Positions 1 through 64,000 of a stretch of 64,000 nt of DNA are shown here, in pieces (the first letter of the stretch is position 1; every line of letters starts with the position of its first letter). The position numbers were made by a program, and so were the translations under genes. The DNA comes from Enterococcaceae bacterium (lineage in GTDB: Bacteria > Bacillota > Bacilli > Lactobacillales > Enterococcaceae), in NCBI GenBank assembly GCA_022649665.1, contig JALCOL010000011.1, positions 1 to 64,000 of the forward strand. Reading direction: 5' to 3'. The notes under the pieces were generated by a model. That model searched no databases. It saw nothing but the letters and a program-made list of their open reading frames with translations, and was not told the DNA's origin.

Positions 1-117
1 TATGTTTCGATCGCTCGAAACGCCCTGCACATTGGTTCGTCTTTGCTTTGTTCAGTTTTCAAAGGTCTACACAGCGCTTGTCAGCACTGAACGCGACTTG
101 TTCGCGTCAACTCTTAT
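1..117 (-). other. 5' leader of an rRNA operon (16S lies beyond the window)
   Basis: Read on the minus strand, 50-64 gives CTTTGAAAACTGAAC, the conserved antitermination/processing element found in the leader and spacers of Firmicute rRNA operons. A GC-richer stretch resembling the enterococcal pre-16S leader follows to the edge. The operon would be transcribed leftward, away from oriC. The 16S gene itself is not in the window, so its presence is inferred from the leader and the strong promoter just upstream. Confidence 0.75.
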
Positions 118-145
118 ATCTTATCATTAAGAAAATAAATGTCAA
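118..145 (-). promoter_or_regulatory. rRNA operon promoter
   Basis: On the minus strand TTGACA (140-145) is separated by 16 bp from TAAGAT (118-123). It lies directly upstream of the rRNA-type leader and is followed by an AT-rich start region. This is a near-consensus sigma-A promoter, as expected for an rrn operon. Confidence 0.75.
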
Positions 146-541
146 GCACTTTTTCAGAAAATGTTTTCAACATGTTATTATGCCTCGATTGAAGCGGCCT
201 CAATGACGTATATTACTATACCAAGCGTTTTACATTTGGTCAACAGCAAAAAAGTGCAAAAAAAGCAGTTCGAAACTAGGGTACTATTTTAATATTCGGT
301 AATATTTTACTTTTTAATCAAAAATACTTAACAATAATCATATTTATCATTATTTGCTGATTTTTAATAAAAATTCATCATTGATCATTCGTGATTTATT
401 GTCAAAAATATTTTTTTGGATCAACGGTTTTTTTGAAGTTTCTTGATTCATCTGAAAATAAACAAAAATATCGGCTGTTTGTTTCGCTTCATGTATAATA
501 GAAGCAGATCATCATAACGGAATACAGGGAGGAATTTATCA
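146..541. other. AT-rich intergenic region between rrn and the response regulator
   Basis: No coding sequence is seen. The stretch is strongly AT-rich, which could include an UP element for the leftward rrn promoter. Near its right end TATAAT (494-499) is a likely -10 for the response regulator gene, without an obvious -35. A strong Shine-Dalgarno (gggagg, about 527-533) precedes the ATG at 542. Confidence 0.5.
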
Positions 542-1231
542 ATGAAAGTTCTAGTTGCTGACGACGATAAAGAAATCGTAGAGTTATTGACCATATATCT
601 GCATAACGAAGGGTATCAAGTAGTCAAAGCATATAATGGAAAAGAAGTTCTTTCAAAATTGCGGACAACCAATGACGTTGATCTTTTGATCTTAGATTTA
701 ATGATGCCTGAAATGGACGGCATGCAAGTTGTCAAAGAATTGCGGAAAGAGTCGCAGATCCCGATCATCATGCTTACCGCTAAAACGACCGACATGGATA
801 AGATCAAAGGTTTGATCGCCGGGGCGGATGATTATGTCACTAAACCGTTCAATCCACTTGAAGTGATGGCACGCGTGAAATCGCTCTTGCGCCGAAGCAA
901 GATGCAAGTGACTTCGGATGAACCGGACGAGCTTGAAGCGGGACCTTTAACGATCAATAAAGATTCGCACGAAGTCAAAACGAGCGACGGAAAAGAAATC
1001 CAATTGACTGCTTTAGAATTCGGGATTTTATATCTATTGGCGAGTCATCCAAACAAAGTGTTCAGCGCCGATGAGATCTTTGAACGTGTATGGCAGCAGG
1101 AAAGCGTCGTTTCCGCCAAAACGGTAATGGTGCACGTCAGTCATCTGCGCGATAAAATCGAGGAAGCAACCGGCGGCGAAAAAGTGATCCAAACGGTTTG
1201 GGGAGTCGGATACAAAATTGAAAAACACTAG
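542..1231 (+). CDS. OmpR-family response regulator
   Basis: A 229-residue DNA-binding response regulator acting in the cytoplasm. The receiver domain (about 1-115) has the acidic pocket DDD (7-9), phospho-acceptor D52 in LDLMMPEMDG, T79 and K101 in TKPF. A winged-helix effector domain (about 130-227) ends in the usual VWGVGYK. The ATG at 542 has a good Shine-Dalgarno. The gene overlaps the start of the sensor kinase by 14 bp, so the two are a co-translated pair. The D-Ala-D-Ala carboxypeptidase downstream suggests a VanR/CroR-like role in cell-wall stress; that role is inferred from neighbours. Confidence 0.93.
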   Translation: MKVLVADDDKEIVELLTIYLHNEGYQVVKAYNGKEVLSKLRTTNDVDLLILDLMMPEMDGMQVVKELRKESQIPIIMLTAKTTDMDKIKGLIAGADDYVTKPFNPLEVMARVKSLLRRSKMQVTSDEPDELEAGPLTINKDSHEVKTSDGKEIQLTALEFGILYLLASHPNKVFSADEIFERVWQQESVVSAKTVMVHVSHLRDKIEEATGGEKVIQTVWGVGYKIEKH

Positions 1232-2384
1232 ACAAAAGCAGACCCCGCCCGCCAGTACGAAAATCATTTTGACTTCAAAAGAAGTCAGTGAGCTGGCAAT
1301 CGAGGGAATCATTACGATCATTTTGCTGGCGCTGGTCAATATCGGTATTTTGATCATGATCGATCAGATTATTGAAAATAATCAATCGCTGACCAATACG
1401 ATTTTCAATATTAAAGATCTGCTGAACAAAGAATGGGACAGCAATATTTTTTGGAGCGGCAAGAAGTTTTTGATTTTGCTTTTTGTGATCGCAGACAGCG
1501 TGATCCTCTATTGGCGCTTGATCAGACGCTATCATCAAATGCAGCTGCGCCACATCATCAGCGAACTTCACTATATCGCGAGCGGACATTACGACTACCG
1601 GATCCCGTTTGTTTTAGGAGGCGACTTAGGACGCGTGATCGACAGCATCAACGGACTCGTCGACAGCACGGTTGCCGCAGTGGACGAAGAACGCAAGATC
1701 GAAAAGTCGAAAGACGAGCTGATCACCAACGTTTCCCATGATTTGCGGACTCCTTTGACCTCGATCATCGGCTATTTAGGGCTGATCGAAGACAAACAAT
1801 ATCATTCTGAGGATGAACTGCGAAAATACGTCCATATCGCTTTCAGCAAAGCCAAGCAGATGAAGCTTTTGGTCGAAGATCTCTTCGAATATACGAAGGC
1901 CCGCCAGCCGGTCAATACGATCAAACCGATCCCGTTTGATCTTCATCAGCTCTTGGAGCAGCTGGCGATCGACTTTGAACTGGAGGCCAACAAGAAAAAG
2001 ATGGAGATCAGCGTCTCGACAGATCCCGATCCTTTTATAATGGAAGGCGATCCCGAAAAATTGATGCGCGTTTTCAGCAATCTGCTGACGAATGCTTTGA
2101 AATACGGCAAAGGCGGCCGCCATATCTTGATGACCGCTGAAAAGTCAGGGACAGAAGTAGTCATCGTCGTAAAAAATGACGGCAAAAAAATTCCATCCGC
2201 TTCATTAAAGCAGTTGTTTGATCGTTTTTACCGCGTAGAGTCTTCTCGTTCACAGGAGACTGGCGGTACCGGTCTGGGTCTTGCGATCACGCAAAGCATC
2301 ATCGCCGGCCACGGCGGATATATTTTCGCTAAAAGTGATGATCAGTGGACTTCTTTTATCATCCACCTGCCGCTAAAACAATAA
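1218..2384 (+). CDS. Membrane sensor histidine kinase (VanS/CroS-like)
   Basis: A 388-residue sensor kinase partnered with the preceding regulator. Two membrane segments (about 27-49 and 83-100) enclose a short extracytoplasmic loop of about 35 residues, so it probably senses a membrane or wall signal rather than a large ligand. A HAMP-like linker leads to the HisKA H-box with H174 (NVSHDLRTPLTS). The ATPase domain has N-box NLLTNALKYG (288-297), G1 DGKKIP and G2 GGTGLGLAI. The TTG at 1218 is the start that keeps the first membrane segment; it overlaps the regulator gene. Position beside serS recalls enterococcal croRS, but orthology is not proved. Confidence 0.9.
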   Translation: MKNTRQKQTPPASTKIILTSKEVSELAIEGIITIILLALVNIGILIMIDQIIENNQSLTNTIFNIKDLLNKEWDSNIFWSGKKFLILLFVIADSVILYWRLIRRYHQMQLRHIISELHYIASGHYDYRIPFVLGGDLGRVIDSINGLVDSTVAAVDEERKIEKSKDELITNVSHDLRTPLTSIIGYLGLIEDKQYHSEDELRKYVHIAFSKAKQMKLLVEDLFEYTKARQPVNTIKPIPFDLHQLLEQLAIDFELEANKKKMEISVSTDPDPFIMEGDPEKLMRVFSNLLTNALKYGKGGRHILMTAEKSGTEVVIVVKNDGKKIPSASLKQLFDRFYRVESSRSQETGGTGLGLAITQSIIAGHGGYIFAKSDDQWTSFIIHLPLKQ

Positions 2385-2480
2385 GTTTTTGCAGATCACG
2401 ATTGTCATTTTTATTTTGGTTGAAACTCCCTGTGAAAAAAGATAAACTATTGAGGAGTCTATCAAAAAGGGGAGTTAGTA

Positions 2481-3803
2481 ATGAAAAAAACTATAAAAAA
2501 TAAGACGCGGGGGCTCGCGCTCTTTTCTTTGATCAGCTTCTTTTTGTTTTTTTTAACGGTTCCGCTCCAAACTGTTTCTGCGGCAGAAAGCGGGGCGCCG
2601 ACGATCGCTGCCAAAGCGGCTTTTGCCTGTGATGAGAAAACCGGCAAGATTTTTTTTGATCAAAATGGCGAAACTCCGCTGGGGATCGCCTCGATGACCA
2701 AGATCCTTTCAATGTATCTTGTCTATGATGCACTGAAAGCCGGAACGATCACTGAAACCGATCAAGTCCCGATCTCTTCGGACTTGGCAACCCTCAGCCA
2801 AGATACTGAGCTTTCAAATGTTCCGCTGTATCCCGAAACGACTTACACTGTCAAAGATTTGATGAACGCCACGATGGTCGTCAGTGCTAATGCGGCGATC
2901 ATGGCGCTGGCAGAAAAAATCTCCGGCAGCCAAAGTGCTTTCATCGATGCCATGCGGACCAAACTTGGGCAATTAGGGATCCAGGACGCCAACATCATCA
3001 CCGTCAGCGGCTTGGACAACGATTCTTTGCCCGAAACGCTGCGCTATCCAAATTCTTCTGCTGAAGACCAGAACACGATGTCTGCCAAAGACGTCGCGCT
3101 CATTGCTCGTCACTTGATCCAAGACTATCCGCAAATTTTGGAGCTTTCAAAGCAAGCAAAAGCGACCTTTGCTGAAGGAACGCACGAAAGCATCGAAATG
3201 ACAAACTGGAACGTGCTTCTGCCCGGGCTTGCGCTCGGCAAAGAAGGTGTTGACGGGTTAAAGACCGGAACAACTGATGATGCCGGCGCCTGTTTTGTCG
3301 GTACTAAAGTAAGCGGCGATTCGCACATGATCACCGTAGTCATGAATGCCAGCAATCAAGCAGCAGACACGAATGCCCGTTTTGTTGAAACGGCGAAGTT
3401 GATGGATTACGTCACTTCGGATTGGAAGCAATCCTCGATCAACGAACTCCATCCAGCGCTGAAAAAGCATACAATCGATGTTTATGGAGGAAAATCTCCC
3501 TCGGTCAAGCTGATCGCTTCAAGCGCCGAAGATATTTGGATCGAAGGAAATCAAGCACCGACTTTCCACGAACATTTGGAGAGGACCCATTTAAATAAAG
3601 ACAACAAACTTGTCGCACCATTCAATAAAAATGAAACGGTCGGTACATTGACTGTCGAAACAAGCGATAAATTAGGGTATCTGGAAGCAAGCGACGCACA
3701 TAAAGCCGAAGTCAAGATCGTCACCGAAAAAGGCGTCGAACGGGCGAATCCTTTCGAACGCTTGGTCCAATGGGTCAAACAATGGATCGATGAACTGTTT
3801 TGA
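2481..3803 (+). CDS. dacA: Serine D-Ala-D-Ala carboxypeptidase (PBP5/DacA type)
   Basis: Low-molecular-weight penicillin-binding protein that removes the terminal D-Ala of peptidoglycan stem peptides outside the membrane. A Sec signal peptide (1 to about 34, ending VSA-A) precedes the catalytic motifs SMTK (S71, K74), SAN (135-137) and KTG (261-263). A PBP5-type C-terminal beta domain follows, then an amphipathic tail (FERLVQWVKQWIDELF) that would anchor the enzyme to the membrane. Length 440 is normal for DacA. It sits 96 bp behind the sensor kinase and may be its target. It is of the serine type, not the VanY metallo type. Confidence 0.92.
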   Translation: MKKTIKNKTRGLALFSLISFFLFFLTVPLQTVSAAESGAPTIAAKAAFACDEKTGKIFFDQNGETPLGIASMTKILSMYLVYDALKAGTITETDQVPISSDLATLSQDTELSNVPLYPETTYTVKDLMNATMVVSANAAIMALAEKISGSQSAFIDAMRTKLGQLGIQDANIITVSGLDNDSLPETLRYPNSSAEDQNTMSAKDVALIARHLIQDYPQILELSKQAKATFAEGTHESIEMTNWNVLLPGLALGKEGVDGLKTGTTDDAGACFVGTKVSGDSHMITVVMNASNQAADTNARFVETAKLMDYVTSDWKQSSINELHPALKKHTIDVYGGKSPSVKLIASSAEDIWIEGNQAPTFHEHLERTHLNKDNKLVAPFNKNETVGTLTVETSDKLGYLEASDAHKAEVKIVTEKGVERANPFERLVQWVKQWIDELF

Positions 3804-3811
3804 TTTCTCCG

Positions 3812-3840
3812 TTGACAAATATTTTCAAGTTGATTATGAT
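3812..3840 (+). promoter_or_regulatory. serS T-box promoter
   Basis: TTGACA (3812-3817) and TATGAT (3835-3840) are separated by exactly 17 bp. This near-consensus sigma-A promoter would start transcription at about 3846, right at the beginning of the T-box leader. Confidence 0.8.
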
Positions 3841-3845
3841 TTACA

Positions 3846-4090
3846 CAGTGAGGAATAGTAGATCAAATCTTTCTTACAGCGAGCCGGCGGCAGGTGAAAG
3901 CCGGCAAAAGATTTTTTTGAATCCCCCTCAACTATCGATGACGTTAAGCCATACGCGAAGTCATCCGTCCCTTTCCGCGTTACTGGAATCGCAAGGGCAG
4001 TCTTTGAATAGGCTGAACTTGGGTGGCACCGCGATTTGACTCTTTCGTCCCAAGCTGATTTTGAGCTGGATGGAAGAGTTTTTTTATTAC
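3846..4090 (+). ncRNA. T-box leader of serS
   Basis: A tRNA-sensing riboswitch controlling serS. Stem I begins with an AGTA-type segment (about 3857-3861); a gccggc/gccggc stem carries the GGTGAAA distal loop. The possible specifier is TCC (3922-3924, serine) after GAA. The diagnostic T-box GGGTGGCACCGCG is at 4021-4033. It is followed by a terminator (about 4038-4086) whose stem gactctttc/gaagagtt ends in eight T. Uncharged tRNA-Ser pairing with the T-box bulge would favour the antiterminator. The specifier assignment is by eye; the T-box itself is clear. Confidence 0.9.
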
Positions 4091-4109
4091 AAAAGGAGGA
4101 GAATCATCC

Positions 4110-5384
4110 ATGTTAGATGTAAAAATGATTCGTCAAAATTTTGATGAAGTCAAAAAGAAACTGGAGACCCGCGGAGTAAAATCCGAAACACTGCTCGACT
4201 TTAAAATGCTCGATGAACAGCGCCGTGATCTTTTAGTCAAAACCGAACAATTGAAAAAGAAACGCAACGATGCTTCGCAAGAGATCGCACAGTTGAAACG
4301 TGAAAAAAAAGCGGCTTCAGCTGAAATCGCCGCGATGAAAGAAGTCGGTGAAGAAATCAAAGTGCTCGATGAAGAGCTCGGTCAAATCGAAGATAAAATG
4401 AATGAGATTGCGGTTCGTTTGCCGAATCTGCCGCACGAAGATGTACCGGTCGGGCCAGACGAAGATTCCAATGTCGAAGATTACCGCGTCGGCGATCTTC
4501 CTAAATTTTCATTTGAGCTGAAACCGCATTGGGAAATCGGCGAAAATTTGGGGATCCTCGATTTTGAAAGAGGCGCCAAAGTTTCCGGGAGCCGTTTCTT
4601 GTACTACAAAGGACTCGGAGCACGCTTGGAGCGCGCGCTTTACAACTATATGCTCGATATGCATGTCAACGAACAAGGCTACACTGAAGTCATTCCGCCG
4701 TATTTGGTCAATGATCAAGCGATGTTCGGTACTGGGCAATTCCCAAAATTCAAAGAAGATGTCTTTCAAATCACTGGGCAGCCGCTGACACTGATCCCGA
4801 CCGCGGAAGTGCCGCTGACGAATTACTATGCTAACGAGATCTTGAGCGAAGAAGAGCTGCCGATCTACTTTACCGCACTTTCTCCTTCTTTCCGCTCTGA
4901 GGCCGGCAGTGCCGGGCGTGATACGCGCGGCTTGATTCGGCTTCACCAGTTCAATAAAGTCGAAATGGTCAAATTCTCTCACCCGGACCACTCGTATGAA
5001 GAATTGAAAAAAATGGTCGGCAATGCTGAAGCGATCTTGCAAGGTCTAGGTCTGCCGTACCGCGTCATTACACTTTCCACTGGCGACATGGGCTTTTCGG
5101 CAGCGAAAACACATGATTTGGAAGTTTGGATCCCCGCCCAAGAGACATACCGCGAAATCAGCAGCTGCTCAAACTGTGAAGATTTTCAAGCACGCCGCGC
5201 CAAGATCCGTTTCCGCGATGCTGACGGAAAAGTTCATTTTGTCCACACATTGAATGGTTCCGGGTTGGCAGTCGGCCGGACCGTTGCTGCTGTTCTTGAA
5301 AATTATCAAAATGAAGACGGCTCGGTCACGATCCCGGAAGCGCTCGTCCCTTATATGGGCGGCGTGAAAAAAATCACCAAATAA
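4110..5384 (+). CDS. serS: Seryl-tRNA synthetase
   Basis: Class II synthetase charging tRNA-Ser with serine in the cytoplasm. Residues about 1-100 form the long antiparallel coiled-coil arm (Lys/Glu-rich, e.g. [11 protein letters not shown]) that contacts the tRNA variable arm. The catalytic core has [10 protein letters not shown], the motif 2 region with [14 protein letters not shown], and motif 3 [18 protein letters not shown] near the C terminus. Length 424 is standard. The ATG at 4110 follows AAAGGAGGAG. Expression should follow serine-tRNA charging through the upstream T-box, and transcription ends at the strong hairpin just after the gene. Confidence 0.97.
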
Positions 5385-5400
5385 TTTGTTTTTAAAATAA

Positions 5401-5448
5401 AAAGAAGACATTGAAAATCGATTTCTCGATTTTCAATGTCTTCTTTTG
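5401..5448. terminator. Bidirectional terminator between serS and the DUF1129 gene
   Basis: A perfect 22-bp inverted repeat (5401-5422 and 5427-5448) with a 4-nt loop. It begins with AAAA and ends with TTTT, so it can end the convergent transcripts of serS (plus) and the DUF1129 gene (minus). Confidence 0.9.
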
Positions 5449-5452
5449 CTTT

Positions 5453-6139
5453 TTACCGCCGCATCAAGTTGCCGGTGATGTGGTATTTCCGTTTTAAGAG
5501 ATAACGCAACCCGAAGGCTGCTGCTCCGATCGCGATCTGGATCACCGGATCGATGACCGGATTCAAGGCTTGCGGCAAGTACATCGTTGATCCGTAAAGA
5601 ATGATCCAAACGATCGTCCCCAGCGTCAAAATCAAAATCGACTTCCACATTTTCGGTTTTTTCGAGCGATCAGCACCCGGTTGTTCGTATTGATAAATCA
5701 TTTGATACAACAGGTAGAAAATCAAGCCCCCCGCAAAAGCCGCCACCAAAAGCGTTAAAAGTCCGGTCCCCTGCGTTTTGTTTTTGCCGATCAGCGAAAC
5801 AAATCCGAGCATTGCCCCTAACACTGCCAAAAGCAGCAAGGAGTTGTCCAGCCAATATTGCCAAGGCTTCGCCGGCGGAATGATCTCCGGACGTTCAATG
5901 ATCTCCGTTGCTTTTTCTTGGACGGTGCCGTAAAGCTGCCGAGCTGTTTGACCATTTTTTTGGCCATTGATCATTTGATTCATGATCTCGTTTAATTCTT
6001 TTTCAATTTTTTCATCATCGAAATTCGCTGCTGTCAAATTTTTCCGCAGATCAAAAATATATTGTTCGTTCCGTTTCGTCAATTGTTTTTCCAACGTTTG
6101 ATTCAGCGCGCGATAATCGGTCTTTTCTTCTGTTTCCAA
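5453..6139 (-). CDS. DUF1129-type membrane protein
   Basis: A 228-residue protein with a charged N-terminal half (about 1-90, predicted helical, Lys/Glu/Gln-rich) and four hydrophobic segments: around LLLLAVLGAMLGFVSLI, LLTLLVAAFAGGLIFYLL, LILTLGTIVWIILYG and IQIAIGAAAFGLRYLL. This matches the DUF1129 family found next to ychF/parB in lactobacilli and enterococci; function is unknown. The start is a TTG preceded by GGAGGGA at good spacing. It is the last gene of the rsmG-parA-parB-DUF951-ychF run, 51 bp after ychF. No catalytic motif is visible. Confidence 0.75.
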   Translation of the reverse strand: METEEKTDYRALNQTLEKQLTKRNEQYIFDLRKNLTAANFDDEKIEKELNEIMNQMINGQKNGQTARQLYGTVQEKATEIIERPEIIPPAKPWQYWLDNSLLLLAVLGAMLGFVSLIGKNKTQGTGLLTLLVAAFAGGLIFYLLYQMIYQYEQPGADRSKKPKMWKSILILTLGTIVWIILYGSTMYLPQALNPVIDPVIQIAIGAAAFGLRYLLKRKYHITGNLMRR

Positions 6140-6190
6140 CAGTTTCCCTCCAATATTCTCCTCATTCGTCCCCGATATTCTGCCGGTAAA

Positions 6191-7291
6191 CTACACGTTG
6201 AAGCGGAACAGCATTACATCGCCGTCTTCGACCACGTATTCTTTTCCTTCCGAACGCATCCGGCCGGCTTCCCGTGCGGCCTGCATCGAGCCGTAGTGAT
6301 CAAAATCAGCAAACGAGATCGTTTCCGCCCGGATAAAGCCGCGTTCAAAATCTGTATGAATCACGCCGGCGCATTGCGGCGCTTTCATGCCCAGTTTGAA
6401 CGTCCAAGCACGGACTTCTTTTTCACCCGCCGTGAAGAATGTAGCGAGTCCCAACAATTTATACGCTGCACGGATCAATTGATCCAAACCGGATTCTTTG
6501 ATGCCCATCGCTTCCAAAAATTCAGCCTTATCGGCGTCATCGAGCTCAGCGATCTCTTCTTCCGCTTCGGCGCAGATCGCGATCACTTCCGCTTTTTCAT
6601 CCGCAGCATATGCTTTGACTTCTTGAACGTAGTGATTTTTCTCCGGATCGCTCGCATCTTCCTCCGCGATATTAGCAACATACAAAACTGGTTTGGCAGT
6701 CAGCAAAAACAAGCCTTTGACGATTTTTTTCTGATCCTCGTCAAACTCGAGACTGCGGACCGATTTGCCTTCTTCCAATGCTGGTTTGATGATTTTCAGC
6801 ACTTCAAACTCTGCCAGTGCTTCTTTGTCTTTCGTCTTCGCGATTTTTTCAACACGGCTGTAGCGGCGCTCGACGGACTCCAAGTCGGCCAGCACCAGTT
6901 CCAAATTGATCGTATCGATATCAGCAACCGGATCGATCCGGCCTTCGACATGCGTGATATTCGCATCATCAAAACAGCGGACGACGTGGCAGATCGCATC
7001 GACGTTGCGGATATGACTCAAAAATTGGTTGCCCAATCCTTCTCCCTTGCTCGCCCCCTTGACGATCCCAGCGATATCCGTGAACTCAAAAGTAGTCGGC
7101 ACGGTTTTTTTCGGGTGAACGAGTTCTGTCAAACGGTCCAGGCGCCAATCAGGTACTTCGACCATTCCGACATTGGGATCGATCGTGGCAAATGGATAAT
7201 TGGCTGCTTCGGCACCAGCTTTGGTGATTGCGTTGAACAAAGTTGATTTGCCGACATTCGGCAAACCGACGATTCCTGCTGTTAAAGACAT
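6191..7291 (-). CDS. ychF: Redox-regulated ATPase/GTPase YchF (OLA1 family)
   Basis: Obg-related P-loop ATPase associated with ribosomes and stress responses. The N-terminal G domain carries GLPNVGKSTLFNA (9-21), switch region TFEFTDIAGIVKGAS, and the unusual G4 equivalent VANIAEED in place of NKxD, which in this family explains ATP preference. A central coiled coil (about 130-200) and a C-terminal TGS domain (about 280-366) follow. Length 366 is exactly family-typical. The ATG at 7291 follows an AGGAAG Shine-Dalgarno. It lies 14 bp from the DUF951 gene in one operon. Confidence 0.96.
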   Translation of the reverse strand: MSLTAGIVGLPNVGKSTLFNAITKAGAEAANYPFATIDPNVGMVEVPDWRLDRLTELVHPKKTVPTTFEFTDIAGIVKGASKGEGLGNQFLSHIRNVDAICHVVRCFDDANITHVEGRIDPVADIDTINLELVLADLESVERRYSRVEKIAKTKDKEALAEFEVLKIIKPALEEGKSVRSLEFDEDQKKIVKGLFLLTAKPVLYVANIAEEDASDPEKNHYVQEVKAYAADEKAEVIAICAEAEEEIAELDDADKAEFLEAMGIKESGLDQLIRAAYKLLGLATFFTAGEKEVRAWTFKLGMKAPQCAGVIHTDFERGFIRAETISFADFDHYGSMQAAREAGRMRSEGKEYVVEDGDVMLFRFNV

Positions 7292-7305
7292 TTTTTCACG
7301 CTTCC

Positions 7306-7497
7306 TTAATCTGAATTTTTCGGTAGAATCTTTTTCAACCTTTTTTCAAAATCTCTCCTAGTCATCATAACAATATGCTGGCATTTCGTGCAACGAATTT
7401 TTATATCTGCGCCCATTCGAATGATCTCCCAGCAATTCGCCTGGCAAGCATGCGGCTTTTTCATTTCGACCAAGTCATGCAATTCATAATTTTTCAA
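7306..7497 (-). CDS. DUF951 small zinc-ribbon-like protein
   Basis: A 63-residue basic protein with the DUF951 pattern: KKPHACQANCWEI near residue 13, then KIRCTKCQHIVMM, giving two cysteine pairs likely to bind zinc. It is regularly found between parB and ychF in Lactobacillales; function is unknown. The TTG start at 7497 overlaps the end of parB by 14 bp and has AAGGAGGAAG upstream, so translational coupling is likely. Confidence 0.85.
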   Translation of the reverse strand: MKNYELHDLVEMKKPHACQANCWEIIRMGADIKIRCTKCQHIVMMTRRDFEKRLKKILPKNSD

Positions 7498-8395
7498 GCG
7501 GGCTTCCTCCTTTGTCCAAAGAAAAATGCAGCCGATCCAAAATTTTGGTTAACTCTTCTTCTGAAGTATAGTTGATCTCGATTTTTCCTTTATTTTTTTG
7601 ATGCTGGATCTTGACTGGGGCCTGCAGCTCATCACTCAGCTGTGCCGCGATCGCTTGATAAAAGATCTCTTCAGGCGGCAAAGCTTTCCGCGTTTTTTGC
7701 TGTTTTTTCTGCTGGCGTTTGTTTTCTTCGGCGACCAGTTTTTCGATCTGCCGCACCGTCAAACTTTCTTTGATCGCGCGGTTGGCCAGCTTCAGCATCG
7801 CTTTTTCAGTTTTTAATCCTAAAAGTGTGCGTGCTTGCCCCATCGACAGATTATTTTTTTGAACTTCTTGTTTGACGATCGCCGGCAGCGTCAAAAGTCG
7901 CAGATAGTTCGCGATATAAGAACGGCTTTTCCCTAATTTTTCTGAGAGTTCAGCTTGCGTCAGCCCAAGATTTTTCATCAGCATTTGATACGCTTCGGCC
8001 TCTTCGAGCGGCGAGAGGTCTTCCCGCTGCAGATTCTCCAAAACAGCGACCTGCATCATTCCGACGTCATCCATATCGCGCACGATCGCCGGGATCGTTT
8101 CTTTTTCAGCCAGTTTCGAGGCGCGGAATCGGCGTTCCCCGGCAATGATATCATATCCTTTGATCTTTGATTTGCGCACGATGATCGGCTGGAAAACGCC
8201 TGATTGCCGGATCGATTTTGCAAGCTCAGCGATTTTTTCTTCATCAAAGACTTGCCGCGGCTGATACGGGTTCGGCCGCAAATCACGCAGTTTGATCTCA
8301 GAAATCTGCGCTTCAGTACTTTTCGCTTCGGTTTCTAAATAATTCAGATCTTTGAAAAGTGCATCCATCCCGCGGCCTAAACTTTTATTCTTCAT
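7484..8395 (-). CDS. parB: Chromosome-partitioning protein ParB (Spo0J family)
   Basis: A CTPase DNA clamp that loads at parS and recruits ParA and SMC near the origin. The N-terminal ParB/Srx domain holds LRPNPYQPRQVF (about 35-46), IIAGERRFRASK (box II, about 84-95) and AVLENLQREDLSPLEEA (box III). An HTH with LTQAELSEKLGKSRSYIANYLRLL (about 148-171) reads parS. The C-terminal part is basic and ends in the dimerisation region. Length 303 is normal. It overlaps parA by 11 bp. A perfect parS lies at 53916, so ParB has a binding site within this window. Confidence 0.96.
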   Translation of the reverse strand: MKNKSLGRGMDALFKDLNYLETEAKSTEAQISEIKLRDLRPNPYQPRQVFDEEKIAELAKSIRQSGVFQPIIVRKSKIKGYDIIAGERRFRASKLAEKETIPAIVRDMDDVGMMQVAVLENLQREDLSPLEEAEAYQMLMKNLGLTQAELSEKLGKSRSYIANYLRLLTLPAIVKQEVQKNNLSMGQARTLLGLKTEKAMLKLANRAIKESLTVRQIEKLVAEENKRQQKKQQKTRKALPPEEIFYQAIAAQLSDELQAPVKIQHQKNKGKIEINYTSEEELTKILDRLHFSLDKGGSPLEKL

Positions 8396-9152
8396 CGCGT
8401 GCGATCACTTCCTCTGCCAATTTGCGGTAAGCTTGGGCACCTTTGGAAGATGGCGCATAATCCAAGACCGACAAGCCATGACTCGGCGCTTCGGACAATT
8501 TGATATTGCGCGGGATCACGACATTAAATACCTGTTCTTGAAAATACTTCCGCACCTCTTCGTTGACCTCGGCTCCTAAATTCGTCCGCGCATCATACAT
8601 CGTCAATAATACGCCTTCGATGCCCAAATCAGGATTAAAGTGCTTTTGGACCAAGTGGACCGTATTCAAAAGCTGGCTCAATCCTTCCAGTGCATAGTAT
8701 TCGCTTTGGACCGGGATCAAGATTGCGTCGCTGGCGGTAAACGCGTTGATCGTCAAATGCCCGAGCGATGGCGGACAATCGATCAAAACATAATCGTATT
8801 TTTCCTTCCCCTTTTTGAGCGCTGTTTTCAAGCGCGATTCTCTAGCCATCATGGTCGTCAGCTCGATTTCGGCGCCCGCTAATCGAAGCGTTGCCGGGAC
8901 GATCGCGACCCCTTTTGCACTGGTCGGCAAAATCATGTGCGCCAACGGGACTTCGCTTACGAGGACATCATAAATATCTTGCTTTACTTTATTTTTTTGG
9001 ATCCCGAGTCCGCTGGTCGCGTTCCCTTGAGCGTCCATATCAATGATCAAAATCTCTTTTTTAAGTTCGGCTAAAGCAGCAGCCAGATCGACTGTTGTCG
9101 TTGTTTTGCCGACTCCGCCTTTTTGATTGGCGATCGAAATGACTTTTGTCAT
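8385..9152 (-). CDS. parA: Chromosome-partitioning ATPase ParA (Soj)
   Basis: Deviant-Walker ATPase that dimerises on DNA and acts with ParB in origin segregation; the Soj type also modulates DnaA. The N-terminal motif KGGVGKTTTTVDLA (about 10-23) is the ParA signature, followed by DMDAQGNATSGLG and VLIDCPPSLGHL (Walker B region). The 255-residue length, without an N-terminal HTH, marks the chromosomal Soj class. It lies 13 bp behind rsmG and overlaps parB, forming the conserved rsmG-soj-spo0J operon. Confidence 0.96.
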   Translation of the reverse strand: MTKVISIANQKGGVGKTTTTVDLAAALAELKKEILIIDMDAQGNATSGLGIQKNKVKQDIYDVLVSEVPLAHMILPTSAKGVAIVPATLRLAGAEIELTTMMARESRLKTALKKGKEKYDYVLIDCPPSLGHLTINAFTASDAILIPVQSEYYALEGLSQLLNTVHLVQKHFNPDLGIEGVLLTMYDARTNLGAEVNEEVRKYFQEQVFNVVIPRNIKLSEAPSHGLSVLDYAPSSKGAQAYRKLAEEVIARDEE

Positions 9153-9165
9153 CCTTCTCCCCCTT

Positions 9166-9873
9166 TTACAATGGTTTGCGATTCGGCGTTCCCGCCTTGC
9201 GCGGATATTTCTGCGGTGTCTTTTTGATTTTTTTGATGACGATCAATGTCCGCGGATCTTCGCTGTCCGGCAAATTCCATTCTTTGACACTTGCGACTTC
9301 GCCGCCCAATATTTTAAGCGCTTTTTCAGCATCCGCCAGCTCTTCTTTGGCTTTACTGGCTTTCAGCGCAATGAAACTCCCGCCGATTTTGACCAGCGGC
9401 AGACACAATTCTGCCAAGACGTTCAAACGCGCTACTGCACGGGCAGTCACATAATCATACCCTTCACGCTGTTCCGGCAGCTGAGCGAAAATCTCCGCGC
9501 GCTCGTGATACAGCGCCACATCGGCTACATTCAGCTTTTTGATCAATTCGCTCAAAAAAATAATCCTTTTGTTAAGCGAATCGACGATCGAAATTTTAAG
9601 ATCGGGACGAATGATTTTCAGCGGCAAACTCGGAAACCCGGCACCAGCGCCGACATCACAGATCCGCGCATTTTGCGGGAATTCGATAAAAAACAGCGGC
9701 GCCAGCGAATCATAAAAATGTTTGAGATAAACTTCATCGCGATCCGTGATCGCCGTCAGGTTCATTTTTTCATTCCATTCGATCAGCAGCTGATAATATA
9801 TTTCAAATTGTTCTTTTTGATGAGAATTTAATAAAATATGATGTTTTTCTAATGCTTCGGAAAAGCGCTCCAT
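9166..9873 (-). CDS. rsmG: 16S rRNA (guanine-N7) methyltransferase RsmG
   Basis: SAM-dependent methyltransferase modifying G527 (E. coli numbering) of 16S rRNA. The SAM-binding loop CDVGAGAGFPSLPLKI and the following acidic strand ISIVDSLNKR are clear, as is YDYVTARAVARLNVL. An upstream in-frame extension exists, but the ATG at 9873 is preferred: it has GAGGAGG at 9881-9887 and yields MERFSEALEKH, the usual start, giving 235 residues. First gene of the parA/parB operon, with a promoter at 9921-9949 and a 22-bp palindrome in its leader. Confidence 0.94.
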   Translation of the reverse strand: MERFSEALEKHHILLNSHQKEQFEIYYQLLIEWNEKMNLTAITDRDEVYLKHFYDSLAPLFFIEFPQNARICDVGAGAGFPSLPLKIIRPDLKISIVDSLNKRIIFLSELIKKLNVADVALYHERAEIFAQLPEQREGYDYVTARAVARLNVLAELCLPLVKIGGSFIALKASKAKEELADAEKALKILGGEVASVKEWNLPDSEDPRTLIVIKKIKKTPQKYPRKAGTPNRKPL

Positions 9874-9888
9874 TGCAGATCCTCCTCT

Positions 9889-9910
9889 TGTGAAACATAA
9901 TTGTTTCACA
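9889..9910. promoter_or_regulatory. Everted parS-like palindrome in the rsmG leader
   Basis: Perfect inverted repeat TGTGAAACA - TAAT - TGTTTCACA. The arms are parS half-sites in reversed order: parS is TGTTTCAC followed by GTGAAACA, here GTGAAACA precedes TGTTTCAC with a 4-bp spacer. It sits just after the predicted transcription start (about 9914) and touches the Shine-Dalgarno (9881-9888). It could be a DNA operator or an RNA hairpin that controls rsmG-parA-parB. Its role is unknown. Confidence 0.6.
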
Positions 9911-9920
9911 GACTGCTTCT

Positions 9921-9949
9921 ACTTTACTCGATTTTGCGGTTGATTGCAA
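9921..9949 (-). promoter_or_regulatory. rsmG-parA-parB promoter
   Basis: On the minus strand TTGCAA (9944-9949) and TAAAGT (9921-9926) are 17 bp apart. They place the start at about 9914, just before the palindrome and the rsmG ribosome-binding site. Confidence 0.6.
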
Positions 9950-10194
9950 TCGACCCGCGCAAAAAAGGATTTTGCTGAGTTATTTCTCACCGTATTTTAA
10001 TTTCAATAATGTTGTATTTTAGTGAATAAATTGTTAAGATTTCTGTAAATGATAAGATTGTTAGCGCTTTACAGATATTTTGATGACTGGCAGTTTTTCA
10101 AAATGGATTAAACTTTCTGATAATATGAACAATGTTTTATTTTTTTTCTAATTTATCAGGAATTTAATAATAAAACACAGGAGGAGTTTGACTG
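9950..10194 (+). promoter_or_regulatory. AT-rich upstream region of the 5'-nucleotidase with a cre-like site
   Basis: No gene is seen. TTGTTAGCGCTTTACA (10059-10074), centred on the palindrome AGCGCT, resembles a CcpA catabolite-responsive element, with imperfect spacing. A CAGGAGGAG Shine-Dalgarno at about 10179-10187 serves the ATG at 10195. No convincing -35/-10 pair was fixed by eye. Confidence 0.35.
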
Positions 10195-12501
10195 ATGAAG
10201 AAACAACATTTGTATCTTTCATCTGCTGTTCTGGCGGTTGCAGCCGGTCTTGGGCTAAGCATCGCACTGGACACGCCGGAAGCAGATGCAGCGCAAGTAC
10301 CAGTTCAAATGCTCGGCATCAATGATTTTCATGGTGCGTTGGACAATCCAGGCAGTTTCTATGATGGAGACGGCAACAAAACGGCGAATAGCGGAGGAGC
10401 TGCTCTTTTAGCCGGATATCTGAACAAAGCACAGTCTGATTTCAAAACAGCGACAAATGGTGAAACGATTCGCGTCCAAGCCGGCGACATGGTCGGTGCT
10501 TCCCCGGCAAGTTCAGGCCTGCTGCAAGATGAACCGACGATCAACGTTTTAAATGAAATGAATTTCACTGTCGGAACTCTGGGAAATCATGAATTTGATG
10601 AAGGCTTGCCTGAATATAAACGAATTCTTGATGGTGTAAAACCGGCTCCTGATCAATTTCCGGAAAACATCCAAAAAATCTTAGATAACTATCCGCAAGA
10701 GAAATCGAAAATGGATATCGTGGTCGCTAACGTCGTCAACAAATCAGATGGCTCGATCCCTGAAGGCTTCAAACCTTACACAGTCAAAGAAATCGGCGGA
10801 GTAAAAGTCGGCTACATCGGGATCGTAACGACTGAAATCCCAAATCTCGTATTGAAAGACCATATCAAAGACTTCAACTTTTTAAATGAATCGGAAACGA
10901 TCGCAAAATATTCGAAGGAATTGCAGGAAAAAGAAGGCGTCAAAGCCATCGTTGTTTTAGCGCATACGCCTATGGCAACGAAAAATGACGGTACTTGGAC
11001 TGACGATACTTCCGAAAAAATCATGGAAAAAGTGGACGCGATTTATCCGCAAAACAGTGTCGATGTCTACTTCGGCGGACATAACCATAAATATGCGAAT
11101 GGCACTGACGGCAAACGCCGTTACGTTGAATCGACTTCTAACGGCCGCGGCTATATCGATCTTCAAGGGAAACTTGACACTGATACAAAAGATTTCACTG
11201 CCGTTCCGACCGCAACGGTCAACCCTGTTGCTCCAAAAAATGATGCAATCACGCCTGATCCTGCGGTAGCAGCAACAGTCAAACAAGCACAAGATCTGAT
11301 CAAACCGATCACTGAAGCGTCAATCGGGAAAGCAACAACAGAAGATGCTAAAAACGGCATGATCACCCGCGACGTCAATGATAATGTGCAAAAAGAATCA
11401 CCTGTCGGCAATATGATCACTGACGGCCAAGTCTACATGTCGAAAAAAGCCGGCTTGAATGCTGACTTTGCAATGACCAACAACGGCGGGATCCGTTCCG
11501 ATTTGGCTGTTGGATCGAACGCTGAGATCACTTGGGGCTCGGCACAAGCCGTTCAGCCATTCGGAAATATCATGCAAGTCATCGATATGACCGGCAAGGA
11601 TATCGAAAATGTGCTGAATCAGCAATATGATGATGATCTTTACTTCTTGCAAATTTCCGGCTTGCGCTATGATTTCAAAGCAAATACCGGCGCTGACAAA
11701 GACAAACAAAAATATGTCGTAACTTACATGGAAAAATCTGATGGTACCCCGATCAAAGCAGACCAAACTTATAAAGTAGTCATCAATGACTTCTTGTTTG
11801 GCGGCGGTGATGGTTTCAGCGGTTTCGTAGGCAAACACTTGGTCGGCGCAATGGATCCGGATACGGAAACATTCGTCAACTATATCACCGATAAAACAGC
11901 AGAAGCCGGCTATGTGACAGGCAAAGTCGAAGGCCGCAAACATTTAGCGATCGAAAATGGCTGGGCACAAATCGGCGATAACTGGGTTTACTACAAAAAC
12001 AGTGAACGCCAAAAAGGCTGGCAATTTATTGCGAATGTTTGGTATTACTTAGATCCTTCCACGGGTGTAATGCAAACTGGTTGGCAAAAGATTGGTAATG
12101 CTTGGTATTTGTTCAATAACGGTGGCGCAATGCTAACCGGTTGGCAAAAACTCGGCAATACTTGGTATTTGTTCGATCAAGGTGGTGCAATGCAAACCGG
12201 CTGGCATTATCTCAGCAATGCTTGGTACTACTTTGATCAAGGTGGTGCAATGGCAAGCGGCTGGAAGCAAATCGGCAATACTTGGTACCTGTTTGATAAC
12301 GGAGGTGCAATGCTAACCGGTTGGCAGAAATTAGGAAAAACTTGGTATTTCTTCAATCGCGATGGTGCGATGATCACCGGCTGGTATAAAGTTGGCCCGA
12401 CCTGGTATTACATGGATAAAGGCGGTGCAATGGTGACTGGAACACAAAAAATCGACGGAAGAACTTATCACTTTAACAATTCAGGTGGTTGGATCGACTA
12501 G
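10195..12501 (+). CDS. Secreted 5'-nucleotidase with choline-binding-type repeats
   Basis: A 768-residue surface enzyme of the 5'-nucleotidase/2',3'-cyclic phosphodiesterase family, expected to strip phosphate from extracellular nucleotides. A signal peptide (1 to about 33) precedes the metallophosphatase domain with GINDFHG (D44, H46), GNHEFDEG, VVLAHTPM and GGHNHK. The 5_nucleotid_C substrate domain (about 370-560) has TNNGGIRSDL and FGGGDGFSGF. Residues about 589-768 (DNA 11959-12501) are nine repeats of the form GWxxxGxxWYYxxxxGAMxT, which should attach the protein to choline- or glycan-decorated wall polymers. No LPXTG motif is present. Plus orientation opposes the flanking housekeeping genes and replication, which suggests an acquired pair with the next gene. 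Confidence 0.92.
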   Translation: MKKQHLYLSSAVLAVAAGLGLSIALDTPEADAAQVPVQMLGINDFHGALDNPGSFYDGDGNKTANSGGAALLAGYLNKAQSDFKTATNGETIRVQAGDMVGASPASSGLLQDEPTINVLNEMNFTVGTLGNHEFDEGLPEYKRILDGVKPAPDQFPENIQKILDNYPQEKSKMDIVVANVVNKSDGSIPEGFKPYTVKEIGGVKVGYIGIVTTEIPNLVLKDHIKDFNFLNESETIAKYSKELQEKEGVKAIVVLAHTPMATKNDGTWTDDTSEKIMEKVDAIYPQNSVDVYFGGHNHKYANGTDGKRRYVESTSNGRGYIDLQGKLDTDTKDFTAVPTATVNPVAPKNDAITPDPAVAATVKQAQDLIKPITEASIGKATTEDAKNGMITRDVNDNVQKESPVGNMITDGQVYMSKKAGLNADFAMTNNGGIRSDLAVGSNAEITWGSAQAVQPFGNIMQVIDMTGKDIENVLNQQYDDDLYFLQISGLRYDFKANTGADKDKQKYVVTYMEKSDGTPIKADQTYKVVINDFLFGGGDGFSGFVGKHLVGAMDPDTETFVNYITDKTAEAGYVTGKVEGRKHLAIENGWAQIGDNWVYYKNSERQKGWQFIANVWYYLDPSTGVMQTGWQKIGNAWYLFNNGGAMLTGWQKLGNTWYLFDQGGAMQTGWHYLSNAWYYFDQGGAMASGWKQIGNTWYLFDNGGAMLTGWQKLGKTWYFFNRDGAMITGWYKVGPTWYYMDKGGAMVTGTQKIDGRTYHFNNSGGWID
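11959..12501 (+). repeat. Choline-binding-type repeat array, nine units
   Basis: Tandem units of about 20 codons beginning GW and containing WYY/WYL then GGAM. DNA is strongly similar between units (e.g. the recurring ggtggtgcaatg). The last unit is divergent (GTQKIDGRTYHF), as in the neighbouring nuclease. The ligand could be choline or an alpha-glucan; the sequence does not decide. Confidence 0.85.
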
Positions 12502-12512
12502 TTTCGAATCAT

Positions 12513-12545
12513 GTCAAAGAGAAATCCGTGTGATTTCTCTTTGAC
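12513..12545 (+). terminator. Hairpin after the 5'-nucleotidase gene
   Basis: A 13-bp inverted repeat, GTCAAAGAGAAAT / ATTTCTCTTTGAC, with a 7-nt loop. The following sequence is only moderately T-rich, so it may be a weak terminator or an mRNA-stabilising structure within a two-gene transcript. Confidence 0.55.
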
Positions 12546-12607
12546 TACTTCTTTCGATTGGTTATCACATTAGTTATTTAAATATCTCTCATGGAGGAGG
12601 ATATAGA

Positions 12608-15600
12608 ATGCACTCGAAATCTTATCGTTATTTATTTAAAGCGCTTTCAGTTTTAGCTTTAAGCGCCGGTACTGCTGCAGTTTTGCCCGGTTCGCTGCCT
12701 TCGGTATTCAATGATGCACCCGCCGCGACTGCGTACGCCGCAGGATTCACAGATATTCCGCAAGATGGCTCATCTGTTACCAAACAAGGCTATGTGGTCG
12801 GTGCAGCAAATGGTTCGGCAAATAAAGTCGTCACTGGGAAAGATGATCCTACTTTACCGAATTCAAATCTGGTGATTGCGGAGAGTCCAACTACTGATCC
12901 AGCAAAACCAGAAAATTTGATTTTTGTGCAGTTGCCATCGCAGTTCCGCGATCAGTTTGCAGCGAAAATAACGATCGGCAAAAAAGTGGAAGTTAGTGGT
13001 TCTGGCGAAAAATATTTTGGTCAAATCGGTATCAAAGACACTACTGCTGTCAAAATCGTCGGCGATGACCCGACTCCGCCAGACCCTGATGTCAAAGACG
13101 TCACGATTTTACAAGCGCGGACTGCTTTCAAAGCAAATGATACCAAAAAAGTTAGAGTCACCGGCCGGATCACGACCGACATCGGCTCTTGGGGCGGAAA
13201 AGGCTTTTATATTCAAGATGCGACTGGCGGCGTGAATGTTTACACTACGCAAGACTTAGGTCTTTCTCGCGGTGATGAAGTGACTGTGGAAGGAGCTCCT
13301 TCTGCAAACAATAATGAGATCCAATTTGCTTCACCAACGATCAAGAAAACCAGCTCTGCTAACCAAATCGTTGCTCCTGCAAAACAAACTTCATTGGATG
13401 CGATCACGTCTGACGCTGATCAAGGCGAATATGTTAGTTTCGATAAGGTAACGATCACGAGCGACATCAACAAAGTAGACACTTACGGTACTAGCGAGTT
13501 TACGATCACTGATGAAGCTGGAAAAACTGCGACAGTACGCTTTGATAATCGCGCAGGGGTAACTTATGATGATTTGACAAAAACTGCGGATGGTAGCGTG
13601 AAATTTACCAAAGGTTCCGTCATCAATATTGCCGGAGTCGTTTCGCAATATAAAGATGCCTTCCAGCTCAAACCAACCCAATGGGATGACATGCATTTCA
13701 ATGATCCGGCAGAGGATGCAGCAAAAAATCCGAAACCGAAACCAGTCGGTGACGCAACGATCCATCAAATTCAAGGCAGATCGCAAAGAAGCCCATTAGT
13801 TGGTAAACATGTCTCGAATGTCGTTGGTGTTGTAACGAACGCGGATAATAGTAAAAAAATCTATATCCAAACACCAGCAGGTCAAGAAGACAATGATCCC
13901 GCTACTTCTGAAGGGCTCTTGGTGCAATTTAAAAATGATCCTAACTTGAGCGTCGGCGATCAAGTGACTTTGGATGGTGACGTTAAGGAAGTCTTTCTTG
14001 ATGGCTATTCAGAGAAGACAAAAACCGACTTGACAACTACTGCATTGACTAATCCCGTAGTCGTCAAAAAAGAGGCTGGCAAAGTTCCTAAACCAGTCGT
14101 GATCGGCAAAGACCGGATCATTCCAACCGAAAAGATCTCCAGCAATAATTTCATGACTTTCGATCCGTCGAAATACACGATCGATTTCTGGGAATCTTTG
14201 GAATCGATGCAAGTCCAAGTTGATAATCCAAAAGTGATCGGACCAGAGCAATACAATGAATTAACAGTTCTGCCATCTGAAAGCAAACGCACTTTGAATG
14301 ATATGGGCGGCCTGACGCTGACAAAAGACAGCTACAATATGGACAAAGTCTCTATTCTGATGACTGGCAAGAATAAGAAAGATGTCAAATATTTCATTGG
14401 CGATACTTTCCAAGCTCCAGTCACTGGTCCTGTAACTTACGATTATAGCAACTACAAGATCCTATCGGATGTGGATAATCTTCCTGAAGTAACTAAGGGG
14501 AACATCAAACCGGAACAAACCACTTTGACACCAGCAACGGACAAATTAAGTATCGCTTCTTACAACGTTGAGAACTTCACGGCAGTTTCCAGCGAAACAC
14601 CGGATTCCAAAGTAGCAAAATTGGCAAATTCGTTTGTGAATGATATCAAAAAACCCGACGTGATCACACTGATGGAAATGCAAGATGATTCTGGAAGCAA
14701 AGACGACGGAGTCACCAGCTCGCAAGAAAGCGGAAAACGCTTGGCAGATGCAATCAAAAAAGCTGGCGGCCCGCAATACACGTATGTCGACGTTGCACCG
14801 GAAAATAACCAAGACGGCGGCGCACCTGGTGCCAACATCCGTGTCGCTTACCTTTATAATGCAGATCGTGTTGAATTGAAGAATCCTAAAACTTCCACTT
14901 CTACTGAAGAAGTGAAGTGGCAAGCAGATGGTACGCTGAGCGTCAACCCAGGACGTTTAGGCGTTGGCAATGGCGACTTCAAGAGCACGCGGAAACCGCT
15001 TGTTGCGCAATTTACTCTAAAATCAACGAATGAAGACTTCTTCGTGATCGCCAACCACTTGAATTCTAAACGTGGTGATGATCCAGTGATGGGCCAAAAC
15101 CAACCACCGGTATTCAAGTCGGAAACACAACGTCATAAATTAGCAACTTATATCAACCAATTTATTAAAGACGGAATGGCGAAGAATCCGAAAATGAATT
15201 TGATCATGGATGGCGACATCAATGATTATGAATTCAGTCAAACCGCAGCGATCCTAGCTGGCGATCAAATGACCGATTTGGTCAATAACCACGATTTGAA
15301 GGACCGTTTCTCTTACTTCTACCAAGGAAACTTCCAAACTCTTGATCAAATGTTCGTATCGAATAATTTGAAAGACGATGCAACATTCGACATGGTTCAT
15401 ATCAACTCGGCGTTCGATGATGAACACCGCGCTTCCGACCATGATCCGCTCCATGCAGTGATCAGTTTGAAAGAGAAAGCAGTTGTTTTGAATGGCTGGC
15501 ATCAAGAAGGCAGTGACTGGTACTTCTATAAAGATAATAAGAAGGTCCATGGCTGGCTGGAAGATGGCGGATCCAAGTACTACTTGAATCCTGATAAAGA

Positions 15601-16402
15601 TGGCGCACGCGTGAGCGGCTGGCAGACGATCGACAATGCATCATACTATTTCAACCAAGATGGTGTTATGCAGACCGGCTGGCTGGATGATGGCGGCTTC
15701 CGCTACTATCTGCGACCAAGTGACGGAGCGAAAGTCACTGGGTTCCAAACGATCGATGGTGCGCGTTACTACTTTGATAAAGACGGTCATATGATGACTG
15801 GCTGGCAATATCTTGACAACGCTTGGTACTACTTCAATAACGATGGCAAGATGGCGACCGGCTGGCTCAATCTTGGCGGCACTTGGTACTACCTGAACAA
15901 CGATGGCAAGATGGCGACTGGTTGGATCAATGACGGCGGCACTTGGTATTACATGAATGCCAGCGGCGCAATGACCACTGGTTGGCAGCTTGTAAACGGC
16001 ACATGGTACTATATGAACGCGAGCGGCGCAATGCAGACCGGCTGGTTGAAGCTCGGCAGTACTTGGTACTTCTTGAATGCGAGCGGTGCGATGGCGACTG
16101 GTTGGATGCAAATCGGAAATGCATGGTACTATTTCAACAATAGTGGTGCAATGACGACCGGCTGGCAGCTTGTCAACGGTACTTGGTACTATATGAACGC
16201 AAGTGGTACAATGGCAACTGGCTGGCTCAACGATCATGGTACGTGGTACTTCTTGAACGCGAGCGGTGCAATGGCGACTGGCTGGATCCAAGTTGGTCCA
16301 ACTTGGTACTATATGAACACAAGCGGCAACATGGTCACCGGCACGCAAACGATCAACGGCAAAACCTATCGCTTCTCCTCAAATGGCGACTGGATCGGAT
16401 AA
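12608..16402 (+). CDS. Large secreted nuclease (ExeM/NucH-like, EEP fold) with choline-binding-type repeats
   Basis: A 1264-residue extracellular protein predicted to cut nucleic acid. A signal peptide (about 1-46, ending near YAA) is followed by OB-fold-like modules: KVRVTGRITTDIGSWGGKGF and GFYIQDATGGVNVY near 180-205, and IHQIQGRSQRSPLVGKHV near 385, the arrangement seen in ExeM/YhcR-type nucleases. The endonuclease/exonuclease/phosphatase domain (about 645-955) has ASYNVENF, TLMEMQDD, VIANHLNSKRGDD, IMDGDINDYEFS and ASDHDPLHAV, covering the expected catalytic Asn, Glu, His and Asp residues. Residues about 962-1264 are fifteen choline-binding-type repeats. A GGAGGAGG Shine-Dalgarno-like stretch precedes the ATG. 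Substrate (DNA, RNA or both) cannot be told. Confidence 0.88.
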   Translation: MHSKSYRYLFKALSVLALSAGTAAVLPGSLPSVFNDAPAATAYAAGFTDIPQDGSSVTKQGYVVGAANGSANKVVTGKDDPTLPNSNLVIAESPTTDPAKPENLIFVQLPSQFRDQFAAKITIGKKVEVSGSGEKYFGQIGIKDTTAVKIVGDDPTPPDPDVKDVTILQARTAFKANDTKKVRVTGRITTDIGSWGGKGFYIQDATGGVNVYTTQDLGLSRGDEVTVEGAPSANNNEIQFASPTIKKTSSANQIVAPAKQTSLDAITSDADQGEYVSFDKVTITSDINKVDTYGTSEFTITDEAGKTATVRFDNRAGVTYDDLTKTADGSVKFTKGSVINIAGVVSQYKDAFQLKPTQWDDMHFNDPAEDAAKNPKPKPVGDATIHQIQGRSQRSPLVGKHVSNVVGVVTNADNSKKIYIQTPAGQEDNDPATSEGLLVQFKNDPNLSVGDQVTLDGDVKEVFLDGYSEKTKTDLTTTALTNPVVVKKEAGKVPKPVVIGKDRIIPTEKISSNNFMTFDPSKYTIDFWESLESMQVQVDNPKVIGPEQYNELTVLPSESKRTLNDMGGLTLTKDSYNMDKVSILMTGKNKKDVKYFIGDTFQAPVTGPVTYDYSNYKILSDVDNLPEVTKGNIKPEQTTLTPATDKLSIASYNVENFTAVSSETPDSKVAKLANSFVNDIKKPDVITLMEMQDDSGSKDDGVTSSQESGKRLADAIKKAGGPQYTYVDVAPENNQDGGAPGANIRVAYLYNADRVELKNPKTSTSTEEVKWQADGTLSVNPGRLGVGNGDFKSTRKPLVAQFTLKSTNEDFFVIANHLNSKRGDDPVMGQNQPPVFKSETQRHKLATYINQFIKDGMAKNPKMNLIMDGDINDYEFSQTAAILAGDQMTDLVNNHDLKDRFSYFYQGNFQTLDQMFVSNNLKDDATFDMVHINSAFDDEHRASDHDPLHAVISLKEKAVVLNGWHQEGSDWYFYKDNKKVHGWLEDGGSKYYLNPDKDGARVSGWQTIDNASYYFNQDGVMQTGWLDDGGFRYYLRPSDGAKVTGFQTIDGARYYFDKDGHMMTGWQYLDNAWYYFNNDGKMATGWLNLGGTWYYLNNDGKMATGWINDGGTWYYMNASGAMTTGWQLVNGTWYYMNASGAMQTGWLKLGSTWYFLNASGAMATGWMQIGNAWYYFNNSGAMTTGWQLVNGTWYYMNASGTMATGWLNDHGTWYFLNASGAMATGWIQVGPTWYYMNTSGNMVTGTQTINGKTYRFSSNGDWIG
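15493..16402 (+). repeat. Choline-binding-type repeat array, fifteen units
   Basis: Units of 19-22 codons of the form GWxxxxGTWYYMNxSGAMxT. The early units (to about 15780) are divergent and longer. The later ones are nearly identical in DNA; for instance the unit encoding GWQLVNGTWYYMNASG occurs twice (about 15980 and 16160), a sign of recent internal duplication. The array ends in the same divergent unit (GTQTINGKTYRF) as the neighbouring 5'-nucleotidase. Confidence 0.87.
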
Positions 16403-16421
16403 TTGATTCAAATCTCTACAC

Positions 16422-16458
16422 AAAGAAGGAGCTGGCCTAAGCGGTCAGCTCCTTCTTT
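16422..16458. terminator. Bidirectional terminator between nuclease and mnmG
   Basis: Inverted repeat AAAGAAGGAGCTG-G-CC / GG-T-CAGCTCCTTCTTT around the loop taagc. Its A- and T-rich flanks let it serve both convergent genes. Confidence 0.8.
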
Positions 16459-16462
16459 TGGT

Positions 16463-18361
16463 TCATGCACTTGTTTTTTTTACGAATTTTCCTTGTTCCA
16501 AATAAATCATCAGAATGCTCAAATCAGCTGGATTGACGCCGCTGATCCGGCTGGCTTGTGCCAAAGTATGCGGCTGAATTTTTTGCAGCTTCTGCTTCGC
16601 CTCTGTCGCAAGACCATTGATCCTCTCGTAATCGATGTTATCTGGAATGCGTTTAGCTTCTAAGCGCTTCAGTTTTTCCACTTTTTCCAGCGCTTTTTTG
16701 ATATACCCGGCATACTTGATCTGGATCTCCACTTGTTCGATTTCTTTATTCGTCAAAGGAGTCTCCGGCGCTGGGATGATCGCTAATAAATCGTGATAAA
16801 CGATCTCAGGGCGTTTCAAAAGATCAGCTGCTAAAATACCATCTTTCAGCGGTGCGGCACCTTTTTCTGCCATTAGTGCTTGAACTTCAGTTGTCGGCTT
16901 GATGCGGTAAGACGCTAAGCGCGCCAATTCCGCTTCGATATGTGCTTTTTTTTGCAGAAAGGCTTGATATTGTGCGTCTTTGACCAGACCCAGCATATGT
17001 CCGGTCTCAGTCAAGCGCAGATCGGCATTATCATGACGCAAAAGCAGACGATACTCCGCGCGGCTGGTCAGCAAGCGGTAGGGTTCGTTCGTTCCTTTCG
17101 TGACCAGATCATCTACCAAAACACCGATGTACCCTTCATTTCTTTTCATGACATATCCCGGTTTTCCTTGTGCTTTCAAGGCCGCATTGATCCCGGCATA
17201 TAATCCTTGGCCAGCCGCCTCTTCATATCCGCTGGTACCATTAGTTTGTCCAGCTGTGAAAAGATGACTGATTTTTTTCGTTTCAAATGTCGGTTTTAAT
17301 TGATGCGGGATCACCACATCATACTCGATCGCATATCCCGTCCGCATCAGCTGCGCGTCTTCTAAGCCCGCGATCGAGGAGAGGATTTTGCGCTGCACTT
17401 CTTCCGGCATCGAAGTCGAAAGTCCGGAGACATAAACTTCTTCGGTATGCAGTCCTTCCGGTTCTAAAAAGAGCTGGTGGCGTTCTTTATCGGCAAAGCG
17501 AACGACTTTGTCTTCGATCGATGGGCAATAGCGAGCTCCTACGCCTTTTACGATCCCTGTGAACATCGGTGCACGATCCAGATTTTGGCGGATGATCTCA
17601 TGCGTTTTCGAATTCGTATATGTCAGCCAACAAGGGGTCTGTTCTTTTTTATAAGAAGCGTCCGGTGTTGAAAAGCTGAAATGATTTGGTGCTTCATCTC
17701 CCGGTTGGATCTCCGTTTCATCGTAATGGATACTGCGGCCGTTGATGCGCGGCGGCGTACCCGTCTTAAAACGCGCCAATTCCAATCCATGTTTTCTGAG
17801 ATTCGCGGAAAGTTTTGTGGACGGCTGCGAATTGTTCGGACCGGATGAATACTTTAGTTCGCCAATGATGATTTCGCCTTGAAGTGCCGTTCCAGTTGAT
17901 AAAACAACGGCTTTCGCTTGATAGCGGGCACCAGTCGCGGTGATCACACCGCGGCACTCACCGTTTTCAACGATCAAGTCGTCAACGATCCCTTGACGAA
18001 GCGTCAAGTTCGGCTGATTTTCGATCGTTCGTTTCATCTCTGCTGCATAAGCGCGTTTATCGGCTTGGGCACGCAGCGCGCGGACAGCCGGACCTTTGCC
18101 GGTGTTCAGCATGCGCATTTGGATATAGGTCTTGTCGATATTGCGCCCCATCTCGCCGCCCAGCGCATCGATTTCACGCACAACGACTCCTTTGGCGGGT
18201 CCACCAAGGGAAGGATTGCACGGCATAAAAGCGACCATATCCAGATTGATCGTAAGGAGCAGCGTCTTTGAACCTAACCGCGCTGCCGCCAGAGCGGCTT
18301 CGCATCCAGCGTGCCCGGCGCCAACAACGACGACATCATAATCTTCTGCAGTAAATTCCAT
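16463..18361 (-). CDS. mnmG: tRNA uridine 5-carboxymethylaminomethyl modification enzyme MnmG (GidA)
   Basis: FAD-dependent subunit of the MnmE-MnmG complex that modifies U34 of certain tRNAs. The N-terminal Rossmann motif [21 protein letters not shown] (about 10-30) binds [13 protein letters not shown] and the GidA signatures [10 protein letters not shown] and [14 protein letters not shown] follow. The C-terminal helical domain that contacts MnmE ends with [18 protein letters not shown]. Length 632 is typical. It lies 12 bp after mnmE, forming the conserved mnmE-mnmG operon. Confidence 0.97.
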
Positions 18362-18373
18362 TTTCTTCTCTCC

Positions 18374-19762
18374 TTATTTCCCTAAACAAAACTGACTGAA
18401 TAATTGCGTGACCAGCTCATCCGGTGCGCTTTCACCGACGATTTCGCCGAGAAGCTCCCAGGAGCGTGTCATGTCGATTTGAACCAGATCGACCGGCATT
18501 CCTTGATCGATTCCCGTCATCACATCATCCAGCGCTTCCTGCGCTTCTTCCAGCAACCGGATATGACGAATATTGGATATATAGGTGGCATCTTTTTCGC
18601 CGACTTGGCCGGCAAAAAAGAGATTTGTGATTTTTTTCGCAAGCTTTTCTAGACCATTCTTTGTCAAAACCGAGATCGGCAGCAAAAGTGCCGGATCGAT
18701 CCACTGCTTCAGCTGCTCCATTTCCATGCGTGAAGGCAGGTCCGTTTTATTCAAAAGGACGATCCGTTTTGTGCCTTGTGTCGCTTCCAAAAGTTCGATA
18801 TCTTCTGGCTGGAGCGCTTCGCTTTGATTCAGCACAAGCAGGATCAAGTCTGCTGCTTTCAGCGCTTTGCGGCTGCGCGCCACCCCGATCTTTTCGACTT
18901 CATCTTCTGTTTCACGGATCCCGGCCGTATCGATCAGCTTCAGCGGAACCCCGTTTAAATTGACATATTCTTCGATAATGTCGCGTGTTGTCCCAGCAAC
19001 GCTCGTCACGATCGCCTTATCTTCTTTCAAAAGAAAATTCAGCAAACTGGATTTGCCGACATTTGGCCGGCCAATGATCGCAGTTGTCAGTCCTTCGCGC
19101 AAAATCTTCCCTTGCTGCGCTGAATCGAGCAGTTCCTCGATTTTTTTGCGGACGATTTTTGCCTTTTCCTTCATTAAATGAGTCGTCATAACTTCTGCAT
19201 CATCATATTCCGGATAGTCGATATTCACTTCGACTTCTGCCAAAGCTTCTAAAAGCTCCTGCCGCAATTTTTTGATGCGGCGGGATAGTTCACCGTCCAG
19301 CTGTCCAAGCGCCATTTCGGCAGCCTGATCAGTTTTTGCACGGATCAGGTCCATCACGGCTTCCGCTTGCGAAAGATCGATCCGACCGTTTAAGAAAGCC
19401 CGTTTGGTGAATTCGCCCGGCTCTGCTAAGCGCGCACCTTGCCGGAGCAAAAGACGCAAGATCTGATTGGTGACGACGATCCCGCCGTGACAATTGATTT
19501 CAATGATATCTTCGCGCGTGAAAGTTTTGGGTGCACGCATTACCGAAACCATCACTTCATCCACCAGTAAATGATCCTGCGGGTCGCAGATATGCCCGTA
19601 ATGGATCGTATGCGAGGCAGCGCTTGTCAAATCCTTCGTCCCGCTTTGGAACACTTTACTGGCGATCGCAACCGCCTCCGGTCCGCTCAAGCGAACAATG
19701 CTGATCGCCCCTTCGCCCGGTGGTGTCGAGATCGCGGCGATCGTATCCGTCTCAAAAAACAT
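18374..19762 (-). CDS. mnmE: tRNA modification GTPase MnmE (TrmE)
   Basis: GTPase partner of MnmG in wobble-uridine modification. An N-terminal tetrahydrofolate-binding domain (about 1-120: [22 protein letters not shown]) leads to a helical domain interrupted by a G domain with [33 protein letters not shown] and NKTD. It ends in FCLGK with the catalytic cysteine. A TTG seven codons upstream extends the frame, but the ATG at 19762 has AAAGGAG at 19772-19778 and gives the usual start [12 protein letters not shown], 462 residues. Confidence 0.96.
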
Positions 19763-20073
19763 TTCTTTTGCTCCTTTCCGCAAAAAGAAAAAAGTGCCCA
19801 GTCCACCCCTTTCACAAAAAGGGCGACCTTTGACACTTTGACTGTCTGATCATTTTATTTTTCATTCGAGTAAACAACTGATTCGTTTGGATAATAGCAC
19901 GCTTTGCTTCATTTCGCAAGATAAAAAAGACCCATTGCTGTTATGGGCAACAATGGGAGCAATTCGTCAAAAAGCTTTGACTGCTTATCGCCGAGTTTCG
20001 CGGTGATAAGAATGATTTCACTCATAACTATAAGGGGAAACCATTCATCTGTCAATCGGAATTCCGCAGCGAT
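19763..20073 (-). other. Intergenic region between jag and mnmE
   Basis: No gene is seen. It holds the terminator of the rnpA-yidC-jag transcript (19922-19957) and a second imperfect hairpin at 19984-20010 (CTTATC...GATAAG). The right part, 19963-20060, shows no recognisable motif. The mnmE promoter must lie in 19790-19920 but could not be fixed. Confidence 0.5.
19922..19957 (-). terminator. Terminator of the rpmH/rnpA-yidC-jag transcript
   Basis: On the minus strand the arms CCCATTG (19951-19957) and CAATGGG (19931-19937) flank a 13-nt loop. They are followed by TCTTTTTT, a classic intrinsic terminator. Confidence 0.8.
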
Positions 20074-20835
20074 TTATGATTTCGGTTCGACGACCAAATA
20101 TCGATGCGGCTCCTCTCCTTCTGAATGAGTTTGCACCTCTGGGTAGCTGCTGAGATATGAATGGATGATCTTGCGTTCAAATGCCGGCATCGGGTCTAAA
20201 AAGACCGCGCGGTGATTTTTGGCAACATCAGCAGCCGTTCGTTTGGCCAAATTCTCCAAAATTTTCCGACGTCTTTCTCGGTAATCGCCGACATCGACTG
20301 AGACTGAGATTTTTTCTTCCGCGACACGGTGGATAAAGATCTGAGCTAAATATTGCAGTGCATTTAATGTTTTGCCGTGGTGGCCGATCAACAGCCCTTT
20401 CTTTTCGGTATCGAGGTGAAAAATAGCGAGCGGACCATTTTCTTCAAGCCGCACCAAGGCTGGGGCCCCCATCTCTTCAGTGATCTTCGTCAGATAGAGT
20501 GCCAATTCTTTGAGTGCATCTTCTTTGGCTAAAGTACGGATCTCTTGACGGGGTTCATCAGCTGCAGCCGAGTGCTCTGTTTCTTGCGATTCAACTTTCT
20601 TCGGCTGCTCTTCAAGTTGGACGACTTCTTCCGGAAGTGGTTCGTTTGACACCGCTGCTTCTTTTCTTTCAGGAAGAATGGTTATCTCAATAATTGCTGC
20701 TTTTTTTCCAATACCCAAAAAACCGCGTTTTTCGGCTTGCGTCACCTGAATATCGACTTTATCTCTTGTAGTTTTCAAAGACTGTAAACCAGTTTGGATC
20801 GCTTCCTCGACAGTATCTCCAGTAAATTTCGTCAA
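20074..20835 (-). CDS. jag: RNA-binding protein Jag/KhpB (SpoIIIJ-associated)
   Basis: RNA-binding regulator usually paired with YidC. The N-terminal Jag_N domain has VEEAIQTGLQSL and KRGFLGIGKKAAI. A Glu/Pro-rich linker (about 60-110, e.g. PLPEEVVQLEEQPKK) leads to a KH domain with LLIGHHGKTLNALQYL (GxxG = HHGK region), and an R3H domain near RERRRKILENLAKRTA and FERKIIHSYLSSY. The TTG start at 20835 has AGGAGGG upstream. Length 253 is normal. It lies 36 bp after yidC. Confidence 0.93.
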   Translation of the reverse strand: MTKFTGDTVEEAIQTGLQSLKTTRDKVDIQVTQAEKRGFLGIGKKAAIIEITILPERKEAAVSNEPLPEEVVQLEEQPKKVESQETEHSAAADEPRQEIRTLAKEDALKELALYLTKITEEMGAPALVRLEENGPLAIFHLDTEKKGLLIGHHGKTLNALQYLAQIFIHRVAEEKISVSVDVGDYRERRRKILENLAKRTAADVAKNHRAVFLDPMPAFERKIIHSYLSSYPEVQTHSEGEEPHRYLVVEPKS

Positions 20836-20871
20836 TTGCTTCGCCCTCCTGTTTAGTCACTTTGATTATTT

Positions 20872-21702
20872 CTAACGCTTTTTGTTGCGTTTTTTCTTTG
20901 GACTCATTGCTTTTTCGAGCGCCCGCTGCCGCGCTTTTTCGGCTCTTTCTTTTTCCTGACGCTCTTTTTTGATTTTGAAAGGATTGTTGATCATCAAGGT
21001 TTGGACCACTTGGAACGCATTGGAAACGACCCAGTAGATCGCGATCCCGCTGCTCAGGCTGATCGCCATAAAGAAGATCATCACCGGCATAAAGTAATTC
21101 ATCAATTTCATTGTTGAATTTGTTTCGATTTGCCCCATACTCGTCAAATAAGTGCTGATAAAAGTAAACACAGCCGCCAATATCGGCAAGATAAATGTCG
21201 GATCGGGTTGTGCCAAATTCATCCATAGAAATGTCCCTGATCGTAGTTCAGGAATCCGTGCGATCGCTTGATAAAGTGCGGTCATGATCGGCAGCTGCAG
21301 TAAAAGCGGCAGACAGCCGGCAAACATATTGACGTCGTTTTCTGTCTGGACCCGTTTCATTTCTTCTTGCAATTTTCTTTGCGTATCAGGATCCTTGCTT
21401 GAATACTTCTCCTGCAGCTCTTTCAGCTGCGGCTGGATCTCTTGAGTCTTGCGCATATTTTTTGTCTGGTAGTTCATGAGCGGCAGCAAAATGATCCGAA
21501 TGATCAAGGTAAAGATGATGATCCCGATCCCGACATTTCCGCCGAGCGCCAAAAATTTGATTGCTTTCCCAAAATAATAAACGATGTAGCGGTCCCAGAT
21601 CCCGGTACTGTTTGCACTGATGTTCGTCCGCGAACATGCGCTCAGCAAAAGAAGCAGCAAGCTGCTCATGCTGAATAATAGTAAATGTTTCTTCTTTCTC
21701 AC
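20872..21702 (-). CDS. yidC: Membrane protein insertase YidC (OxaA)
   Basis: Inserts and folds membrane proteins, alone or with Sec. A lipoprotein signal (LLLLLLSACS, lipobox cysteine about residue 23) and five hydrophobic segments are visible. The hydrophilic hairpin KTQEIQPQLKELQEKYSSKD follows the first core segment. The C-terminal tail is very basic (SPKKKRNKKR), suited to ribosome contact. The frame is open to 21732, but the GTG at 21702 is chosen because GAGGAGA lies just before it and it avoids overlap with rnpA; this gives 276 residues. Confidence 0.93.
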   Translation of the reverse strand: MRKKKHLLLFSMSSLLLLLLSACSRTNISANSTGIWDRYIVYYFGKAIKFLALGGNVGIGIIIFTLIIRIILLPLMNYQTKNMRKTQEIQPQLKELQEKYSSKDPDTQRKLQEEMKRVQTENDVNMFAGCLPLLLQLPIMTALYQAIARIPELRSGTFLWMNLAQPDPTFILPILAAVFTFISTYLTSMGQIETNSTMKLMNYFMPVMIFFMAISLSSGIAIYWVVSNAFQVVQTLMINNPFKIKKERQEKERAEKARQRALEKAMSPKKKRNKKR

Positions 21703-21715
21703 ACCTGTCTCTCCT

Positions 21716-22051
21716 CTACAATAAACCAGCAAGTTTTAATACGTGGTTCAAGTTTGTTTTCACTTCATTATAGCTTAAATTTTTAGCATTCGGGCGGGCG
21801 ATCACCAGAAAATCGACATTTTCCGGCAGATCTTTCTGCACTTCATGCAGACATTGGCGGATCAAACGCTTTAACCGGTTTCGATGGACGGCATTGCCGA
21901 TTTTTTTGCCAACGGAGATCCCCACGCGAAAATGCTCAGCCGCTTCTTTCGGCAGCCAATAAATGACAAACATCCGGTTAGCGACTGAACGTCCTTCGTC
22001 AAAAACCTTTTGAAATTCGCGTTCTTTTTTTACGCGATATTCTTTTTTCAT
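21716..22051 (-). CDS. rnpA: Ribonuclease P protein component
   Basis: Basic protein cofactor of RNase P, which matures tRNA 5' ends. The signature region [15 protein letters not shown] and the preceding [16 protein letters not shown] are present. Of the possible starts, the ATG at 22051 ([17 protein letters not shown]) matches the family and has a GAGGAAA Shine-Dalgarno, giving 111 residues; the upstream extension of nine codons is unlikely. It lies between rpmH and yidC as in nearly all Firmicutes. Confidence 0.95.
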
Positions 22052-22161
22052 CAAGATTTCCTCATTTCCACTGAACAATACTCATCATATCACAGCGTGA
22101 TGGGATATCATTTCTTTCAATAAGAAAAGATATAAAAAAAAACCACTGAGATTTCAGCGGT

Positions 22162-22296
22162 TTATGCGGATAATACTTGACGACCCTTGCGGCGCCGAGC
22201 GGCCAACACACGACGACCATTTTTTGTACTCATACGCTTGCGGAAGCCGTGGACTTTTGAATGTTTGCGTTTGCTTGGTTGATAAGTTCTTTTCAT
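22162..22296 (-). CDS. rpmH: 50S ribosomal protein L34
   Basis: A 44-residue, very basic ribosomal protein: [20 protein letters not shown] followed by the conserved [14 protein letters not shown]. The ATG at 22296 follows a strong GGAGGTG at 22304-22310. First gene left of oriC, co-directional with replication. Confidence 0.97.
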
Positions 22297-22335
22297 TATT
22301 ACACCTCCTAGGCAGGATACTAGACACACTAAGAC

Positions 22336-22365
22336 AGTATACTGAAATAATAAGAGTTTTGTCAA
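22336..22365 (-). promoter_or_regulatory. rpmH promoter
   Basis: On the minus strand TTGACA (22360-22365) and TATACT (22336-22341) are 18 bp apart, about 40 bp ahead of the rpmH start codon. Confidence 0.75.
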
Positions 22366-22482
22366 TCCTAAAAAAATAAAAAATTACTCTGCCAAAAGCG
22401 TATTTATTGAATAAGCGGATCGAAACGGCTAAAATAAATTGTTTTTTTTCCACAATTTGCCGAATATTTTATGGATAAGATC

Positions 22483-22761
22483 TGTGGATAACTGTGGACA
22501 ACTATCTTGTCGATTTATCACTATCCACCCAAACCTTCACAAATTATCCACATATCCACCCTGTGGATAACCCCTTTCCACATTTCGACTGCTTATTGTG
22601 TAAATCAATAGTATTCCTTGCTGTGACTGCTTTTTAAAACAATATATTTTGTGTAAAAGCTGCGGATGAACTCTGCTTTACACATTCAAAGCCTCCTTGT
22701 GGATAACTTTTTGTCCACAAGGAGTTATTTTTATCCACAAGCGTATTTTGCCTGTGGAAAA
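22483..22761. other. oriC, upstream DnaA-box cluster
   Basis: Perfect DnaA boxes (TTATCCACA or its complement) occur at 22483-22491, 22544-22552, 22562-22570, 22698-22706 and 22731-22739. Near-boxes lie at 22493-22501 (TGTGGACAA), 22711-22719 (TTGTCCACA) and 22753-22761 (TGTGGAAAA). This is the incA/incB-like half of a Firmicute bipartite origin between rpmH and dnaA. The boxes nearest dnaA adjoin its probable promoter, consistent with DnaA autoregulation. Confidence 0.93.
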
Positions 22762-22774
22762 ATCATCCTTTTCA

Positions 22775-22783
22775 TGCTACACT
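22775..22783 (+). promoter_or_regulatory. Probable dnaA promoter (extended -10)
   Basis: TGCTACACT is a TGn-extended -10, 129 bp before the dnaA start. No good -35 is visible. It lies next to DnaA boxes at 22731-22761. Confidence 0.5.
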
Positions 22784-22826
22784 ATTTTTTACCAATAACT
22801 ATTCGATCTGTTTACGAAAACTGATG

Positions 22827-22867
22827 AACTCTCAAAAATCTAAAGGTATTCTTGAGAGTTTTTTCTT
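22827..22867 (+). terminator. Terminator-like hairpin in the dnaA leader
   Basis: AACTCTCAA (22827-22835) and TTGAGAGTT (22852-22860) form a 9-bp stem followed at once by TTTTCTT. It lies between the putative dnaA promoter and the start codon at 22912, so it could attenuate dnaA or end a short leader transcript of about 80 nt. The minus-strand reading has no T-tail. Confidence 0.6.
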
Positions 22868-22911
22868 ATTTTCGCTTGGATTTCGTATTTTATTTAAGGA
22901 GGTTGGGCAAT

Positions 22912-24255
22912 ATGCCCGATATGCAATCATTTTGGGAGGAATTGGAAAAAGAATATCATAGCAACATGTCGCCGGCGAGTTTCAATGCATGGGTCGATAC
23001 CGCCCGTCCGCTATTGTTGAAAGACAATATTCTGACGATCGCCGTTCCGTCAAAACTTCATCAAGAATACTGGGAAAACCATTTGGCAGCAAAAGTCGTC
23101 GAAACCGGCTTTCGCCTGACCGGGCTTGAAATCAATCCGGTCTTTCAGATCGAAAATGACGACGTTTCGCAAGCGGAACAGCAAAAAGAAGCGCAAATGA
23201 TGTCGGAAAAGCTTCTGGCGCAGAGCAAACGCGCGCAGCTGAATTCAAAGTATACCTTTGAGAACTTCGTGATCGGAAAAGGCAATCAAATGGCGCATGC
23301 GGCGGCACTTGTCGTTGCTGAGGCTCCGGGGACGACATACAATCCTTTATTCTTTTACGGCGGAGTAGGTCTTGGGAAAACGCACTTGATGCAGGCGATC
23401 GGCCACCAAATGCTGGCAAATCAGCCGCAAGCCAAAGTAAAATATATCAGCAGCGAAAAATTCGTCAATGAATATATCGCTTCGATCCAGAAAAAACATA
23501 CCCGTGAATTTCGTGAAGAGTACCGAAATGTTGACTTGCTGATGGTTGATGATATTCAGTTTTTTGCCAATAAAGAAGGGGCGCAGACGGAATTTTTCCA
23601 TACATTCAATGAACTGTTCAATAATGAAAAGCAGATCGTTTTGACTAGCGACCGCTTGCCAAATGAGATCCCTAAATTAGAAGAACGACTCGTTTCCCGC
23701 TTTGCCTGGGGATTGTCAGTGGACATCACCCCTCCAGACTTGGAAACGCGGATCGCGATTCTGCGGGAGAAAGCAAATGCTGAAGGATTAGCGATCCCTG
23801 ACGATACGTTAAGTTATATCGCTGGACAGATCGATTCCAACGTCCGCGAACTGGAAGGCGCGCTCGTCCGTGTTCAAGCTTATGCCGCGATGCGCAAAGA
23901 AGATATCTCGACCAGTCTGGCAGCTGATGCACTGAAAGCTCTCCAAAGCGGCGAAGTCAAAAAAAATCTCACGATCTTGATGATCCAAGAAACTGTCGCA
24001 GAATACTATCACGTTCAATTGAGCGACCTTAAAGGAAAGAAACGGGTCAAATCGATCGTTTTACCACGCCAAGTCTCCATGTTTCTCTCGCGTGAGATGA
24101 CTGATAATTCGCTGCCGAAGATCGGTGCAGAATTTGGCGGCAAAGATCATACGACCGTGATCCACGCCCATGAAAAGATCAAAAAACTGATGGACAAAGA
24201 TTTAGCGATCAAAAAAGATATCACGGAATTGAAAAATATCTTGCTCGCTAATTAG
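22912..24255 (+). CDS. dnaA: Chromosomal replication initiator DnaA
   Basis: AAA+ initiator that binds DnaA boxes and melts oriC. Domain I (about 1-80, MQSFWEELEKEYHSNMSPAS), a short domain II, domain III with Walker A GGVGLGKTHLMQAIG and Walker B LLMVDDIQFF, and domain IV with the box-reading HTH GGKDHTTVIHAHEKI are complete. The frame is open further upstream, but the ATG at 22912 has AAGGAGG and gives the family-typical 447 residues. DnaA boxes flank the gene on both sides. Confidence 0.98.
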   Translation: MPDMQSFWEELEKEYHSNMSPASFNAWVDTARPLLLKDNILTIAVPSKLHQEYWENHLAAKVVETGFRLTGLEINPVFQIENDDVSQAEQQKEAQMMSEKLLAQSKRAQLNSKYTFENFVIGKGNQMAHAAALVVAEAPGTTYNPLFFYGGVGLGKTHLMQAIGHQMLANQPQAKVKYISSEKFVNEYIASIQKKHTREFREEYRNVDLLMVDDIQFFANKEGAQTEFFHTFNELFNNEKQIVLTSDRLPNEIPKLEERLVSRFAWGLSVDITPPDLETRIAILREKANAEGLAIPDDTLSYIAGQIDSNVRELEGALVRVQAYAAMRKEDISTSLAADALKALQSGEVKKNLTILMIQETVAEYYHVQLSDLKGKKRVKSIVLPRQVSMFLSREMTDNSLPKIGAEFGGKDHTTVIHAHEKIKKLMDKDLAIKKDITELKNILLAN

Positions 24256-24300
24256 CGGAATGTGCACAACTTCAGCTTTCTTGTGTAATGATTCTATCAA

Positions 24301-24416
24301 TTATCCACAACTTATCCACATGTAAACTTCCCGATCTGTCCGCTTTCAGAAAAGTTATCCCCAATTTACACAGGCCCTACTACTACTACTAAGATATTTA
24401 TTAATAATAATTAAAG
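24301..24416. other. oriC, DnaA boxes, DnaA-trio repeats and unwinding element
   Basis: Two perfect boxes TTATCCACA (24301-24309, 24312-24320) are followed by a GC-rich ggccc (24373-24377), then four TAC triplets and TAA (24378-24392). On the other strand these read as TAG repeats, the DnaA-trio on which DnaA filaments load in B. subtilis. The AT-rich stretch gatatttattaataataatt (24393-24412) is the likely duplex unwinding element. This layout between dnaA and dnaN is the incC-like half of the origin. Confidence 0.9.
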
Positions 24417-24429
24417 GAGCATCCAATCT

Positions 24430-25557
24430 ATGAAATTCTCGATGAATCGAAATCAATTTCTTCAAGCACTGCAAACCGTCCAGCGCGCAATCACTTCAAA
24501 AACCACGATCCCGATTTTGACGGGGGTAAAAATCGCTTTATCGGAAGAAAATTTAGTATTGACCGGCAGCAATGCCGATATTTCGATCGAAACCACGATT
24601 CGCAGCGCAGATGAAAAGGCACACTTGGAAATCGAAAGTGTCGGTGGAATCGTTTTGCCGGCGCGCTTTTTCAGTGAGATCGTCAAAAAACTGCCGGACC
24701 CCGAATTCAGTTTTGAAAAAATGAGCAATCAGCAAGTGCTGATCGTTTCCGGTGCTGCCGAATTCATCGTCAATGGCCAAGATGCCGATAATTATCCGCG
24801 GCTGCCAGTTGTAGATTCTTCCAATCAATTCAAGATTTCGGCTAAAGTATTGTCGACGCTGATCAATGAAACAGTTTTTGCAGTCTCTGTTCATGAAAGC
24901 CGCCCGATTTTAACGGGTGTGCATTTTATTTTGCGTGAAGAGCAGCTGAAAGTCGTTGCAACGGATAGTCATCGCCTCAGTCAGCGTGTGATCCCGCTCA
25001 CTGACGGCAAAGATTTCAATTTGGTGATCCCCGGAAAAAGTCTTTTGGAATTGAGTCGTTCGATCGCCGAAGATGAAGAAGATGTCACAGTAGCCGTGAT
25101 GGAGAACCAAGTGTTGTTCAAAACAAAAGATACTGATTTCTATTCGCGTCTTTTGGAAGGAAACTATCCTGATACCGATCGCTTGATCCCAAGCGAATTC
25201 AATACCGAGATCGTCTTCAACTCACAAGCATTTTTGAATGCGATCGATCGCGCTTCGCTTTTGAGTCATGAAGGCCGCAATAATATGGTCAAATTGCTGA
25301 TCACCGATGCAGTCGTCAAGCTGACTGGCAATTCGCCGGAAATTGGCCGGGTTGAAGAAGTCCTCGAGTATGAAAAGGTCTCCGGCGAACCGCTTGAGAT
25401 CGCGTTTAATCCCGATTATATGAAAGAGGCGCTGCGGGCATTCGGCGATGTCGACATCTTGATCCAATTTATTTCACCGATCCGGCCATTCATTTTGAAA
25501 CCGGCGAATGAGGAAGCTTCCTTCATCCAGCTGATTACCCCGATCCGAACCAATTGA
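24430..25557 (+). CDS. dnaN: DNA polymerase III beta subunit (sliding clamp)
   Basis: Ring-shaped processivity clamp of the replisome. Three repeated clamp domains are recognisable over 375 residues. The start is MKFSMNRNQFLQALQTVQRA; conserved stretches include TTIPILTGVKI, ESRPILTGVHF and ATDSHRLSQR; the C terminus FIQLITPIRTN carries the family ending. The ATG at 24430 follows AAAGGAG at 24413-24419. The gene ends before an intrinsic terminator, so it is separated from the yaaA-recF operon. Confidence 0.97.
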   Translation: MKFSMNRNQFLQALQTVQRAITSKTTIPILTGVKIALSEENLVLTGSNADISIETTIRSADEKAHLEIESVGGIVLPARFFSEIVKKLPDPEFSFEKMSNQQVLIVSGAAEFIVNGQDADNYPRLPVVDSSNQFKISAKVLSTLINETVFAVSVHESRPILTGVHFILREEQLKVVATDSHRLSQRVIPLTDGKDFNLVIPGKSLLELSRSIAEDEEDVTVAVMENQVLFKTKDTDFYSRLLEGNYPDTDRLIPSEFNTEIVFNSQAFLNAIDRASLLSHEGRNNMVKLLITDAVVKLTGNSPEIGRVEEVLEYEKVSGEPLEIAFNPDYMKEALRAFGDVDILIQFISPIRPFILKPANEEASFIQLITPIRTN

Positions 25558-25592
25558 TAATTGATTGCTTAATTGTATACATTCTAAAAATC

Positions 25593-25631
25593 GACCATCA
25601 TCCCTTGAAAATCCTTGGATGATGGTCTTTT
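25593..25631 (+). terminator. dnaN terminator
   Basis: Perfect 11-bp inverted repeat GACCATCATCC / GGATGATGGTC (25593-25603, 25617-25627) followed by TTTTC. Confidence 0.85.
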
Positions 25632-25641
25632 CTATGCAAAT

Positions 25642-25671
25642 TGTGGATGACTTATACACATCTGTGCATAA
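25642..25671. other. Third DnaA-box cluster downstream of dnaN
   Basis: TTATACACA (25652-25660) and TGTGCATAA (25663-25671, complement TTATGCACA) both fit the consensus TTATNCACA. TGTGGATGA (25642-25650) differs at one base. The three are packed end to end within 30 bp in a noncoding region behind the dnaN terminator. Confidence 0.6.
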
Positions 25672-25700
25672 GTCGGTGGAAAAAGGAGGATTTTTGTAAA

Positions 25701-25760
25701 ATGATCCGGAAAACCTGTCAGCTGCTGATTTTTTTAAAATTTCAGCGTGAAATCCGCTGA
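25701..25760 (+). CDS. Possible 19-codon small ORF between dnaN and yaaA
   Basis: ATG at 25701 is preceded by AAGGAGGA (25683-25690) at 10-nt spacing and opens a frame for MIRKTCQLLIFLKFQREIR, basic with a hydrophobic centre, ending TGA at 25758-25760. The last codons lie in a 9-bp hairpin (ATTTCAGCG / CGCTGAAAT, 25739-25763). No clear promoter was found upstream. It may be a real minigene or leader peptide or a chance Shine-Dalgarno; only the reading frame and ribosome site are seen. Confidence 0.3.
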   Translation: MIRKTCQLLIFLKFQREIR

Positions 25761-25858
25761 AATGAAAAATAAAGCTGTTTTAAGCGATTTTGTTTAAAAA
25801 TGAAAAAAAAGTCTTTTAGGCAAAGAAACGCATGATAAAGAAAAATACCGCGAAATAA

Positions 25859-25887
25859 TTGTTTTTTGTGATTAATAACGGTATAAT
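25859..25887 (+). promoter_or_regulatory. Promoter of yaaA-recF-gyrB-gyrA
   Basis: TTGTTT (25859-25864) and TATAAT (25882-25887) are 17 bp apart. The start would be about 25894, which rules out translation from the earlier in-frame codon at 25859 and supports the TTG at 25916 as the yaaA start. Confidence 0.7.
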
Positions 25888-25915
25888 AAATAGTAATGGA
25901 AAGGGGGTTTGCTGC

Positions 25916-26154
25916 TTGAAAAAAAGTCGTTTTTATATCAAGGAGGAATACCTTACTTTAGGGCAGTTGCTTAAAGAGCTCTCTCTTATTTCTAGCGGTG
26001 GTCAGGCAAAATGGTTTTTGCGTGAACATCCAGTTTATGTAGATTCTGAAATCGAAACGCGGCGCGGCAGAAAACTGTATCCTGGAATGATGGTAGAAAT
26101 ACCAGCATCAGGAACTTTTTTTATGGTTTCGGATAACGAGCCGCATCCCGAATC

Positions 26155-26158
<4 letters not shown>
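25916..26158 (+). CDS. yaaA: S4-domain RNA-binding protein YaaA
   Basis: Small ribosome-associated S4-domain protein always found between dnaN and recF in Firmicutes. Residues include YLTLGQLLKELSLISSGGQAKWFLREHPVYVD and GRKLYPGMMVEIPASG, the S4 fold. The TTG at 25916 (80 residues) is chosen over an earlier in-frame codon because the promoter -10 lies at 25882-25887 and a GGGGG Shine-Dalgarno lies at 25902-25906. The stop overlaps the recF start (ATGA). Confidence 0.88.
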
Positions 26159-29272
<3,114 letters not shown>

Positions 29273-29291
29273 AAAGGCTGGGAATTTTTGA

Positions 29292-31748
29292 ATGGAAGAC
29301 CAACAAAAAAATATTCAAGACGTCAATTTAGCGTCTGAAATGAAAGAATCTTTCATCGACTACGCGATGAGCGTGATCGTCTCTCGCGCGCTGCCGGACG
29401 TGCGCGACGGCTTGAAACCGGTCCACCGTCGTATTTTATATGGAATGAGCGAATTAGGCGTTACGCCGGACAAACCGCATAAAAAATCGGCTAGGATCGT
29501 GGGGGATGTCATGGGGAAATATCATCCGCATGGCGATTCGGCGATCTATGAATCGATGGTCCGGATGGCACAGCCATTCAGCTACCGCTATATGCTCGTC
29601 GATGGACACGGAAACTTTGGTTCGGTCGATGGCGACGGGGCGGCAGCAATGCGTTACACCGAAGCAAGAATGAGCAAGATTGCTCTTGAAATGCTGAAAG
29701 ATATCAACAAAGATACCGTTGATTTTATCGACAACTACGACGGCAGCGAACACGAACCGGAAGTTTTGCCGGCGCGCTTTCCAAATCTGCTGGTCAATGG
29801 GGCAAGCGGAATCGCTGTCGGCATGGCCACGAATATCCCGCCGCACAATTTGGGGGAAGTCATCGATGCGATCGATCTTTTAATGGCAAACCCGGAAGCA
29901 TCCACTGCCGAGATCATGGAAGTCATGCCCGGGCCGGACTTTCCGACCGGCGGCTTAGTGATGGGAAAATCCGGGATCCGGCACGCTTATGAAACCGGTC
30001 GCGGATCGATCATTTTGCGCGCGAAAGTCGACATTACGACACTTTCAAACGGCAAAGAGCGCATTCTGGTCACTGAATTGCCTTATATGGTCAATAAGGC
30101 GAAGCTGATCGAACGCATCAGCGAGCTGCACCGCGATAAACGTATCGAAGGGATCACTGATCTGCGCGACGAATCATCACGCGAAGGGATGCGGATCGTG
30201 ATCGACATTCGCCGCGATATGAGTGCTTCAGTCATTTTGAATAATTTGTACAAATTGACCGCCCTCCAAACTTCATTCGGCTTTAATATGCTGGCGATCG
30301 TTCAAGGCGTGCCGAAGATTTTAGGCGTCAAAGAGATGCTCGGCTATTACCTCGAACACCAAAAACATGTGATCCGCCGCCGAACAGCTTTCGACAAACG
30401 CAAAGCGGAAGCACGCGCCCATATTTTGGAAGGATTGCGGATCGCACTCGATCATATCGATGAGATCATCCGCATCATCCGTGCTGCTGTGAACGATGAT
30501 GAAGCGAAAACGAAATTGATCGATCAATTTGCGCTTTCCGACAAACAAGCACAAGCGATTATGGATATGCGCCTGCGTCGTTTGACCGGTTTGGAACGCG
30601 AGAAGATCGAAAAAGAGTATCAAGAACTGCTCGTTTTGATCGCTGATCTGACTGATATTTTAGCAAAACCGGAACGGATCGAAGAGATCATCAAGACCGA
30701 ACTTGCAGAAGTCCGCGAACGCTTCGGCGATGCGCGCCGCACCGAACTTTTGATCGGCGAAGTACTGAGTCTCGAGGATGAAGATCTGATCGAAGAAGAA
30801 GATGTTGTCGTGACTTTGACGAATAAAGGATATATCAAACGAATGGCATCGACTGAATTCCGCACGCAAAAACGCGGCGGCCGTGGGATCCAAGGGATGG
30901 GTGTCCATAATGACGACTATGTCAAAGACTTGATCGCCTGCTCGACCCATGACGTGCTGCTCTTCTTTACGAACAGCGGGAAAGTCTACCGCATGAAAGG
31001 CTATGAGATCCCGGAATATTCGCGAACTGCCAAAGGGATCCCCGTCATCAATTTGCTAGGGATCGACTCTGACGAACGGATCCAAGCAGTCGTCAGTGTG
31101 AAAGAACATAGTGATGAGCATTACTTGTTCTTTGTGACGCGTTTGGGCACTGTCAAACGTACCTCCGCGAAAGACTTTGAAAATATCCGCAGCAACGGGC
31201 TGATCGCGATCAATCTCAAACCGGAAGATGAACTGGTGACAGTACTCTTGACCGAAGGCGATGAAAAGATCATCATCGGAACGCATGCCGGCTACTCTGT
31301 GACATTTAACGAAGAGACAGTTCGCAACATGGGACGTACCGCTGGCGGGGTCCGCGGGATTCGTCTGCGCGAGGCTGATTATGTGATCGGCGCCGGCATT
31401 TTGAAACCGGAAGAAGAGATTTTGGTCATTACTGAAAACGGCTACGGCAAACGGACGGCTGCCAGTGAATACCCGGTCAAAGGGCGCGGCGGCAAAGGGA
31501 TCAAAACAGCGAATATCACCGCAAAAAATGGTCCGCTGGCTGGTCTGGCGGTCGTTCAAGGAGATGAGGACATCCTTTTGATCACTGATAAGGGAGTTTT
31601 GATTCGTTTCAGTGTTCAAGATGTTTCGCAAACTGGCCGTGCGACCCTCGGTGTCCGTTTGATCCGGATGGAGGAAGGCGCCAAAGTTGCAACGGTGGCA
31701 GTTGTCAATCCAGACGAAGAAATCGCCGAAGATTCTGTTGAAGAATAG
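29292..31748 (+). CDS. gyrA: DNA gyrase subunit A
   Basis: DNA-cleaving subunit of gyrase. The winged-helix and tower domains contain the catalytic tyrosine in [11 protein letters not shown]. The quinolone-determining region reads [11 protein letters not shown], with S83 and E87, i.e. no classic resistance change at 83 and the Glu common in enterococci at 87. The C-terminal six-bladed pinwheel (about 500-800) shows repeated motifs and the GyrA box [10 protein letters not shown]. It ends with an acidic tail. Length 818 is typical. It lies 19 bp after gyrB. Confidence 0.97.
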
Positions 31749-31789
31749 AACTGATTGCGTAATTAAGTTATAAGCAGAAAAAACACAGT

Positions 31790-31885
31790 TGCAATTAGTG
31801 GAAGATCTCGTTATAATGAAGCATTGTGAGCAGTCAAAGATTGCTCTCTCTGCTCCTGACGTGATCAGGAGCCAAAGTCCATAGG
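31790..31885 (+). promoter_or_regulatory. rpsF promoter and structured leader
   Basis: TTGCAA (31790-31795) and TATAAT (31812-31817) are 16 bp apart. The leader then forms a hairpin GCTCCTGA / TCAGGAGC (31851-31872), just before GGGAGGTG at 31884. Bacterial rpsF operons are often autoregulated by S6-S18 binding to the leader; whether this hairpin is that element was not established. Confidence 0.55.
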
Positions 31886-31899
31886 GAGGTGAAAAATCA

Positions 31900-32199
31900 A
31901 TGGGTCAACCAACGAATTATGAAATTACTTACATCATTCGTCCGAACATTGATGAAGAAGCAAAAACTGCATTAGTAGAACGGTTTGACGAAATCTTGAA
32001 AAACCTTGGTTCAGAAGTTACCGAATCAAAAGATTGGGGAAAACGTCATTTCGCTTACGAAATGGATGATTTCCGCGAAGGAATCTACCACATTGTGAAA
32101 GTTTCTGCGACTGATGCTAAAGGGATCGATGAATTCGACCGTTTGGCAAAAATCAATGACGATATCATTCGCCACATGATCATCCGCTTGGATGACTAA
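31900..32199 (+). CDS. rpsF: 30S ribosomal protein S6
   Basis: Small-subunit protein of the central domain that binds 16S rRNA as a heterodimer with S18. The 99 residues match S6: [20 protein letters not shown] at the start, [17 protein letters not shown] in the middle, and RHMIIRLDD at the end. The ATG at 31900 follows a strong GGGAGGTG. It heads the conserved rpsF-ssb-rpsR operon with its own promoter. Confidence 0.97.
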
Positions 32200-32249
32200 G
32201 CGACGGGTATTGCTGGAGAAACGCCATCAGTGAAAGGGGATGCCGGGAA

Positions 32250-32738
32250 ATGATAAATAATGTTGTTTTAGTAGGACGCTTAACGAAGGACCCAGATCTT
32301 CGCTATACCGCGAATGGAACGGCTGTTGCAAGCTTTACTTTGGCAGTCAATCGGAATTTTACGAACCAAAGCGGACAGCGCGAAGCAGACTTCATCAATT
32401 GCGTGATTTGGCGCAAACAAGCTGAAACGATGGCCAATATGGCACGTAAAGGCTCGCTTGTCGGCGTGGTTGGGCGCATCCAAACACGTAATTACGAAAA
32501 CCAGCAAGGTCAAAGGGTCTATGTCACAGAAGTCGTTGCCGATAATTTTCAAATGCTTGAATCCAAAGCAGCAAGTGAAAAGAGACAGCAGACTGAAGGC
32601 GGCAGCTTCAATAAACAGAATTCTTCATTCCCGCAATCTTCAAGCAAAAAGGATACGCCGGATTTCTCTCGGGAGAAGGATCCGTTTGGCGGAGACAACT
32701 CTACGATCGACATTTCGGATGACGATTTGCCATTCTAA
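32250..32738 (+). CDS. ssb: Single-stranded DNA-binding protein
   Basis: Coats single-stranded DNA in replication and repair. An OB fold occupies about 1-108 ([54 protein letters not shown]). A Gln/Ser/Asn-rich flexible linker follows, then the acidic tip DISDDDLPF, which recruits partner proteins. Length 162 is normal. It sits between rpsF and rpsR, as is usual for the essential SSB. Confidence 0.97.
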
Positions 32739-32781
32739 TGATTCGAATTGAATTTCGAGAAGCAAGGAGGAACAAAAAAAC

Positions 32782-33018
32782 ATGGCTCAACAAAGAAGAG
32801 GCGGCCGTAAACGTCGCAAAGTCGATTTTATCGCTGCAAACCATATCGAATATATCGATTATAAAGATATCGATTTGTTGAAACGTTTCATTTCTGAACG
32901 CGGCAAAATTTTGCCTCGTCGTGTAACTGGAACAAGCGCAAAAAACCAACGCAAATTGACGATCGCGGTCAAACGCGCGCGCATCATGGGTCTTTTGCCA
33001 TTTGTTGTCGAAGACTAA
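32782..33018 (+). CDS. rpsR: 30S ribosomal protein S18
   Basis: A 78-residue basic ribosomal protein binding with S6. It starts [15 protein letters not shown] and has the S18 signature [20 protein letters not shown] followed by [21 protein letters not shown] good AAGGAGG lies before the ATG at 32782. The operon ends at the strong hairpin that follows. Confidence 0.97.
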
Positions 33019-33024
33019 TAGATG

Positions 33025-33068
33025 ATAGCCGAGGATTTTCGTACATTCGAAAATCTTCGGCTATTTTT
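33025..33068 (+). terminator. rpsF-ssb-rpsR terminator
   Basis: A long inverted repeat (about 33026-33041 and 33048-33063; atagccgaggattttcg with cgaaaatcttcggctat) followed by a TTTTTCT run. Confidence 0.88.
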
Positions 33069-33156
33069 CTGCTGCGGAAGATTTCGAAGGATGGCACGCC
33101 GCTGGCGGAATGTGCTAAAATAAGATATCCAAGGGGAGAAAAAGGAGATTATACAT

Positions 33157-35118
33157 ATGAAAAAGGTTAAGCGAAAACTATTCTTTTTGACCGCATTGAT
33201 CCTTTTTTGCCAATTGCTGATCATCTTTTTTGCGCCGCAAAAAGCGATCTTAGCTGGTGCGGTTTTGGCAGCTACGCTGATCTGGTTGTATGTGATCCGT
33301 CAAGTCGAAGAGCGGGTCGCTTTATCCAATAAAGAGAGGATCCACTCGGCAACGATGCTCGCGCAGACTGCGATCGGCACGGCGATCGACCATGTGCCGC
33401 TCGGGATCATCGTTTACAATTCAGACCGCAAAGTCGAGTGGTACAATAATTATGCTTTTCAAAGTTTGCTTGCGCTGCCGTCGTTCAAAGATGAATCGCT
33501 CGACCAGCTTTTTACGATCAGCGAGTCGCAGCCGGCTTGGCTGGAAACCGATCAAAAAGTCTACCATATCGAACATGACGAGGTTCATCAGGCGTTTTAT
33601 TTTACGGATGTGACGAAAGAAGTCGAGCTGTTAAAAGAGAAAAATGCCCATCGAGTCGTGACGGGTGTGCTTTCGATCGATAATTATGATGACGCGACCG
33701 GTCGAATGGATGAAAAACAGATTTCTTATTTGAACAGTTTTTTGACTACGATGATCTCCGACTGGATGGAAAAATATTCGGTCTTTTACAAACGACTGAA
33801 TGCGGAGAAATATTTCTTCCTTTGCTACTATGATCACTTGGAACAAATGATCGAGAAGCGTTTCAATCTGTTGGACATCATCCGCAAAGAATCCGCTGAT
33901 CAGGACATTCCGATCACGATCAGCATGGGGATCGCTTATGGATCCGGTCATATCGATGAGATCGGCAAACTGGCACAAACCAATTTGGATATCGCTTTGG
34001 TGCGCGGCGGTGATCAAGTCGTCTTGAAAGCTGACACACCTGGAGCCAAACCAGTTTATTACGGCGGAAAAACGACGTCGGTCGCAAAGCGGACCCGGGT
34101 CCGTTCGCGCGCCATGGCGACTGCCCTGGGAGAATTGATCGAGAACGCATCAAACGTTTTCGTGATGGGTCATCGTTTTCCGGATATGGACGCGCTGGGC
34201 TCGGCCGTGGGGGTCGCGCATTTAGCACGCTTCTATCAAAAAGATGTCAAAGTCGTGATCAACCGCAAAGAGTCGATCAGCGATGTCCAAAAAGCCTTGA
34301 TCGAGATCGATAAAAATCCGCAGCTCCAAGATCTGATCATTTCACCAGAAGACGCGCTGAAAGAGCTCGATCAACGCAGTCTTTTGATCATGGTCGACTA
34401 TCACAAACCATCGATGTCGATTTCCCCCGAGCTGTATGCTGCCTTTAAAAATGTCGTGATCATCGACCACCATCGCCGCGGCGAGGAGTTTCCGAAAGAT
34501 CCGCTTCTGGTCTACATCGAGTCCGGCGCATCGTCAACGTGCGAGCTGGTGACGGAGCTGATCGAATACAAGAGCAGCCGGAAAAATCGTCTGAGCAAAT
34601 TGGAAGCGACGCTCTTGTACTCCGGGATCGTCGTTGACACGAAGAGCTTCAAAATTCGGACGACTTCGCGTACTTTTGAAGCAGCCCGTCATTTGCGTCT
34701 TTACGGTGCGGAAACTTCGCTCGTTAATGAGCTGTTGAGCAGTGATTTGAGCAGTTATCTATCGATGACTCATTTGACGAGCCGCGTTGAATTCATCACT
34801 GAAGATATTTTAGTTGCGACCGGTGAAGATGATCGCGACTATGGTTCCTTGATCACCGCAAAAGCGGCTGATACGCTTTTGAGTATGCAGGGGATCAATG
34901 CCAGTTTCGTCATCACTAAGCGCGATAATGGGCAGATCGGGATCAGTGCCCGCAGCAAAGGCAAGATCAACGTCCAGCTCATTATGGAGGCGATGGGAGG
35001 CGGTGGACACTTCACCAATGCCGCGGTACAATTAAGCGATACGACAGTCGGCGAAGTCAAAGCACGCCTGCTGAAAATCATCAAAGAAAAAATGGATGAA
35101 ATTTATATAGAGGAGTGA
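33157..35118 (+). CDS. gdpP: Cyclic-di-AMP phosphodiesterase GdpP
   Basis: Membrane enzyme that hydrolyses c-di-AMP and so affects wall stress and potassium balance. Two hydrophobic segments lie at about 8-25 and 29-48. A PAS-like domain (about 75-150) and a degenerate GGDEF domain (about 165-300) precede the DHH/DHHA1 module with [16 protein letters not shown] (about 338-353), VDYHKPS and IDHHRRGEE (about 435-443). The C-terminal DHHA1 motif [10 protein letters not shown] is intact. Length 653 is standard. Its stop overlaps the rplI ribosome site, a conserved pairing. Confidence 0.95.
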
Positions 35119-35123
35119 GCACT

Positions 35124-35576
35124 GTGAAAGTAATCTTTTTAACAGATGTCAAAGGAAAAGGAAAAAAAGGCGACGTCAAAAATGTTGCGGACGGCTACGC
35201 GAACAACTTTCTCTTGAAAAACGGGTTAGCGCGGGAGGCGACGACAGCCAGTTTGAGCGAATTGAACGCGCAGAAAAAAGCACAGGAAAAATTAGCAGCT
35301 GAACAGCTTGCCCAAGCGCAAGATCTCAAGACGATGCTTGAAAAAGAAGGGACCGTCGTGAAGATCATCGCCAAGTCCGGAGAAGACGGCCGTTTGTTCG
35401 GCTCGATTCCGTCTAAACAGATCGCGACCGCTTTGGAAAAACAATACGGCGTCAAGTTAGATAAACGAAAATTAGCATTGGATCAGCCGATCCGCAGTTT
35501 GGGCTTCACCAACGTTCCGGTCAAACTTTTCAGCAATGTGACTGCAAAATTGCGGGTCCAAGTTGTTTCTGAATAA
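35124..35576 (+). CDS. rplI: 50S ribosomal protein L9
   Basis: Elongated large-subunit protein. The N-terminal RNA-binding domain reads [20 protein letters not shown], followed by [12 protein letters not shown], a long central helix (about 40-75) and a C-terminal domain with [16 protein letters not shown]. The GTG at 35124 is preferred over an in-frame GTG at 35115: it gives the canonical N terminus (150 residues) and is correctly spaced from AGGAG at 35111-35115. Confidence 0.95.
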
Positions 35577-35586
35577 TCTGTTCCGC

Positions 35587-35685
35587 GGGGGCCGTGACAT
35601 AAGTCTTGTCACGGCCCCGATATCTGAATAGGTGGTTTCAAAAGCAGCTTCTTCGGAATAAGCACTTTTGTCATCATCTCTTTGC
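35587..35685 (+). repeat. Dispersed hairpin element, copy 1
   Basis: A perfect 12-bp stem GGGGCCGTGACA / TGTCACGGCCCC (35587-35598, 35607-35618) is followed after about 15 bp by GGTGGTTTCAAAAGCAGC, TTCTTCGGAATAAGC and ACTTTTGTCATCATCTCTTT (to about 35683). The same succession, with base differences and about 23 extra bases, recurs at 54253-54370. The hairpin may also end the gdpP-rplI transcript, although its T-tail is poor. Confidence 0.6.
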
Positions 35686-35708
35686 ATTCATAGAAAGGAA
35701 GTTCGCAT

Positions 35709-37079
35709 ATGCCAAGCGGCGTCATTGACCGCGTGCCCCCGCAAAATATCGAAGCGGAGCAGGCGGTTTTAGGCTCAATATTTTTAGACAGCGATCGTTT
35801 GATCGAGACGTTAGAATATATTGGTCCAGATGATTTTTATTTGAATAAGCATCGAATCATTTTCCGCGTGATGAATGAGCTGGTCAATCGCAATGAAGTG
35901 ATCGATGTCGTGACCGTCAAAGAACAGCTGACCCGTGAGAATCTGCTGGAAGATGCCGGGGGACCAACGTATCTTTCTGAGTTGGCGCTGACCGTTCCGA
36001 CCGCAGCCAATGTCATGCATTACGCTGAGATCGTCGCGCAAAAAGCGCTTTTACGCAATCTGATCCAAACAGCGACTGACATTGTGACGAATGCGTATGA
36101 AGAAACGAGCGATATTGAAGATATTTTGGACCAAGCAGAACAAAAGATCATGCAAGTCTCGGAGAAACGAAACCATTCCGGTTTTCTGCCGATCAGCGAT
36201 GTCTTGACGGCGGCCTTGGCTAATATCGATATGCTGTCGCAAAACAATGAAGAGATCACGGGTCTCGCTACGGGGTATCCAGCGCTTGACAAGTTGACGA
36301 CTGGTCTTCAGCCGGAAGAACTCGTGATCCTAGCGGCCCGCCCGGCAGTCGGCAAGACCGCCTTTGCACTTAATATCGCTCAAAACGTCGGCACCAAAAC
36401 CGACAAGACGGTCGCGATCTTCAGTTTGGAAATGGGGGCAGAGTCGCTTGTCAACCGGATGCTTTGTGCAGAAGGTTCGATCGAAGCAAATCATTTGCGG
36501 ACTGGCCAATTGTCAGAAGAAGAATGGCAAAACTTGATCATCGCGATGGGCAGTCTGTCACGTGCCAGTATTTATATCGATGATACGCCAGGGATCAAGA
36601 TTGCTGAGATTCGGGCCAAATCCCGCAAATTGGCACAAGAAAAGAAAAATCTTGGTTTGATCGTGATCGATTATCTGCAGTTGATCGAAGGATCCGGCCG
36701 TGAAAATCGTCAACAAGAAGTTTCTGAGATCTCCCGGCAGCTCAAAAAAATCGCCAAGGAGCTGAAGGTCCCGGTGATCGCTCTTTCGCAGCTTTCCCGC
36801 GGCGTTGAGCAGCGGCAGGATAAACGTCCCGTATTGAGCGATATCCGCGAGTCGGGATCGATCGAGCAAGATGCGGACATCGTTGCCTTTTTGTATCGCG
36901 AAGATTACTATGATCGCGAAGAAGGAGATGAGGAAGCGGCAGAAGATGCCGTTGATAATGTGGTCGAAGTCATCATCGAAAAAAACCGTTCTGGTGCGCG
37001 CGGAACCGTCAATCTCTTGTTCATCAAGGAATATAATAAATTTGCATCGATTTCCAATCGCGATGATTTCGGCAGCTAA
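35709..37079 (+). CDS. dnaB: Replicative DNA helicase DnaB
   Basis: Hexameric helicase at the fork (called DnaC in Bacillus). The N-terminal domain reads PPQNIEAEQAVLGSIFLD, then a linker helix. The RecA-like domain has Walker A ARPAVGKTAFALNIA (about 217-231), the strand GLIVIDYLQLIEG, and the DnaB motif SRQLKKIAKELKVPVIALSQ. The acidic loop EEGDEEAAEDAVDN lies near the C terminus. The ATG at 35709 has GAAAGGAAG upstream. Length 456 is normal, with no intein. Confidence 0.97.
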   Translation: MPSGVIDRVPPQNIEAEQAVLGSIFLDSDRLIETLEYIGPDDFYLNKHRIIFRVMNELVNRNEVIDVVTVKEQLTRENLLEDAGGPTYLSELALTVPTAANVMHYAEIVAQKALLRNLIQTATDIVTNAYEETSDIEDILDQAEQKIMQVSEKRNHSGFLPISDVLTAALANIDMLSQNNEEITGLATGYPALDKLTTGLQPEELVILAARPAVGKTAFALNIAQNVGTKTDKTVAIFSLEMGAESLVNRMLCAEGSIEANHLRTGQLSEEEWQNLIIAMGSLSRASIYIDDTPGIKIAEIRAKSRKLAQEKKNLGLIVIDYLQLIEGSGRENRQQEVSEISRQLKKIAKELKVPVIALSQLSRGVEQRQDKRPVLSDIRESGSIEQDADIVAFLYREDYYDREEGDEEAAEDAVDNVVEVIIEKNRSGARGTVNLLFIKEYNKFASISNRDDFGS

Positions 37080-37173
37080 AGCGAATTATTTTTCCCTGTA
37101 AATAGATTTATGCAATAAATGTTCGTGATTTGCGGTTGTTTTGATAAGAAAATCGCCCGTTATTCGATATTCA

Positions 37174-38531
<1,358 letters not shown>

Positions 38532-38578
38532 AATGTATTAAGAACGGATCGATTTCGAACAGAAAGGGGGCCGATGAA

Positions 38579-39451
38579 ATGTCTTTTAAGATTTTAACTG
38601 ATTCTTGCTGCGATCTTCCTTATGATTTCATGAAACAAAATGATATCGATTTTGTCAGTATGACGATCGAAATGAGTGGAAAAAGTTACTCCGACGATAT
38701 GGGGAAAAGCTTTAATCTGCCGCATTATTATGAAAAGCTCAAAGCAGGTGTGATGCCGAGCACTTCACAGGTGAATATCGGCGAATATCTCGAGTTTTTC
38801 CGTCCATATGCTGAAAAAAAAGAAAAAGTGATGTATCTTGCATTTAGTTCGGGCATGAGCGGTTCTTATCAAAATGCAGTTCAAGCCCTCGAAGTTTTGA
38901 AAGAAGACTTTCCGGATGCCGCGATTTCGGTCGTCGACACAAAGGCAGCTTGTTTGGGCGAAGGATTGCTTGTCTATCAGGCAGTTCAGCTGCGCAATGA
39001 CGGACACTCTTTCGAAGAAACTTTGCAGTGGATCGAAGAGTATAAATATAAATTATGGTCATGGGTCACCGTCGACGATTTGAAACATTTGGAGCGCGGC
39101 GGGCGGATTTCCAAACCAGCAGCGGCATTTGGCTCGCTGATCAGTGTTAAGCCGATCATTTATGTCGACCGCGCAGGACATTTGGAAGCAGTCGAAAAAG
39201 TTCGCGGAAGAAAGCGGTCGCTGCAAAGGATCGCCGACAAGGCGGTCGAAGGGATCGTCAAGCCATTGAAACAAACTTTATTTATCGCATGTGCCGGTGA
39301 TTTTGAAGCTGGTGAAGAAGTCAAAAAAATGATCGAAAGCGAGATCCAAGTCCATGAGATCATCGTTTTACCGATGGGACCGACGATCAGCGCACATACC
39401 GGATTTGGATGTGTTGCCGTCTTTTCTTTTGGTCATCCGCGTGAGAAATGA
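38579..39451 (+). CDS. DegV family fatty-acid-binding protein (first of two)
   Basis: A 290-residue DegV/FakB-type protein, predicted to bind a fatty acid and present it to a FakA kinase for phosphorylation. It opens FKILTDSCCDLPYDFM; the DegV signature includes STSQVNIGEYLEFF, FSSGMSGSYQNAVQAL and WVTVDDLKHLERGGRIS. The ATG at 38579 follows AAAGGGGG. A longer frame into purA exists but lacks support. A second DegV gene lies at 59776. The lipid specificity of each cannot be read from sequence. Confidence 0.92.
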   Translation: MSFKILTDSCCDLPYDFMKQNDIDFVSMTIEMSGKSYSDDMGKSFNLPHYYEKLKAGVMPSTSQVNIGEYLEFFRPYAEKKEKVMYLAFSSGMSGSYQNAVQALEVLKEDFPDAAISVVDTKAACLGEGLLVYQAVQLRNDGHSFEETLQWIEEYKYKLWSWVTVDDLKHLERGGRISKPAAAFGSLISVKPIIYVDRAGHLEAVEKVRGRKRSLQRIADKAVEGIVKPLKQTLFIACAGDFEAGEEVKKMIESEIQVHEIIVLPMGPTISAHTGFGCVAVFSFGHPREK

Positions 39452-39475
39452 TTTTTATCAGATCAAGTAAATTCA

Positions 39476-39516
39476 AAGCCTGGGAAAAACACCAAAAAGG
39501 TGCCCTGGCTTTTTTA
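39476..39516 (+). terminator. Terminator after the first degV gene
   Basis: AAAGCCTGGG / CCCTGGCTTTTT (one T-T mismatch) encloses a second small hairpin caccaaaaaggtg and is followed by a run of T. Confidence 0.8.
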
Positions 39517-39562
39517 TTTCTTGTGATATAATGATTAGCGATCATATAGAGGAGTGGATTTT

Positions 39563-41830
39563 ATGGGAAAGATCGAAGATACCGGCAAACAAGCTGAAAC
39601 GCAGCATCTTTCATATGTTTTAAAAGTTATCGGTGCTGAAAAAAATCAGCTCCAAATACACTTGCATACACATTCTCAACAATTTTATGGACAAGCCAAA
39701 ACTGCTGAAGAATTGAAAATAAAAACTGGATCGGTCGAAGCGCTGGCGGAGACTTCAATGGCGACGAAAGCGCACGAACAAGCACTCACATTGGCCCATC
39801 ACCGCATGAGTGCTGATCAAAAGCGGATCATCGTTCTTGATCGCATGCAAGAGTCGCCGTATTTTGCGCGAATCGATTTTCGAGAAGATGAAGCCCCTGA
39901 GACGCTTTATATCGGAATCGCTTCGCTCTATCAAAAAGACAGCTCGCCATTGATCGTTGATTGGCGCGCGCCGATCGCAAACTTATATTATGAAGGCAAA
40001 ATCGGTCCGGCATATTATGAAACGCAAGATGGCAAGATCGATGTCGAACTTTTATTGAAGCGGCAATACAAAATCGAGCATGGCGAGCTTTTATTTTATT
40101 ACGATGCCGACCAAGTCATTGGCGATGATTTCTTATTGGATATTTTATCGGAAGACAGCAACGATCATATGAAAAATATCGTTTCAACGATCCAAAAGGA
40201 GCAAAACCGCATTATTCGCGATACTCATAGCAAGATCATGTTGATCCAGGGAATTGCGGGAAGCGGGAAAACTTCTTCACTTCTTCAACGCGTCGCTTAT
40301 CTGCTTTACCATCATCGTAAATGGCTGACGATTGATCAAGTATTGATGTTTTCACCGAATAATCTGTTCAGTGAATATATCTCGACGGTCCTGCCTTCGT
40401 TAGGAGAAGATGAATTACCGACAACCACATTGACGAATTTCGTAAACTATTTGTTAAAAGGCTATCAGATCCAGCAAGATAATTCCGAAGCAGCTTTTTT
40501 AGCTGGAAACAACGACGAAGCCGCCTACTATAAAAACAGCTTTCAAATTTTTGTTGCGCTTGAACAGTATCTGAAAGACATCACAGCTGTTGGACCGATT
40601 TTTAAAGATATCCGTTTAAAAAAAGAAATCATTTTTTCAAAGCAGCTGATTCGTGAAATCTACCAGCAAACGAATCCTAATTTAAAAGTTCATCAGCGTT
40701 TGACACTGACCGCTGAGCAGCTGCTCGAGCGTCTGAAAAAGGTCATGCAGCAAGAGCGGCATAAAAAATGGGTAAAAGACCAAGTCCAAGCACAGATCCA
40801 AAGAATTTATGAAAAGGACCCGAATTTGGCGGATGATCAGCAGACGATCCAACGTTTGGAAAAGCGCCTTTCAAAACAATTGATCACCCGTGTATTCCGC
40901 CGGATCACTCGTCAAATCAAACGGAAAGAGATCGTTAATTTCGACAAGCAGTATTTACACTTTTTGTTGACGATTTCTGAAAAAACAATCGACCTCGAGT
41001 TAAAAAAAGCTTTACAAGCTGATCGAAAAAGAACACGCAATTCATTGAGAGAGCACGTGGTGACAGCGGAAGACGGTATTTTGCTGCTGATTTTGCGTTT
41101 TGGGATCTTAGGAAATGAACAGCTGCCGCTGCCGAAAGGACGCTTTATCTTTATTGATGAAATGCAGGATTGGACGCCGCTGCAAGTAGCAATGCTGAGA
41201 ATGCTTTATCCGAAAGCCAATTATACTTTTTGCGGAGATCTTAACCAAACTGTTTTCGGCAATCAAACAATTGTGGCTGACTTTCAAAAATTATTTTCAG
41301 ACAAAGAGATCACGTCAATTCAATTGACGACTAGTTATCGCTCTACTGAAGAAATCATGGATTTTGCAAGCTCGCTTTTGCCGGATCATCGCGAGTTCGA
41401 TTTTACCGCCCGTCATGGAGTCAAGCCGATTTTGATTGAAAGCGATTCGGAGGAAAGACAGCTGGAATGGCTGAAAGAAAAAATCCAGCAAGAAAAAAAA
41501 GGCTGGCGGACCGCTATTTTGACTAAAGACTCTGCGGCGGCAAAAAAACTCAGTGAACACTTCCCTGAGGCTGCGCTGATCGTGCGCGAGAGCCAATCTC
41601 TTCAACATACAGCGGTTATTTTGCCGAGTTTTTTGGCCAAAGGTTTGGAATTCGATCAAGTCTTTCTTTGGGGGATCGATTCTGCCGATTTTCGCAGTGA
41701 ACAAGATCGGTTGATTTTATATACAATGACGACGCGCGGCATGCATGAAGTATATTTGCTCTCGCAAAAGGTACCGCAGATTTTAGAGGCAGCCATTGAA
41801 CAACATTTAATCGATAAAAAAATGATATAA
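39563..41830 (+). CDS. helD: HelD-like UvrD/Rep superfamily helicase (RNA polymerase recycling factor)
   Basis: A 755-residue superfamily 1 ATPase resembling HelD, which removes stalled RNA polymerase from DNA in Firmicutes. An N-terminal coiled-coil arm (about 1-90) would enter the polymerase channel. The split ATPase has Walker A QGIAGSGKTSSLLQRVA (about 226-242), Walker B FIDEMQDWTPLQ (about 529) and YRSTEEIMDFA. The C-terminal motif is VILPSFLAKGLEFDQVFLWG. The ATG at 39563 has GAGGAG upstream and an extended -10 (TGATATAAT, ending at 39532) lies 30 bp before. The length fits HelD rather than PcrA or UvrD. Confidence 0.87.
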   Translation: MGKIEDTGKQAETQHLSYVLKVIGAEKNQLQIHLHTHSQQFYGQAKTAEELKIKTGSVEALAETSMATKAHEQALTLAHHRMSADQKRIIVLDRMQESPYFARIDFREDEAPETLYIGIASLYQKDSSPLIVDWRAPIANLYYEGKIGPAYYETQDGKIDVELLLKRQYKIEHGELLFYYDADQVIGDDFLLDILSEDSNDHMKNIVSTIQKEQNRIIRDTHSKIMLIQGIAGSGKTSSLLQRVAYLLYHHRKWLTIDQVLMFSPNNLFSEYISTVLPSLGEDELPTTTLTNFVNYLLKGYQIQQDNSEAAFLAGNNDEAAYYKNSFQIFVALEQYLKDITAVGPIFKDIRLKKEIIFSKQLIREIYQQTNPNLKVHQRLTLTAEQLLERLKKVMQQERHKKWVKDQVQAQIQRIYEKDPNLADDQQTIQRLEKRLSKQLITRVFRRITRQIKRKEIVNFDKQYLHFLLTISEKTIDLELKKALQADRKRTRNSLREHVVTAEDGILLLILRFGILGNEQLPLPKGRFIFIDEMQDWTPLQVAMLRMLYPKANYTFCGDLNQTVFGNQTIVADFQKLFSDKEITSIQLTTSYRSTEEIMDFASSLLPDHREFDFTARHGVKPILIESDSEERQLEWLKEKIQQEKKGWRTAILTKDSAAAKKLSEHFPEAALIVRESQSLQHTAVILPSFLAKGLEFDQVFLWGIDSADFRSEQDRLILYTMTTRGMHEVYLLSQKVPQILEAAIEQHLIDKKMI

Positions 41831-41862
41831 TGGAAATTGATTAAAACTGGAGGGAAAAATAG

Positions 41863-42312
41863 TTGAAAGTATCCAGAAGAATGCGAAAACAAAAAAATCA
41901 ATGGTTTCTATTTGTTCTTCATGATTTATTGCTGTTGTCCATGCTTTTTGCTATGATTTTTCATTTTATCCATATCATCTCTCATGGATATCCATGGTAC
42001 TTTTGGGCGCTTCTGTTGGTGACTGTAATTTATTTCGGGCTGGTGATTTATCGATATCATGAAAGAAAAAAATTCATCTCAGCGTTCAAACTTGAGAAGA
42101 TCCGTGAATTTAATCATCTCTTTATTTGGATCGTGATCATTTACCTGCTTTTTTCGCTGGAGTTGATTTTTGTGATCTATGATTTCCACTTGAATTACAG
42201 CAATTTATTATGGCTTTTAACTGGGATTTTTGCGCTTTTGATTTACAAATATATCGGCGACCGTTTGATTTATCATTTGGGGATCGCAGTGATCAATCAA
42301 CAAGACAGGTAA
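41863..42312 (+). CDS. Small four-helix membrane protein, unknown function
   Basis: A 149-residue protein I do not recognise. A basic N terminus (KVSRRMRKQKNQ) is followed by four hydrophobic segments: about 15-37 (LHDLLLLSMLFAMIFHFIHI), 43-63, 83-106 (WIVIIYLLFSLELIFVIYDF) and 111-130. The loop between helices two and three is basic (YHERKKFISAFK). The TTG start at 41863 has GGAGGGA upstream. An extended -10 TGATATAAT (41823-41831) sits across the helD stop codon. The next gene is a ZIP transporter 31 bp on; no functional link is evident. Confidence 0.7.
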   Translation: MKVSRRMRKQKNQWFLFVLHDLLLLSMLFAMIFHFIHIISHGYPWYFWALLLVTVIYFGLVIYRYHERKKFISAFKLEKIREFNHLFIWIVIIYLLFSLELIFVIYDFHLNYSNLLWLLTGIFALLIYKYIGDRLIYHLGIAVINQQDR

Positions 42313-42343
42313 CAAAAAATAATTAATAGTACTGGAGGAGAGT

Positions 42344-43162
42344 ATGTTTTCAAAAATGATAGAATGGGCTCCATGGTTGCAGACTTTGGCTGGGACCGGT
42401 TTTACTTATGGCATGACTGCCCTAGGTGCGGCACTCGTTTTTTTCTTTAAAACAATCAAAAAAGATGTTTTGAATTTGATGCTCGGTTTTGCCTCAGGAG
42501 TCATGATCGCAGCGAGTTTTTGGTCGCTGTTAGATCCGGCGATTTCGCGGGCGGAAGAGAATGGCGATATCGCATGGCTCGTGGTCAGCATTGGTTTTTT
42601 GGTTGGCGGCGGCTTCCTCTATCTGGCAGACCACTTTATCCCGCATATGCATTTCGGTCCAAATCATGAACAAGAAGGTATGCCGACGCACTTGAAACGA
42701 ACGATCCTGCTGGTCTTTTCGATCACTCTTCATAACATTCCGGAAGGTCTGGCAGTCGGGGTCGCTTTTGGGGCAGCGGCTCAAGCTCCGAATCCGGAAG
42801 TTGCTTTCTTCGCCGCGATATCAGTTGCGTTGGGGATCGGCATCCAGAACTTTCCAGAGGGAGCGGCGGTCTCGATTCCGTTGCGGCAAGAAGGTTTAAG
42901 CCGTCCGAAAGCTTTTTTGTACGGACAAGCCTCTGGAATCGTTGAACCGATCGCCGGTGTTTTAGGGGCGATCTTAGTTACAAAAATGACAGCGATCTTG
43001 CCTTACGCACTGGCTTTTGCCGCAGGTGCGATGATCTACGTCGTTGTGGAAGAACTGATCCCAGAAGCGCAGCAGCAGAGCAGTTCCAAAAATCATTATG
43101 CTGTTTTTGGGGTGATGACTGGATTTGTTATCATGATGATCTTAGATGTTGCACTTGGATAA
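42344..43162 (+). CDS. ZIP family divalent metal transporter
   Basis: A 272-residue integral membrane protein of the ZIP/ZupT/GufA type, probably importing zinc or another divalent metal. Eight hydrophobic segments are recognisable. The metal-binding helices carry HNIPEGLAVGVAFG (about 130-143) and QNFPEGAAVSIPL (about 167-179), and a His-containing loop (HFIPHMHFGPNHEQEG) precedes them. The ATG at 42344 has GGAGGAG upstream. arcA starts only 11 bp after its stop, so the two may be co-transcribed. Confidence 0.9.
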   Translation: MFSKMIEWAPWLQTLAGTGFTYGMTALGAALVFFFKTIKKDVLNLMLGFASGVMIAASFWSLLDPAISRAEENGDIAWLVVSIGFLVGGGFLYLADHFIPHMHFGPNHEQEGMPTHLKRTILLVFSITLHNIPEGLAVGVAFGAAAQAPNPEVAFFAAISVALGIGIQNFPEGAAVSIPLRQEGLSRPKAFLYGQASGIVEPIAGVLGAILVTKMTAILPYALAFAAGAMIYVVVEELIPEAQQQSSSKNHYAVFGVMTGFVIMMILDVALG

Positions 43163-43173
43163 GGAGTGGTCAA

Positions 43174-44400
43174 TTGAAATCGCCAATTCACGTATTTTCT
43201 GATATCGGACATTTAAAAACCGTTCTTTTGAAGCGTCCAGGAAAAGAAATTGAGAATCTGACGCCTGAGCTTTTATCACCGCTTTTGTTTGACGATATTC
43301 CTTTTTATCCGCGGATGCAGGAAGAGCACGATCAGTTTGCGGCTCTTCTGCAAGCTGAAGAGGTCGAAGTACTGTATTTGGAAAAGCTGGCGGTTGAAGC
43401 ATTGGATGCTGGAGAGTGCCGCGCCGCTTTTTTAAACGACTTTTTGGCACATTCAGGAATTTTTTCATCAAATGTCCGCGAAGCTTTGACAGAATATTTC
43501 CTTTCACTTTCTACTGAGAATTTCGTTGATAAGCTGATGACCGGCTTGCGGATCGATGAATTGTCGATTTCATCTGAATCGTTGGCAGATTTAGCACGCG
43601 ACAAGCAAGAGCTGTTCTATTTACCGCCGATGCCGAATCTTTACTTTACGCGCGACTTTACTTCTTCGATCGGTACAAATATGCTTTTGGGGCGGATGCA
43701 CTATGACGTGCGGAAACGTGAGCCTTTGTTCATGAAATTGATTATTGAGAATCATCCGCGTTTTAAAGATCGTGTCTCTTCTTTGCTTGATAGTGATGAA
43801 GGACCGAGTATCGAAGGCGGAGATGTCCTTGTTTTGAGCCCGACTGTTTTGGCGGTCGGAATCTCACAGCGGACGACCCCGCAAGCAATCCAGGAACTGG
43901 CAGAGCGTTTATTTTCAAATTATTCAGGATTTGAAAAGATCGTTGCTGTCAAGATCCCGCTGGAGCGGGCGATGATGCATCTGGATACGGTGTTGACGAT
44001 GGTCGACCACGATAAGTTTACGATCCATCCGGGAATTATGAGTGCGACAGAGGAAATGGAGATTTTTGTTTTAGAGCAGACTCGCGACCGAAAGATCCAC
44101 ATCCGTCCGCAGCATAAACTTGCTGAAGTTTTAAAAGAAGTCCTTCACCAGAGCGAGCTGGCATTGATTCCGTGCGGCGGCGGCGACCCGATCGCGGCAC
44201 CGCGCGAGCAGTGGAACGATGGCTCGAACACCTTGGCGCTTTCACCGGGGAAAGTGATCACTTATGACCGCAATTACGTTTCCAATCAATTACTACGCGA
44301 ATATGGCATCAAAGTTTTGGAGATCGCATCCAGCGAGTTATCGCGCGGTCGAGGCGGTCCCCGCTGCATGAGCCAGGCGATTTTTCGCGAATCATTATAA
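43174..44400 (+). CDS. arcA: Arginine deiminase
   Basis: Hydrolyses arginine to citrulline and ammonia, the first step of the arginine deiminase pathway. The family motifs MPNLYFTRDFTSSIG, EGGDVLVLSPTVLAVGIS and MHLDTVLTMVD are present, as is the catalytic cysteine C398 in GRGGPRCMSQAI. Length 408 is normal. The TTG start at 43174 follows AAGGAGTGG. arcB follows 17 bp later; carbamate kinase (arcC) and the antiporter (arcD) are absent from this window. Confidence 0.96.
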   Translation: MKSPIHVFSDIGHLKTVLLKRPGKEIENLTPELLSPLLFDDIPFYPRMQEEHDQFAALLQAEEVEVLYLEKLAVEALDAGECRAAFLNDFLAHSGIFSSNVREALTEYFLSLSTENFVDKLMTGLRIDELSISSESLADLARDKQELFYLPPMPNLYFTRDFTSSIGTNMLLGRMHYDVRKREPLFMKLIIENHPRFKDRVSSLLDSDEGPSIEGGDVLVLSPTVLAVGISQRTTPQAIQELAERLFSNYSGFEKIVAVKIPLERAMMHLDTVLTMVDHDKFTIHPGIMSATEEMEIFVLEQTRDRKIHIRPQHKLAEVLKEVLHQSELALIPCGGGDPIAAPREQWNDGSNTLALSPGKVITYDRNYVSNQLLREYGIKVLEIASSELSRGRGGPRCMSQAIFRESL

Positions 44401-44417
44401 ATTAAGGAGTGGAGTTT

Positions 44418-45431
44418 ATGAATTCAGTATTTCAAGGTAGAAGTCTATTGGCTGAAAAAGATTTCAGCAAAGCAGAGTTAGGGTATTTGATCGATTTTTC
44501 GATTCATTTAAAAGCCTTAAAGAAAGCCGGCATTCCTCATCGCTACTTAGAAGGGAAAAACATCGCGCTTCTTTTTGAAAAAACATCCACCCGAACACGT
44601 TCGGCATTTACCGTTGCATCGATCGATCTGGGGGCACACCCGGAATATTTAGGAAAAGACGATATCCAACTTGGAAAAAAAGAATCAGTGGAAGATACTG
44701 CGATCGTTTTGGGAAGCATGTTTGACGGTATTGAATTCCGCGGATTTAAACAAGATACGGTCGATCAATTGGCTAAATATTCCAATGTCCCAGTTTGGAA
44801 CGGTTTGACGGATAAGTGGCACCCTACTCAAATGATCGCCGATTTTATGACCGTTAAAGAAAATTATGGAAAGCTTGAAGGATTGAATTTGGTATATTTG
44901 GGAGACGGCCGCAACAATGTCGCGAACTCTTTGTTAGTAACGGGCGCGATCCTGGGCGTCAACATCCGGATCTGCGCACCAAAATCATTGTTCCCGGCAA
45001 AAGATGTCGTCGAATTAGCCCAAAACTTTGCAAAGAACTCCGGAGCACAGCTGATGATCACTGATTCCGTAGATCAAGCAGTCAAAGGGGCTGACGTGCT
45101 ATATACGGATGTCTGGGTATCGATGGGTGAAGAAGACAAATTTGCGGAAAGAGTTGAACTATTGGAGCCGTACCAAATCAATATGGAAATGATCAAAAAA
45201 GCTGATAACGACAAGTTGATCATTTTGCATTGTTTGCCAGCATTCCATGACACGAATACGATCTATGGAAAAGAAATGAAAGAACGTTTCGGGATCAAAG
45301 AAATGGAAATCAGTGATGAAGCATTCCGCAGCAAATACGCGCGCCAATTTGAGCAAGCTGAAAATCGGATGCACTCGATCAAAGCGATCATGGCAGCGAC
45401 ATTAGGAAATTTATTCATTCCAAAAGTATAA
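44418..45431 (+). CDS. arcB: Ornithine carbamoyltransferase (catabolic type by context)
   Basis: Phosphorolyses citrulline to ornithine and carbamoyl phosphate. The carbamoyl phosphate site [12 protein letters not shown] (about 52-63), the [13 protein letters not shown] segment with HPTQ (about 133) and the ornithine-site motif HCLPAFHD (about 273-280) are intact. The ATG at 44418 is chosen over an in-frame GTG at 44409 because AAGGAG (44403-44408) is then well placed; this gives 337 residues. Linkage to arcA and argR indicates the catabolic enzyme. A strong terminator follows. Confidence 0.95.
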
Positions 45432-45435
45432 AGTA

Positions 45436-45485
45436 AAAAAATCTAGAGATCATGACGCATTTGTCATAGTCTCTGGATTTTTTTA
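45436..45485. terminator. Bidirectional terminator between arcB and argR
   Basis: A long imperfect inverted repeat, aaaaatctagagatcatgac (45436-45455) and gtcatagtctctggattttt (45463-45482), with A and T tracts at both ends, lies between convergent genes. Confidence 0.88.
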
Positions 45486-45938
45486 TTGTTTCATAAACCG
45501 TGCGATCCGGTCATGGAAATCTCCGGCCAGCTCGACACTTTTACAAATAGTGATGATCGTATCAACGCCTGCCATCGTTCCGACCACTTCTGGATACCGA
45601 ACTTCATCTAATAAAGCAGAAACGACATCAGCATTAGCAAAAATCGTATGCAAAACGACCACGAATTCGACTTGTTCTACTTTGACGACCGATTCGCCGC
45701 AAGCTTCAGCTAATCTTTTCTCAGGAGAAATATTGCTTTGGCTATAGATCATATATCGGACTTTGCCATTTTTTTGGTGCCCTTTGACAATATTCATTTC
45801 ACGAATATCCCTGGAAATCGTTGCCTGGGTGGCTTTCACATTTTTGCTTTTCAGCAAACGCAGCAGGTCCTCTTGAGTCTCGATGACATAATCTTGCAGA
45901 AGTTGTTTTATCAGTGCTTGACGCTCCGTTTTTTTCAT
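45483..45938 (-). CDS. argR: Arginine repressor/regulator ArgR
   Basis: Hexameric arginine-responsive regulator of 151 residues. The N-terminal winged helix (about 1-70: RQALIKQLLQDYVIETQEDL, ATQATISRDIREMNIV) binds ARG boxes. The C-terminal domain has VVVLHTIFANADVVSALLDE and VVGTMAGVDTIITI, the arginine-binding GTxxGxDTI-type motif. It is convergent with arcAB and is its likely regulator, though it could also act on biosynthetic genes elsewhere. The Shine-Dalgarno is weak. Confidence 0.93.
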   Translation of the reverse strand: MKKTERQALIKQLLQDYVIETQEDLLRLLKSKNVKATQATISRDIREMNIVKGHQKNGKVRYMIYSQSNISPEKRLAEACGESVVKVEQVEFVVVLHTIFANADVVSALLDEVRYPEVVGTMAGVDTIITICKSVELAGDFHDRIARFMKQ

Positions 45939-46160
45939 TCATCAGGCATTCAGTCTTTTCAGCGAAAAGAAAATGCGCCTCACATCCTTCCAGCGTACTG
46001 ATCGTACTATCTTTCTATCATCATACGACAATTCGAACATTTTTCATACATTTTTTTGAATTTTTATAAAAAAATCGATTGCCGAACATCTTCATTCACG
46101 AAGGTGTTCGGCAATCGATAGCAAAAAACTTTCTGCAAAAAAATGTAAATGAATCGTCAA
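45939..46160 (-). other. Intergenic region upstream of argR with a terminator
   Basis: A 20-bp stem (46074-46093 and 46100-46119; atcgattgccgaacatcttc with its near-complement) is followed on the minus strand by seven T (46067-46073). It ends the Dps-like gene transcript. The rest, 45939-46060, is the argR promoter zone; no clear -35/-10 or ARG box was fixed. Confidence 0.75.
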
Positions 46161-46694
46161 CTACTCATCAAGGCCTTGATAAACCGAATTACCCAAGAAA
46201 AATTGCAACTCACGAATTGCCCGTTGATTATCAGCCTTAAGATGAATTAAAAAGTGAACGAAGACATCATTTAAATTTTCTTTATCCGTCAACGAGATCG
46301 TTCGATCCAAGAAAATATTTTGAGTTGCCAAATCGCCGATCACATCTTTGACCATATCTTCTGCCTTTGCATATTTATAGGCACCATTTTCTTCCAGCAT
46401 CGACAAATTTAAAAATTCGCGAGTTGTCGTTGGAACGATTTGGTCATTATCCAACAGCAGTTCGCCAAGTTCATCGAAACTTTGATAAGTCTTTTCTCTA
46501 AGCTGATCAAAAACTGTCCGCAAAGCAGGCCGGAAAGGCCCTTTTACGAACCAGATATATTGTTGTAATTTCAAATTGTGGATCCGCAAATTTGCTAATA
46601 TGTGGGCAGCCATTGCACCGACAGTCGGGATCTGTTGTTCTTTTTCTTTCTTCGCTAGCTCGCTTTTGTATTTTTTTTCAGTATAGTCCGACAT
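46161..46694 (-). CDS. Dps/ferritin-like protein with a degenerate ferroxidase site
   Basis: A 177-residue four-helix-bundle protein resembling Dps. It has LRIHNLKLQQYIWFVKGP (36-53), FLNLSMLEENGAYKYAKAEDMVKD and a C-terminal helix ending in RELQFFLGNS, all at Dps positions. In canonical Dps the intersubunit ferroxidase centre uses two His (in xHW and LH), Asp, Asp and Glu. Here I47 and R59 replace both His, while D63, D74 and E78 remain. It may still form cages or bind DNA but probably does not oxidise iron in the usual way. The charged N-terminal tail (KKYKSELAKKEKEQ) could bind DNA. Single gene with its own terminator. Confidence 0.75.
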   Translation of the reverse strand: MSDYTEKKYKSELAKKEKEQQIPTVGAMAAHILANLRIHNLKLQQYIWFVKGPFRPALRTVFDQLREKTYQSFDELGELLLDNDQIVPTTTREFLNLSMLEENGAYKYAKAEDMVKDVIGDLATQNIFLDRTISLTDKENLNDVFVHFLIHLKADNQRAIRELQFFLGNSVYQGLDE

Positions 46695-46865
46695 TTGGAA
46701 AATTCCTCCTTGTCATAAATCCCTGCTACCTACTATTATAAACAATAATCCAAAAAATGTTAGCAAAACTGACTGAAGAGCAAGAAATCGTTTACAAAAA
46801 ATCGCCAGTGCGATAAGCTGAGCGGATAAAGGGAACAAATATCAGTGAAAAGGGGAGGATCATCT

Positions 46866-47354
46866 ATGCAAAAGGAAGACCATTTAAAAAATCTGCGGAT
46901 AGCTATCAAAGTTTCTGCGCAGGCACGCGAACATGGGAACACTCCATTTGGAGCAATTTTAGTAGGACCTGATGGAGAAGTCCTGATCGAGCAGGAAAAC
47001 ATCGAGGTGACCACTGGAAAGTGCACTGGGCACGCAGAAACCACGTTAGCAGATCGGGCATCACAAGCATTTTCGAAAAACTTTTTAGCGAAATGCACGC
47101 TTTATACTAGTGCTGAACCATGTGCGATGTGTACTGGCGCGATTTATTGGGCGAATGTCGGTCGAATCGTTTATGCGATGACTGAAAAGCAGTTGCTGTC
47201 ATTAACAGGCAATGACCAGCAGAATCCGACTTTTGACATTCCGTGCCGAGAAATTTTAGCGCATGGTCAGAAGAATATTGAAGTTCTGGGTCCTTTTGAC
47301 GAAGTAGCAGCTGAAGCGGCAGCGGTTCATGAAGGATATTGGGAGAAACGGTAA
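46866..47354 (+). CDS. Cytidine/deoxycytidylate-type zinc deaminase (guanine deaminase-like)
   Basis: A 162-residue zinc-dependent deaminase. The zinc site is H56-A-E58 (GHAETTLADR) with PCAMC (C86, C89) in SAEPCAMCTGAIYW, the same frame as GuaD and TadA. Length and the YWANVGRIVYAM continuation favour a free base or nucleoside enzyme rather than the tRNA deaminase. The C-terminal AAAVHEGYWEKR resembles the guanine deaminase tail. ATG 46866 is preferred to an upstream GTG (46845) because GGGGAGG lies just before it. Substrate remains uncertain. Confidence 0.8.
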   Translation: MQKEDHLKNLRIAIKVSAQAREHGNTPFGAILVGPDGEVLIEQENIEVTTGKCTGHAETTLADRASQAFSKNFLAKCTLYTSAEPCAMCTGAIYWANVGRIVYAMTEKQLLSLTGNDQQNPTFDIPCREILAHGQKNIEVLGPFDEVAAEAAAVHEGYWEKR

Positions 47355-47425
47355 ATCGGTTTACAAAATGGAACGAACTATGAGATTTAAATTATTATAA
47401 TGCTGTTAGGTTACTCCTTCTATCA

Positions 47426-47454
47426 TTGGCGCTTGTCTAAAAAAATGATATACT
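47426..47454 (+). promoter_or_regulatory. Promoter of the GntR-family gene
   Basis: TTGGCG (47426-47431) and TATACT (47449-47454) are 17 bp apart, 27 bp before the GTG start. Confidence 0.6.
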
Positions 47455-47481
47455 ATTAGATAGAATAGCGAGGTGGGAAAT

Positions 47482-48234
47482 GTGAATACGCCAATTATCA
47501 AGCCTCAAGATCTTAAAACCCGTACACGCGAAGCACTGCTTAATTATATCAATGAAATGGATTTGAGCAAAAACGTAAAGTTGCCGCGTGAGGAGCAGTT
47601 AAGCGAAATCATTGGGGTTAGTCGCGTGACACTTAGAAGTGTATTGGATGAGCTGGCCACGGAAGGAGTCATTTTCCGTAAACATGGAAAAGGAACTTTT
47701 GTCAATACAACTCATTTGGGAATCAAAGCAAATTTCAATCCAGTTGGACACTTCAGCACATTGATTCGTTCAAGCGGTTATGAGCCGAAAGTGGAGATTT
47801 TAAAAGTAGCAGTCCAAGATGCCGATGAGGAGCTGCAGGATTCTTTGCAGATCGGCGCTGATGAAAAAGTTGTGCTCTATCAAAAAATGTATTTTGCGGA
47901 TGGCAAGCCATGCGCGTTTTGCGAAGACTACGTACCGCTTCATATTTTTAATGGGAAAGATCCTAATGAACTGCTGACTTTTCCAAAACCGATCTTTCAT
48001 TATATTTTTCAATTGACAGGCAAAAAAGTGACTTGGGACAAAGTCGAGCTTTTAGTCTCAAATCGTGAAGAAAAATCTGAATTGAGCTATTTTGAAGAGA
48101 AGCCGATCTTGCTTTTGCGCAGCGTCAATTATGATGATGATGAAGAACCGTTAGTAGTCGCAGAAGAGTATGTCGATACCGATATTTTGAAATTCAGCAT
48201 GATCCGGAAACGGCTGATCAATTATTTTGAATAA
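47482..48234 (+). CDS. GntR/HutC-family transcription regulator
   Basis: A 250-residue regulator. An N-terminal winged helix (about 10-75) contains KLPREEQLSEIIGVSRVTLRSVLDEL and the wing KHGKGTFV, and a UTRA ligand domain occupies about 95-245 (e.g. VVLYQKMYFADGKPCAFCEDYVP). The effector is unknown; UTRA domains usually bind sugars, amino-sugar phosphates or amino acids. The GTG at 47482 is well spaced from GAGGTGGG (47470-47477). It is monocistronic with its own promoter and terminator, so neighbours do not reveal its target. Confidence 0.87.
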   Translation: MNTPIIKPQDLKTRTREALLNYINEMDLSKNVKLPREEQLSEIIGVSRVTLRSVLDELATEGVIFRKHGKGTFVNTTHLGIKANFNPVGHFSTLIRSSGYEPKVEILKVAVQDADEELQDSLQIGADEKVVLYQKMYFADGKPCAFCEDYVPLHIFNGKDPNELLTFPKPIFHYIFQLTGKKVTWDKVELLVSNREEKSELSYFEEKPILLLRSVNYDDDEEPLVVAEEYVDTDILKFSMIRKRLINYFE

Positions 48235-48255
48235 AATGAACATTCGATCAGCGAA

Positions 48256-48293
48256 AAACAAGCAGCGGCACGCGCGTGCCGCTGCTTGTTTTT
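48256..48293 (+). terminator. Terminator after the GntR-family gene
   Basis: An 18-bp arm pair AAAACAAGCAGCGGCACG / CGTGCCGCTGCTTGTTTT with a two-base loop, ending in a T run. Confidence 0.88.
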
Positions 48294-48387
48294 GTGTTGA
48301 TGAAGTTTACGATATTGACGGATGAGTGAAAATGGTGCATCATATAAGAGAATGATTCGTCAAGCAAATGATGAAAGAAGGAAGAAA

Positions 48388-49044
48388 ATGGACAAAACGA
48401 TCAAAGAGATCGCTGATGCGATCGGAGTAACCAAACAGGCAATTTTTCAAAAAATCAAAAAGGAACCATTATCGACTGAAATGTCTCCATATATTACAAC
48501 AAAAGGAAATCGCCTTTATATTTCTCCAGAAGGGCAAAAATTGATCAATGACAGTTTCGGTTATACTCCGCCTGAAGAAGAGAACCAAAAGAACGAGAAT
48601 GCTGCCGATCTTGAAGATTTTGATCCGGATGAGATTGTTTTTTTGCGGGATCTGGTATTAAATCTGCAGGAAGAAAAAAAGCAGCTGCATAAATTATTGG
48701 ATCAGCAGCAGCAGCTTTCATTAAAATCGGAACAACGAATCGATTACTTGGAACAACAGCTTGTATTATCGGCTCCCGAAAAAGCGGAAGAAAAAGATGA
48801 AAATGAAAAGATCAAAGAAACGCTAGCGAAGCAGCAAGAACAAATTGCTGAATTACAAAGTGAATGGGAAAAGAAAGAAGCCGAACTGCATACCGAGCTG
48901 CAAACCAAAGAAGAAGCATTGGAAGCAGAGCAAAAAAAGCAGGAGGAATTGCAGGCGGTGTTGGATGAAAAAGAGCAGCAAGCAGAAAAGCAAAAGAAAA
49001 AAGGTTTTTTTAGCCGACTCTTTGGAAAAAAAGACACAGAATAG
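48388..49044 (+). CDS. DUF536-like protein: N-terminal HTH, long coiled coil, amphipathic tail
   Basis: A 218-residue protein with a short helix-turn-helix (IKEIADAIGVTKQAIFQKIKK, about 4-24), a middle acidic region, and a continuous Gln/Glu/Lys coiled coil (about 95-205). It ends in KKKGFFSRLFGKKDTE, a basic amphipathic tip that could touch membrane. This pattern matches DUF536-type proteins known from plasmids of lactic acid bacteria, where they accompany replication genes. An upstream ATG at 48322 is open, but GAAGGAAG before 48388 decides for the shorter form. It lies 9 bp ahead of manA. Function is unknown. Confidence 0.7.
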   Translation: MDKTIKEIADAIGVTKQAIFQKIKKEPLSTEMSPYITTKGNRLYISPEGQKLINDSFGYTPPEEENQKNENAADLEDFDPDEIVFLRDLVLNLQEEKKQLHKLLDQQQQLSLKSEQRIDYLEQQLVLSAPEKAEEKDENEKIKETLAKQQEQIAELQSEWEKKEAELHTELQTKEEALEAEQKKQEELQAVLDEKEQQAEKQKKKGFFSRLFGKKDTE

Positions 49045-49053
49045 GGTGAAAAA

Positions 49054-49998
49054 ATGAGTATTTATTTCTTTCAACCAGTATTTCATCAAAAAATTTGGGG
49101 CGGATCAACACTGACAGATTATTTTCATTTAAAAGAAGACCATATCGGTGAAGATTGGGCGATCAGCGCTCATCCGCACGGTCCAACAAAAATCATCAAT
49201 GGTGAATTGCAAGGTGAGCTGCTCAATAAAGTTTGGGAAAAGCATCCTGAGTTATTTGGAAATCCAACTGAAAAAGAATTTCCACTGTTAATGAAAATCT
49301 TAGATGCCCATGAAGATCTATCAGTTCAAGTCCATCCAAATGATGCTTATGCAAAGACACATGGCGGCGGATTAGGGAAGACTGAGTGCTGGTATGTGAT
49401 CGAGGCTGAACCGGGCGCAGAGATCGTTTATGGTCATAACGCGAAAACGGAAGAAGAGCTTAGAACGATGATCGACAACGGTGAATGGGACAAATTGCTC
49501 CATCACGTGCCGGTTAAAAAAGGGGATTTTTTCTACGTACCAAGCGGGATGATTCATGCAATCGGCAAAGGAATCTTGATACTGGAACCGCAGCAAAGCT
49601 CGGATACGACTTATCGTCTTTATGATTATGACCGTAAAGATGCGAATGGACATCTTCGGCCCCTCCATCTTAAAGAAGCGCTGGATGTCATTACTGTTCC
49701 ATCAACTAAAGTTCACGAAAATTATCAAATAAAGAAAATTAACGGAAATAAAATCACCAATTTTATAAACAGTCCATTCTTTTCTGTCACCAAACTAGAA
49801 GTGGAAAATCCTTTTCAATTGGAGCGTGAAGGGGATTTCATGCTGGGGACAGTCGTTGCCGGAACAGGGAAAATAACCGACAACGATCAATCTTATGAAG
49901 TATCTTTCGGATCAAGTTTTTTGATCCCAAATGATACACCATTTGTTGACGTTATCGGCAATTTGACGATTATTCTAGCTCATCCGAATCATCAATGA
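49054..49998 (+). CDS. manA: Mannose-6-phosphate isomerase, class I
   Basis: Zinc enzyme interconverting mannose-6-phosphate and fructose-6-phosphate. The cupin metal site is formed by QVHPNDAYA (about 90-98), ECWYVIEAE and GMIHAIGKG (about 168-176). The start FFQPVFHQKIWGG and GEDWAISAHPHG match Firmicute ManA. Length 314 is typical. It is nine bases behind the DUF536-like gene, so probably co-transcribed. Confidence 0.94.
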   Translation: MSIYFFQPVFHQKIWGGSTLTDYFHLKEDHIGEDWAISAHPHGPTKIINGELQGELLNKVWEKHPELFGNPTEKEFPLLMKILDAHEDLSVQVHPNDAYAKTHGGGLGKTECWYVIEAEPGAEIVYGHNAKTEEELRTMIDNGEWDKLLHHVPVKKGDFFYVPSGMIHAIGKGILILEPQQSSDTTYRLYDYDRKDANGHLRPLHLKEALDVITVPSTKVHENYQIKKINGNKITNFINSPFFSVTKLEVENPFQLEREGDFMLGTVVAGTGKITDNDQSYEVSFGSSFLIPNDTPFVDVIGNLTIILAHPNHQ

Positions 49999-50001
49999 TT
50001 C

Positions 50002-50940
50002 TTACTGCAAGCTCTTTGTTACATCATTAATGATTTGAGTATTCGCGACTGGACCTTTATACAGCCAAGCACTGTCTTTGCTGAAAGTATATACTTGATT
50101 ATTTTTCACTGCTGGTAGTTCTTTCCACACAGCTTCATTTTGGATCGTATTTTCACTGTCGCCGTTGATCAAAAAGAGATAATCGGCATCGAGACCCGCT
50201 AATTTTTCAAGCGACAACTGAGTGAACTCATCTTTCGACTTTTCGGAAATTTCTTTTACCAGCGCCGGAGTTTTAAAGCCAAGGTTTTGGTACAGCAAAT
50301 CGCCTGTCCCGCGCTTTTCGCCGACAACGAAAACTTGATTGTTGGTGATCCAAAGAATTGCTGCTGAATGGTCTGAAATTTTGGTTCCAAGGTCGCTCTT
50401 TGTTTTCGAAATCAGTTGATCATAATTTTTTAATACTTTCTCTGCTTTCCCTTTTTTATTTAAGACATTCGCTACATCAAGAAATTGATCGCGCCACGTG
50501 ACGTTGTCGCCATTTTTGACAACGTAAGTTGGGGCGATTTTTTTGTATTGATCATATTTGCCGCCTTCGACGAGCGCAGAAGAGCTGACCATCAGCAAAT
50601 CTGGTTCATATTTCAAAACTTCTTCATAAGGGAGATCATAAGAGATGGTTGGAACGCCCTTCAACTCGCTTTGTAAATAAGTTTGGACGGTATTATTATT
50701 GACAGTCCATTGCGCTTCAGGTTTTACTTTCAGCGCTACCAGATAATCCTCTAAATAAGGGGCGATGATCTTTTTCGGATTGGCAGGGATAGTCACCTTG
50801 TGTCCTAAAGCATCTTCCATTACATGCTCTTTTGTACTTTTCGATCCAGTGGAATCAGTTGATGTTCCGCTATTACTGCAAGAGGCCAAAAATAGTACTG
50901 TACCCAACGCAAGAACGGCAACCAAAAATTTCTTTTTCAT
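50002..50940 (-). CDS. Siderophore-binding lipoprotein of an iron ABC transporter
   Basis: A 312-residue solute-binding protein of the FecB/FhuD class. It has a lipoprotein signal with lipobox LASC (cysteine about 21) and a Ser/Thr-rich linker. Two lobes follow, with HKVTIPANPKKIIAPYLEDYLVALKVKP and LYQNLGFKTPALV. It would capture ferric siderophore at the cell surface and pass it to the permease. Divergent from the ATPase-permease genes across a 163-bp region with two Fur-type palindromes, so iron-regulated expression is likely. Substrate is not defined by sequence. Confidence 0.88.
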   Translation of the reverse strand: MKKKFLVAVLALGTVLFLASCSNSGTSTDSTGSKSTKEHVMEDALGHKVTIPANPKKIIAPYLEDYLVALKVKPEAQWTVNNNTVQTYLQSELKGVPTISYDLPYEEVLKYEPDLLMVSSSALVEGGKYDQYKKIAPTYVVKNGDNVTWRDQFLDVANVLNKKGKAEKVLKNYDQLISKTKSDLGTKISDHSAAILWITNNQVFVVGEKRGTGDLLYQNLGFKTPALVKEISEKSKDEFTQLSLEKLAGLDADYLFLINGDSENTIQNEAVWKELPAVKNNQVYTFSKDSAWLYKGPVANTQIINDVTKSLQ

Positions 50941-50960
50941 AAAATCCTCCTATCATTTTT

Positions 50961-50979
50961 GATACTGATTATCAGTATC
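50961..50979. promoter_or_regulatory. Fur-type operator 1
   Basis: Perfect 19-bp palindrome GATACTGATTATCAGTATC immediately upstream of the lipoprotein gene's ribosome site. It resembles the Fur consensus GATAATGATTATCATTATC in 17 of 19 positions by eye. Confidence 0.7.
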
Positions 50980-51059
50980 GTTTATAGTGGTGATTTTGTC
51001 AATAAGGGAGCTTTTGATTGCCAAGCTGCCATGTTTTTTATATAATTAAACGATATGAT

Positions 51060-51074
51060 TGAGAACGGTTTTCA
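51060..51074. promoter_or_regulatory. Fur-type operator 2
   Basis: TGAGAAC-G-GTTTTCA, a 7-1-7 inverted repeat with one mismatch, 30 bp before the ATPase gene. The arrangement fits the 7-1-7 Fur box TGATAAT-N-ATTATCA, although the inner bases are closer to a TGARAAC variant. Confidence 0.5.
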
Positions 51075-51103
51075 TTGAAAACTAAGATATAAGGTGGTCT
51101 TTT

Positions 51104-51913
51104 ATGGATATATTAACAGCAAAAAATATACAGGCAGGATATAACCGCGGCTTGGTGATCGATCAATTAGCGGTGAATTTTAAAACAGGAAAGGTCACCA
51201 GTTTGATTGGACCGAATGGTTGTGGAAAATCGACATTGCTTAAATCACTGGCGCGGATTCTCCCGCAGGCAAAAGGCGAGATCTTTTTGAAAGAAAGGCC
51301 GATTCAAGAATATGCCAATAAAGAGTTAGCGAAACAAATGACAATGTTGGCGCAAAACAGCGAGGGAAATCTCGGGATCACTGTCGAGGATTTGGTTTCT
51401 TATGGTCGTTTTCCTTATCAAAAACCATTTCAAGGGTTGACGAAAGCCGACCAGGAAAAAATCGATTGGGCGCTTGAGGTAACTGATATCGTGTACATCA
51501 AAGAGCGGCCGCTGGCTGATCTGTCAGGCGGACAGCGGCAGCGTGCGTGGATCGCAATGGCATTAGCGCAAGATACTGAAGTGCTGCTGCTTGATGAACC
51601 AACGACGTTTTTAGACCCTGCTCATCAGTTGGAAGTATTGGATCTGCTGCAGTCGATCAACCGCGACAGCGGGAAAACGATCATCATGTCGATTCATGAT
51701 ATGAATCTGGCTTCGCGTTTTTCAGATGAGATCTTGGGAATGAAGGCCGGCAAAATCCTGGTTCAGGGAACCCCTGAAGAGGTCCTGACGCCGAAATGGT
51801 TTCGGACACTTTTCGAAATCGAAGCGGAAATCGTCAAAGATCCGCACAGTATGCGCCCGCTTCTTCTTAGTTACGATCTCCTTTCAAAAGGAGGTGCAGG
51901 GGATGAAAAATAA
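51104..51913 (+). CDS. Iron-siderophore ABC transporter ATPase
   Basis: A 269-residue nucleotide-binding subunit of the FecE/FhuC type. Walker A GPNGCGKSTLLKSL (about 37-50), the Q loop at LAQNSEG, signature LSGGQRQRAWIAMALAQ (about 140-156), Walker B VLLLDEPTTFLD and the switch His in MSIHDMN are present. It drives import by the two permeases that follow and overlaps the first by 11 bp. The start ATG lies behind AAGGTGG. Confidence 0.93.
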   Translation: MDILTAKNIQAGYNRGLVIDQLAVNFKTGKVTSLIGPNGCGKSTLLKSLARILPQAKGEIFLKERPIQEYANKELAKQMTMLAQNSEGNLGITVEDLVSYGRFPYQKPFQGLTKADQEKIDWALEVTDIVYIKERPLADLSGGQRQRAWIAMALAQDTEVLLLDEPTTFLDPAHQLEVLDLLQSINRDSGKTIIMSIHDMNLASRFSDEILGMKAGKILVQGTPEEVLTPKWFRTLFEIEAEIVKDPHSMRPLLLSYDLLSKGGAGDEK

Positions 51914-52910
51914 GCGGTCGCATGCTTATTATCTGCTGCTTTTTCTGTTGGCATTGCTGCTTTTAGCAATTGTTTTTCTTTTTTCATTAAAATGGGGTGC
52001 CGCTGATTTAAGCTTTGCAGACATCAATCGTGCTCTTTTCGATTTTGATCGAACAAACCAAGCGCAGCAAGTTTTCCGAACGATCCGTTTGCCGCGTGTT
52101 CTCGGAACGGCGCTGGTTGGTGCCTCTTTTGCTATTGCCGGAGCAATGATGCAGGGGATCACGCGCAATCCGCTAGCTGACACCGGGTTGCTGGGGATCA
52201 ATGCTGGTGCGGGATTAGGATTGGCGGTTTGTTTTGCGCTTTTGCCTCATGCCGGCTATTTTTCCATTTTAGGGGCCTCGTTTATCGGTGCTGCTCTAGG
52301 GGTAGCATCGATCTATGCGATTGCTTTCAGCAATCCGTTTGCCTCTTCTCCGCTTCGGCTGATTCTAGCTGGGGCGGGAATCAGTGCGTTGTTTGTCGCC
52401 CTTTCGCAAATGATCTCGCTTTTGTTTAATTTGAATCGTGATCTGGCCTTTTGGACGCTTGGCGGAACAAGCGTGATCACTTGGACGCAAGTCGCTATTC
52501 TGGCGCCGACTTTCGTTGTTTTACTGCTGATCTCGCTTACTTTAGGCAAAGCGATCACACTGATCCATATCAGTGAAGAGACTGCTGTCAATTTAGGGTT
52601 GAATCCTTCGCGAATCCGCGTGATCGTCAGCTTGCTGGTTTTAGGACTTGCCGGAGTATCTGTTTCGATCGTCGGATCGATCGGCTTTGTCGGCTTGATG
52701 GTCCCGCATATTATGAGCTTCTTTGTCGGCAGCGACTATCGCTATATCTTGCCTTTTTCAGCGGTGGGTGGTGCGATTTTGCTGACAGCAGCTGATTTAG
52801 CCGCGCGAATGATCAATCCGCCATTTGAAACACCAAGCGGGGCGGTCGTGGCACTTCTCGGCGTGCCATTCTTCCTATTGATGGCAAGAAGCCGGGAGGT
52901 GGCTAGTTGA
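51903..52910 (+). CDS. Iron-siderophore ABC transporter permease 1
   Basis: A 335-residue FecCD-family permease with about nine to ten membrane segments. Conserved motifs are RLPRVLGTALVGASFAIAGAMMQGITRNPLADTGLLGINAGAG and, near the end, GSIGFVGLMVPHIMSFFVG, the ATPase-coupling region. The ATG at 51903 is chosen over an in-frame GTG at 51894 because AAAGGAGG precedes it. The stop overlaps the next permease's ATG by one base. Confidence 0.92.
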   Translation: MKNKRSHAYYLLLFLLALLLLAIVFLFSLKWGAADLSFADINRALFDFDRTNQAQQVFRTIRLPRVLGTALVGASFAIAGAMMQGITRNPLADTGLLGINAGAGLGLAVCFALLPHAGYFSILGASFIGAALGVASIYAIAFSNPFASSPLRLILAGAGISALFVALSQMISLLFNLNRDLAFWTLGGTSVITWTQVAILAPTFVVLLLISLTLGKAITLIHISEETAVNLGLNPSRIRVIVSLLVLGLAGVSVSIVGSIGFVGLMVPHIMSFFVGSDYRYILPFSAVGGAILLTAADLAARMINPPFETPSGAVVALLGVPFFLLMARSREVAS

Positions 52911-53911
52911 TGAAAAAACGGTCTTTGAAACTCTTGATAATTCTACTGATTTGTATCGCAGGATTGCTGATCGTTAGTCTGCTGGTGGGAAAACTGGCAA
53001 TCAGCGGAAAAGATCTGCTTGAAGTTCTCAGCGGAAATATGAGTCGAAGAACTGAACTGTTGTTGTTTGAGTTTCGTCTTCCGCGAATCTTTGTTGCGCT
53101 GCTGGCTGGAGCATGTTTAGCACTTTCAGGACTGATCTTGCAGACAGTTTTGCGAAATCCACTGGCAGATCCCGGAATTTTGGGAATCAATGCCGGTGCA
53201 GGAATCGGTGTCATGTTTTATTTATTATTTTTGACAGGGAACACAAACCTATATTATCTGTTGCCGCTATGTGCTTTGGCAGGTGCGATCTTGTCTGTCA
53301 TTTTGACGATCGCCTTTTCATATTCAAAGATGAATGGGCTCGTACCGATCCGGTTGATTTTGACTGGGGTTGCGATCGGAGCGGGGATGAATGCGGTCAA
53401 TATTTTGTTGACGACAAAAGTCGACAGTGAGAAGTACCGCTTCCTAGTTACCTGGCTGGCAGGTTCGATCTGGGGCGATAATTGGAATTTCGTGCTGATC
53501 TTGTTTTTGACGATTTTAGTGATCTTCCCGCTTGCGCTGTTCAAAAGCAAAGTATTGGATATTTTGATGCTGGGAGAAGATCAAGCGATTTTATTGGGGA
53601 TCAATGCATCGCGCGAGCGCAATCTTTTACTGCTGTTCGCTGTTATCTTAGCTGGAATCGGGGTTTCAGCAACCGGCGGAATCGGCTTTTTAGGTCTGAT
53701 CGCGCCGCACATGATCAAACAGGCTGACTTTTCAAAACATCGGCAGCTTTTGCCGCTGGTCGCTCTTTTAGGAGGGTTTCTTCTGTTAGGAGCGGATACG
53801 ATCGGACGGGTAGTTTTACAAAGTGGTGAGCTGCCTGCCGGAACGATTATCGCCGTTTTGGGAGCCCCATACTTCTTGTGGATGCTTCTTCACCCGCTAA
53901 AGGCGCAGTAA
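52910..53911 (+). CDS. Iron-siderophore ABC transporter permease 2
   Basis: The second FecCD-type permease, 333 residues, pairing with the first. It repeats the family motifs: RLPRIFVALLAGACLALSGLILQTVLRNPLADPGILGINAG and GGIGFLGLIAPHMIKQ. The two permeases are clearly paralogous. The ATG at 52910 overlaps the preceding TGA and has GGAGGTGG upstream. The parS site starts four bases after its stop codon. Confidence 0.92.
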   Translation: MKKRSLKLLIILLICIAGLLIVSLLVGKLAISGKDLLEVLSGNMSRRTELLLFEFRLPRIFVALLAGACLALSGLILQTVLRNPLADPGILGINAGAGIGVMFYLLFLTGNTNLYYLLPLCALAGAILSVILTIAFSYSKMNGLVPIRLILTGVAIGAGMNAVNILLTTKVDSEKYRFLVTWLAGSIWGDNWNFVLILFLTILVIFPLALFKSKVLDILMLGEDQAILLGINASRERNLLLLFAVILAGIGVSATGGIGFLGLIAPHMIKQADFSKHRQLLPLVALLGGFLLLGADTIGRVVLQSGELPAGTIIAVLGAPYFLWMLLHPLKAQ

Positions 53912-53915
53912 AAAA

Positions 53916-53931
53916 TGTTTCACGTGAAACA
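53916..53931. promoter_or_regulatory. parS: parS centromere site
   Basis: TGTTTCACGTGAAACA, a perfect 16-bp match to the bacterial parS consensus, lies in noncoding DNA just after the iron permease gene. It is about 30 kb right of oriC, inside the origin-proximal zone where ParB loads. Confidence 0.95.
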
Positions 53932-54252
53932 TTTCAATTAGCAGAAAAAATTAATAAATAATCACACACATATGTTCGTTGATGTTTCGTAAACAATACT
54001 TTTGTGATTTTTTAACGAATATTGGTGAATAGAATGCTAGTTTTACACAAAAGTTTATGGACAACTTTCATGAATTTGTGGATTGAAAAATTTAGTTGAT
54101 GATTAAAAAATAATCAATAGGGCATGTATTTCTTTATTTCTGATGAAAACAAACTGAAATCTTCACGGACAAAGAAGTAAACTATTCGCAAGAGATGAAA
54201 GCATTTCCTGAATACATGGAACGAGTCATCGAAATAAGATTGAAAACGAAAA
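53932..54252. other. Noncoding region behind parS
   Basis: No supported gene. It is AT-rich with scattered imperfect DnaA-box-like words (e.g. TTGTGGATT near 54076). From about 54147 to 54292 one plus frame is open (DKEVNYSQEMKAFPEYMERV...) without an initiation signal, and it runs into the terminator; it may be a gene remnant. Nothing else is recognised. Confidence 0.4.
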
Positions 54253-54370
54253 GAGACCCTGACAAAAGCAATGTCAGGGGTCTTTTTTCATAGACGGTGT
54301 TTCAAATGAGCTTCTTCGGAGTAGGCTCCCGAAAATCTCAAAACTGAGCACGTTTGTCATAATATCTTTT
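54253..54370 (+). repeat. Dispersed hairpin element, copy 2
   Basis: AGACCCTGACA / TGTCAGGGGTCT (54253-54263, 54272-54283), then TTTTTT. After about 10 bp come GGTGTTTCAAATGAGC, TTCTTCGGAGTAGGC and, after extra bases, CACGTTTGTCATAATATCTTTT (to about 54370). Order and wording match copy 1 at 35587-35685. Here the hairpin with its T run also looks like a working terminator. Confidence 0.6.
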
Positions 54371-54385
54371 CGTGCAGTTGCGAGT

Positions 54386-56128
54386 TTATGGTTCGATCGT
54401 TGTTAAGTTGAACTCAGCAAAGTCAAACAATCCTTTATCGGTAAGCTTTATTTCTGGAATTACTGCCAGACTCATAAAGGAGAGCGTCAGGAACGGATCA
54501 AAGTTTCTAGCTGCACCTAGTTCATGAGCTGCAGCAACGACTTCATCGACTTTTTTGCCGACAACCTCCATTGGTTCAACACTCATCAAGCCGCCGATCT
54601 TGAGAGGAACAAAGCCGATTACTTTCTGGTCTTTCACAGCAACCATCCCGCCGCCATTTTCAATTAAATAATTAATGGCAGTCATCATGTCTTCGTCATT
54701 CGTGCCGACAGTCAGTAAATTATGCGAATCATGAGCGATCGAGGTCGCGATGGCGCCTTCCTTGAGTCCGAATCCTTTAATGATCGCAGTATTTGTGATC
54801 GTTGGTTTTTGATAGCGATTGACTACTGCGATTTTCAACAGATCTTTTGCGGTATCGGGTTGGAAGAAGCCGTCTTTTTTGTTAACTTTTTCAACTAACT
54901 TTTTGGTAACTAAGCTGTTTGGAATGATCTCGATCACTTTTGCTATATCACCGACAAGCGGAAGTTGCAGATCACTGATTTCAATTGGATTGATATCGAT
55001 TTTTTCAAGCTGTTTTACTAATGCAGGGTTCGGCTCTTTCGCGAGAGTCCCACAGAATTTTCCATTTTGAGCAACAATTTCGCCTTTGTGGAACACCGTC
55101 TCCACCTCAAAATCATCCAAATCAGGTGCAATTACGAGATCGGCTTGATAGCCGGCGCCAATTGCTCCTAGGCGATTTAAATGGAAGAATTGTGCAGGAT
55201 TGATCGTTGCCATTTGAATGGCTTCTAGCGGTGTTTTGCCGGCTTTAACGGCCATGCGGATCATATGATCGATCGAGCCTTCAGCAAGCAGTTCATTTGC
55301 TAGTTTGTCATCTGTTACCATTGCGCAGCGATCAATGTTGTTCTGGTCAACTGCCGGCAGCAAGTTCAACAAGTCTTTCGCCGCTGTTCCTTGGCGCATC
55401 AGCAAATACATACCCAAATCAAGGCGATCTTTAGCATCTTGCAAAGAAACTGCTTCATGATCGGTCCGGATCTGCGCTGCCAAGTAAACATTCAGATCTT
55501 CTTTGCTGATTCCGGCAGCATGGCCGTCAATGACTTTATTCGCTGCAATCGTTTCATAGAGCTTATCGATCATCTCCGGGTCGGCATTGGCTACTGCTGG
55601 AAAGTTCATTACTTCAGCAAGACCCAAAACTTGATCAGGATACTTTTCATAGAATCTTTTGATCATTGCGGCATCGATCGTTGCGCCATTAGTTTCAAAA
55701 ATCGTCGTAGGCACGCAGGAAGGAATCATATAATAGAGATTCATCGTTGCGCAACTAGCGGAATCAAGCATGAATTCTAGCCCAACTTCACCTTTGACAT
55801 TCCCGATTTCATGCGGATCAGCGATCGCAGTCGTGACGCCGTGCGATAAAGAAAGTTTGGCATATTCTTCTGGAGGCAGCAACGTACTTTCGACATGCAT
55901 ATGGCCATCGATCAAGCCAGGAACAATATATTTTCCTTTTGCGTCAAATGTCTCTTTGCCGTCATAGTCACCTAAGCCCACGATCATGCCATCTTTGATG
56001 GCGACATCTGCTTCAGTATTTTTTTTTGTGAACACATTGACGATTTTTCCGTTTTTGATCACCAAGTCTGCGGGCTGTTTTTTAGCTGCGGTTAAAACTG
56101 CTTCGATTAATTCGCTTTTTTTGAACAT
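54386..56128 (-). CDS. ade: Adenine deaminase
   Basis: Amidohydrolase converting adenine to hypoxanthine and ammonia. The N-terminal metal motif is GLIDGHMHVESTLLPPEEYA (about 58-77), with ADPHEIGNVKG following. The C-terminal half has GGGMVAVKDQKVIGFVPL and the adenine deaminase domain through DPFLTLSFMSLAVIPEIKLT. The ATG at 56128 (AAGGAAGG upstream) gives 580 residues, the usual length; a longer in-frame start at 56161 lacks support. It is downstream of the purine permease in one operon on the strand opposing replication. Confidence 0.94.
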   Translation of the reverse strand: MFKKSELIEAVLTAAKKQPADLVIKNGKIVNVFTKKNTEADVAIKDGMIVGLGDYDGKETFDAKGKYIVPGLIDGHMHVESTLLPPEEYAKLSLSHGVTTAIADPHEIGNVKGEVGLEFMLDSASCATMNLYYMIPSCVPTTIFETNGATIDAAMIKRFYEKYPDQVLGLAEVMNFPAVANADPEMIDKLYETIAANKVIDGHAAGISKEDLNVYLAAQIRTDHEAVSLQDAKDRLDLGMYLLMRQGTAAKDLLNLLPAVDQNNIDRCAMVTDDKLANELLAEGSIDHMIRMAVKAGKTPLEAIQMATINPAQFFHLNRLGAIGAGYQADLVIAPDLDDFEVETVFHKGEIVAQNGKFCGTLAKEPNPALVKQLEKIDINPIEISDLQLPLVGDIAKVIEIIPNSLVTKKLVEKVNKKDGFFQPDTAKDLLKIAVVNRYQKPTITNTAIIKGFGLKEGAIATSIAHDSHNLLTVGTNDEDMMTAINYLIENGGGMVAVKDQKVIGFVPLKIGGLMSVEPMEVVGKKVDEVVAAAHELGAARNFDPFLTLSFMSLAVIPEIKLTDKGLFDFAEFNLTTIEP

Positions 56129-56170
56129 TTTTTCACCCTTCCTTGAAATATTTTTATTCAAAATCGAGAC

Positions 56171-57484
56171 TTAATGTCCCTTGATGAGCCATAAGAAACC
56201 AGCAAATACCAACGCTAAAATATACATAACCGGAGAAACTTCTTTTCCGCGTTTTGCAGCGAGCATCGTGATCGGGTAAGTAATCATTCCCAATGCCAAG
56301 CCATCAGCAATCGAGTAGCTGAGCGGCATCCCGATAATGATCAGAAAGGCAGGAATCGCAATTTCCAGTTTGTTCCACGAAATACTAGCTAAGTGGCCGG
56401 CCATCAAAACACCGACAATGATCAATGCGGGTGCAGTCACCTGGCTAGTTACGACAGTCAAAAGCGGCGAGAAGAACATTCCCAGAATGAAGAAGATCCC
56501 CGTAAAGACAACAGTCATTCCTGAACGTCCGCCAACAGCGATCCCGGCAGAAGATTCAACATAAGCACCGATCGGAGAAGTTCCGAAAATGGAGCCAGCC
56601 AGCATTGCCGTACCATCGGTCGTAAGTGCTTTACCGGCACGCGGCATTTCGCCGTCTTTCATAAACCCGGCTTGCTGAGCCAAACCGACTAATGTTCCAG
56701 CGGTATCAAAGAACGTCACCAGCAAGAACGTCAAAACGACGACCCAAAGCTGCAGTGAGTTAATGTGAGTAATATTCGTGATCGCAGCGCCGAAGGTTGG
56801 GGCCATGCTCGGTGCTGGAGAGATGAAACCGGTTGGCAGCGGAATCAATTTCGTAACCATTCCCAAGCAAGAGGTCAGCACCATCCCAATGAAGATCGCT
56901 CCAGGAACATTGCGGATCATTAAAATTGCCGAAACGATCAAACCAAAAATCGTCAACCAAACTTCTGGAGTTGCAAGTGACCCAAGTGAAACAAGCGTCG
57001 AATCATTGGCAACGATCAGTTTCCCTTGGTTCATTCCAATAAAGGCGATGAAAAGACCGATCCCGGCTGAGATCGCCAGTTTCAAATCAGATGGGATCGC
57101 GCGAATGATCAGTTTTTGCAAACCGAAGATCGAAATCAATAGGAATAAAACGGAAGCGATCAATACTCCGGAAAGTGCGGTTTGCCAAGGAACTTTCATT
57201 CCAATACAAACGGTGTAAGCAAAGAAAGCATTGATCCCTAAGGATGGCGCGGAAGCAATTGGATACTTTGCATAGATTCCCATCATAATACAGGCGATCG
57301 CACTTGCTAAGGCAGTCGCGGTAAATACCGCGCCTTTATCCATTCCAGCGTCACCTAGTACACCAGGATTCAAAAAAAGAATGTAGCTCATACTGATGAA
57401 TGTTGTAACTCCGGCTAATAATTCAGTCCGCCAATTAGTCCCCAATTCTTTAAACATAAAATACTTCTCTAGTCTCTCGACCAT
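56171..57484 (-). CDS. NCS2/AzgA-type purine permease
   Basis: A 437-residue membrane transporter with about 12 to 14 segments, most like the hypoxanthine/guanine/adenine permeases PbuG, PbuO and AzgA. Indicative motifs are ELLAGVTTFISMSYILFLNPGVLGDAGMD near the N terminus, TFFDTAGTLVGLAQQAGFMKDGEMPRAGKAL in the middle, and ESSAGIAVGGRSGMT. The ATG follows GAAGGGGGAAG. Operon position ahead of adenine deaminase suggests adenine or hypoxanthine uptake. No purine riboswitch was recognised in its leader. Confidence 0.9.
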   Translation of the reverse strand: MVERLEKYFMFKELGTNWRTELLAGVTTFISMSYILFLNPGVLGDAGMDKGAVFTATALASAIACIMMGIYAKYPIASAPSLGINAFFAYTVCIGMKVPWQTALSGVLIASVLFLLISIFGLQKLIIRAIPSDLKLAISAGIGLFIAFIGMNQGKLIVANDSTLVSLGSLATPEVWLTIFGLIVSAILMIRNVPGAIFIGMVLTSCLGMVTKLIPLPTGFISPAPSMAPTFGAAITNITHINSLQLWVVVLTFLLVTFFDTAGTLVGLAQQAGFMKDGEMPRAGKALTTDGTAMLAGSIFGTSPIGAYVESSAGIAVGGRSGMTVVFTGIFFILGMFFSPLLTVVTSQVTAPALIIVGVLMAGHLASISWNKLEIAIPAFLIIIGMPLSYSIADGLALGMITYPITMLAAKRGKEVSPVMYILALVFAGFLWLIKGH

Positions 57485-57900
57485 TAGATAACTTCCCCCT
57501 TCTTTGTAAAACGTTTTAAGGATTTTAGATAAACAAAAAATAAGTTCAAAAAAACATAAAATAAATAGCGCTTACAAATACCGTATTTCACTCCTTTCTT
57601 ATAGAAAGTATACGAGAAAAATATACTAATTACAATATATCACTTGTTTTTTATCGGAAATAAAAAAACGTTGAAAGTATGAGTTAATACCGATTTTTAA
57701 TATATCTATCTTCTAAAAAGATAACGGTTTTATTTATTTGTGCAAAGCATGTTCGTATTGATAATGTCTTTTGGATCATTTTATTCTGTTTTGTGTTGCT
57801 ACAAAACGAATTGGAAAAAAGTGAGGAAAATAGGCAGAAAATCAATATCTAAAATGCATCGTTATCTTTATTTTGCCGGATCAGTGTACAAGCGCATAGT
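57485..57900 (-). promoter_or_regulatory. Promoter and leader of the purine permease-ade operon
   Basis: On the minus strand TTGTAA (57630-57635) and TATACT (57607-57612) are 17 bp apart. The leader contains the palindrome AAATAC-C-GTATTT (57576-57588), just after the predicted start, and TGTAAAACGTTTTAAG (57505-57520), a cre-like word. Either could be an operator. From 57660 to 57900 the DNA is AT-rich with no gene and no recognised motif. Confidence 0.5.
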
Positions 57901-57966
57901 GACTAAAAATATACTATGATGAGGTATAGTAATAAAGAGCATATTTTTTGACGGAAATTACAAGTT

Positions 57967-57995
57967 TTGGTTCAATATACCCCGAAAGGTATATT
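57967..57995 (+). promoter_or_regulatory. Promoter of the CoA-disulfide reductase gene with an embedded palindrome
   Basis: TTGGTT (57967-57972) and TATATT (57990-57995) are 17 bp apart. The spacer and -10 hold the inverted repeat AATATACC - CCGAAA - GGTATATT (57974-57995). It resembles the ATACCC...GGTAT operators of CsoR/CstR-family repressors, which in several Firmicutes control sulfur-handling genes of this kind. Confidence 0.55.
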
Positions 57996-58043
57996 AAGTA
58001 TGAACATAAAGATCTAATGTAATAATTCAAGGAGGAAATTTTT

Positions 58044-59693
58044 ATGAAAATCGTGATCGTTGGCGGAGTTGCTGGCGGAATGTCTGCAGCGACAAGGCTG
58101 CGCAGACTAAAAGAAGGATGGGAAATCATCATCATTGAAAAGGGACCCTATGTTTCTTTTGCTAATTGCGGATTACCTTATTACGTATCCGGCGAAATTG
58201 CAGATCGAAAAGAATTATTTGTTCAAACGCCGGCTAAGTTAAAACAAAGATTCAACTTAGATGTCAGAACGTGCAGTGAAGTCATTGACGTTTCGCCAAC
58301 GGACCATCAAGTGATCATAAAAAATGAGGAAGAGACTTATACAGAAACATATGACAAACTGATTCTTTCTCCAGGTGCAACGCCAATCGTTCCACCGATC
58401 AAGGGTTTAAAAGCAGCAGACAATGTCTATACGCTGCGAAATGTGCCTGACTTGGATCGCATTATGGCCCAAGTTAATGAAAAGCCAAAAAGGGCAGCTG
58501 TGATCGGAGCAGGCTTTATCGGTCTTGAAATGGCAGAGAGCTTAAGAAAAAGAGGGATCGAAGTAGCGCTGATCGAACGAGCACCGCATGTGCTGCCCCC
58601 ATTCGATGAGGAAATGGCAGCCTTTGCAGCAGCAGAACTTAGAAGGAACGGTATCAATCTCTATATTGCGCGATCTGCAGTTGAATTCGCTGATGGTGGG
58701 AAAAAGATCATTCTCGACGATGGGACAGTGATCAAAACTGATTTGACCTTGCTTTCTGTTGGAATTCGCCCGGCAAGCGGCTTGGCAAAAAAAGCTGGCT
58801 TAGCTACTGGTTTGCGGGAAGGGATCCTTGTTAATGAAAAGTATCAGACAAGTGACCCGGATATATATGCCGTCGGGGATGCGATCGTCGTTAATCAGCA
58901 AGTCACTGGCCAGGGAGCCCTGATTTCGCTTGCTTCGCCCGCGAATCGCCAAGGACGCGAAGCTGCTGATGTACTTGCCGGATTGACACGTCGAAATCTT
59001 GGAAGTATCGGCACTTCGATCGTCAGAATATTTGAATTGACAGCAGCATCAACGGGATTAAATGAACGCCAAGCGAGGGAAGCAGGTCTGGATATCGCCG
59101 TCATCCATATCCTTGGAAAAGCCCATGCAGCGTATTTCCCAGGTGCTAGCGACATGCTTTTGAAACTGATCTTTCACCCGAAAAGCGGCGAAATTTACGG
59201 AGCGCAAGGAATCGGGCATGATGGGGTTGACAAAAGAATTGACGTATTATCAACAATCGTCAAGAGCAAGTTGACAGTGTTTGACTTGCCGGAGATGGAA
59301 TTTTCTTATGCACCGCCATTTGGTGCGGCAAAAGATCCAGTCAACATGCTTGGTTATGCCGCAATGAATATTGTTGAAGGAATCAGTCATTCGATCCAGT
59401 GGTATCAGCTGAAAGATGAATTGAAGAAGGGAAAAGTTTTGTTGGATGTACGGAATCGAACGGAACTAGCTGAAGGGAGTTTTCCAAACTCGATCAATAT
59501 TCCGTTAGATGAGTTGCGCGCACGTTTAAATGAACTTGACCCGAATCTAGGATATATCGTCAGCTGTCACAGCGGACAGCGAAGTTACATCGCAGAACGG
59601 ATCATGAGACAGCATGGTTTTAAAGTTTGGAATCTGGACGGGGCTGCAGCGCTTTACAAAGTAGTTCGTCCTGAAGACATGCATTTTTCTTAA
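58044..59693 (+). CDS. cdr: CoA-disulfide reductase with C-terminal rhodanese domain
   Basis: A 549-residue FAD/NAD(P)H-dependent flavoprotein of the Cdr/Nox class. The N-terminal FAD motif is IVGGVAGGMSAATRLRRL. A single redox cysteine C42 lies in SFANCGLPYYVSGE, and the second nucleotide-binding motif is AAVIGAGFIGLEMAESL. The C-terminal rhodanese domain (about 455-549) has its catalytic cysteine C508 in VSCHSGQRSY. The fusion is typical of CoA-disulfide or persulfide reductases. The ATG follows AAGGAGG. A palindromic operator sits in its promoter, so sulfide or persulfide control is plausible. Confidence 0.9.
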   Translation: MKIVIVGGVAGGMSAATRLRRLKEGWEIIIIEKGPYVSFANCGLPYYVSGEIADRKELFVQTPAKLKQRFNLDVRTCSEVIDVSPTDHQVIIKNEEETYTETYDKLILSPGATPIVPPIKGLKAADNVYTLRNVPDLDRIMAQVNEKPKRAAVIGAGFIGLEMAESLRKRGIEVALIERAPHVLPPFDEEMAAFAAAELRRNGINLYIARSAVEFADGGKKIILDDGTVIKTDLTLLSVGIRPASGLAKKAGLATGLREGILVNEKYQTSDPDIYAVGDAIVVNQQVTGQGALISLASPANRQGREAADVLAGLTRRNLGSIGTSIVRIFELTAASTGLNERQAREAGLDIAVIHILGKAHAAYFPGASDMLLKLIFHPKSGEIYGAQGIGHDGVDKRIDVLSTIVKSKLTVFDLPEMEFSYAPPFGAAKDPVNMLGYAAMNIVEGISHSIQWYQLKDELKKGKVLLDVRNRTELAEGSFPNSINIPLDELRARLNELDPNLGYIVSCHSGQRSYIAERIMRQHGFKVWNLDGAAALYKVVRPEDMHFS

Positions 59694-59775
59694 GCCTGCT
59701 TCAGGGGGATTTCTGGAGCAGAAAATGTAAATGTGTTAAAGTTGAATCAAACAGTTTTGCATTGGAGGGGATTCC

Positions 59776-60618
59776 GTGATTCGCTTGATAGTTGACAGCA
59801 CGTGCGATATACCAAAAGAATTTCAAGAAAAGCATCACATCAAGATGATTCCGCTGCAAGTGACGATTGATGGAAAAAACTATTTGGATAAAGTGAACAT
59901 TGAAACAAGAGAAATTTATCAAGAGATTCGCAAGGGTGCCGAGATTCAGACTGCACTCCCATCTTATGAAAGTATCGCCAAAGTATATGACGAATGCATC
60001 CGTGATCACGATGCGTTTATTTTTCTGACATTCAGTGGAAAAATGTCGGGAACCTATCAATTTGCAAAGGATATTTTGCAAAGCTATCAAGACAAATATC
60101 CCAAAAATGAAATGATCGTCATTGATTCTGAAAGCGGAGCACTTGCGACGGGGCTGATTGTTATGAAGTTAGCGGAATACATTGATCAAGGATCTTCTTT
60201 TACTGAAGTTGTCAAGAAAGCAAGATATTTGATCAGCAAGGTGCAGCATTTATTTATGCTGGATGATTTATCTCAGTTGGCCAAAGGGGGACGAATCAGT
60301 AACTGGAAAGCACGCGGCGGAAATTTGCTGAAGATCAAACCAATCCTCGACGTCGAAAATGGTGAAATTTGCTTGATCAAACAAGTTCGCGGGACAAAAC
60401 GCGCCTTGAAAGAATTAGGAGAGTATGTTCATGAACACATTGGCGACCCAAATCAGCTGATCGGGATCAATTATGCGGATGACCGAACATTGGCTGATGA
60501 AATCGTTGAAATCTTGAAGGGATATGGCTATCAGCATTTTCTTTACCAAGAGATCGGCAGCGTATTAAGTACTCATATCGGCTTGGAGGCAGTCGGCGTA
60601 TTCTTCTTTACGAACTGA
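59776..60618 (+). CDS. DegV family fatty-acid-binding protein (second of two)
   Basis: A 280-residue FakB/DegV-like protein starting IRLIVDSTCDIPKEFQE, with TALPSYESIAKVYDE, LTFSGKMSGTYQFAKDI and MLDDLSQLAKGGRISNW at the family positions. The GTG at 59776 follows GGAGGGG. It differs clearly from the 38579 copy in the pocket-lining segments, so the two may accept different fatty acids, as reported for paralogous FakB proteins. It is an 82-bp step behind the reductase gene and may share its transcript. Confidence 0.92.
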   Translation: MIRLIVDSTCDIPKEFQEKHHIKMIPLQVTIDGKNYLDKVNIETREIYQEIRKGAEIQTALPSYESIAKVYDECIRDHDAFIFLTFSGKMSGTYQFAKDILQSYQDKYPKNEMIVIDSESGALATGLIVMKLAEYIDQGSSFTEVVKKARYLISKVQHLFMLDDLSQLAKGGRISNWKARGGNLLKIKPILDVENGEICLIKQVRGTKRALKELGEYVHEHIGDPNQLIGINYADDRTLADEIVEILKGYGYQHFLYQEIGSVLSTHIGLEAVGVFFFTN

Positions 60619-60967
60619 TTGGTGATACTTCACGAATTTTCGTTTTTTGTTGATGGATAGCAAATTTACCATCAACATCATCAACTGAATAATTTGTTTA
60701 GGTAAAAACAGAGAGATGAACAAAATTCAAAGCAAGCGGGAATAGCGCCTCAGTGCGTTATTCCCGCTTGCTTTATCATAGATCCCAATTATTATAATTA
60801 ACAAGGATGCGCTTTCTTGTACGAGAAAATACGGTATAATTGAGATAATGGGTGAGAACTATTTACTTTTCCATTAGCTCTGCTGAAGAGGCATTGCGAA
60901 TCTTTCTATTGTGATCTTTTTAAAACATCAGCAGAGTTAAAATAGATGTTCTTTGGAGGGGGAACAT
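60619..60967 (+). other. Intergenic region with terminator, promoter and leader inverted repeat
   Basis: A 16-bp perfect stem (60729-60744 with 60759-60774, extended by CGC/GCG) follows the second degV gene and is probably its terminator, though the T-tail is short. TATAAT (60835-60840) is the likely -10 of the lipoprotein gene. The leader then has CTCTGCTGA (60878-60886) and TCAGCAGAG (60928-60936), a 9-bp inverted repeat that would close a loop of 41 nt just ahead of the Shine-Dalgarno. Confidence 0.6.
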
Positions 60968-61660
60968 ATGAAAAAGAAGCAATTATATTGGTTGGGGATG
61001 GCGATTTTGTTATTAGCGGGATGTCACGCACAGACAAGTAAGGAGAATGATACAAAGGAAAGCAATGTTTCTGCCGAATCGAAAAAAGCAGCAGTGCAAA
61101 AAGGCAGAAGTACTTCATACAGCCAATCGATCAAAAAAGACTCTTCAAATGCTGCAACTCAACCAAATTCAAGAAGTAGCGAAACTTCCGCATCACAAAC
61201 AGCTAGTAATCAGTCGCAAAGTCAGCAACCAGAAATACAAACAGGCTCGGGAATAAATGAAGCAACGATCGGAAATAACCCTATTTTCTATTTCCAAGGA
61301 ATGAATGTTCCAATATCCGTTTCGCTAGATGATTTTACTACGGCAGAAAAGAAAGTTACTTTTATTACTAAAGTCTCCTCAAATGGTGAACAGGATATCA
61401 CTCAATATGCTGCAAACTTTCAACAAATTTCACCGAAAAGTATTCGTGTGTTCTCTGCAGATCGTTCGGGGATCCGTACGGTCAATGTTGATGTTGAGAT
61501 CGATCTGACTGCCGTAATAATGAATAAGCAGGCTAGCAACCTATCTGGACCGTTATATTTATTTATCAATCGAAGTGGAACCTTATCACTAGCGACCCCC
61601 AATTATGCAGGAAATGTTCCCGATGATCAAAGGGATGTCATGATTGAATTGGTAAAGTAA
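60968..61660 (+). CDS. Lipoprotein of unknown function
   Basis: A 230-residue predicted lipoprotein: basic start MKKKQLYWLG, hydrophobic stretch and lipobox LLAGC with cysteine about residue 19. A Ser/Gln/Asn/Thr-rich linker (about 22-92) follows, of the sort that spans the wall. A compact C-terminal domain (about 95-230) of predicted beta strands includes NPIFYFQGMNVPISVSLDDF and VNVDVEIDLTAVIMN. I do not recognise the domain. The ATG at 60968 has GGAGGGGG upstream. The linker composition suggests the domain is displayed away from the membrane. Confidence 0.75.
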   Translation: MKKKQLYWLGMAILLLAGCHAQTSKENDTKESNVSAESKKAAVQKGRSTSYSQSIKKDSSNAATQPNSRSSETSASQTASNQSQSQQPEIQTGSGINEATIGNNPIFYFQGMNVPISVSLDDFTTAEKKVTFITKVSSNGEQDITQYAANFQQISPKSIRVFSADRSGIRTVNVDVEIDLTAVIMNKQASNLSGPLYLFINRSGTLSLATPNYAGNVPDDQRDVMIELVK

Positions 61661-61952
61661 CTAAAGTCAGCATATATTGACAATTTTGATGGTTTCATTT
61701 ATAGTAGTTGATGAAATAAATAAACTTCTGAAATCGAAAGAGGTATTTTGATGAGTGTCCCAAGTATCTAATTGCAAGTTGAATAGCTGATAGACTGAAC
61801 TAGGTCTATTTGGCATGCTTTCAAGTGATACCTGTCGATGAAAAGGAAGAAGATATTCCAAGACGATAGCATGTATGACTATCGTCTTTTTATATTCTCT
61901 AGAGGTTTATTTATTTTGGATAGGTGTCTCTTGTTCAGAAAGGAATTAAGAG
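61661..61952 (+). other. Intergenic region before the MutS2-like gene
   Basis: A small terminator-like hairpin, AAGACGATAG / CTATCGTCTT (61860-61869, 61879-61888), is followed by TTTAT. The part 61661-61850 shows no gene with a ribosome site and no recognised motif. GAAAGG at about 61938 serves the ATG at 61953. Confidence 0.55.
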
Positions 61953-63863
61953 ATGATCGATCAAGAAACGATCCAAAAATTGCAATTTGACAAAATGATC
62001 CACGAAGTAGCGAAGTACGCGATTGGCGACTATACAAAGGAGCGGATCCGCGCATTGGAAATATCGACCCGTCTTGCGATTGTAAAAACAAAACAAAAAG
62101 AGACTCTAGAGGCTCGTTTGATCATTGACAGTGGACAATATGTTCCCTTTATGGGACTTACTCAAATCAAGCGGCTGATGGATGAAGTGCAAAAAGGGCT
62201 GCTCCTGATGCCGCGAGAATTGATCGAGGCTGCTGACTTTTTGCGCAGTAACCGATTGATCCGAAATTTTTTTGAAAAAAATCAATATCAAGCACCGCTT
62301 CTTTATGACTATAGCAGAAGCTTGTCGGAATTTTCAGTGGTCGAAGAAACAATCTATCAAAAGATCCAAAATGGTCGAATCGCTGAAGATGCTTCCAAGG
62401 AGCTGCGACGGATTCGCAAAAAGCAGCGAGAATGCGAAAAAGAGATCGAAGAGAAACTTTTGAAGTTTTTGCATCATCCGAATAATCGCTCATTAGTCCA
62501 GGAGACATTGATCGTGAAGAAGGAGGAACACTTCACGATCCCGATCAAAGCCTCTTACAAAAATAAAGCAGGGGGCAGCATCGTTGCACAGTCAAACAAT
62601 GGCCAGACCGTATTTATCGAACCCGCAGCGGTCGAAAAGCTGAATGAGCGGTTGATGATGCTTCGCACAGAAGAAACCGCGGAAGAGTATCAGATCTTAT
62701 CCGAGTTGAATGGCTTGCTGAGCGAACGAGCATTGGCAATCACTAACGGCATCGAAGCGATAACGGCACTTGATATCATTTTTGCCCGTGCAAAATTCGG
62801 TCGGGAGCTGGGCGGGATCACTCCGCAAATAAATAAAGAAGAACGAATCGTGATCGTGCAGGGGAAGCATCCTCTTTTGCCATTAGATGCAGTACCACTC
62901 GATTTTACGCTTGGAAAATCATATCGCGGCTTGGTGATCACGGGAGCAAATGCCGGTGGGAAGACGGTCGTCTTGAAAACGATCGGGCTGTTGACGCTGA
63001 TGACGATGTTCGGCTTGCAGATCCCGGCGAAATCCGGAACGGACATCGCCGTTTTAGACCATTTGTTTGTAGATATCGGTGATCAGCAAAATATTGAAAA
63101 CGCCTTGAGCACATTTTCTGGACATATGAAAAATATTGCGGCGATCTTGCAGAGGATCGAACGCCACACTCTGGTGCTGCTCGATGAGATTGGAAGCGGG
63201 ACGGAACCTAATGAAGGCGCTGGTCTCGCGATAGCGATCATGGAAACAATGTACCAAAGCGGGGCGATACTCGTTGCGACAACGCATTATGGTGAGATCA
63301 AACGTTTTGCCGCAGAGCATGCAGATTTTATTCCAGCAGCAATGGCTTTCGATCAAGAGACGCTGACGCCGAAATATCGGCTGCAAGTCGGTCAGATCGG
63401 CGACAGTCAAGCGCTTTGGATTGCAAGAAAAATGAAGATGGCACCGGAATTGCTCCAGCAAGCCGCGGCGTTTATCAATGAAAAACAATACCCTACTCAA
63501 AAGAAGATGTTTAAGTTGGCTAAAAAAGAAGACGCGATTTTTGACAAAAAAGTGAATGAACATGCACGGTATCATAAAGGTGATCGGATCTTTTTGAATG
63601 AAAGCAAAGAAAGCGCGATCGTCTTTGAAGATCAAGGCAAGCCGGATATTCAAGTTTTTGTCAATGATGAAATACTGGAGGTTCCACGCAGAAGAGTTCG
63701 TTTTGAAGCCTCTGTACACGAATTGTATCCGCTGAACTATGATCTGGACAGTTTGTTTACCGATTTTCAAACACGCAAGCAAGCTCGTGACCTCGCACGC
63801 GGCTCCAAAAAAGCTCATAAACGATTAGCCAAAGAAGCTGAAGCACGCAAGCAGCAACTGTAG
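61953..63863 (+). CDS. MutS2-family ATPase lacking the Smr domain
   Basis: A 636-residue protein with the MutS2 layout up to the ATPase. An N-terminal clamp/core region is followed by Walker A TGANAGGKTVVLKT (about 329-342), Walker B LVLLDEIGSGTEPNEG (about 407) and the ABC-type H-loop TTHYGEIKRFA. MutS2 proteins usually run to about 780 residues with a C-terminal Smr nuclease domain. Here the protein ends with a basic tail, KKAHKRLAKEAEARKQQL, so the nuclease is missing. It may be a paralogue of full-length MutS2 acting in recombination control or ribosome rescue; the role is not established. Confidence 0.85.
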   Translation: MIDQETIQKLQFDKMIHEVAKYAIGDYTKERIRALEISTRLAIVKTKQKETLEARLIIDSGQYVPFMGLTQIKRLMDEVQKGLLLMPRELIEAADFLRSNRLIRNFFEKNQYQAPLLYDYSRSLSEFSVVEETIYQKIQNGRIAEDASKELRRIRKKQRECEKEIEEKLLKFLHHPNNRSLVQETLIVKKEEHFTIPIKASYKNKAGGSIVAQSNNGQTVFIEPAAVEKLNERLMMLRTEETAEEYQILSELNGLLSERALAITNGIEAITALDIIFARAKFGRELGGITPQINKEERIVIVQGKHPLLPLDAVPLDFTLGKSYRGLVITGANAGGKTVVLKTIGLLTLMTMFGLQIPAKSGTDIAVLDHLFVDIGDQQNIENALSTFSGHMKNIAAILQRIERHTLVLLDEIGSGTEPNEGAGLAIAIMETMYQSGAILVATTHYGEIKRFAAEHADFIPAAMAFDQETLTPKYRLQVGQIGDSQALWIARKMKMAPELLQQAAAFINEKQYPTQKKMFKLAKKEDAIFDKKVNEHARYHKGDRIFLNESKESAIVFEDQGKPDIQVFVNDEILEVPRRRVRFEASVHELYPLNYDLDSLFTDFQTRKQARDLARGSKKAHKRLAKEAEARKQQL

Positions 63864-63884
63864 AAAAGAAATCATAAAAGTATC

Positions 63885-63920
63885 CGCAAGATAGGGGATG
63901 AAAATATCTTGCGGGTTTTT
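63885..63920 (+). terminator. Terminator after the MutS2-like gene
   Basis: CCGCAAGATA / TATCTTGCGG (63885-63894, 63906-63915) followed by GTTTTTCT. Confidence 0.85.
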
Positions 63921-64000
63921 CTGTATTTTAAGGTAAAATAGGGTGGTAGCAGGAAAGCGGCTGACCGCAGCTATTTACAATGGAAAAGAATTTTGACAAG
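63921..64000 (+). other. Right edge: possible promoter and start of another gene
   Basis: TAAAAT (63935-63940) could be a -10. A small hairpin AGCGGCTGACCGCAGCT lies nearby. An ATG at 63980 opens MEKNFDK up to the edge but has no ribosome-binding site close by, so a coding start here is unproved. Confidence 0.2.

Follow-up and report, generated by a model that had tools for sequence, protein, structure and literature searches.

The window, the 64,000-nucleotide stretch of DNA analysed here, contains an operon of rsmG, parA and parB (Table 1). The ParB encoded here has the full domain architecture of a parS-reading protein, and the genome has no other ParB-family gene. The rsmG promoter was missed by a generic promoter scan, and its assignment therefore rests on conservation of the -10 hexamer in relatives: of the 110 rsmG leaders that match the site described below exactly, 109 have TAAAGT or a near variant in this position. 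The predicted transcription start, at about 9914, puts this site at about +5 to +25, between the start and the Shine-Dalgarno sequence of the operon that encodes ParB, which is where a reading made from the sequence alone (hereafter the sequence-only reading) had placed it. Divergent from rsmG are the genes for two large secreted proteins at 10195-12501 and 12608-16402, one 5'-nucleotidase-like and the other nuclease-like, both of which end in repeated cell-wall-binding type repeats (GWxxxxxxWYY-like).

Table 1. Coordinates of the operon, its promoter, the half-parS pair and parS in the window.
Feature	Position	Strand	Basis or remark
parB (spo0J), proposed reader	7484..8395	-	ParB_N, HTH_ParB, ParB_C, TIGR00180
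parA (soj), partition ATPase	8385..9152	-	PF13614, ParA-type
rsmG (gidB), 16S rRNA methyltransferase, first gene of the operon	9166..9873	-	TIGR00138, PF02527; ATG at 9873
Shine-Dalgarno AGGAGG of rsmG	9881..9886	-	sequence
Everted half-parS pair GTGAAACA-N4-TGTTTCAC, putative ParB operator	9890..9909	-	one more paired base per side gives 9889-9910
Promoter-distal half-site, TGTTTCAC on the operon strand	9890..9897	-	spacing and orientation differ between relatives
Promoter-proximal half-site, GTGAAACA on the operon strand	9902..9909	-	stays intact when the other half is lost or turned (L187, L223, L051, L251)
Predicted promoter: -35 TTGCAA 9949-9944, 17-bp spacer, -10 TAAAGT 9926-9921	9921..9949	-	sequence; -10 conserved in relatives
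Exact parS TGTTTCACGTGAAACA, presumed clamp-loading centromere site	53916..53931		the one exact parS of the genome

On the plus strand, positions 9889-9910 read T-GTGAAACA-TAAT-TGTTTCAC-A, that is, TGTGAAACA-TAAT-TGTTTCACA. This stretch had been described as a perfect 22-bp palindrome; the coordinates and the sequence hold, but because TAAT is not self-complementary the leader repeat is better called an inverted repeat, its two perfect 9-bp arms flanking a 4-bp spacer. The accompanying claim, that the arms are the two parS halves in swapped order on either side of TAAT, is exactly what the sequence contains. Both GTGAAACA (9890-9897) and TGTTTCAC (9902-9909) match a parS arm at 8 of 8 bases and thus have the sequence of a half-parS. 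In parS itself the order is TGTTTCAC followed directly by GTGAAACA, the two halves abutting head to head as the 16-bp palindrome TGTTNCACGTGNAACA; in the leader site the halves are reversed, or everted, and separated, so it is not a parS. The everted pair is the single match in the 2.37-Mb genome, even when two mismatches are allowed.

We searched other genomes with the exact pattern GTGAAACA-N(2-12)-TGTTTCAC, using the reversed pattern as a control. The exact pattern was present in 103 of the 105 genomes of the family, against one control match in each of two genomes; given this and the sole match in the genome studied here, we reject a chance origin of the everted pair. The two family genomes that have no exact match, G026 and G091, carry the same half-sites in the same leader as a direct repeat. 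Across the order, 180 of 395 genomes and 58 of 81 genera have the exact pattern, named carriers being Enterococcus sp. BWB1-3 and E. villorum (L034, L042). A sample of the class gave matches in 33 of 398 genomes, and those that we read outside the order do not lie in rsmG leaders.

We also compiled 146 distinct Lactobacillales rsmG leaders, 110 of which match exactly. One of these (L161), with a 9-bp spacer, far upstream and terminator-like, was dropped from the statistics. The remaining 109 have invariant arms, and their spacers measure 2 bp (6 leaders), 3 bp (4), 4 bp (12), 5 bp (21), 6 bp (52), 7 bp (13) and, once, 10 bp. These spacers comprise 66 different sequences and are palindromic in three leaders. 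Genome matches in L207, L211, L212 and L161, with spacers of 8-12 bp, look like terminators and were set aside; the site in the window has no T tract after the stem and is not read as one.

The pair is found where rsmG-(noc)-parA-parB has a promoter dedicated to it. It is absent, with one exception, from the sampled genomes of family f3, all of genus g19, and in the four leaders of this family that we read, parA-parB does not lie downstream of rsmG; these genomes are Streptococcus-like, and from their gene order we take them to be Streptococcaceae. The site is likewise absent from the Listeria-like family f7 and from some members of f8 and f4, in which rsmG lies behind mnmG or another gene and has no promoter of its own, or parA is far off. 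Genus g45 (L246, L248) has kept the promoter and parAB and has no site, and we regard these as real losses. In two genomes (G039, G056) the leader holds a full parS in place of the everted pair, and some leaders carry a full parS in addition, 90-205 bp upstream.

Among the 109 leaders, the site begins 11.9 +/- 1.9 bp (range 8-16) after the -10 hexamer ends and precedes the start codon by 20.8 +/- 6.5 nt (range 14-50). Where the 5' part of the leader is long (L012, L013, L028, L030), the site stays beside the promoter. The short -10 distance, the variable start-codon distance and the behaviour of the long leaders together indicate that placement of the site follows the transcription start and not the ribosome site. 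The pair thus sits where an operator would be expected, just past a conserved -10 at the promoter from which its predicted binding protein would be expressed.

Comparison of the leaders across relatives, which the sequence-only reading had called for, shows that half-site identity is kept and that pairing is not. In the leaders of G026 and G091 (L187, L223), the site has the form GTGAAACA-TTTTT-GTGAAACA, with diverged flanks, and no stem can form; this direct repeat is probably a single event inherited by two species. In L051 and L251, half-site 1 is intact while the second half is degenerate and pairing is lost. Among the rsmG leaders that we read, none shows compensatory changes between the arms. 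The direct repeats and the two degenerate leaders argue that selection acts on the half-site sequence rather than on pairing. Ahead of the Shine-Dalgarno sequence, the L187 and L223 leaders also have a short GC stem and then a run of T, an attenuator-like arrangement that was not seen in the relatives read.

Variation in the half-sites resembles variation in parS. The leader of G047 uses GTGGAACA, and one parS of that genome is TGTTTCACGTGGAACA. In genus g25, the outermost base is relaxed both in parS (e.g. AGTTTCACGTGAAACT and GGTTTCACGTGAAACA) and in the leader (GGTTTCAC). Genus g41 has a relaxed outer base in its parS-like sites and canonical half-sites in most leaders, so that co-variation of parS and leader is incomplete. 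These parallels are suggestive of ParB as the reader. Four genomes of g41 (G222, G254, G153, G422) have no canonical TGTTNCACGTGNAACA anywhere in the genome, their parS-like sites differing at the outermost base.

The sequence and uniqueness of the leader repeat, its conserved position, the invariance of its half-sites and its association with parA-parB point to a DNA operator consisting of two half-parS sites, through which ParB would negatively autoregulate rsmG-parA-parB, and we consider this the probable explanation. Here we infer three things: that ParB is the reader, that repression is the effect, and that clamps are not loaded. The helix-turn-helix domains of ParB would read the half-sites just downstream of the start point, and bound ParB would block promoter opening or escape, for which a location at +5 to +25 is suited; a rise in free ParB would then lower expression of the operon. 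Because the halves are split and everted instead of abutted, ParB probably binds locally, without closing into a CTP-dependent sliding clamp, which would separate gene control from the seeding of partition complexes. The sequence-only reading had proposed sensing by ParB or a ParB paralogue, or else an RNA hairpin. The comparative data on half-site identity, the tie to the promoter and the association with parA-parB favour sensing by ParB over the hairpin, and with a single ParB-family gene in the genome neither Noc nor a paralogue is needed as the reader. Three findings count against an operator read by ParB: a spacer range of 2-10 bp is unusual for a dimeric repressor, genus g45 has the promoter and parAB without the site, and in genus g41 the leader half-sites do not fully follow parS. 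The variable spacer suggests either a flexible linkage of two DNA-binding domains or two dimers that each engage one domain.

Alternatively, the repeat could be the operator of another transcription factor, whose half-site equals half of parS by coincidence. The site is indeed placed like an ordinary operator, and GTGAAA/TTTCAC also occurs in Rex-type operators, the consensus of which is TTGTGAA-N6-TTCACAA. However, GTGAA and TTCAC stand 10 bp apart here and 8-13 bp apart in nearly all leaders, against 6 bp for Rex, and on this inner spacing we reject a Rex-type operator. A different factor is also hard to reconcile with the match of all 8 bases per half to parS, including the inner ACA/TGT, with an orientation that is able to flip, or with a site that is usually unique in the genome, lies at the ParB operon and varies as parS does. 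We regard this explanation as unlikely.

It is also possible that ParB does bind the pair, for partition and not for gene control, in which case the site would be a parking or relay site that gathers or holds ParB in the origin region. The half-sites of P. aeruginosa have been proposed to retain ParB on the nucleoid (PMC10419367), and the full parS upstream of some leaders would fit such a role. The pair is, however, locked to the -10 of the par operon and missing from rsmG leaders that have no promoter of their own, which makes a partition role quite improbable.

As an RNA element, the start of the transcript could fold into a hairpin that shields the ribosome site or protects the mRNA 5' end. 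The arms are able to form a 9-bp stem near the Shine-Dalgarno sequence, and the site lies where the transcript is predicted to begin. Against this stand the lack of compensatory change in either arm and the leaders in which half-site sequence is retained without pairing, namely the two direct-repeat species and, for half-site 1, L051 and L251. Furthermore, the fold z-score is just -1.43, the distance to the Shine-Dalgarno sequence varies, 2-bp spacers would weaken the stem, and there is no Rfam match. A hairpin leader is thus very unlikely, and we reject sequestration of the Shine-Dalgarno sequence in particular on the variable start-codon distance and the dispensable pairing. Finally, a cruciform in which the repeat extrudes under supercoiling and two stacked hairpins rebuild a whole parS across the junction has geometry in its favour (the 3' arm TGTTTCAC stacked on the 5' arm GTGAAACA gives the parS order, and an irrelevant loop length fits the variable spacer), but it is impossible in the direct-repeat species and in leaders with a degenerate second half, arms of 8-9 bp extrude poorly, and we consider it extremely improbable.

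A ParB operator of this kind has known relatives, since half-parS binding and autoregulation by plasmid ParB proteins have both been described. ParB of P. aeruginosa binds half-parS sites in peaks of less than 0.6 kb and does not require a working CTP pocket to do so, and half-parS binding with narrow peaks is also found in other ParBs (PMC7022226, PMC10419367). The likeness lies in the use of a single parS arm (GTTTCAC or GTTCCAC there) as the ParB-binding unit and in narrow, non-spreading binding, which is predicted here; the difference is that in P. aeruginosa single half-sites are scattered by the hundred and are little linked to promoters, whereas the genomes here usually have one pair each, at a constant position relative to the promoter. 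ParB2 of V. cholerae uses a half-site for control at a place other than the centromere and without spreading (PMC3688505), as we predict here, but that half-site controls binding of the replication initiator on chromosome II and not a par operon. KorB, a ParB-family clamp protein, represses promoters (PMC11790492), and in P1 ParA/ParB, F SopAB and RK2 KorB a ParB-family protein acts at the promoter of its own or partner genes (PMC11790492, PMC7022226), again as predicted here; those systems are plasmid-borne and have ParA or KorA as the partner repressor. Compared with parS (TGTTTCACGTGAAACA), the leader site has the same two 8-bp half-sites, the same operon and, as proposed, the same reader, but its halves are everted (or direct), 2-10 bp apart and tied to one promoter. 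The open-access literature searched contained no description of a chromosomal par operon with a conserved everted operator.

Few studies have addressed how chromosomal ParB levels are set, and the P. aeruginosa work leaves open what half-parS binding does. With its conserved half-parS pair, which is usually present once per genome, the parAB promoter offers a clean place to test half-site binding as gene regulation, and lets one ask whether the arrangement of half-sites decides between clamp loading and local binding. More tentatively, and with somewhat less confidence than we would give to an even chance, we suggest that orientation and spacing of half-sites form a code, in which abutted parS would load clamps and split everted or direct halves at a promoter would recruit a non-spreading repressor, giving a conserved ParB feedback on the par operon across much of Lactobacillales. 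A ParB operator at this promoter would also tie the rRNA methylase gene rsmG to the feedback of the partition protein.

Half-parS sites also occur in other arrangements. In a dozen genomes of family f30 (L290-L301), the 3' part of the parB coding sequence holds a half-site GTGAAACA with a full parS 6 bp away; codon constraint and a second ParB contact are both possible there. In family f2 (L203, L204, L205), a half-site-N6-parS arrangement, with one mismatch in the parS, lies upstream of a D-Ala-D-Ala carboxypeptidase-like gene (dacA), about 10 kb from the rsmG leader site. The 6-bp gap of both is also the commonest spacer of the rsmG leaders, and may reflect how neighbouring ParB molecules are naturally spaced. 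A direct repeat of half-parS with an 11-bp spacer is found in several species of genus g8 (L236, L238, L239, L241) between typA-like and recQ-like helicase genes, upstream of the helicase gene, and could be another candidate ParB-bound promoter. At the dnaA-like/dnaN-like junction of one genome (G101; L209, 776-799), two half-parS sites stand everted with 8 bp between them.
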